Source: a virus
Length of the DNA: 30,523 nucleotides
Reading direction: 5' to 3' (one strand)
IMG/VR virus record: IMGVR_UViG_3300050821_010140
Coordinates: 1 to 30,523 of that record
This document shows, piece after piece, positions 1-30,523 of this stretch; position 1 is the first letter of the stretch; every line of letters begins with the position of its first letter. Both the position numbers and the translations under genes were made by a program. The notes beneath the pieces were generated by a model. The model was not told where the DNA came from, ran no database searches, and saw only the letters and a program-made list of their open reading frames with translations.

Positions 1-1
1 C

Positions 2-1048
2 GATCGGATGGGCGATATTATTGAGCCGGCCGGTTGGGACACGCATAACTTTCTAAAGAACCCCGTCGCTCTGTGGGCTCACGACAGCAGCTCGCCGCCG
101 ATCGGCCGCGCCTCGAATATCAAGGTCGAGGGCAATCGCCTTATGGGCGATATCGAGTTTGCCGAGAAGGATACGTATGCGTTTGCAGATACCATCTATC
201 GAATGGTTGAGAACAAATTCATTAATGCCGTCTCTGTGGGTTTCTTACCACTCGAATGGAAATGGGCTGAGGACGATGATGATCGGCGCTGGGGGATGGA
301 TTTTCAGCGCCAGGAGCTACTTGAAATTTCGGTTGTCCCGGTACCCGCTAACGCGCACGCGCTGATCGAGGCGCGCTCCAATGGGATCGATGTGAAGCCA
401 CTGCAAGAGTGGGCCGAAAAGATATTGGATAGCGGCGACCGCGTATGGTTGACGAAATCTGAGTTTGCGAAATTGCGTAAGGCGGCCAAAGCGGGAGAGA
501 AGAGAACTCGCGTTGGCCTTGGGGGCATGATTGTTGATCATGCTGGCCGCTCAACGGGCCGCCGAGCGCCCGACGGTATGGGTGAAACGGACCCCTCCTC
601 TGGCGGCGACCTTGTGGATTGCGGTAAGGGCGCCGACGAGCCTTGCGGCCTGGACGACCCAGATAAGTGCATGATTCACGGTAATCACGATAAAGATGCT
701 GACGGCGATAATGACGAGGACGATGAGATGGACGAGAAGGCTATTGTATCTGTAGTGCGTCTTGAGGTCAGGCGTGCGTTTCGCGGGCTCGTTGCCGAGC
801 TGAAGGCCGCTCCCGCGCCGGTGCAGCGCGAGGCTGGCGAAGATGACCCAGACAATGTGCATGTCGAGCACATGAAGTCGGCTCATTTTCACGTGAAAGA
901 AGCCGCAAAGTGTCTTCGTAAGGCCTTAGACGCGGCCGATGGCGGCGGCGTCGAGGACCCGGATGAGCCCAATCCGGAGGGCGAGACCGACAAGGCTGCG
1001 CGTATTGCTCTCGCCGAAGAGTTGCGGGGCGCCATAAAGGTTGCGTGA
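2..1048 (+). CDS. HK97-type prohead protease with acidic C-terminal extension (5' truncated)
   Basis: Serine protease that matures the capsid by removing the capsid protein's N-terminal delta domain. The frame is open to the window edge (Asp-Arg precede the first Met at 8), and family members start with more residues, so the true start lies upstream. Counting from that Met, the family motifs are His25 in ALWAHDSS, Ser76 in NAVSVGF, and LLEISVVPVPANA at about 104-116. The protease core ends near residue 125. The remaining 220 residues are unusual: a charged linker, the motif RAPDGMGETDPSSGG at 186-200, a Cys/His/Asp-rich stretch and a helical acidic tail that could act as a fused scaffold. The motif at 186-200 also occurs in the capsid protein downstream, so self-cleavage there is plausible (inference). 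Confidence 0.9.
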   Translation, partial: DRMGDIIEPAGWDTHNFLKNPVALWAHDSSSPPIGRASNIKVEGNRLMGDIEFAEKDTYAFADTIYRMVENKFINAVSVGFLPLEWKWAEDDDDRRWGMDFQRQELLEISVVPVPANAHALIEARSNGIDVKPLQEWAEKILDSGDRVWLTKSEFAKLRKAAKAGEKRTRVGLGGMIVDHAGRSTGRRAPDGMGETDPSSGGDLVDCGKGADEPCGLDDPDKCMIHGNHDKDADGDNDEDDEMDEKAIVSVVRLEVRRAFRGLVAELKAAPAPVQREAGEDDPDNVHVEHMKSAHFHVKEAAKCLRKALDAADGGGVEDPDEPNPEGETDKAARIALAEELRGAIKVA

Positions 1049-1077
1049 GCTTATTTCCTTTTTGTGGAGTATTGATT

Positions 1078-2316
1078 ATGGCCGCGGATAAATTGTTCCA
1101 GCTTAAGTCCCAATACGGGACCGCCTGCGATGAGCTGATGGACTTAGTCGGAGACCCTGTTGCGTTTAATCATAAGAAAATCGAAGTTACTAATCTCGGC
1201 AAGCAAATCAAGCTTGGTGAGGAGGCTCAAGAGCTTGCTCGCGGAATGGCTAAGCCGGCCAATAGTAACGATGACGACAAGTCGAAATTCAAAAATCTCG
1301 GCGAGATGATGAAGGCCGTCGCGGACCACTATAGTGGCGGGCGGACTGATCCTCGCCTTGTCAGGGCGCCGTTTGGGATGGGGGAAACTGATCCCAGCGC
1401 GGGCGGATTTCCGATCAATACCGATTTTGCGAACACAATTTTAACGCGCGCCTATGACATGGGCGAAATTCTATCGCGCGTCTTCAAATTGCCGATCGGT
1501 GCGAATTTCAACGGCATCAAGATCCCTGGCATCGACGAACAGAGCCGCGCTACCGGGTCGCGTTGGGGCGGCGTTCGCACGCAGTGGGTGGCCGAGGGCG
1601 ACGCAGTGCCGGCGTCGGCGCCGAAATTCCGCCTGATCGAATTGGACCTTAAGAAGATGTTGAGCTCGTGGGTCATGACCGACGAGCTCTTGGCTGACAC
1701 CACGGCCTTGACCGGCATCGCCAACCAAGCGTTTTCGGAAGAAATTCAGTTCGTAGTCGAGGATGCGGTTATCCGCGGTACCGGTAACGGTATGCCCACC
1801 GGACTTTTGAATTCTTTGGCGACGGTGACGGTGGCGCCGGAGAAGTCGCAGACGCCAGGCACGTTCTTATGGGAGAACGCGCTCAATATGTGGATGAATA
1901 GCTGGGCGCGCAGCCGCGCTAATATGGTGTGGCTGATCAATCAAGAGCTCGAGCCTCAAATCTACCAGCTGCGCCAAGTCGTTGGCACCGGTGGCGTTCC
2001 TGTTTGGATTGAGCCGGGTGGCGCCAAGGATGGCGGTGGTCAGCTGACGATGTTGGGGCGGCCAGTGATCCCGGTGGAGTATTGCGAGGCGCCTGGCACG
2101 CCTGGCGATGTCATCCTCTGCGATCTGAGCCAGTACATTCTGATCGATAAAAACGAGATGCAGCAGATGAGCAGCATCCACGTTCGGTTCCTGACTGATG
2201 AAATGACGTTCCGGCTCACGTATCGCGTTGACGGGCAGTCAATTTGGCATACGGCATTAACGCCGTACCGCGGCACCCAGAAGCGGACGCCGTTCATTAT
2301 TCTTGGGCAGCGCTAA
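1078..2316 (+). CDS. Major capsid protein, HK97 fold
   Basis: Main shell protein of the icosahedral head. The start is placed at ATG 1078 because GTGGAG (1064-1069) lies 8 bases upstream; an in-frame GTG at 1045 overlaps the protease gene but has no comparable ribosome site. The protein is 412 residues. Residues 1-95 are charged and helical and fit a delta (scaffold) domain. RAPFGMGETDPSAGGF at 96-111 then leads into a classic N-arm and capsid core, with features such as TQWVAEGDAVPAS and RFLTDEMTFRLTYRVDGQ near the C terminus. The adjacent upstream protease supports maturation by proteolysis. Family assignment is confident; the exact cleavage point is inferred. Confidence 0.93.
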   Translation: MAADKLFQLKSQYGTACDELMDLVGDPVAFNHKKIEVTNLGKQIKLGEEAQELARGMAKPANSNDDDKSKFKNLGEMMKAVADHYSGGRTDPRLVRAPFGMGETDPSAGGFPINTDFANTILTRAYDMGEILSRVFKLPIGANFNGIKIPGIDEQSRATGSRWGGVRTQWVAEGDAVPASAPKFRLIELDLKKMLSSWVMTDELLADTTALTGIANQAFSEEIQFVVEDAVIRGTGNGMPTGLLNSLATVTVAPEKSQTPGTFLWENALNMWMNSWARSRANMVWLINQELEPQIYQLRQVVGTGGVPVWIEPGGAKDGGGQLTMLGRPVIPVEYCEAPGTPGDVILCDLSQYILIDKNEMQQMSSIHVRFLTDEMTFRLTYRVDGQSIWHTALTPYRGTQKRTPFIILGQR

Positions 2317-2338
2317 TATTTAGAGAGGAGTAATTACT

Positions 2339-2902
2339 TTGGCACGTCAATTTCGTTTCTGGCAGGACGGTGCATTTGTGGTTCTGCTGCCGCCCGCGGC
2401 GGACGCGGCTGGGCGCACCAGCATGTTTGTGTCGTTGAGATATGGGCATAAGACAACTCTCATTTGTGGCGTCAATCAGGGCGTGGCCACGACTGTTCTG
2501 TGGACGCCGCTGCAGGCAACAGACAGTCTCGGCACTAATTCCAAAGCTCTAACCAACCCGGCCCCGATCGCCTACAATGCCGATACATCAAACCCGCTTG
2601 CCTTGGTTGCCGGCACCGGCGGCGATCAATTTACAATGCCAGGCCAGCCTGCCGTTGACGGCATCACCGTCGTTGCGGCGGCAAACTTCACAACTGGTGC
2701 TGCCGTGAAAAATAAGATCGTATTGTTTGAGATTGATGCTGGCGAGGTAATGGATATCAACAATATTACTCTGGCGCCGCTGAAATTCGATCATATTGGA
2801 GTTTCTACTGGCGCCTCTAGTGCATCCAATATTACCTGGGCTGCCCTTTACCAGTTCCCGATGCGTGACGTTAGGCAGAATCCTCCGACGCTTTATATTT
2901 GA
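2339..2902 (+). CDS. Small virion protein behind the capsid gene, possible head decoration
   Basis: A 187-residue protein of unknown function. The start is a TTG at 2339, chosen because a strong GAGAGGAG (2323-2330) sits 8 bases before it and no ATG fits. The protein lacks signal or membrane segments and is rich in Ala, Thr, Val and Asn, with short beta-like stretches such as NKIVLFEID and FDHIGVSTG. Its place directly after the major capsid gene and before a terminator suggests a high-copy capsid-associated protein, for example a decoration protein. This role is inferred from position; no catalytic motif is seen. Confidence 0.6.
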   Translation: MARQFRFWQDGAFVVLLPPAADAAGRTSMFVSLRYGHKTTLICGVNQGVATTVLWTPLQATDSLGTNSKALTNPAPIAYNADTSNPLALVAGTGGDQFTMPGQPAVDGITVVAAANFTTGAAVKNKIVLFEIDAGEVMDINNITLAPLKFDHIGVSTGASSASNITWAALYQFPMRDVRQNPPTLYI

Positions 2903-2917
2903 GTTCCTCCCTGACTT

Positions 2918-2949
2918 GGGCGGCTTCCCCAGAGGTCGCCCATTTTTTT
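2918..2949 (+). terminator. Rho-independent terminator after the capsid/decoration genes
   Basis: GGGCG (2918-2922) pairs with CGCCC (2937-2941) around a 14-base loop and is followed by A and seven T (2943-2949). It lies in one of the few intergenic gaps of the window. Partial termination here would keep capsid and decoration transcripts more abundant than the downstream genes. Confidence 0.7.
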
Positions 2950-2964
2950 AAGAGGTTGTAAGTT

Positions 2965-3717
2965 ATGGGCAGCTCCGTTCGCCTCGCGTCTGATATGGAT
3001 CGCGACGGCAATGCACGGCGGGAATATGATGTTCCCAGTCAGGAGACAATTGTCCGTTATGTAGCGGCATTGCTCGACGAGGATTTCCTTGGCGCCGGGC
3101 ATTTGGGCGCTTTCCCAACGACAGCGGTTAATGGCTATCCGTGGGTGGCAAAAGTCACTACAGGGACTGTTGGCGTTGTCTCAAACTTTGGCGGCGGAGC
3201 GGCCGCCTGCGCATTGACTGCGGTGACCGGAGGACAGGAGGCGTTACTGTATTCCGGCGATCAGTTGAACTGGGACGCCACCAAAAGCGCGACTTTCGAA
3301 ACGCGCTTGGCGATGAGTGTTCTGCCGACCGGTATCGCCGAGGCTGTCTGGGGACTCCGCGCTGCGTGGAACGCGGTTCCGGATAGCGTGGCCACCTACG
3401 TTGATTTTCAGATGCTCGGCAGCGGCCTCGTCAATGTTAGGATCAAGGATGGGGTGAGCTCAGTTCAAACATTTTCTACCGGCGTGACTTTGATAGCTGG
3501 GGCGTTCCATAACTTCCGGTTCGACCTTGTCGATATGACCAATGTGATATTTGCCATAGACGGCGCGCGGGTCGGCCCATCGACAACGAAAATGACGTTT
3601 GCGGCGACCGGCGCGTCGGCAATTTTGCAGCCGTATTTCGACGTCTTCAAGGCGTCCGGCACTGACGTTGCGACTATGCAGATCGATAGCGTCCAGCTCG
3701 GGATGAACCGCTCGTAA
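2965..3717 (+). CDS. Beta-rich virion protein, concanavalin-like character
   Basis: A 250-residue protein, not recognised with certainty. It starts at ATG 2965 with AGAGG (2951-2955) 9 bases upstream. The middle and C-terminal parts alternate short hydrophobic strands with turns (ATFETRLAMSV, TYVDFQML, HNFRFDLVD, NVIFAIDGARV), the pattern of a concanavalin A-like jelly roll found in phage decoration and adhesion proteins. It ends in TAATG shared with the next gene, so the two are likely translated together. There is no signal peptide. A capsid or neck decoration role is a guess from position. Confidence 0.5.
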   Translation: MGSSVRLASDMDRDGNARREYDVPSQETIVRYVAALLDEDFLGAGHLGAFPTTAVNGYPWVAKVTTGTVGVVSNFGGGAAACALTAVTGGQEALLYSGDQLNWDATKSATFETRLAMSVLPTGIAEAVWGLRAAWNAVPDSVATYVDFQMLGSGLVNVRIKDGVSSVQTFSTGVTLIAGAFHNFRFDLVDMTNVIFAIDGARVGPSTTKMTFAATGASAILQPYFDVFKASGTDVATMQIDSVQLGMNRS

Positions 3718-4058
3718 TGGCTGACCTAACCCCAATTACGGTCACGATTACGGCCGCCGGAACCATATCAACAGAAGCTAAGCTTGGGTTCAAAACCCTT
3801 GTTGGAATTCTGTTTCCGGCCAACTGGACGCCAGCGGCAGTAACGTTTCAGGCGACGCCCGACGACACAAACTTCTTTCCGCTTTTTGATCAGGTGTCGG
3901 GCGCGGCAATAGGAATTACTTCTGCGGCGCTGGGAACGTGGTACGCCCTGACAAACGACGCGCAATGGGCGACTGTCAATGGGGTTAGACTGATTTCCGG
4001 AATCGCGCAGACCAACACCGTAATCGTAACTCTCTTCGTGCGCACGGTGGCTTTCTGA
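3717..4058 (+). CDS. Small virion protein of unknown function
   Basis: A 113-residue, cysteine-free protein with an N terminus of short beta strands (PITVTITAAGT) and a central PANWTPAAVTFQATPDD segment, of a type common in phage head-gene clusters between capsid and connector. Start and stop both overlap neighbours (TAATG at 3715-3719, TGATG at 4056-4060), so it belongs to a translationally coupled run. No enzyme motif is seen. A small beta-sandwich virion component is the best description. Confidence 0.5.
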   Translation: MADLTPITVTITAAGTISTEAKLGFKTLVGILFPANWTPAAVTFQATPDDTNFFPLFDQVSGAAIGITSAALGTWYALTNDAQWATVNGVRLISGIAQTNTVIVTLFVRTVAF

Positions 4059-4243
4059 TGGACTACGAAGATCGAATGATGCAGACCCGCGATCGGGATG
4101 CCAGCTTTCGCGCGCGCAGCATATCCGAAGCGCTGGCGCGTACCAATCAGCGCGTCGCTCAGGAATATCTACGGGGCGCGTGGCGTCGCGGACAGATTGA
4201 ACAGGCTGCGGCAGACGCATGCTCACAACCCTTAAGGTCCTAA
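4058..4243 (+). CDS. Small helical protein, 61 aa, unknown
   Basis: Short charged protein (many Arg, Asp, Glu, Gln) predicted helical throughout and with no membrane segment. It begins within the stop of the preceding gene (TGATG) and overlaps the connector gene by 25 bases, which argues that it is a real member of the operon rather than a chance frame. The function is unknown; a small assembly or neck factor is possible but unsupported. Confidence 0.5.
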   Translation: MDYEDRMMQTRDRDASFRARSISEALARTNQRVAQEYLRGAWRRGQIEQAAADACSQPLRS

Positions 4244-5196
4244 CGCCACCGGCAGCAGAGCCGATCAGCCTAGACCTGCTAATCCGCCATCTGAGAGTTG
4301 ATCAGGGTTTTGATGATCCGCTGTTAAACGTCTATCTCGCAAGCGCGAGGGCGATGGCCGAGCTCTATCTGGGCCGCGCTCTAATCACGCAAACGCTACA
4401 ATGGACGGTGGCGGACGAACATCATAATCATGAGCGCGATATCGGATGGGGCTCACCTCCAGCGCGCCCATATCCGCGGGGCCGGCGACGCTCAATTGAG
4501 CTGCCGCTGGCCCCGGTTCAATCTATTGTCTCGTTCACGATCCTTGATCACCTGGGCAATACAACTGCAACGCAGCAAGCCAACGCATCCACCTCGTCTG
4601 GCAACGTTCTGACGTTCTCGTCGGTAGGCTGCCCGGCGGTCGTTGGACAATACGTTCAAGATCTCACCGCTGGCGCGGCGACCCTGATCGGTACGCAGCT
4701 GGTAGCGCTCGGCACGCAGCCGATCCCCTACGGGACAACGGTCCAGGGGGTGTCGGCCACCAGCGGTATCGCTAGCGTTACGCTCTCGGCGCCCGTAGGC
4801 GCGCCAATCGCGGCGGGCGACAATATCCTATTCTCCAACCTGATTGGCCAGCCAGCGGCCTCGTCCATGGTTTCTACGGCCCTTGGGACGAACGGGCAGG
4901 GTAGCATATTCCTCGCCGATCTGACGCTATCGCCGGCCCAGTTTCGGCCGGATTGGATACACGCGATTGCGCAGCTGCAAACCGTCACTCCGCCAGTCCA
5001 GCATCAGCAGATTGCGTTTGTCGCCGGTTACGGAACGGACGGCACGACTACCGGGTCAATTCCTCAGCCGATCATTAACGCCATTCTGCTGACGGCAGCC
5101 GCTCTATACGAGCGTCGCGGCGATGAGGCCGACGCCGAGATGCCGAGGGCGGCGCAATGGCTGCTTGATAGATATCGCATTCAGTTTTTTGCGTAG
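4219..5196 (+). CDS. gp6-like head-tail connector with an inserted beta module
   Basis: Ring protein joining portal to neck. The N terminus (about residues 9-65: LTPPAAEPISLDLLIRHLRV, then a helix ending LYLGRALITQTLQW) and the C-terminal helix with YERRGDEAD match the gp6/gp15-like connector family, which normally has 100-200 residues. This one has 325. The excess is explained by an inserted block at about residues 128-210 (nt 4600-4848). That block resembles a block inserted in the tail sheath of this window (VLTF, GQ-VQD-T, GT-V, VTLSA-V, D-I-FSNL in the same order). The gene should sit next to head-closure genes, but here a 16-kb cassette follows. Confidence 0.8.
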   Translation: MLTTLKVLTPPAAEPISLDLLIRHLRVDQGFDDPLLNVYLASARAMAELYLGRALITQTLQWTVADEHHNHERDIGWGSPPARPYPRGRRRSIELPLAPVQSIVSFTILDHLGNTTATQQANASTSSGNVLTFSSVGCPAVVGQYVQDLTAGAATLIGTQLVALGTQPIPYGTTVQGVSATSGIASVTLSAPVGAPIAAGDNILFSNLIGQPAASSMVSTALGTNGQGSIFLADLTLSPAQFRPDWIHAIAQLQTVTPPVQHQQIAFVAGYGTDGTTTGSIPQPIINAILLTAAALYERRGDEADAEMPRAAQWLLDRYRIQFFA

Positions 5197-5208
5197 GGGT
5201 TTATATAA

Positions 5209-5685
5209 ATGAGCGTTCTTCCGACCGATCTTGTTACATATGGCTCGCTGTCGATGCCGGGTTATGATGGCGCGACTCAGATCGCTACTGCTGCCATTGG
5301 TACGTCAACCACGGTGCCTATTACCTTTGCGGTGACCGCAAACGCGAGCTTCCCGCAGGTTGGCGAATTCGCCATTTTGATTGATTCCGAGATTCTGTGG
5401 GTAACGCAGGGAGCGGGTACCAATAACTGGACGGCCCTGCGCGGATATGGCGGCACGACGCCGGCAACGCATCTTCTCGCTGCGAACGTTACGTCTGTGT
5501 CAGGGGGCCCGGTGGATTTTACCACTCGTGTGGCTTTCTCTGATGTGACGGCTGGCGATTCTGTCGATATCGTTAGTTCGCTCGCGGCGGACAGCAAGAC
5601 GATTATATCGGTAGCTGGCCGCGATGTGCCTGGCAATTTTGTATCGGGGAAAACCGGCATCCTTGGCGGCGTCACGCCACAGTAG
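5209..5685 (+). CDS. N-terminal part of a split beta-repeat virion protein
   Basis: A 158-residue reading frame ending at TAG 5683-5685. It carries a beta module at about residues 25-100 with the pattern ANASFP--GEF-I-I-SE---VTQGAGTNNWT--RG. The same module begins the next frame (NANFPAAGNYYIKM, then GQGTNSWTISRG). The downstream frame has no start codon or ribosome site near its true beginning, and reading -1 at about 5677-5682 gives a smooth join (GGVTP then TVGIGAGQTFDRLL). I therefore read 5209-6743 as one 511-residue gene interrupted by a single-base loss or a frameshift. Role: probable tail-fibre or neck-fibre type protein. Confidence 0.55.
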   Translation: MSVLPTDLVTYGSLSMPGYDGATQIATAAIGTSTTVPITFAVTANASFPQVGEFAILIDSEILWVTQGAGTNNWTALRGYGGTTPATHLLAANVTSVSGGPVDFTTRVAFSDVTAGDSVDIVSSLAADSKTIISVAGRDVPGNFVSGKTGILGGVTPQ

Positions 5686-5759
5686 GCATTGGCGCCGGTC
5701 AGACTTTCGACCGTCTGCTGTACGTTGGTCTCGGTGCTGGCACTACGTCAACGGTCACG

Positions 5760-6743
5760 ATGACTAACGCGACCACGACATTGACGACTGCGGCCAATGC
5801 CAATTTTCCGGCAGCGGGCAATTATTATATCAAAATGGCAAATGAGTACATGCAGGTTACGGCCGGGCAGGGTACGAATTCCTGGACCATCTCCCGCGGC
5901 GTTCTAGGTAGTGTGGCCATCGCGCACGCATCCGGCGATAATATATACTTGGTGCCGTTTGGCGATGTTGCGATTTACGATCATACTCCAGTCCTTAGCG
6001 CCCGCACTATGCAAACCGGATCAGCTCAGTCGTCCGGTACAACTCCGGCTCTCGCCAAGCTTCAATCAGGCGATGGCGCCAGCTGCGCGATTGGCCAAAT
6101 TATCCGCACGACCGGCGGCACAGGACCTAATCAGATTCGATACATTACGGCAGTTCTCGGCTATGCGGCAGATCAGATCGCTGTTCATCGCGACTGGGAT
6201 ACGCTGCCCGATGCCACGACGACTTATTCGATCCTCAAGGGTTGGGTGCTCGAGTTCAAGGCGGGCGCAGGGGTTGGCGCGACGGTCAATAACCAAGTCA
6301 CCGCCATTCAACGCTCCATCTGGGGTGCCGCAGCTGACGTACCAACGGGGGCGCAAAGGATATTTTACGAAAAGGTGTTCCTGGTTAGTAACAACACTGT
6401 GACGGACTTTACTGGCGCCAACATACAGATATCTGGCGATGCGCCTGCATTGCCGGGTTCGGCCTTACTCGACATCGCAATGTGCAAAGCGGCCAATGAC
6501 ACATTTGCTGCGGTCAATCGTCAGACGCTGCCCACAAATGGCGATACGACAGCTTTGACGTTCGTTGCGCAGGGCAGCACTGGCAATCCAGTCAACGTAA
6601 TCGCCAACAGCGCTGCGCTAGTGCATGGCGCCGCGCCTAATGCGGCGGGCGCTCAGGGCGTGTGGATGCGCCTGACATTGCCGGCCGGTACCACAGCCTA
6701 CAAGGGCGCGGCGAACCTGCGGACGCAGGGCAACACCATCTAA
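5760..6743 (+). CDS. C-terminal part of the split beta-repeat virion protein
   Basis: A 327-residue frame from ATG 5760; homologous-looking sequence in the same frame extends upstream to about 5679 (VGIGAGQTFDRLLYVGLGAG) without any ATG, GTG or TTG. It begins with a second copy of the beta module seen in 5209-5685. A segment follows with TGSAQSSGTTPALAKLQSGD and IRTTGGTGPNQIRYITAV, a style of repeat common in phage tail-fibre proteins, and then a C-terminal beta domain. No signal peptide. If the break is real rather than a sequence error, this half may not be translated well, since no ribosome site precedes 5760. Confidence 0.55.
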   Translation: MTNATTTLTTAANANFPAAGNYYIKMANEYMQVTAGQGTNSWTISRGVLGSVAIAHASGDNIYLVPFGDVAIYDHTPVLSARTMQTGSAQSSGTTPALAKLQSGDGASCAIGQIIRTTGGTGPNQIRYITAVLGYAADQIAVHRDWDTLPDATTTYSILKGWVLEFKAGAGVGATVNNQVTAIQRSIWGAAADVPTGAQRIFYEKVFLVSNNTVTDFTGANIQISGDAPALPGSALLDIAMCKAANDTFAAVNRQTLPTNGDTTALTFVAQGSTGNPVNVIANSAALVHGAAPNAAGAQGVWMRLTLPAGTTAYKGAANLRTQGNTI

Positions 6744-6752
6744 GCGCCTGTC

Positions 6753-7220
6753 ATGGCCGCTCCGCTCGTATCGCCGCTGCAGGGCTTTCCGCTAGTCTCA
6801 AACCTCCAGAGCCTTGCCCCTGGGGCAGCAAAGTGCCTCGGTTTTCTTGGTCTAACGCTAACGCAGTATTTCGACTGCAACGTCGCGCCGATGCAGATCA
6901 AGATACCAAATGCAGCTTTTGGTACCATTGAGCGGAGCATTATTTTCTCAGAGGACAACATCAGCTGGACGGCCGGCATTAGCCCCACCGCAACTGCGGA
7001 TCAGTCGGGGTTGGCTCCGTTTGCGCGACTCATCGATTCGACCAACGTTAGCGCCGCCTCGGCGGCCACATACCTCTTGGACGAATTCGACGTCGTACCG
7101 CTATTTGGTGCCTCGATGCCGATGTATTGGTCTGTACTGGTGTGGAATCGGACGAATCAGGCGTTCAGTGCCGTACTGAGCGACTTCTTCGCGTCATATA
7201 CGTTGCTTTCTTATGCCTAG
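6753..7220 (+). CDS. Unknown cassette protein, 155 aa
   Basis: Beta-rich protein with no signal peptide or membrane helix. It begins 9 bases after the previous gene and overlaps the next by 8 bases. Aromatic-rich C-terminal strands (MYWSVLVWNRTNQAF) and polar loops are typical of virion-associated beta-sandwich proteins. I do not recognise the family. The tight spacing shows it belongs to the same transcript as its neighbours. Confidence 0.45.
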   Translation: MAAPLVSPLQGFPLVSNLQSLAPGAAKCLGFLGLTLTQYFDCNVAPMQIKIPNAAFGTIERSIIFSEDNISWTAGISPTATADQSGLAPFARLIDSTNVSAASAATYLLDEFDVVPLFGASMPMYWSVLVWNRTNQAFSAVLSDFFASYTLLSYA

Positions 7221-7731
7221 ATTAGTCGGCGCCAACTGGTTCAGTGTGCCAGGGATCGCGCCGCAGACCTTCGCGGCCGGTCCGACAGACTGGATCACCC
7301 TAACCCCAACATCGTCTAGAGTGGTCGGCATCACCAACGTACTGTTTTTTGGTACGTGCCCAACTCCGACAACTATTGACATACTGCTTTTGAAACGTTC
7401 GGCGCTCAATACTGGAGGCACATCAACATCAGTGGCCGCCACGCCCACCGACGAGGTGCCGACTGGGCTTGCCACCAACGCAAGCGTACTGGTCTATACC
7501 GCCAATCCGTCTATTCTTGGCACGCTTGTGGGTGTCGCGGCGGCTCCTATCAAGCTTAACCTTGGCCCTCCTGGCGCAGCCGGTTTCGTTTCGATACCTT
7601 TTGGTACGGGCATTGTGCCTGCCTTGAAGCTACGCAGCACCAGCCATCAGTTTGCGATCAATCTTAACGGCGTATCATTGCCGGCCAACACACTGATCAG
7701 TTGCCGCATCGAAGAATACGAGGAGCAGTAA
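7213..7731 (+). CDS. Unknown beta-sandwich cassette protein, 172 aa
   Basis: Overlaps the previous gene by 8 bases and ends in TAATG shared with the next. Its sequence alternates hydrophobic strands and Gly/Thr/Ser turns. The C terminus (FAINLNGVSLPANTLISCRIEEYEEQ) looks like the last strands of a small virion beta-sandwich. It resembles in general style, though not provably in descent, the 171-residue protein at 19340-19855. No signal peptide. Possible fibre-associated or decoration protein; function unknown. Confidence 0.45.
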   Translation: MPRLVGANWFSVPGIAPQTFAAGPTDWITLTPTSSRVVGITNVLFFGTCPTPTTIDILLLKRSALNTGGTSTSVAATPTDEVPTGLATNASVLVYTANPSILGTLVGVAAAPIKLNLGPPGAAGFVSIPFGTGIVPALKLRSTSHQFAINLNGVSLPANTLISCRIEEYEEQ

Positions 7732-8876
7732 TGCGCGGCTGGATTTTCCGCGGCGCATTATGTGCGCTGTTATTGACGATCGGATGGCGCGCATCTTTCG
7801 CCCAGCAGCCTCAGGCGGGGGGCGGTATTCCTGCTGTGATTCAGACCCCGATCGCCCTCACCGACGGCGCGACAATTACATTACCGTGCCCAACAGCGTA
7901 CTCCTCGGTTACGTATTATCTAACGCGGACGGGAATCAACGACCAGATTCTATTTCCCAATTGCCCGGCGTCCGCGAACGGTCTATCTGTCAAATTTAGG
8001 ATCAATGCGGGAAGCTCCCCATTTGGGGGGTTAACTTTTGCATCTGGTTTCAATTGGACTGGCGGCACTCCTTATGCGATTTGTACCGCGGCGGCCACTC
8101 CGAATCTTGCGTGTCCGGCAGCGGAAATTTCAAATCAAACAGACTGGTTTGGTTGTGACGTCGTAGGAGCGGCGTCAGCATCTACAGAGTGGGATTGTTG
8201 GCTCCCGCAATACAATGTTGGGGCTCCGCCAACTTGGGCCTTTGTAAATGCAGCTTCGTGCGCTTCGGCGAGCGGGCCGACTTGCACGACCGGCGCCGTC
8301 AACATGACTGGCGCAAATCTTATAGTGGTTGCAATTGCCTACGCCGGTGGCCCGACGCTTTCGGGGCCCACCGACAGCAGTTCTAATACATACACGTCCG
8401 CGGTATCATCTACAAATTCAAGTGCCGGTGTAATTTTAAATTGTTATTATGATTATGCTCCTACCGTCACTAGTTCAATGACGTTTTCGGCAAATTTCGG
8501 CGGAAGTGCGGTTGCCTATCCCGGAATATCTGTGGCGGGATTCTCTGGTGCAATTTCTTCTCCATTGGATCAAACGAACTCGGCGAACTCTGGCGCTACT
8601 GGCACCGCAACATCCCAACAGACTGGCTCCATTACTCCAGCACAGGCGAATGAATTGATAGTGGCTTGTCTAGGGATTGGGTCTAACGGAAACACCAGTT
8701 CTGGGATTAGCATTAATAATGGCTATGTGCTTGAGGCTCCGATTAATATCGTAGCGTCAACTAATGAGGGTTCGGGGTTAGGATACCTTATTCAAGGGGC
8801 CGCCGCCGCCACCAATCCAACGTTTAGCTGGGCCGGTGGCGCGTATGGTATAGCTGGCATTATGTCGTTCAAATGA
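7731..8876 (+). CDS. Exported Cys-rich protein with receptor-type beta domain
   Basis: Starts at ATG 7731 with AGGAG (7721-7725) 5 bases upstream; an in-frame start 30 bases earlier would spoil the signal. Residues 1-24 form a clear Sec signal (basic start, GALCALLLTIGW core, SFA before Gln25). The mature 357 residues hold about a dozen cysteines, as expected for a protein folded outside the cytoplasm. The C-terminal 200 residues (GANLIVVAIAYAGG, then strands ending AYGIAGIMSFK) match in pattern the whole 226-residue protein at 18300-18980, a fibre or receptor-type domain. A Sec signal on a gene inside a virion operon is odd. It may be a lysogenic surface protein rather than a virion part. 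Confidence 0.6.
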   Translation: MRGWIFRGALCALLLTIGWRASFAQQPQAGGGIPAVIQTPIALTDGATITLPCPTAYSSVTYYLTRTGINDQILFPNCPASANGLSVKFRINAGSSPFGGLTFASGFNWTGGTPYAICTAAATPNLACPAAEISNQTDWFGCDVVGAASASTEWDCWLPQYNVGAPPTWAFVNAASCASASGPTCTTGAVNMTGANLIVVAIAYAGGPTLSGPTDSSSNTYTSAVSSTNSSAGVILNCYYDYAPTVTSSMTFSANFGGSAVAYPGISVAGFSGAISSPLDQTNSANSGATGTATSQQTGSITPAQANELIVACLGIGSNGNTSSGISINNGYVLEAPINIVASTNEGSGLGYLIQGAAAATNPTFSWAGGAYGIAGIMSFK

Positions 8877-10501
8877 TCAAATACATTAGTGCAATTTGCC
8901 TCGTCATACTGCTCGCTGGTGTCGGCGTTGCGGTAGGGGCCACCAATGGCGGGATGCTTATAGGGGCGAGCTCATCGGCGTCGATTAAGTCTGCCTTGAT
9001 TTCATGCGGATCGTCCTGCGCATACACGAGCGGCGCCTCATCCGGCACGACAATCGGTAACGCCAGCGCGACGCTTTCATCCGGCACCTTCACTGGGACG
9101 TGGGGCACATCCGGCACCGCCGGGGCTGACTTTACCTTCTCAGGCGCTTCACTTCAGACGAACGGAGCGACGCCAACCTGCACGACAACGACGCCATTGA
9201 GCCTCAATATCGTCGCCACGCAGCCGGGGGCAGCAAAGCCTTTCCCGCAAGCCATTACGGTTACGTGCAATCCGATGGGCGTCAGCATCGCCTGCCCTGG
9301 CACTAGCCCCGATCCACAGTCGTCGAGAGATCATTATACCGCGGCGGTCTGGTGCTTCGACTTCAGTCAGTCCTCCGGAACTAGTCCCCCATGGAACGCT
9401 AGCAACTTAACCGCTTGCGATACTAGCAGTGGGTACTTTTTCGCTACTGGATGGCCTTTTAATGGTGGTGGTGGTACCTCGGGAGATGTAAATAACCAAT
9501 CCAGTCCATGCAGCCAATACGGGTTAGCCATCGATCCAATCGATGGCAAGCAAAGCTATCGGATGCACTTTATTGCCGGCGCATCGAATGATGATAATAG
9601 TAACGGGTATGGTCAAACACTTACCTCCGTAGGGTCGTGGGGGGCAACCTATGTCGAGATGACTTTCCGGGAAGACAGTACGCCCAAGCCGCCTGCTCCA
9701 ATGGACTTCACTCCGGGGTCCGCTTCGCCGCTCGCATGGGGAGGGATTACACATTTATACGAGAACGATCTCCTTGAAAATTTTTCGCTTAACGGCGATT
9801 GCTTTAACAACAATGATATTGGACGCACAGGTTACCCATGCGCTCATCTTTTCGACTGGTCGCAATATCACACAATCGCTAAACGCGTCACCTATGATCC
9901 CAGCAATGGCGGCACGGTTGGCTCTACAACGTACATCGACAATGTGCCGGTAACGACAAGCACCTGTCCTCATTGCAATCAAGCCCCTATCACCACTAAC
10001 ATGGGAGCGTATCAGAACAGCACTTGGTTCTTTCCCAATCAAATACACTGGTGCGCGACGGGCTCGGGTCATTGCCAAAACACATTCATCGTCGCCGCAT
10101 ATCAATGCACGGACGGCTCCGGCTTGACCTGCGTCGATTTCGGCGCGACCACCAGCGGAGTAACTTGGCAGGGCGGGAAAGTATGGATGCAAAACCAGCC
10201 GCCAGCATGCCCTCAGGTAGCGTACATCACTGGAGCGACTGGGATCACCCAGATAAACGGCTTGCACCAAGTCTGTGGCGATGCGGCTGGAGACAATCCG
10301 ACCCACACAGCAAAGATCAATGATTTGACGTGGCCGGGAGGTACGTACAATGCTAACTCGGCTGTGTGGAACCCGATGACTGACGAGAGCGCATATATCC
10401 GCAGCATCCGGATCTACGCTTGCCCCGGCTTCAATGTAAACAATTCAACGGACACCAGTTGCGTGCTGCCATCCGGGCAAGCCTTCGGGGGGGCGCCTTG
10501 A
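8873..10501 (+). CDS. Large exported Cys-rich protein, Ig-like plus lectin/glycanase-like part
   Basis: A 542-residue protein that overlaps its predecessor by ATGA. Residues 1-23 form a Sec signal (ISAICLVILLAGVGVAV, cleavage near VGA-Thr24). A short Ig-like domain follows at about 30-135 (ASATLSSGTFTGTW, then NIVATQPG), similar in pattern to Ig-like units of fibre A. The rest, about 150-520, is Trp-, Asn- and Cys-rich with strands such as GATYVEMTFRED and GGTVGSTTYIDNVPV, consistent with a concanavalin-type jelly roll of polysaccharide-binding or -cleaving proteins. I cannot name a catalytic pair. Likely periplasmic or surface-exposed; role unknown. A G7 run (10487-10493) lies just before the stop. 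Confidence 0.55.
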   Translation: MIKYISAICLVILLAGVGVAVGATNGGMLIGASSSASIKSALISCGSSCAYTSGASSGTTIGNASATLSSGTFTGTWGTSGTAGADFTFSGASLQTNGATPTCTTTTPLSLNIVATQPGAAKPFPQAITVTCNPMGVSIACPGTSPDPQSSRDHYTAAVWCFDFSQSSGTSPPWNASNLTACDTSSGYFFATGWPFNGGGGTSGDVNNQSSPCSQYGLAIDPIDGKQSYRMHFIAGASNDDNSNGYGQTLTSVGSWGATYVEMTFREDSTPKPPAPMDFTPGSASPLAWGGITHLYENDLLENFSLNGDCFNNNDIGRTGYPCAHLFDWSQYHTIAKRVTYDPSNGGTVGSTTYIDNVPVTTSTCPHCNQAPITTNMGAYQNSTWFFPNQIHWCATGSGHCQNTFIVAAYQCTDGSGLTCVDFGATTSGVTWQGGKVWMQNQPPACPQVAYITGATGITQINGLHQVCGDAAGDNPTHTAKINDLTWPGGTYNANSAVWNPMTDESAYIRSIRIYACPGFNVNNSTDTSCVLPSGQAFGGAP

Positions 10502-10575
10502 TGTGGTCTCTTATCGTTTTGGGCGCTGTGATGATAATGATCAGTATCATCATCGATTTTTTCCTAAAGGCGTAG
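10501..10575 (+). CDS. 24-residue membrane microprotein
   Basis: The frame begins with an ATG sharing its A with the TGA of the previous gene (TGATG) and stops one base before the next gene's ATG. The product is MWSLIVLGAVMIMISIIIDF followed by FLKA, a single hydrophobic helix with almost no polar residues. The exact fit between two genes, with coupling on both sides, is the main evidence for it. A helper of the following polytopic membrane protein, or a very short holin-like peptide, are both possible; neither is shown. Confidence 0.5.
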   Translation: MWSLIVLGAVMIMISIIIDFFLKA

Positions 10576-10576
10576 G

Positions 10577-11536
10577 ATGTGGATACGCAGCCCCGCCTGG
10601 GATGGGTTTTGGCTGCTCAGCGGGGTGCCTCTGGCACTTGGGCTGTGGGCAACCTCGCCACCACCGATCACGACTTTCCTGTTCATTCTGGCGTTTCGCG
10701 TCGGACACCTTGCCGCGCCGGTGGCGTGCGCGTGGGACCACGAAGGCTTCCGCCGTTTGATGCTGCGCCGCAAGGTCGTGTTCATCGCTATTCCCGCGGC
10801 GCTGTTTCTAATCGCCGCAGCGATCTCCTTATCGGGAACGTTCGACCTTAGACACGACGACGATTTATATTTTCACTGGAGCCAGTTGAGAGTACCCGCG
10901 ATAGCCACTGCCGTCGTGTATATTGCTTGGAACCAATGGCACCTGGCGATGCAGAACTTCGGCGTTCTACGGTTGTACGCCGCCCGATCGCCATCTGGGC
11001 CAGCTTCCCGCACCATCGACAAGGCGGTTTGCTTCGGGGCGATAGGCTACTGGACGCTCGGGGCGGTGACGCATATGGATTTCGTGCCGATACCGAACCA
11101 GCTGTTGTTTGCCTACATCTCTTGCGCCGTTGGAGGTGTGCTGCTCACAGCTCTATTGTGGGGCGAGCGGTCGTGGCCTCGCATCATCTTCCTTGTGGGG
11201 GTGATTACCCCGGCGGTGCTCGCGAATTTCTCCTTTTTGTACGCATTCGCCGCGATATTGGTCAGCCACTGGCTCGTCGCAATCGGGCTGGCGGCAAACG
11301 TCGACGGCAACCATCACGCGCGCTCGCCGTTGTGGTTTGCCGGCTCGGTAATGATCTTCGGGGCGATCGTGGTGCTGCTGAGGCGCCATTTCGAAGTAAT
11401 CCTGGCGATGAATCTGGGGCTCTCGTTCGTGCATTATTGGTACGATCGGCGCTTGTGGAAACTGAGCGATCCCCAGGTGCGGGCGACGATCGGCAGAGAT
11501 TTATTTGGGTCTCCGCGGCTTCGCTTAGTGGCGTAA
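10577..11536 (+). CDS. Polytopic membrane protein with conserved-looking histidines
   Basis: A 319-residue protein with about eight hydrophobic helices (roughly 11-27, 31-50, 67-87, 104-123, 148-165, 175-196, 201-240, 252-290). Histidines lie at helix ends: H44, H122 in NQWHLAMQNFG, H231, H246-H247, and H286 in HYWYDRRLWKLSDPQ. This WH--Q-xG and HYW-D--xWK pattern is seen in uncharacterised bacterial membrane proteins and recalls, more distantly, Brp/Blh-type or other His-dependent membrane oxygenases; that link is inference. It has no obvious virion role and is the clearest cargo gene of the cassette. It follows the 24-residue membrane peptide by one base and abuts the next gene (TAA then ATG). 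Confidence 0.65.
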   Translation: MWIRSPAWDGFWLLSGVPLALGLWATSPPPITTFLFILAFRVGHLAAPVACAWDHEGFRRLMLRRKVVFIAIPAALFLIAAAISLSGTFDLRHDDDLYFHWSQLRVPAIATAVVYIAWNQWHLAMQNFGVLRLYAARSPSGPASRTIDKAVCFGAIGYWTLGAVTHMDFVPIPNQLLFAYISCAVGGVLLTALLWGERSWPRIIFLVGVITPAVLANFSFLYAFAAILVSHWLVAIGLAANVDGNHHARSPLWFAGSVMIFGAIVVLLRRHFEVILAMNLGLSFVHYWYDRRLWKLSDPQVRATIGRDLFGSPRLRLVA

Positions 11537-12052
11537 ATGGCGGTAGTGATCTATTCGGTAAATGACGGGTCGATTAGGCGCATCATAGTGCCGGACACCG
11601 ATGCTCAGGCGCAGGCATTCATTTCGGCTGTGGTTCTTGGAGAGGCCGCTCTCACACTTACCGGTCCGTCTGACCTGGCGTCATGTCAGGCGGCCGTTCA
11701 AGCTGTCCGCGGCGTGCCAAGCGCGAGTGGCCGATGCGTGGTGGTAAGTGCTGGCGTAGTTGTAGATACGTACATGGGCGACCCAAAGATCGATACCCAT
11801 CCCCGCGGACAGCTCGTCTCGAGCGATGACGGCATAATTACCGATCATTATGACGGGACGCAACTCACTCGCCAGATGGTGATAGTCAATCAGCAGACCT
11901 CCAGGGTTGTCAATATCATCTTTCTGCCTTTGAAGGCTAATCCGGGCGCCGGAAATGTAATGTATCCATTTACAACTCCTCCATTTTCTCCGACGTTACA
12001 AAGGGGAGATGTAGTTGTTATTAGCACTGGTCCACCTGCTACGGTGACATGA
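11537..12052 (+). CDS. Unknown cassette protein upstream of fibre A
   Basis: A 171-residue soluble protein starting immediately after the stop of the membrane protein and overlapping fibre A by ATGA. It has a mixed alpha/beta N-terminal half, a middle segment GDPKIDTHPRGQLVSSDDG and a strand-rich end (LQRGDVVVISTG). Not recognised. Its coupling to the fibre gene suggests a fibre-linked role such as a connector or chaperone, but nothing in the sequence proves it. Confidence 0.45.
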   Translation: MAVVIYSVNDGSIRRIIVPDTDAQAQAFISAVVLGEAALTLTGPSDLASCQAAVQAVRGVPSASGRCVVVSAGVVVDTYMGDPKIDTHPRGQLVSSDDGIITDHYDGTQLTRQMVIVNQQTSRVVNIIFLPLKANPGAGNVMYPFTTPPFSPTLQRGDVVVISTGPPATVT

Positions 12053-12951
12053 CTCAGGTCTTCATTCTCAGCGGTGGCTGGAATGTTCCTACCGATTGGA
12101 CAAGCACTAATACAGTCGAGGCTATTGCTGGCGGCGGAGCTGGCGCTGGCGGCAATGTAGGCGGTGGCGGCGGCGGCGCTGAGTATCGGAAATCGAGCAA
12201 TATCACAGCGGCCAGCTTAGGCGGTATTGGCGCGTCCGTTCCTATATCGGTCGGCGCCGGAGGCATATGCGCTAGCGGCACAACGAATGGCAATGCCGGC
12301 GCACCAACAACCTTCAATTCGTCAACCATCGTCGCCCAACCTGGCGGCGGTGGGAATGCCGGAACCGGCGGCGCTGGTGGATCCGGCGGCACCGGCACCG
12401 TAGGAAATAACGGCGGCCCCGGCGCGAACAACGTTTCCAACTCCGAGGCCGGAGGCGGCGGTGCCGGCGGCCCTAACGGAGTGGGCGCTATTGGAGGCGG
12501 GGGTGCCGGCTTCGGCGCTGGAGCTGGCGGGGGCGCCGCGAGTGGCGGATCATTTGGCGGCGACGATCAGGGCGGCGGGGTAGGCGGTCTTGGCGGAGCG
12601 GCATTCGATGCTACTGCTGGCGGTACGGCGGGGGGGTCTTCTGGCGGGGCTGGCGGAGCCGGTTCGCATGGGTCCGGCGGCGGCGGCGGCGGGACCAGCG
12701 GTACCGGCGTAGCCGGTGCCGGTGGCGCTGGCGGCTTCGGAATAGAATGGGATGCGTCGCATGGAGCCGGTGGTGGCGGTGGTGGGGGGGGGGTCGGCAT
12801 CGGCGTTCGACAAATACCGGAGGCGTCGGCGGAAATTACGGCGGCGGCGGCGGTGCCGGTGGTTATGCCGGTAGCGGACAAGCTGCCGGTGGCGCCGGCG
12901 CGCAGGGCATCATCGTCATTACCTACACGCCCTCGGCCGGGGGAGCGCTAA
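12049..12951 (+). CDS. Fibre A, N-terminal glycine-rich domain (frame broken at a G10 tract)
   Basis: The first 240 or so residues are a glycine-rich tail-fibre domain: a short strand start (QVFILSGGWNVPTDWTSTNT), then long Gly/Ala/Ser loops. The domain's expected ending (GAGAQGIIVITYTP) is absent from this frame but present in the -1 frame of the next entry, right after ten G at 12784-12793. Past the tract this frame yields an Ala/Pro/Arg-rich tail to 12951 that looks non-natural. Hence 12049-15653 is best read as one fibre gene of about 1201 residues. The out-of-frame state as given would produce a 300-residue short form. Confidence 0.7.
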   Translation: MTQVFILSGGWNVPTDWTSTNTVEAIAGGGAGAGGNVGGGGGGAEYRKSSNITAASLGGIGASVPISVGAGGICASGTTNGNAGAPTTFNSSTIVAQPGGGGNAGTGGAGGSGGTGTVGNNGGPGANNVSNSEAGGGGAGGPNGVGAIGGGGAGFGAGAGGGAASGGSFGGDDQGGGVGGLGGAAFDATAGGTAGGSSGGAGGAGSHGSGGGGGGTSGTGVAGAGGAGGFGIEWDASHGAGGGGGGGGVGIGVRQIPEASAEITAAAAVPVVMPVADKLPVAPARRASSSLPTRPRPGER

Positions 12952-15653
12952 CGGTAAATGCCGCCCTAGCGATCGACTGGCGTGCAACGCAACAGCAAAA
13001 CACAGCGACGCTGGTTGATTGGCGTGCAACGCGGTTGGCCAATGCCGCTCTATTGCTTTCATGGCTTGCCCTGCAGCGTGGCGATACTTCGTTAATTATC
13101 GAGGAGATTGCATCTGAACGTATAGACGCGAGCGCGGTAACCGAGTTCAAGGGTGGCATCGCCATCACGCATAACGATGGTATGCCGATAGAATTCTTGG
13201 GCACCGCCGCCATCACGCACAACGATGGTTTACTAATCGATTTTGTGACTTTGTTGACGTCTGGCTGGCCGGCGTTACTCCAATGGGCGTCGTTTACGCT
13301 GCCGCCGCCAGCGGCGCAAAGCGTCGTTCGGCGCGCTCTAAAGGCGGCCGGCGCACAGGCTGGCAGAACTATCTATCGTCGTATGTTTCTCGGCGTGCCG
13401 GCTACCGCTATACAGGCTAATCAGAGGGTTGTGGTTGAGTGGCTATCGCAGGTCAAATCAAGCGAAGCTATTACCATAACGGCGCAACCGATTATCACCA
13501 TTAATCCATCATCGCCTCAAATAGCCGACACTACCCCAAAGGGCAGCGTAGTAGCCACGTATACGATTACAATGAGCGACGGATCGCCGTTCACCGGAAC
13601 GATCGGGTTTGGGCCACCGAATTTCGACAATGGCGGGGTCTTTGCGCTCGTTGTCATTACGCTGTCAACTGGGCAAATCATTGTAAACCCGAATGGGCCG
13701 GGAGTTGGCCCAAACCCGATCACGATTACCGATCATATTACGTTGGTAGCTACAGCTCAGAACTTTCCTTTGACCCTAATAGAAATATTGTCTGCGCAGC
13801 GTCAAGATGTGGGCCTTCCGGTTGAGGAGATTGCTCGGCAAGGCAACAATATTGCTGGTCAGTTTTCGGGTCAGTTTGAATGGGTCGCCGCCGCTCGCGC
13901 GGACGCCGGGGCGCCATTCTCTGCGTTAGCCACCCAAACAAGCATGATGGCCGCCCCTATCACGGCCCAGCCAATCATCAATATTAATCCGACGACGCCT
14001 CAGTTGCCCGATACGAGCCCAAGAGGAACTGTAGTTGCGACGTACACGATTACAATGAGTGATTCATCGCCGTTCGTCGGCACAGTCACATTCGGGCCGC
14101 CTAATTTCGACGGCGGCGGCGTGTTCGCCTTGGTTGCGACGACATCGTCGACTGGGAATATTATTGTCAGCCTGACAGGGCCCGGCGTTGGGCCGAATAT
14201 GACAACGATTACCGACCTCATTACGCTAGTAGCTACGAGCAATGATCCGGGCGGATCGTTGATTGAGTGGGTTGCATCGCTTGCTAACAATGGCGCGCTG
14301 GTAGTCGAAAGTTTGCCGACGAGGCGGTCGGATACGCTATCGTTTACAGAATGGACAGGAGGCATCGGGGTTTTCCATAGCGATGGGTTGCCGGTTGAAT
14401 TAACCGCTGCGTTGCGCTTGGATGGGTTGGCCGTTAAAGAGTTTATTGCAACTCAGCAGAGGAATGCGCCGATTTCCATCGAAGTCTCTAGCGTGCAGCG
14501 ACGAGACATGCCCGCATTAGGCGAGACATTAGCGACAGATAGGCAAGATATCGCTCTATATGGCGAAGCTGTCGCGAGTGAAAATGCAGTCGCTGCGGTC
14601 TCGGTAGAAGGGAGTCCCACGCAGCGGCAAGACGCGTCGCCACTAAGCGAGATCATCGCGACGACACTACAAAGCGTTGGTGCGCCAGATGAGTTTTATG
14701 TCGGTGAACGTCAAGATACGCAGTGGCCAATTGAAACTGCCGCGGGACTACAGCAAAACACCAGCACTTCCCTACCGCTAGAATCGTTGGCTACAGAGCG
14801 TATCGATGCGCCAACTCAAGCTGAACTTTTCTCGGCGGAGCTGTCTGATACCTCTGTGCTGTCGGAAACGACTTCGATGCAGAAAAGGGAAGATGCCCCG
14901 CTACCGATGGAGTCGACGTCCCTCGAGCTAGTCAATACCCCTGCGGCAAGCGAATTTTCGTCGGTGATACAGCGGGACGGTTTGGGTATAAATACCGAGA
15001 CGTTGAGCGCGCAGCGAGTAGACATTTCCGCTCCAGCGGACACCAGCTCGGCGCTACTGACGAATGCGCCGGCAATGCAAGAGACGATTACCAACGCTCG
15101 CGTTGATGTGTCTGCGCCGGAAGAAGCAATCGCCAGCGCTCGCATCGATGTTCCTGGAGCCCAAGAAACTATTGCCAATGTCCGTATTGACGCGACCGCG
15201 GCGCAAGAGGCTATTACGAGTGCCCGCATCGATGCGTTTGTGTTGGCTGACATCTTGTCTGGTGGCCGGATTGATCGCGTGTGCTTCTTGGATTTCACTA
15301 GCGCGCAGCGCGTCGATGCGCCGCCATCTAATATAGAATGGTTTGCCGCTTTTCGGATCAACGGCACATTGCCGATTGAGCTAATCGCCATCATTCGCAC
15401 TGACCAGCGAGACCTCGCCGAGTGGATCCTGTCTACCGGCACGCATCTGACAACCGATGCGGCCGCGCTAATAGAATGGCTTGCGACGCCTGGTTTTAGG
15501 CTGGGTCTAGACAGCGGATTAGTTATTGAATGGCAAGGGGCGCCCGTGCCGGGGCCCGGTCAGGTTATTGTTGCGAGTCTACCTAACGTATTAGCGACTC
15601 CGGCATTCCAGGCCACACAGGCGCCCAGTGACATTAAACCAAAGAGCGGTTGA
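12747..15653 (+). CDS. Fibre A, main body: 14-residue repeats and two Ig-like domains
   Basis: The frame is open from 12747; meaningful sequence starts at the G10 tract (12784) with the end of the glycine-rich domain (GAGAQGIIVITYTP). The body then has: degenerate 14-residue repeats (about 12955-13245), two 288-base Ig-like units (13476-13763 and 13959-14246) separated by more repeats, and some 25-30 tandem 14-residue repeats (14256-15545) of consensus x-x-E-x-[LI]-A-x-x-R-x-D-x-x-x. The C-terminal end (APVPGPGQ, then IKPKSG) matches the end of fibre B (LPVPGIGQ, then LTPKKG). No signal peptide or cysteines of note. Probable long tail or neck fibre; receptor unknown. The nominal start at 12747 is unlikely to be used. 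Confidence 0.7.
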   Translation: MGCVAWSRWWRWWGGGRHRRSTNTGGVGGNYGGGGGAGGYAGSGQAAGGAGAQGIIVITYTPSAGGALTVNAALAIDWRATQQQNTATLVDWRATRLANAALLLSWLALQRGDTSLIIEEIASERIDASAVTEFKGGIAITHNDGMPIEFLGTAAITHNDGLLIDFVTLLTSGWPALLQWASFTLPPPAAQSVVRRALKAAGAQAGRTIYRRMFLGVPATAIQANQRVVVEWLSQVKSSEAITITAQPIITINPSSPQIADTTPKGSVVATYTITMSDGSPFTGTIGFGPPNFDNGGVFALVVITLSTGQIIVNPNGPGVGPNPITITDHITLVATAQNFPLTLIEILSAQRQDVGLPVEEIARQGNNIAGQFSGQFEWVAAARADAGAPFSALATQTSMMAAPITAQPIININPTTPQLPDTSPRGTVVATYTITMSDSSPFVGTVTFGPPNFDGGGVFALVATTSSTGNIIVSLTGPGVGPNMTTITDLITLVATSNDPGGSLIEWVASLANNGALVVESLPTRRSDTLSFTEWTGGIGVFHSDGLPVELTAALRLDGLAVKEFIATQQRNAPISIEVSSVQRRDMPALGETLATDRQDIALYGEAVASENAVAAVSVEGSPTQRQDASPLSEIIATTLQSVGAPDEFYVGERQDTQWPIETAAGLQQNTSTSLPLESLATERIDAPTQAELFSAELSDTSVLSETTSMQKREDAPLPMESTSLELVNTPAASEFSSVIQRDGLGINTETLSAQRVDISAPADTSSALLTNAPAMQETITNARVDVSAPEEAIASARIDVPGAQETIANVRIDATAAQEAITSARIDAFVLADILSGGRIDRVCFLDFTSAQRVDAPPSNIEWFAAFRINGTLPIELIAIIRTDQRDLAEWILSTGTHLTTDAAALIEWLATPGFRLGLDSGLVIEWQGAPVPGPGQVIVASLPNVLATPAFQATQAPSDIKPKSG
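12784..12793 (+). repeat. G10 homopolymer in fibre A
   Basis: Ten consecutive G, flanked by T on both sides, located exactly where the glycine-rich domain leaves one frame and continues in the -1 frame. Eight or eleven G would put the two halves in one frame. Such tracts change length by strand slippage and can cause transcript or ribosome slippage, but they are also frequent sites of sequencing error. Confidence 0.85.
13476..13763 (+). repeat. Ig-like domain, copy 1
   Basis: A 96-residue unit in fibre A beginning ITAQPIITINPSSPQ and containing GSVVATYTITMSDGSPF, GPPNFDNGGVFAL and a final ITLVATAQN strand. The second copy at 13959 has the same length with many silent base changes, so the duplication is old. 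Pattern of a cadherin/Ig-like beta-sandwich. Confidence 0.75.
13959..14246 (+). repeat. Ig-like domain, copy 2
   Basis: Second 288-base copy, ITAQPIININPTTPQ to LVATSND, about 70 percent identical in protein by eye to copy 1. A more distant copy ends the exported protein at 15982-16785 (SDGSPFTGGLSFVPP). Confidence 0.75.
14256..15545 (+). repeat. Tandem 14-residue repeat array in fibre A
   Basis: About 30 degenerate units of roughly 42 bases. The clearest four lie at 15075-15242: MQETITNARVDVSA, PEEAIASARIDVPG, AQETIANVRIDATA, AQEAITSARIDAFV. Codons differ between units although residues agree, so the periodicity is kept by selection on protein rather than by recent DNA duplication. Fibre B has the same repeat type. 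Confidence 0.8.
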
Positions 15654-15662
15654 GCGTATCGC

Positions 15663-15992
15663 ATGTCAAGATTAAGTCGAGATTTCGATCCGGTAGAGCC
15701 AACCACAAAACGATGGTTCTACATTGATTTTGGTCCGGAATTGGCGTCCCTGCCAGCAAACGAAATTATTCAGGTAGCAAGCTTCACATGCTCTGTAGTG
15801 CGCGGCGTTGATCCTGCGCCGCAGTCTCATGTTTTGTCTCAGGTGGCAATAGTAGGATCAGCAATTGGGGCGTTTTGTGGGAATTTCCTTCCTGGTGTGA
15901 CGTATTCGCTCGAGGCGACGGCGTCCACAAGTGCGGGGAATATATTGCCAAATAATGCTAGGTTGTATTGTCAGGGGCCAAATGATTTATAA
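15663..15992 (+). CDS. Small protein after fibre A, possible fibre-tail adaptor
   Basis: A 109-residue protein with an N-terminal polar stretch (DFDPVEPTTKRWFYIDFG) and strands ending GVTYSLEATASTSAGN. Size and layout resemble small adaptor proteins that fix fibres to tails, which are often encoded next to the fibre gene; the similarity is only moderate. It overlaps the next gene by 11 bases and has no signal peptide. Confidence 0.45.
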   Translation: MSRLSRDFDPVEPTTKRWFYIDFGPELASLPANEIIQVASFTCSVVRGVDPAPQSHVLSQVAIVGSAIGAFCGNFLPGVTYSLEATASTSAGNILPNNARLYCQGPNDL

Positions 15993-16785
15993 ACTTCTGT
16001 TCTGCGCTGTGGCGCTCTTTCCATCTCTGGCTGGCGCCCAAACGCCACTAACGATTTTTGGCAACGCGACGCCGGTCACTGCTGTTGATCCGGATACGAA
16101 CGCCGTGACGCTCGGGGTTAAATTCTTTTCCAACGTTGGCGGCGCCATTTCCGGCATCCGCTTTTACCGCGGCCACACAAATACGAGCGGCTACACGGTA
16201 AAACTCTTTACGGTTACGGGCTCGCTGCTCGCCTCGGCCCGCGTGCGAAACGAGACCTGCACTCCACTCCCGTGCTGGGAGCATGTGAATTTTGCGTCGC
16301 CGATCTCTCTATCTGCTCAAACCACGTATATCGCGGCGTATTACACGTCAAACGGGCGTTATGCGGGCGACAATAACGGGCTGGTAAACGGGGCCGGAGC
16401 AGCTCCACTTTACGCGCAGATGTGCGGCGGCAGTGCCGGCGGCAATGGCGTCTATACATATTCGACCGGCTTCCCGAACCAGACCTATCAATGTTCAAAT
16501 TACTGGGTGGATGTTGAATTCACACCAAACGCGCCGACCCTAATGATGAGCTTCAATCCACCTAATCCGACGATCGATTCAACCTCGCCGCCTGGGACGG
16601 TAATTGCTGCTGTAGTCCCATCATGGAGCGATGGAAGTCCCTTCACTGGGGGCCTTTCATTCGTTCCACCGTATGGAAACGATAATGGCCTTGTGGCTTT
16701 GAACGGATCAAATGTCGTCGTGAACGGCGATTTCTCCGGGCTTTCTAACACTACCCAAAATGCAACGGTGGACGCGACTCAATGA
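15982..16785 (+). CDS. Exported DUF4082-like protein with C-terminal Ig-like domain
   Basis: Start ATG 15982 (inside the end of the previous gene) gives a 19-residue Sec signal (MIYKLLFCAVALFPSLAGA before Gln20). Residues about 20-175 fit the DUF4082 pattern: TLGVKFFSNVGGAISGIRFY, YTVKLFTVTGSLLASA, WEHVNFASPISLSAQTTYIA, then GFPNQTYQCSNYWVDVEF. That domain usually occurs in extracellular or wall-associated proteins with fibronectin-like repeats. Residues about 183-267 form an Ig-like unit akin to those in fibre A. Upstream ATG or GTG choices in this frame would bury the signal. Likely secreted or surface-attached; binding role inferred. Confidence 0.65.
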   Translation: MIYKLLFCAVALFPSLAGAQTPLTIFGNATPVTAVDPDTNAVTLGVKFFSNVGGAISGIRFYRGHTNTSGYTVKLFTVTGSLLASARVRNETCTPLPCWEHVNFASPISLSAQTTYIAAYYTSNGRYAGDNNGLVNGAGAAPLYAQMCGGSAGGNGVYTYSTGFPNQTYQCSNYWVDVEFTPNAPTLMMSFNPPNPTIDSTSPPGTVIAAVVPSWSDGSPFTGGLSFVPPYGNDNGLVALNGSNVVVNGDFSGLSNTTQNATVDATQ

Positions 16786-18299
16786 ATTATCCTCGCGCTA
16801 CGATATTGGTAGTGTCGTGTTTCGTCTCGACGATTGCGTTTGCCGCCTCGGTATCTAAAAATCTTGGCATCCTCGTCACTCACGGCGGCGACTCATTGCC
16901 GCCCGGCGTTACTCTCTCCGCGATCGACGGCGAGACGATGACTGGGACCGTCATGAGTCACAATTATTATGCCAGGAATGGATTTACCAACGCTGCCTCG
17001 TCAACCTTTAACTCCTCATACAATAACGGGGGTTGGGACGATCCGAGGTTCTTTCCGATCGGCGATGACTATTTATGGAGCTACGCGACGACATCGGCGA
17101 TTCAGTCCCTTAATATGAATTTGTCGTTTCGTGTACTGTCGGGCGACATGACGGCGCTTCGGACGGCCGGGATTTATGCATCTCCAGAGGAGCCGGCATC
17201 GTCATTTACCAACATGGGCGCCGAATCGATGGGATGGGCGCTAGACGAACCGCCCGATTGGGCGACGATATCGAGTTTTCTGGCGGCGGACGGCATCGAT
17301 AAAGTCCAGCATGTGAATTTCACATGGAATCAGTTTGTCTTTGGGCCGCCTAGCGGAACGCCCGGCGGCACAATGGGCGCCGCCATGTCAGACCAAGTTG
17401 CGGCGACCGGCGGAAATACGCACATCCACACGTCATCAGTCGACATTTATTGGTTTGCCGGCTCGACCTTGGGAAGCCTATGTCAAGGGGGCTCGCCGCC
17501 TTGGGCAGGAGGGTACATCTATAGCGGCGCCACGGGCCCTAATTGCAGCGGCATCATAACGGAGCTGAGCGCGGACCAGACAGCGCGCGGCGACCATTAC
17601 GGCGACATGGTTGATCAAGAGCGTGCGTGGTTGGCGACGGTCCCGGGGACGAGCACGGCAGTGCAGCCTGTTGCGGGCCCCTATATCGAAAACTGCGACG
17701 GATTCGTCAACGGCGGCACCTCGGCCCACATCATCACCCCGCCGGAGTTCAATTGGGCCGTGTGGAGTACGATCCTGCATGGCTCTCGGGAGTTGCTTTA
17801 CTTTGGCGCGACGCCCCAGGACTCAGCGTGCGGCTTTCCCGCTACGGGCGGGTTTCCCCCGGCCATTCAGACCGGGCAGTCAGTAGCGATGACGACGCAG
17901 GCGACCAACAGCAACGGCGAAGTTTTGAATTTGGCCCCAATCATCAACAGTCCGTTCGCGATCGGCTACGCCTCGGTCACGCCGGTCGGGTATGTCTTCC
18001 CGACGCAGAACCTAAGTCTGACCAACGGCATCGACATCATGGCCAAGTGGTACACTGGGGGGCCTTATTCCAACTCCACCGGCTCGTTCGGCAACGGGTT
18101 TTATATTTTTACGACAGTGCGCGGATCCGAAACACAGTCCAATATCAACGCAACTTTCACGCTCGCCGGCTCTCCGACGAAGAGCAATATCCCGGTTGTC
18201 GGCGAAGGTCGGACGGTGAATATCGCAAGTGGGCAATTCACCGATACATTTGCGAATGCCTACGCGGTGCACATCTATGGGCCGATTTCGTATCCGTAG
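16782..18299 (+). CDS. Exported protein, possible TIM-barrel glycoside hydrolase
   Basis: A 505-residue protein coupled to its predecessor by ATGA. Residues 1-21 form a Sec signal (ILVVSCFVSTIAFA). The core, about 28-400, has barrel-like strands ending in acidic or aromatic residues: GWALDEPPDW (151-160), VDIYWFAG (220-227), GPYIENCDGF (299-308), PPEFNWAVWSTILHGSRELLY (320-340). This order recalls glycoside-hydrolase barrels in which the second Glu lies near the end of a late strand. The C-terminal 100 residues look like a beta-sandwich (YIFTTVRGSE onwards). Glu156 and Glu303 are candidate catalytic residues (inference). It could cut host envelope or capsule glycans; no exact family is recognised. 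Confidence 0.5.
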   Translation: MNYPRATILVVSCFVSTIAFAASVSKNLGILVTHGGDSLPPGVTLSAIDGETMTGTVMSHNYYARNGFTNAASSTFNSSYNNGGWDDPRFFPIGDDYLWSYATTSAIQSLNMNLSFRVLSGDMTALRTAGIYASPEEPASSFTNMGAESMGWALDEPPDWATISSFLAADGIDKVQHVNFTWNQFVFGPPSGTPGGTMGAAMSDQVAATGGNTHIHTSSVDIYWFAGSTLGSLCQGGSPPWAGGYIYSGATGPNCSGIITELSADQTARGDHYGDMVDQERAWLATVPGTSTAVQPVAGPYIENCDGFVNGGTSAHIITPPEFNWAVWSTILHGSRELLYFGATPQDSACGFPATGGFPPAIQTGQSVAMTTQATNSNGEVLNLAPIINSPFAIGYASVTPVGYVFPTQNLSLTNGIDIMAKWYTGGPYSNSTGSFGNGFYIFTTVRGSETQSNINATFTLAGSPTKSNIPVVGEGRTVNIASGQFTDTFANAYAVHIYGPISYP

Positions 18300-18980
18300 A
18301 TGGCTTTCGCCTTCGTTAAATCTGCCAAGGGAACTTCTGCGACGACGGTTACGACCCCGGCATTTGGTAGCGCCACTACGTCGGGCAATCTGATCGTTCT
18401 GGCCTACACATCGGACGCCTACAACGCAGCTCCCGATACCGGGTGGACGCAATCGACCGGGATGAGCCAGCACACCAACTGCGGTGGCTATATCTGGTGG
18501 AAACTTTCAACGGGGGAGACGACGGAGCCAAGCTATTCGATAGGGTCGGCCACCAACTCCTCTTGGGTACTGGCCGAGTTCAGCGGCAATGATGCGACAA
18601 CACCCTATGACATCTCGAATGGGCAGAATCAAATATCGTCCGTCAGCTCGTATACCACCCCGAGCATAATTCCCACTACCGGCTCGCGATTGCTGGTGGC
18701 AATGATCGGCGGGTCACGATCCACCGCTCTCACTGGGGCAACGCCGTACACGTCGTGGCTGAATAGCCTGACCAGGATCGATGATATATTTTCGACCGGC
18801 ACAGGAACTAATGATGTTGTCGGGATCGCCTACAGGGCCGTTACCGGCGATGGGGTGACGGGGTTTTCATCCGGGGCGACTACCGGCGGACCTACGCTTA
18901 TGGAGGCGGAGGTTGGCCTCATCATAGCGTTCAAGGCATCGGCGGCGGCGGACGTTCTAATGGCACAGGCCTGTTTATGA
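18300..18980 (+). CDS. Receptor-type beta domain protein
   Basis: A 226-residue protein with no signal peptide, starting right after the stop of the previous gene. Its pattern (SGNLIVLAYTSDAY, then SSWVLAEFSGNDATTPYD, IPTTGSRLLVAMIG, VGLIIAFKA) equals the C-terminal domain of the exported protein at 7731-8876 (GANLIVVAIAYA, SVAGFSGAISSPLD, ANELIVACLGIG, YGIAGIMSFK). The same fold therefore appears once as an apparent virion protein and once behind a Sec signal. It probably binds a surface ligand. Overlaps the next gene by ATGA. Confidence 0.5.
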   Translation: MAFAFVKSAKGTSATTVTTPAFGSATTSGNLIVLAYTSDAYNAAPDTGWTQSTGMSQHTNCGGYIWWKLSTGETTEPSYSIGSATNSSWVLAEFSGNDATTPYDISNGQNQISSVSSYTTPSIIPTTGSRLLVAMIGGSRSTALTGATPYTSWLNSLTRIDDIFSTGTGTNDVVGIAYRAVTGDGVTGFSSGATTGGPTLMEAEVGLIIAFKASAAADVLMAQACL

Positions 18981-19333
18981 AGTCTCAGCGCGAAGGCTAT
19001 CTTTTTGTCGACCATCGGGCTTCGCCTGGACTTGATCCTGCGATGGCGCGGCGGATGGGATACGCTCCGGAGACCGTCGCAGAAGGAACGATGTTCGAAA
19101 CCGCAACTTTGACGTGTCAGCATTGCGGTGACGTTTTTATCAAAAATCCCGAGCGGACACGGCCTCGCGAGAACTGTGCGAAGTGTGGCAATTTGTATAT
19201 CTGTGATCATTGCTCGGCAGAGATGCGGCATCCTGACTACATTCATCGGCCGATGATTAGAAAGATCGACGAAACCTTGAATGCGGCAGCGAAAAATCTT
19301 GATCAATTTCTCCCTCTTCAGTTGAAAAGGTAA
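18977..19333 (+). CDS. Small zinc-ribbon protein
   Basis: A 118-residue protein. Three CxxC pairs lie close together: CQHCGDVF, CAKCGNLY and CDHC, which would bind one or two zinc ions in a ribbon or treble-clef arrangement. The N terminus (GYLFVDHRASPGLDP) and the ETATLTCQHC lead-in are of a kind I associate with small proteins in rhizobial phage tail clusters; that is memory of family style, not a search. It may be a structural adaptor rather than a DNA-binding regulator, since it sits among fibre genes. Helical C terminus. Confidence 0.6.
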   Translation: MKSQREGYLFVDHRASPGLDPAMARRMGYAPETVAEGTMFETATLTCQHCGDVFIKNPERTRPRENCAKCGNLYICDHCSAEMRHPDYIHRPMIRKIDETLNAAAKNLDQFLPLQLKR

Positions 19334-19339
19334 CGTGCC

Positions 19340-19855
19340 GTGGCTAAAAGACTTTTCACCGCTGTAAACTGGACACCAGGCACTGTTGCCGATGGCTCAG
19401 CGCTCGCGAGCAATACTTACATGGCCCTCAAGGGCGGCAGCACGACGCAGTTTATTGATGTGCTGGAGGTTGAGGCTTCTGGAATGGCGGGCGCCTCGAA
19501 TCCAACCCCATTAACGCTAGCACGCGCCGGGACCACGGAAACGACACCGACTGCGCTTGCCAACCCAAATGCTGACGGCCCGATGAATCCTTTTACGGTC
19601 GCGCTAACTGCGGCTCCGGTATCGTTTGTCGCCGCCGCAACCGGGCCGACTAGATCGGCTCTCGTTACTGATGCCAGATTAAACCTCGGCATCAATGCCT
19701 TTGGCGGTATCATCCGGTGGAATGCCTCGCCTACTCAGCAATGGCAGATTTATGGTAATTCGACGACTCTGCCTGGTGGCCTATCAGTCTTGTCTAACCA
19801 AGCATATGGAACACCAGGTCTTGTGCAGGCCCATATTATGTATGAACCGATGTGA
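19340..19855 (+). CDS. Unknown beta-rich virion protein, 171 aa
   Basis: Starts at GTG 19340 with AAAAGG (19325-19330) 9 bases upstream, and ends overlapping fibre B by GTGA. The sequence is Ala/Thr/Gly-rich with short strands (FIDVLEVEASG, TDARLNLGINAFGGIIRWN, AHIMYEP) and no cysteine. Coupled to fibre B, so a base or adaptor for that fibre is a reasonable guess. No family recognised. Confidence 0.45.
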   Translation: MAKRLFTAVNWTPGTVADGSALASNTYMALKGGSTTQFIDVLEVEASGMAGASNPTPLTLARAGTTETTPTALANPNADGPMNPFTVALTAAPVSFVAAATGPTRSALVTDARLNLGINAFGGIIRWNASPTQQWQIYGNSTTLPGGLSVLSNQAYGTPGLVQAHIMYEPM

Positions 19856-21522
19856 CGCTTAGATCTCCTACATACAAGACTAGATGGGAGCAGGACCCTG
19901 CCGGCATATCGCGGCGAAGTCAGGACTTCTTTCGGAATAACCTTCTGCTGAATGTCTTGGCGGGGAAAGATCAATTTCTGCCGCGCAATAGGATTCAATT
20001 AGGCCGAGATCCGGATCCGGCAAAGCAGCCCGATCGGTTTTGGAGTCAAAATCTTGTTCTGACGACACTTAATGGAAAGGATCTTAGTCCGTTCAATCAA
20101 TTCGATTGGCCGCTGCCGAAGGCGCCGACTCAGCCGAATCGTACTTGGTTGCAAAGTCTGGTCTCGACAACTCTTAATGGTCGGGATGCGACGCCAGCAA
20201 ATCAGTACGATTGGCCTTTACCGAAAGCGGCAATTCAGCCATCACGCTTTTATTCCTGGACGGGCCAAACATCGACCCTTCCTTCTGGGATTGTTCCGTT
20301 TGCTCTGTTCGATTGGCCCTTGCCGAATGTCGCCTTCCAACCTTCTCGCTGGTATTCGTGGTCGGGACAGGAGTCGACGCTACCATCCGGCGCGCAACCG
20401 TTTCCTCAGTTGGATTGGCCTCTGCCGAAGGCACCTTTGCAGCCGGACCGCTTTTGGTCGCAGAATCTTGTCGTAACGACACTTAACGGACAAGATCTTC
20501 GGCCTCCCGGCGCCGTCGCGCTTGATCTTCCGAAGATGGCGGCGCAGCCAGATCGGACTTGGGTGTGGCCGACTCCGCTGTATTATTTGGCTGGAACGCC
20601 GCTTCTTATATTATTTGAAAGCCTTTTGGTTGATTGGTCGGCAGCGCAGTTCGAAGGTCAAGGGCTTCTTGCTGAGTCTCTTGCTACTACGCGCGGCGAA
20701 GGGACGTCGCTGATTGATTGGCCGACACGGCAGGTTGGAGACGCTGGCGCTCTTACTGAATGGGCCGCCCTTGCTCGGCGAGACGATGCGGCCTTAGTTG
20801 AGTCTTTCGCAGCGCAGCGTCTGGACTCTGGTTTGTCGGCAGATTGGCTAGCTGGTGCTAGGCTTGATTTGCCGTCTCTTGAAGATTGGCTGGCGGCTGG
20901 CCGAGCGGATTGGCTGGCGCTCGCTGAGTTTTCTATCTTACAGCGGATTGATGTTGCGGGATTGATTGAATGGCTGCTCGGCCAGCGTAGTGAGTCAGCT
21001 GAGCTGTTGGAGTGGTCTGGCTCTGTTGGGGTAATATACAATGCTCTTCTCGCTATTGAGTCGCTATCTCTGCTTCGTCCTGATGTTGGTGTGTCATTTG
21101 TTGAGTGGCTAAGTGGGTGGCGTCAAGACGGTGGTTTGCTAGGCGAGCTCCTCGCCGGGCAGCGAGCAGACTATGCATCGCTCAATGAAGGGCTTACGAG
21201 AGGGCAATCCGACATTCCCTCGCTCGCGGAATGGGTGTCAGGGCTGTTGGCAGACCAGCGCGCCACAACGGAATTGACGTCTCGGATATTGGAGCAGCTT
21301 GGTGCGCCGGCAGAGTGGATAGCGTCTAGCGGCGTGCAGCTTATTGGTAATGAGGGATTGCCTATTGAGTGGCTCGGAACTTTCGGCACATTATTACGGG
21401 GCGACGCTGGACTGCCATTAGAATTTCGCGCGTTGCCAGTACCTGGGATCGGTCAGTTTGTTCGAGTCTCTCCAAATGTCGTTTTGCTTGTGCCGGGGGA
21501 TTTGACACCTAAAAAGGGATAA
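19852..21522 (+). CDS. Fibre B: DWPLPKA repeats followed by 14-residue repeats
   Basis: A 556-residue protein starting at GTG 19852 inside the previous stop. The N-terminal half (residues about 16-239) has six or so units of 33-37 residues, with DWPLPKA-xQPxR, W or Y, then TTLNGxD or STLPSG. The C-terminal half (about 256-520) is made of about 18 units of 14 residues, x-x-E-W-L-A-x-x-R-x-D-x-x-x, the same repeat type as fibre A but with Trp instead of a small residue after Glu. The final 35 residues (LPVPGIGQFVRVSPNV, LTPKKG) match the end of fibre A. No signal or cysteine. Probable second fibre; function beyond that unknown. Confidence 0.65.
   Translation: MTLRSPTYKTRWEQDPAGISRRSQDFFRNNLLLNVLAGKDQFLPRNRIQLGRDPDPAKQPDRFWSQNLVLTTLNGKDLSPFNQFDWPLPKAPTQPNRTWLQSLVSTTLNGRDATPANQYDWPLPKAAIQPSRFYSWTGQTSTLPSGIVPFALFDWPLPNVAFQPSRWYSWSGQESTLPSGAQPFPQLDWPLPKAPLQPDRFWSQNLVVTTLNGQDLRPPGAVALDLPKMAAQPDRTWVWPTPLYYLAGTPLLILFESLLVDWSAAQFEGQGLLAESLATTRGEGTSLIDWPTRQVGDAGALTEWAALARRDDAALVESFAAQRLDSGLSADWLAGARLDLPSLEDWLAAGRADWLALAEFSILQRIDVAGLIEWLLGQRSESAELLEWSGSVGVIYNALLAIESLSLLRPDVGVSFVEWLSGWRQDGGLLGELLAGQRADYASLNEGLTRGQSDIPSLAEWVSGLLADQRATTELTSRILEQLGAPAEWIASSGVQLIGNEGLPIEWLGTFGTLLRGDAGLPLEFRALPVPGIGQFVRVSPNVVLLVPGDLTPKKG
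20002..20568 (+). repeat. DWPLPKA repeat block of fibre B
   Basis: Five to six units of 33-37 residues. Two sub-types alternate: one with FWSQNLVxTTLNGxDL (first, second and fifth) and one with YSWxGQxSTLPSG (third and fourth). Units share key residues but differ in codons. Confidence 0.75.
20617..21410 (+). repeat. 14-residue repeat block of fibre B
   Basis: About 18 tandem units, for example LTEWAALARRDDAA, LEDWLAAGRADWLA, LIEWLLGQRSESAE, FVEWLSGWRQDGGL. Shares its periodicity and the E...R-x-D framework with fibre A. Confidence 0.8.
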
Positions 21523-21526
21523 GAAA

Positions 21527-21901
21527 ATGGCTGAACGCATCCGTATCGGACAGTTGCGTTGGCCAGTCCGTCTCGTTCAGCGGCTACAGACAGCTCAGCT
21601 GGCGCCGGGCGTCAGCATCACTGAGGTGGCGGCCGATCCAATCATCAGGCATGCCGATATTCAACCATTGGGCGCAACGCAGTTCTTTGGTTCGATAACC
21701 GCCGATCCTGATAAGCCAGTGACGCATCGGGTCATCATGCGTTGGACGGATTACGTCGATTACACGCACGCAATCGAGCGCGTGACGACGCGCCCCAATG
21801 GCTCGCAGCGAGTCGAGACATTTCGGGTGCGCCGTATATATGAGATTGAAGGGCGTAAGCGGTTCGTGTGTCTGGAGTGTCAGCTGGAGCAGGCGCAATG
21901 A
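21527..21901 (+). CDS. Head-closure / head-tail adaptor protein
   Basis: A 124-residue protein matching the SPP1 gp16 / HK97 head-tail adaptor family: N terminus GQLRWPVRLVQRLQ, central strand DIQPLGATQFFGS, then THRVIMRW and a C-terminal FRVRRIYEIEGRKRFVCLECQLE strand pair typical of that small beta barrel. It closes the neck between connector and tail. AAGGG lies 9 bases before ATG 21527. In other phages this gene directly follows the gp6-like connector, which here is 16 kb away. Confidence 0.75.
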   Translation: MAERIRIGQLRWPVRLVQRLQTAQLAPGVSITEVAADPIIRHADIQPLGATQFFGSITADPDKPVTHRVIMRWTDYVDYTHAIERVTTRPNGSQRVETFRVRRIYEIEGRKRFVCLECQLEQAQ

Positions 21902-22026
21902 AAAACGTGATCATATTGCGACGGCGCCCTTGGCATGAGCGCCTTTGTAATCATTATGCGGAATATCGGCGGATAGGCCTTTCGCGATTGGCCGCATTGG
22001 TTGAGGCGATAAGGTTGGCCGCGTGA
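21898..22026 (+). CDS. 42-residue basic protein between neck genes
   Basis: A short frame that overlaps the previous gene by ATGA and the next by ATGA. The product starts MKNVIILRRRPWHERLCNHY and continues to a Leu/Ala/Arg helix ending EAIRLAA. The double coupling argues that it is translated; if it is not, the 120 bases between its neighbours are empty in an otherwise gap-free block. Function unknown. Basic, helical, no membrane segment. Confidence 0.45.
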   Translation: MKNVIILRRRPWHERLCNHYAEYRRIGLSRLAALVEAIRLAA

Positions 22027-22568
22027 TGGTCGGCCTCGAAATCGACATCCCGCAACGCTACCGCATGGCATTTGACAAAAAGAACGTCCAAGCCGTTCTG
22101 CGCGCGGCGGGCGCCGAGATAGCGTCGGTGGCGCGGCGAAAGATCCGTCAGGCGGTCGGCGGCGGCCGGGTTTACTATGGCAAGGGTCGCGGGCGTCATC
22201 AGGCATCGTTACCGGGCCAGCCGCCGGCCAGCTGGACAGGCGAGCTCGCCAACAGCATCAAGGTTCGCCCCCTCAAGAGCGGTGACGGCGTTTTGATCCG
22301 CGATGCGGCGTTCTATGCCTTGTTCTTGGAGGCTGGGGCCCGCGGCGGCACGGGCAGCGGCAAAAGGGGCGTCCGGGGCCGTAGGAACGCCGTACAGCGG
22401 CGGAAGGGCGTCCGGGCGGTACTACCGGCAGGCAATCGCGTTCTCGCACCTAGGCCGTTCCTGAGCGCCGCTGCGGCCGAGCGTTCGGGCTCGTTGGGGC
22501 CCAGGGTCCAGGAGGCGATTATGAAGGACGTGAAGTTTCAGCGGATTTCGGCGGCCCGGAAGGCATGA
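22023..22568 (+). CDS. HK97 gp10-like neck / tail completion protein
   Basis: A 181-residue protein with the gp10 family's layout: an N-terminal helix (NVQAVLRAAGAEIASVARRKIRQ), TGELANSIKVRP, then DAAFYALFLEAGARGG and a C-terminal PRPFLSAAAAE helix. This family bridges head and tail and is next to the head-closure gene as expected. An Arg/Gly-rich loop (about 112-135) is longer than usual. Overlaps both neighbours by ATGA. Confidence 0.75.
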   Translation: MMVGLEIDIPQRYRMAFDKKNVQAVLRAAGAEIASVARRKIRQAVGGGRVYYGKGRGRHQASLPGQPPASWTGELANSIKVRPLKSGDGVLIRDAAFYALFLEAGARGGTGSGKRGVRGRRNAVQRRKGVRAVLPAGNRVLAPRPFLSAAAAERSGSLGPRVQEAIMKDVKFQRISAARKA

Positions 22569-23209
22569 ACCTCGACGTTGTCATTTTGCGGATCAAGGCT
22601 CTTTGTCCGCTGTTCAATGGCAACGTCGCGGGAGCCGCCGAATATCAGCAAGGCGTAAAGGACGAGGCGTGGTTACCGCCGCCGGCCGCCTATGTGATAC
22701 CGCTCGACGATGAGGCCGAAGACAACCTCGATTTGCAGGGTGTCGACCAATTCGTTACCGAGCGCATCGGCGTTATTGTCATGTTCAGTAATGCCGCCGG
22801 GGTAGCCACCGGCGATCGGCGCGGACAGACGGCCAGCGAGCTGTTCAATCCAATCAAGTGGCAGCTATATGGCGCAATGCTGAATTGGCGTCCGAATTCG
22901 AGCGTTGAGAATATCGGCATCGTGCAACCTACTGATCCCGGTGCTGATCATTCAGCCAAAGGTTTCGCCTATGCCGGCGGTCGGCTGCTCGATGCCGACT
23001 TGGCGCGACTGTTCTACGAATGGGACTTCTCGATTCGAGTGCAAATCACTGACGCGGATGGAACATGGCCGCCAGTGGGAAATCTCGAGGATCTGTGGAT
23101 CGGGGTTATTAAGCTGTTTCAAATAGGCCACAGCTTCGTTGGCCAGCCGCTCGAGCAATTGTTGGCCGCTATTGATCTCTCATTGCCGCCGGATGATAGG
23201 AGCCGTTGA
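22565..23209 (+). CDS. Tail terminator (Mu gp37-like)
   Basis: A 214-residue protein that caps the growing tail tube. Signs of the family are the start MNLDVVILRIKALCPLFN, then AAYVIPLDDEAEDN and QFVTERIGVIVMFSN, and the WDFSIRVQITD strand in the second half. Position between the gp10-like protein and DUF2635/sheath is the usual one in Mu-like tails. The C-terminal extension after residue 165 is helical and of unknown use. Confidence 0.75.
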   Translation: MNLDVVILRIKALCPLFNGNVAGAAEYQQGVKDEAWLPPPAAYVIPLDDEAEDNLDLQGVDQFVTERIGVIVMFSNAAGVATGDRRGQTASELFNPIKWQLYGAMLNWRPNSSVENIGIVQPTDPGADHSAKGFAYAGGRLLDADLARLFYEWDFSIRVQITDADGTWPPVGNLEDLWIGVIKLFQIGHSFVGQPLEQLLAAIDLSLPPDDRSR

Positions 23210-23499
23210 TGTATATCAAGCCTCGCCACGTACAAACCCAAGACGGCCTTTTGTTGGCCGATGTTTTTGATCCGGAGCGCAAGGATCGATTGCCCCCCGA
23301 GGGGCGCGACGTGCCGGATACGCCGTACTGGAGGCGGCGGGTCGCCGAGGGAGGAGTCGAGTTTGCTGAACCCCCTTACGACGAAAATCTGCCGCTTGTC
23401 CGCGGAAATTCAATGGGTTTTCGCGAAGATGAGCCGACACGGCCTGTCCCGGGAGCTGGGCCGTCGCCTGGGCATTTCAACCCGGACAATTCGCAATAA
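23209..23499 (+). CDS. DUF2635 protein (Mu gp38-like)
   Basis: A 96-residue protein. ATG 23209 is preferred over TTG 23206 because AGGAG (23198-23202) is 6 bases before it. Family marks: MYIKPRHVQTQDGLLLADVFDP, LPPEGRDVPDTPYWRRRVAEGGVEF (positions about 30-53). In Mu-like phages this small gene sits just before the sheath. The molecular role is not established. The C-terminal 40 residues are Pro/Glu-rich and probably disordered. Confidence 0.8.
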   Translation: MYIKPRHVQTQDGLLLADVFDPERKDRLPPEGRDVPDTPYWRRRVAEGGVEFAEPPYDENLPLVRGNSMGFREDEPTRPVPGAGPSPGHFNPDNSQ

Positions 23500-23539
23500 C
23501 CTGGCAACCGCAGCACGTTTTTAACGAGAGGTATTGACG

Positions 23540-25300
23540 ATGGCTAATAATATTGCGTTCCGACAAATTCCAGCCACGCTGCGGTTGCCGCTATTCTGGG
23601 CCGAGGTTGATCCCACTCAGGCCAATAGCAACACGCAGCCGCAGCGCAGCCTGATCATTGGTCAATCGCTCGCATCGGGCGCGATCAATACGGTTGTCGC
23701 TACCAACGCGCCAACGGTATCGGGCGCCGTCCTTACGTTTGCGGCGGTGCCGGCGGCTGTTCAGCCAGGCCAGAATGTGCAGGACAACACGACATCTGGC
23801 GCCATTGCACTCGGGACAACAGTTCTCTCGAGAACGCCCACAACAGTGACGCTTTCGGCCGGTGTTACTGGCGGCGGCGTACTCAGCGCCGATTCGATCA
23901 TATTCTCCAATCTCCAGCCGCAGCTTGTCAGCTCGGCCCTCATTGCGGCGACGCAATTCGGCAGCGGCTCAATGGCGGCCGAGATGGTCGGCAAGTATCG
24001 ACAAAATGACCCGACCGGTGAACTCTGGGTGCTGCCGCTGGTTGATGATCCTAACGGCACTGCGGCAACCGGATCAATTGTTGTTAGCGGTACGCCGACC
24101 GTCAACAGCACGATCCCGCTGTATGTGGATGGCATATCGATTCCGGTCGGCGTTACAACCACAATGTCGACCAATCAGGTTGCGTCTGCAATTTCCGCAG
24201 CGATCAACGCCGCGACCGATGGATACACCGGCGTTGTATTGCCATTGACGGCTTCGCCAGCGACAGCAACCGTGACGATTACCGCTCGTCATAAGGGGTC
24301 GTCCGGCAACGATATCGACTTCAGGCTAGCCTATTATGGCGCGGCTGCCGGCGAAACAATTCCAGCCGGTTTGACATTCACGCTTACACCAATGAGCGGC
24401 GGCGCAACCAATCCCTCGACGCTGATGAATCTGCTGCTCCCGAATTTGATGGATCAGCCATTCGATTTTATTTGTATGCCCTACACTGACACAAACTCGC
24501 TCAATGCCACTCAATCTTTTATGAATGATATTACTGGTCGCTGGTCTTGGGAGCGTCAGGATTTCGGTGGTGTATTTTCGGCGGCGCAAGGTACGGTTTC
24601 GGCGTTGCAAACATTGGGGGCAGCCCGCAACGATCAGCATGTTTCGATCATGGGGTATTTCAGCAGCCCAAGCCCATCGTGGCACTGGGCCGCGGTATAC
24701 TGCGGCGCGAGCGCCAGGAGCCTTCGGGCAGATCCCGGGCGCCCGCTACATTACCTTCCGCTTGTTGGAGTTTACGCGCCGTCTCAGGCGCAGCGGTTCC
24801 AGATGGTCGATCAACTTACATTGTCATTCTCTGGTATCTCAGCCTTTGATGTGGGGCAGGATGGCACTTGTATAATCAAGACTGACTTCACTACGTACCA
24901 GTCCAATGCGGCCGGCGTCCCAGATGACAGCTACCTGAAGGTCGAAACTATGTTTTTGCTGGCGGCATGCCTGCGCTATATGCGCGCCGGTGTGACGACG
25001 GTAATGGCCCGCATGAAGCTGGCCGATGATGGGACCCGAGTCTCGCCTGGCTCGAATGTGGTCACGCCGGTGATTATCAAAGGATATGTGATCGCCCTTT
25101 ATCAGCAGATGGTCAATCTGGGCTGGGTCCAGGACTTGCCAGGTTTCAGCGCCAACGTGATCGTTCAGCGCAATGCGCTCAATCCCAATCGGGTTGATGT
25201 GCTGTGGCCTGGCGTGCTGATCAATCAACTTGATGTGTTTGCGCTTCTCGCTCAGTTCCGCTTGAGCTCGGCGAGCTTCAACGTGCAGTTGGCGACTTAA
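23540..25300 (+). CDS. Contractile tail sheath (Mu gpL-like) with inserted beta module
   Basis: A 586-residue protein. The start is ATG 23540 (GAGAGG at 23526-23531), not the TTG two codons before. Family features: SLIIGQ near residue 37, FDFICMPYTDTNSLNATQ in the middle, RWSWERQDFGGVFSA, then a C-terminal domain with YLKVETMFLLAACLRYMR and IKGYVIALYQQMVNLGWVQD. Compared with Mu gpL it carries an extra block at residues about 61-127 (nt 23720-23920) that resembles an insert in the gp6-like connector of this window. The insert would lie on the outside of the tail (inference). Confidence 0.9.
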   Translation: MANNIAFRQIPATLRLPLFWAEVDPTQANSNTQPQRSLIIGQSLASGAINTVVATNAPTVSGAVLTFAAVPAAVQPGQNVQDNTTSGAIALGTTVLSRTPTTVTLSAGVTGGGVLSADSIIFSNLQPQLVSSALIAATQFGSGSMAAEMVGKYRQNDPTGELWVLPLVDDPNGTAATGSIVVSGTPTVNSTIPLYVDGISIPVGVTTTMSTNQVASAISAAINAATDGYTGVVLPLTASPATATVTITARHKGSSGNDIDFRLAYYGAAAGETIPAGLTFTLTPMSGGATNPSTLMNLLLPNLMDQPFDFICMPYTDTNSLNATQSFMNDITGRWSWERQDFGGVFSAAQGTVSALQTLGAARNDQHVSIMGYFSSPSPSWHWAAVYCGASARSLRADPGRPLHYLPLVGVYAPSQAQRFQMVDQLTLSFSGISAFDVGQDGTCIIKTDFTTYQSNAAGVPDDSYLKVETMFLLAACLRYMRAGVTTVMARMKLADDGTRVSPGSNVVTPVIIKGYVIALYQQMVNLGWVQDLPGFSANVIVQRNALNPNRVDVLWPGVLINQLDVFALLAQFRLSSASFNVQLAT

Positions 25301-25353
25301 AGCGGCGGCGGATCTGAGCAGTCCCATCTGACTGCGAGCCATTTCGGCATAGC

Positions 25354-25370
25354 GCGAGCCTCGAACTCGC
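25354..25370 (+). terminator. Weak hairpin between sheath and tube
   Basis: GCGAG (25354-25358) pairs with CTCGC (25366-25370), followed by TTTCT. It lies in the 124-base gap between sheath and tube, which contains no gene I can support. It could attenuate transcription or protect RNA ends; the stem is short. Confidence 0.3.
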
Positions 25371-25424
25371 TTTCTCAAACCCGCCGCAAATTTCTGGCTA
25401 TCATAAAGTGAGGACGAAAGTCAA

Positions 25425-25799
25425 ATGGCCCAGACGGTTCAGCTTAATCAACGTGTTGGCGGAACGAATTTTTTCAATATGGATGGACTCTCGTATTTGC
25501 TCGTCGAATTTTCATGGCGCCCATCAACCCCAACTCGCGAGAGCGCCAAGGGCCAAGATGGAGTTCACGGGTATGTGGAAAAGCCGGATGTTGGCCGCAT
25601 GCGGGGAAAGCTCCGCGATTGGGCCGGCAATTCCGTGACCCTGATCGGTCAGACTTCCAATTCCCAATGCGTCGCTTCACTCGCCAACGGGAAAAACATT
25701 GTTGGGATCGGTATGTGGATCACCGAGCTCGGAGACGTTAGCGGAGAGGATGGCTCCGTTGATGTTACGTTTGAGGGGCCATCGGTGGCGGAGGCTTAA
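25425..25799 (+). CDS. Tail tube protein (Mu gpM-like)
   Basis: A 124-residue protein that forms the inner tube. Start MAQTVQLNQRVGGTNFFNMD and the block VEFSWRPSTPTRESAKGQDGVHGY are as in the gpM family, as is the ending of strands WITELGDVSGEDGSVDVTFEG. Follows the sheath as in Mu. Its TAA overlaps the stop codon of the minus-strand gene (CTTAAG at 25795-25800). Confidence 0.85.
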   Translation: MAQTVQLNQRVGGTNFFNMDGLSYLLVEFSWRPSTPTRESAKGQDGVHGYVEKPDVGRMRGKLRDWAGNSVTLIGQTSNSQCVASLANGKNIVGIGMWITELGDVSGEDGSVDVTFEGPSVAEA

Positions 25800-26152
25800 G
25801 GACAGCGATCTCCATCAAGTCGCAAATGATCCTTAGCTAAACTAGAAATCCAGAATGGCTGCGACCATCCGCACGGTCGAAATTGAGTCCACATTCCTTT
25901 TTTGCCGACTATTTCTCCAGCGTCTCCATTGGTAAACGTATGGCAGCCGTGCTTATAGGCTCTTTCGTCGCTTTGTTGGATTGCCATAGATGATTTGTCA
26001 GAAAACAGTTCAGCGGTTCTTTTGTTTTGGTAATCCCAATCTGGGCACCCATAAACGACCGTATCAATAATCGCGGTTTCGCTCCGCGCGATTGATATAG
26101 GCGTCATGGCTATCGCGGCGGCAGTGGCGAGAATGGCAGCTGATATTTTCAT
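25796..26152 (-). CDS. Small exported protein on the opposite strand (moron)
   Basis: A 118-residue protein and the only minus-strand gene. Residues 1-22 are a Sec signal (KISAAILATAAAIAMTPISIA before Arg23). The mature part has four cysteines (YGCPDW, HGCHTF, RPCGW, DRCP), suggesting disulfides in the periplasm. AGGAGAG lies 6 bases before the ATG on its strand and a promoter-like pair lies further upstream. This own-promoter, reversed insertion between two tail genes is typical of lysogeny-expressed morons. The layout (GCHTFTNGD, then a WxQFRPxG strand) resembles small host-coded periplasmic proteins of unknown function. Confidence 0.7.
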   Translation of the reverse strand: MKISAAILATAAAIAMTPISIARSETAIIDTVVYGCPDWDYQNKRTAELFSDKSSMAIQQSDERAYKHGCHTFTNGDAGEIVGKKGMWTQFRPCGWSQPFWISSLAKDHLRLDGDRCP

Positions 26153-26170
26153 GATTTCTCTCCTGTCTCA

Positions 26171-26200
26171 AGCATATTGCATGTTTTTTTAAAAAATCAA
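26171..26200 (-). promoter_or_regulatory. Candidate promoter for the minus-strand moron
   Basis: On the minus strand TTGATT (26195-26200) and TATGCT (26171-26176) are 18 bases apart, each matching 4 of 6 consensus positions. The AT-rich spacer (T7/A6 run at 26184-26196) stands out from the GC-rich surroundings. Transcription would start close to the gene's ribosome site. Confidence 0.45.
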
Positions 26201-27385
26201 GTGCCCCAACTGCCTCCCGGCTCATCAGACCAGAACGAACTCACCATCGCCCTGACCCCCGCCAGCGCGAGCCGCCCGGTCATATTGTCAGGCTGGCAGC
26301 GGTTCCGGGCGAGACGGTCAATCGAGCACACTCCCTCGCAGTTGGTGGTCGAGACGACCGAGCGATTCCCAAGTTCCATCGCTGAGGCGACGACACCGTT
26401 TTCGAAGGCCACCGTCAAAATCGGCCAAGATCAGATAATGGGGTGCTATATCGATCTAGTAGAGCCGCATATCGATAAAGGTAGGCACGAAGTCATCATT
26501 GCGGCCCGCAGCTGGTCACAGGATTTGGTTGATTGTTCTGTTGATATTGATTCGCTCAAGGCCTGGGTAGTAAAAGAAGGAACGCTCGGAAAAGCCGTCA
26601 TGAAACTGGCGGCGCCATACAACATTCCGGTGACCGTTATTGGGGAAGATCCCGTTATTGATCCGACTTATCCAGTTATTATTCAGCCAGGCATGACGAA
26701 TTGGCAATTGATTGAAGAGCTGTCTAGGATTACGCAGACTTTGGTTTACGATGGAGTGGATGGCGGAATCATTATTTCGAAAGTTGGGACCGAGCGGAGC
26801 GCTTGCGCGCTGATTCAGGGTCAAAATATCGAGTTAGGCTCGGCTCGACTTTCTGGCGATCAGCGATATTCAGTGATTGAGGTTGCGTCGCAGGCAGTAA
26901 TTCTGGACGCTTCTAATTCGCCGGTTATGGCGTTTAACCAGAAAGCAAGAGATCCCAGTGTTCCAAGAAATCGGAATTTGCTGATTATTACGGACTTAAT
27001 TGGGCCAGATGCAAACTGGGCGCAGCAACGCGCGGACTGGGAAGTGGCGCGTCGTTACGGTCGCAGTCGTGAAATTCGGATTGTCGTTTCTGGTTTTCGG
27101 ACATCGCGCGGCGGCGCGCTGTGGGACATTAATAAAGTTGTGCAGATCGACGCTTCCGCATTGAAGGTCAAAGAGGATATGATTATCGCCGGCGTGACGT
27201 TTATGCGTGACGATCTTGGCACTCGCACTGAGCTGATTTGTATGCCGAAGGCAGGCTTGATGCCGGCGCCGTTCCACTTCAATGCGCCGGTTCCAGTGAC
27301 GCCGAAAGACCAGCGGGCAATCGACGCCGCCGCCGGAATAACGTTTCCGACAACCGAGCAAATTGTTGAAAAGGGCGGCACGTGA
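26201..27385 (+). CDS. Baseplate hub (Mu gpP / gp44-like)
   Basis: About 394 residues. GTG 26201 is taken as start because the protein then begins MPQLPPGSSDQNELTIAL, the expected N terminus; TTG 26177 is the alternative. Neither has a Shine-Dalgarno site, which may result from the moron inserted directly upstream. Family marks are ILSGWQRFRARRSIEHTPS near the start, a TKIGQDQI-type turn, then GKAVMKLAAPYNIPVTV and MTNWQLIEELSRITQTLVYD. It forms the platform under the tube to which the spike attaches. C-terminal part ends with a Pro/Lys linker. Confidence 0.8.
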   Translation: MPQLPPGSSDQNELTIALTPASASRPVILSGWQRFRARRSIEHTPSQLVVETTERFPSSIAEATTPFSKATVKIGQDQIMGCYIDLVEPHIDKGRHEVIIAARSWSQDLVDCSVDIDSLKAWVVKEGTLGKAVMKLAAPYNIPVTVIGEDPVIDPTYPVIIQPGMTNWQLIEELSRITQTLVYDGVDGGIIISKVGTERSACALIQGQNIELGSARLSGDQRYSVIEVASQAVILDASNSPVMAFNQKARDPSVPRNRNLLIITDLIGPDANWAQQRADWEVARRYGRSREIRIVVSGFRTSRGGALWDINKVVQIDASALKVKEDMIIAGVTFMRDDLGTRTELICMPKAGLMPAPFHFNAPVPVTPKDQRAIDAAAGITFPTTEQIVEKGGT

Positions 27386-27951
27386 CCGACTGGAGCGGAT
27401 ACGATCGCGACCAACGGATAGCTGCGCGCGTCAGGAACTCTCTCGCTGCGGTGACATTGCAACTGCCGGACGATACCAAGTCAGTCCAGAAATATCAGAC
27501 TGAGGGTCTGGTTTCGGAGATCAGAGATAATGTGCAGGTTGTTCAGTTGCATGGATTCTCTAGTCTACCTCTGCCTGGCGCTCGTGGCATTGTGGTTTAT
27601 CCTTCGGGTAACCGGGGAAATGGTCTTGTCATTGCTACGATTGACCCGCGATATCGACCGACCGGGCTTAAGCCGGGAGAGGCGTCGCTCCACATGGTCG
27701 ACGGCGCCCAAAAAGATGGCACCGGCGGCACGACGCGCACCGTTCTAAGCGCACTGCTTGGTTGGATGACTAGTTTGTTCGGCAAAATGATCGGTATCGG
27801 CGACAGCAATACAATGGCCGTCATCATTACCGGAACCAATAACAGGATTGTCGGCAATCTCGAAATTACCGGTACACTAAAAGTCGATGGCGCAACAACG
27901 GTTCAAGATATCAACATTCAAGGCAACGAGACTGGAGGCGGGTCAACGTAA
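27382..27951 (+). CDS. Baseplate spike (Mu gp45 / gpV-like)
   Basis: A 189-residue protein starting at GTG 27382 (GTGA overlap with the hub). The N-terminal OB-fold has VQLHGFSSLPLPGARGIVVYPSGN. A C-terminal trimeric beta-helix is suggested by short repeats (NRIVGNLEITGTLKVDGATT). It punctures the outer membrane. No His-x-His iron-binding tip is visible at its end (GNETGGGST), unlike P2 gpV or Mu gp45, so a separate tip may be used. Confidence 0.8.
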   Translation: MTDWSGYDRDQRIAARVRNSLAAVTLQLPDDTKSVQKYQTEGLVSEIRDNVQVVQLHGFSSLPLPGARGIVVYPSGNRGNGLVIATIDPRYRPTGLKPGEASLHMVDGAQKDGTGGTTRTVLSALLGWMTSLFGKMIGIGDSNTMAVIITGTNNRIVGNLEITGTLKVDGATTVQDINIQGNETGGGST

Positions 27952-28253
27952 TGGATGACGATTTTCCTTCTGAAATGACATTGGTGTTAAAGACGCCGCT
28001 GCAGCCGCTCGGCGGGCAAGGTGATGTGGTCACTGAGTTGCATTTGCGAGAGCCGACTTGTGGCGAGCTCGAGGCGGCATCTAAGGTAGTTGGTGGAGTG
28101 TCGGCTGATATTGCGCTGATCGCCACAGTTTCGGGGCATCCGGTCGGCCTAATCCGCAATATGGGCGCCTATGATTACGCAAGGTGCTCAAATTTTTTGG
28201 GAGGTTTTGCGCAGCGCGGCCTAGCAATTGGCTCGAGCTCTGCGCCGACCTGA
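27951..28253 (+). CDS. Tail assembly chaperone (gp41/E-like), short product
   Basis: A 100-residue protein of the Mu gp41 / P2 gpE chaperone type: N-terminal LVLKTPLQPL, then VTELHLREPTCGELEAASKV. It coats the tape measure during tail assembly. The frame contains the slippery heptamer TTTTTTG at 28193-28199, in the zero frame as T-TTT-TTG, beyond which the -1 frame encodes a GpE-like partner. TAATG coupling to the spike gene. Confidence 0.75.
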   Translation: MDDDFPSEMTLVLKTPLQPLGGQGDVVTELHLREPTCGELEAASKVVGGVSADIALIATVSGHPVGLIRNMGAYDYARCSNFLGGFAQRGLAIGSSSAPT

Positions 28254-28375
28254 CATTATATTTTCATTGGGGACCCTTTGATGTCTGGAAACTAACGATG
28301 TCAAAGGTGATGTGGTGGACTGAGCAGGCTGAACGGCAGATTGCAGCGCGCGCAGCGCCGCGGGATAGGCGCTGA
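27951..28375 (+). CDS. Frameshifted chaperone fusion (gp41 plus GpE-like)
   Basis: Product of a -1 shift at 28199: 83 residues of the chaperone joined to 58 residues of the -1 frame (141 in all). The second part, WLELCADLTLYFHWGPFD, then MWWTEQAERQIAAR, matches the short GpE-type motif of a hydrophobic/His-Trp patch followed by a Trp-rich helix. The -1 frame has no start with a convincing ribosome site (ATG or TTG at 28184 is within the upstream gene), so the fusion is the likely route. Ends in TGATG with the tape measure, which follows as expected. Confidence 0.7.
28193..28199 (+). promoter_or_regulatory. Programmed -1 frameshift site TTTTTTG
   Basis: The heptamer reads T-TTT-TTG in the chaperone frame, the same T6G sequence used in the P2 E/E' genes. 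A stem GCGCAG (28209-28214) with CTGCGC (28240-28245) begins 10 bases downstream and could pause the ribosome. The -1 frame is open to 28375. Confidence 0.8.
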
Positions 28376-30523
28376 TGGCGACCGCTGGCTATGCCATAAC
28401 AATCAAGCTCGTTGGCGCTCCACAAGCTACGACTGGCATCGCCGCAATCAACAAAAGCTTAGCGCAGCTTAATCTTGCCGGCCGCACAGCTATAGCGGGC
28501 ATTAGTCCGCAGGCCGCGCGAGCATCGGTTGGTGCGCTTGGCAACGTTGGGCTTGCTGCGGTGGGCGCCGGAAAGCTTATCAGTCAGGGCATCGGCGGCG
28601 CTGTGCGGCAGTTTGTCCAGCTTGGTGCTGAAATCAGGGGTGTCGTTAGCGGGCTTGGCGATCTTGCCCCGGCGCTAGGGCCTCTCGCCGGGTTAGCTAC
28701 GACAGCCGGAATCGTCAGGACAGTCACCAACTTTGCGGCTGCGGGCGGCGAAATCCAACGCACTAGCGGCGCCCTCGGTCTCAACACGCAGCAGTTACAA
28801 GCCAATCGGCTAGCATGGCGCCTCGCCGGACTATCCGCGGAACAATTCGACCAGGCCTTCTCTGGGGTAAGTGAGTCGCTTGTCGGGGCGCAAGCGGGCC
28901 GTAATCCACAAGCAATAGGCGCAGCGCGGCAATTTGGTCTGCATACTGGTCTCCCGGCTCTAGAGTTCATCAAAGAGCTGGCCAACAAAATAAAGCAACT
29001 AAACGATCTAAAAGTCAGCGTGGTAACGCAGGGTGGCCTTCTAGAAGCTTTTGGTATCAGCCGAGAGAGTCTTTCGCTATTCCAGCGCGGTGGCGACGCG
29101 ATTGCGGATTATGTCGTGCAAGGCCAGAAGTTGGCCGCCATGGATGCTGAGGCGGCAGCGCGCGGCCAAGCTCTCGAAACGGCCCTAACCGGATTAGGAG
29201 CCGCGGCCACCAAGGTTGGCTTCGATATTGCCGACGGGCTGACTGGGAAGGGTATCGTGCCCGCCATAGAAGGCATGAAGAATTGGCTGCTGGAGCTCGG
29301 CAAATCGCCTGCGGCTATTCAAAATCTTACGAACGCTGTCGAGGGGTTGGTTGCTGTCCTTGGTGTTTTGGCGGCGACGCCGATCCTTAAATTTTTGATT
29401 AGAAATCCGCTTACCGCCGGCGCAGTTGCGGCGATTGCCGGAGGTGTTGCGCTGAAAGGCGTTACTCCTCCGGAGGACGCTAAGAAGTGGCAAGACGAGG
29501 CTCATAAAAACAAGGCTGGAGAAGCCCCAACAGAATTTCCCGCTTGGTGGAATCAGCTGCGGAATTGGGTTTTCGGCGACCATCCGGTACCGTCCGGCCC
29601 AAAGGAGGAATCTGCTACCGCCGCAATTCCTCCTCCGGTGGCGGCTGAAACTAGAGATAGCGCGCAACGTACCGTATCGCTTCTTGAGGATATCCGCGAT
29701 TATCTCAAGAGCTTGTGGCCTTTCGGTGGCGTACCAGGTGGCGCAACCGTGGGATGGCCAGGAGGCAGACCGGCGACACTGCATCGCCACGGCGAGATCG
29801 GAGGTGGGACGCCGCCGCCTGTGTCCGGCGATCTTTCGCCTACTATGCGCTCAGTAGTGGCGGCTATCGGTGGCGGAGAGACCAAGGGCTTCGCCGATCC
29901 GTATCACACACTTGCTGGCGGTGGGCAGTTCTCCGGCAACCAATATCCTGCCGGCTGGTCTACCGGTGCTGGGCGATCCCAGTTCATCCCGAGCACGTGG
30001 GCGGATGAGGCCAGTCGGCTCCAGCTCCACGACTTTGGTCCGCATTCTCAAGATTGGGCCACCGCAGATTACGCTAGCCTGATTTACGGTAAAGCCACCG
30101 GTGGCCGCAATTTCGAGGCCGATCAGGCATCGGGCCACCTTGATCCGCGTGGCAGGGAGCGACTACGTCAGGTGTGGCCTGGTGGCTTCAACGAAGGATA
30201 CGAAGAGAGATATCAAGCCGCGACAAAGGCAGGAATTGGCGCCGCTCCGCCGTCGCCAATTACCGGGGCTGCTGTGCCAGCACCATCGCCCGTAACCGGC
30301 ACCGCGCCGCCGGCGCCATCTCCTATTACCGGCAGTCGCGTCCCGGAGCGCCTTCGGAACCTTCCTGGCTCGGAGGATATGAATCCTGGCGATACGGGCG
30401 CTAACGATTCGTCGCACCATGTCCAAGTTGAGTTCGTGAACGCGCCCAAGGGAATGCGGACCAATCTTGCCACCCAGGCCGGCGACGCATCGTTCAGCCA
30501 ACGAACGAGGTACGCGATGGATT
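28375..30523 (+). CDS. Tape measure protein with lysozyme-like domain (3' truncated)
   Basis: Sets tail length and is ejected into the host. Starts at ATG 28375 and stays open to the window end (716 residues). The N-terminal half is Ala/Gly-rich helical with hydrophobic stretches (about 326-345 and 349-362). Residues about 488-605 look like a GH104-type lytic transglycosylase related to lambda endolysin: candidate catalytic Glu502 in AIGGGETKGF, then GAGRSQFIPSTW, DFGPHSQDWATADY and GRERLRQVWPGG. A Pro-rich triple repeat (PSPITG/PSPVTG, about 622-655) follows. The domain would open peptidoglycan during injection. Short for a tape measure so far; the remainder lies outside. Confidence 0.8.
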   Translation, partial: MATAGYAITIKLVGAPQATTGIAAINKSLAQLNLAGRTAIAGISPQAARASVGALGNVGLAAVGAGKLISQGIGGAVRQFVQLGAEIRGVVSGLGDLAPALGPLAGLATTAGIVRTVTNFAAAGGEIQRTSGALGLNTQQLQANRLAWRLAGLSAEQFDQAFSGVSESLVGAQAGRNPQAIGAARQFGLHTGLPALEFIKELANKIKQLNDLKVSVVTQGGLLEAFGISRESLSLFQRGGDAIADYVVQGQKLAAMDAEAAARGQALETALTGLGAAATKVGFDIADGLTGKGIVPAIEGMKNWLLELGKSPAAIQNLTNAVEGLVAVLGVLAATPILKFLIRNPLTAGAVAAIAGGVALKGVTPPEDAKKWQDEAHKNKAGEAPTEFPAWWNQLRNWVFGDHPVPSGPKEESATAAIPPPVAAETRDSAQRTVSLLEDIRDYLKSLWPFGGVPGGATVGWPGGRPATLHRHGEIGGGTPPPVSGDLSPTMRSVVAAIGGGETKGFADPYHTLAGGGQFSGNQYPAGWSTGAGRSQFIPSTWADEASRLQLHDFGPHSQDWATADYASLIYGKATGGRNFEADQASGHLDPRGRERLRQVWPGGFNEGYEERYQAATKAGIGAAPPSPITGAAVPAPSPVTGTAPPAPSPITGSRVPERLRNLPGSEDMNPGDTGANDSSHHVQVEFVNAPKGMRTNLATQAGDASFSQRTRYAMD

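What the first reader, a model, noticed from the sequence alone, without database searches (positions are those of the whole stretch)
14256..21410. An undescribed-looking 14-residue repeat family in two fibres
About 30 units in fibre A and 18 in fibre B follow x-x-E-x-[LIW]-[AS]-x-x-R-x-D-x-x-x. Codons vary while residues persist, and the two proteins otherwise differ in N-terminal design but share their last 35 or so residues. The E...R-x-D spacing could form a ladder of salt bridges in a beta-solenoid or triple-stranded shaft. I know no named family with this unit.
Basis: partly seen in the sequence, partly recalled or inferred. Interest (0 to 1): 0.75.

Follow-up and report, generated by a model that had tools for sequence, protein, structure and literature searches.

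The report
Unnamed 14-residue phage fibre repeat
Two fibre-like proteins of an uncultured phage contain long tandem arrays of an unnamed 14-amino-acid repeat that recurs in at least nine other uncultured phage contigs, nearly always just before a tail-fibre adaptor gene, so it is probably an interchangeable tail-fibre shaft; its three-dimensional fold is unknown.

Summary
Fibre A carries about 29-34 units and fibre B about 13-17, against 1-2 in shuffled sequence, mostly spaced exactly 14 residues. Consensus: [LAS]-[PL]-[IVA]-[ED]-[WFL]-L-[AS]-x-[QL]-R-x-[DN]-x-x. Codons are randomised. No Pfam, PHROG, NCBIfam or PDB match; none in isolated phages or plasmids.

The repeat is not private to this phage. 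Degenerate scans of IMG/VR plus a profile trained only on this phage and one near relative found arrays in nine further contigs: 154 units in 12 proteins overall. N-terminal domains differ. In all nine loci where the downstream gene is readable, a Gp77-like 'fiber-tail adaptor' follows or is fused. One locus lies just behind a Baseplate_J gene. Best reading: an exchangeable tail-fibre shaft docked by its C-terminus to the adaptor.

Fibre A really begins at 12049: its frame is broken at a G10 tract, while three relatives read through in one frame. Fibre B is the exception: its array is fused to a different repeat family, sits in a head-side cassette and has no adaptor behind it, but shares A's C-terminus.

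Salt-bridge ladder and beta fold remain unsupported: AlphaFold was low-confidence and helical. New variant of a known kind.

The parts
12049..12793 (+). Glycine-rich N-terminal part of fibre A (ORF 12049-12951 up to the frame break at the G10 tract)
   Evidence: after the G10 run the Gly-rich reading (GAQGIIVITYTP) continues in the 12747 frame. L047, L056 and L041 encode Gly-rich plus 14-residue array in one frame.
12784..12793 (+). G10 homopolymer where the fibre A frame is broken (a -1 step joins the two ORFs)
   Evidence: Only homopolymer of 8 or more in the window.
12747..15653 (+). Fibre A main ORF (968 aa as listed from ATG 12747): end of Gly-rich domain, 14-residue arrays, two Ig-like modules, C-terminal tail
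12966..13133 (+). First array block of fibre A (4 units)
13773..13910 (+). Short array block of fibre A (3 units) between the two Ig-like modules
14256..15410 (+). Main array of fibre A (about 24 units)
   Evidence: profile A7 hits up to E 2.2e-17.
15465..15653 (+). C-terminal tail of fibre A, homologous to that of fibre B; proposed docking end
   Evidence: Local alignment score 114 against shuffled maximum 50.
15663..15992 (+). Gp77-like (PF23148) putative fibre-tail adaptor, 109 aa
   Evidence: Weak direct Pfam hit, 17.1 bits against cut-off 27; homologous to the adaptor in L079 (tblastn E 8e-14), which passes the cut-off at 31.8 bits.
5209..6743 (+). Two ORFs (5209-5685, 5760-6743), one ORF in L063, conserved upstream of array fibres in other phages
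   Evidence: ORF 5760 is 50-58% identical in L041, L052, L056, L063, L079.
19852..21522 (+). Fibre B (556 aa): N-terminal ~35-residue 'DWPLPK' repeats, then 14-residue array, then shared C-terminus
20623..21411 (+). 14-residue array of fibre B (13-17 units)
   Evidence: homologue L006 lacks exactly one 14-residue unit.
18977..19855 (+). Small Zn-finger-like ORF (18977-19333) and jelly-roll-like ORF (19340-19855) that travel with the DWPLPK repeat protein
   Evidence: Homologues of both in 11 contigs besides the window; AlphaFold pTM 0.74 for ORF 19340, jelly-roll matches of middling Z.

Best explanation
The 14-residue array is an exchangeable shaft (spacer) module of phage tail fibres. The array protein's conserved C-terminal end docks on the virion through the small Gp77-like adaptor encoded just behind it, while the variable N-terminal domain (glycine-rich in fibre A, other folds in relatives) is carried outwards to meet the host or its surroundings. 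Arrays change length in whole 14-residue steps while E4, R10 and D12 are kept, presumably because they hold neighbouring units or chains together. Fibre B is a second protein in which the array joins a different N-terminal repeat family to nearly the same C-terminal tail, so it may use the same dock. Shown: array, family, gene order, one adaptor fusion, a one-unit length difference. Inferred: virion location, C-terminus-inwards polarity, shaft function, role of the charged residues.
For: Arrays at 13-34 units per fibre against 0-2 expected. Nine further contigs found by degenerate scans; a profile trained only on A, B and L006 scores eight of the nine at E<=0.01 (best 2.6e-13), against 0 of 12 'DWPLPK' records and 3 of 38 chance records, best 8e-4. 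The ninth (L041) scores 1.9e-6 with the broader profile. In all nine loci with readable downstream DNA (window A, L034, L047, L056, L063, L079, L080, L081, and L082 as a fusion) a Gp77-like gene follows or is fused to the array; L063, L079 and L080 adaptors pass Pfam's cut-off (68, 31.8, 28.8 bits). In L063 the fibre lies a few genes behind Baseplate_J (148 bits). Gp77-like genes of isolated phages lie among minor tail proteins. L006 lacks exactly one unit. A and B share their C-terminus.
Against: In the window the fibres lie between head and neck genes, not behind the baseplate, and fibre B has no adaptor next to it. The window's own adaptor candidate is below Pfam's cut-off. The 'fiber-tail adaptor' function comes from a Pfam name; the source paper was not in the library. 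No confident fold: AlphaFold pLDDT 63, pTM 0.28. No experimental data; host unknown.
Confidence: 0.66

Rival explanations
1. Capsid (head) fibres or decoration proteins: the arrays project from the head, as the position of the window genes among head and neck genes suggests.
For: Fibre B's N-terminal repeat family and its two companion genes lie between the major head protein and tail tubular A in podovirus-like contigs L008 and L017 and on the head side in this contractile-tail phage, so they do not follow tail type. The companion 19340 ORF is predicted as a jelly roll, with middling matches that include phage cement proteins.
Against: The arrays themselves occur with Gp77-like adaptors and, in L063, behind a baseplate gene. 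None of 12 'DWPLPK' relatives other than L006 carries an array.
Confidence: 0.16
2. The array is a flexible, largely disordered, acidic spacer rather than a folded shaft.
For: Low-confidence AlphaFold model; Ala/Pro/Gly-rich positions 13, 14, 1 and 2; no clear amphipathic moment.
Against: Strong conservation of E4, D12, R10 and small residue 7 across 154 units from 12 proteins, with exact 14 spacing, is hard to explain for a disordered linker; W, L and I are frequent at positions 5 and 6.
Confidence: 0.13
3. The repeat is a remote form of a known trimeric beta fold (YadA-like 14-residue left-handed beta-roll, or triple beta-spiral).
For: Same period as the YadA/BpaC beta-roll; fibrous context.
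Against: The defining conserved Gly at position 8 (PMC9543794) is absent: Gly never exceeds about 17% at any position. No sequence match in the PDB. AlphaFold gave no strands, at low confidence.
Confidence: 0.12

Closest known systems
Gp77 family (PF23148, 'Podophage GP4 fiber-tail adaptor protein gp77')
   Same: The gene right behind, or fused to, the array protein belongs to or resembles this family in nine of nine readable loci.
   Different: This is the proposed partner; it contains no 14-residue repeat.
YadA-like left-handed parallel beta-roll of trimeric autotransporters (BpaC, PMC9543794)
   Same: Tandem units of 14 residues in a surface adhesin; units thought to be gained and lost whole.
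   Different: Lacks the conserved Gly at position 8; conserved residues here are E4, R10 and D12; phage gene context.
Viral shaft repeats such as the adenovirus triple beta-spiral (about 15 residues, from general knowledge) and the phi29 head-fibre helix-turn-helix repeat (both cited within PMC12796354)
   Same: Short-repeat fibrous shafts of viral attachment proteins.
   Different: Different period or motif; fold of the present repeat unknown.
Gly_rich_2 (PF21722) glycine-rich domain
   Same: N-terminal domain of fibre A and of the L047, L056 and L041 array proteins looks alike.
   Different: Only a sub-threshold hit (L056, 17.7 bits against 24.3).

Membership tests
YadA-like 14-residue left-handed beta-roll | 14-residue periodicity | tested here: met
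   99 of the unit spacings in 12 proteins are exactly 14.
YadA-like 14-residue left-handed beta-roll | Invariant Gly at position 8 of the unit (PMC9543794) | tested here: not met
   No position reaches 20% Gly in 154 units.
Any Pfam, PHROG, NCBIfam or PDB repeat family | Sequence match to the arrays | tested here: not met
   No significant hit to the array parts; profile A7 against PDB sequences: nothing at E<=10.
Adaptor-linked phage tail fibres | Gp77-like adaptor gene next to the fibre gene | tested here: met
   Nine of nine readable loci; three adaptors above the Pfam cut-off. Window adaptor itself below the cut-off. Fibre B: no adjacent adaptor.
Adaptor-linked phage tail fibres | Physical presence on the tail | not testable with these tools
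   Needs virion proteomics or microscopy.
   AlphaFold2 monomer pLDDT 63, pTM 0.28, helical trace; hydrophobic moments at 100 and 170 degrees both non-significant. Trimer prediction not available.

The most novel reading that the evidence does not exclude
The E-x-L-[AS]-x-x-R-x-D 14-residue unit defines a previously unknown fibrous fold used as an exchangeable shaft by diverse uncultured phages, attached by its C-terminus so that the N-terminal domain points outwards.
Probability: 0.3. Interest if true: 0.65.

Novelty: new variant of a known kind. Interest (0 to 1): 0.48.

Why it matters
Tail-fibre shafts and tips decide phage host range, and fibres of uncultured phages are mostly unannotated. 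A recognisable 14-residue unit plus an adjacent adaptor gene gives a handle for finding fibre genes in metagenomic phages, and a small, regular, acidic repeat with one nearly invariant charge pattern is a tractable target for solving a possibly new fibrous fold.

Tried and rejected
Searches of isolated phages with A, B, the L063 and L034 arrays and a synthetic consensus gave no true relative: the consensus hit to BUCT552 lies on the strand opposite the annotated gene, the Vibrio phage hit covers features annotated as CRISPR spacers, and Oceanospirillum phage GJ44 has its own 14-residue TPADAVPVQSSAQA repeat that the profiles do not match. Plasmids gave no convincing match. Both genome-contig scans found nothing by exact 8-mers, and no host-genome centre was available for profile searches, so absence from bacterial genomes is not shown. 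A pattern with two EW units gave only chance hits. The first alignment was too diverse to scan with. Covariation: only R10-D12 stands out (z 4.9), which truncated units could also explain. My initial 'head fibre' reading of both proteins was dropped for fibre A after the adaptor and baseplate synteny appeared. A fold search was not run on the low-confidence array model. Papers: no description of this repeat or of the Gp77 structure found in the open library.

Full report
OBSERVATION. The window is a 30,523-base virus record, classed as linear and probably a fragment. An iterated 14-residue profile finds 34 units in fibre A and 17 in fibre B, against 1.8 and 1.0 in shuffled sequence; a stricter cut-off gives 29 and 13. 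E4 and D12 are nearly invariant, R10 and a small residue at 7 are strong, and codons at conserved positions are randomised. TRF finds no DNA tandem repeat. The two proteins share their last ~75 residues. In the one near homologue of B (L006, 76% identical) exactly one 14-residue unit is missing, and most amino-acid change lies in the array.

CORRECTIONS TO THE INTERVAL. A's array starts at 12966 and is interrupted by two copies of an Ig-like module; a third copy of that module is in ORF 15931. A's N-terminus is the glycine-rich ORF 12049-12951: the Gly-rich reading passes from one frame to the other at the G10 run 12784-12793, the only homopolymer of 8 or more in the window. L047, L056 and L041 carry Gly-rich domain plus array in one frame. 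Whether G10 is an assembly error, a variable tract or a programmed -1 site cannot be told here.

A FAMILY. No library or PDB match to the arrays and none in 50,697 phage or 72,556 plasmid records. Protein-based scans of IMG/VR found only L006 and a short contig, L005, whose fibre B is identical. Degenerate DNA patterns for two consecutive units, filtered by profile, gave nine further contigs: L034, L036, L038, L041, L047, L048, L052, L056, L063. As a cross-check, profile A3, built only from A, B and L006, scores eight of these nine records at E<=0.01, best 2.6e-13; controls gave 0 of 12 and 3 of 38, best 8e-4. L056 alone scored within the noise with A3 (0.0015) but its synteny matches; L041 scores 1.9e-6 with the broader profile A7, which has no L041 row. 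The whole set has 154 units in 12 proteins. These scans demand exact degenerate matches, so the family is probably larger.

GENE ORDER. In all nine loci where the DNA behind the array can be read (window A, L034, L047, L056, L063, L036/L079, L048/L080, L052/L081, L038/L082) a small protein of, or like, Pfam PF23148 (Gp77, fibre-tail adaptor) is encoded shortly behind it; in L038 it is fused to the array. L063, L079 and L080 pass the curated cut-off; L047 just misses; the window's ORF 15663 is weak by itself but homologous to the L079 protein. Six loci, the window included, also share the ORF 5760 gene. L063 places all this a few genes behind Baseplate_J. In isolated phages Gp77-like genes sit among minor tail proteins. 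This makes fibre A a tail-fibre gene by association, although in the window it lies between head-tail adaptor (4219) and neck genes (22 kb) of a contractile-tail phage.

FIBRE B. Its N-terminal half consists of ~35-residue 'DWPLPK' repeats, a separate family in at least 12 other contigs, usually preceded by homologues of ORFs 18977 and 19340. In L008 and L017 that cassette lies between major head protein and tail tubular A. ORF 19340 is predicted as a jelly roll (pTM 0.74) with middling matches to virus jelly rolls and phage cement proteins, which is not diagnostic. Fibre B may therefore be a head-side or neck-side protein that acquired the array; its C-terminus nevertheless matches A's.

MECHANISM. 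Conserved C-terminus plus C-terminal adaptor fusion, against variable N-termini, suggests attachment by the C-terminus with the N-terminal domain distal. This polarity is inference. The array would set the reach of the fibre in 14-residue steps. How units pack is open: AlphaFold2 of nine units is low-confidence and helical, hydrophobic moments favour neither helix nor strand, Pro is concentrated at positions 2, 13 and 14. The salt-bridge ladder is neither shown nor excluded.

NOVELTY. The YadA-like 14-residue beta-roll was considered and fails on its invariant glycine. No named family was found. Fibre shafts built from short repeats are a known kind; this unit appears to be a new variant.

Noticed in passing
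window 12784-12793: G10 tract breaks fibre A's reading frame between its Gly-rich and array parts; relatives read through in one frame. Error, variable tract or frameshift site.
   Followed up: partly
window 19852-20601; L007-L018: Separate ~35-residue 'PFNQ-DWPLPK...TW...L...TL' repeat family, up to 1214 aa in one protein (L014), no Pfam or PHROG hit, in at least 12 other contigs of different tail types.
   Followed up: partly
window 18977-19855: Zn-finger-like ORF and jelly-roll-like ORF that travel with the DWPLPK repeat protein in head-side positions; possible capsid cement or decoration cassette.
   Followed up: partly
window 5209-6743: ORF pair without named family; ORF 5760 is 50-58% identical in five other array-bearing contigs, and the pair is fused into one ORF in L063.
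   Followed up: partly
window 10577-11536: Hydrophobic, membrane-protein-like ORF (319 aa, no Pfam or PHROG hit) inside the structural gene cluster.
   Followed up: no
window 8873-10501 and 16782-18299: ORFs with signal-peptide-like N-termini inside the structural cluster, no Pfam or PHROG match.
   Followed up: no
window 15931-16785: DUF4082 (E 2e-38) followed by a copy of the Ig-like module that is duplicated in fibre A.
   Followed up: partly
L021 2401-4077 (Oceanospirillum phage GJ44): Annotated discoidin-domain protein has its own 14-residue TPADAVPVQSSAQA repeat; not matched by the family profiles, possibly convergent.
   Followed up: partly
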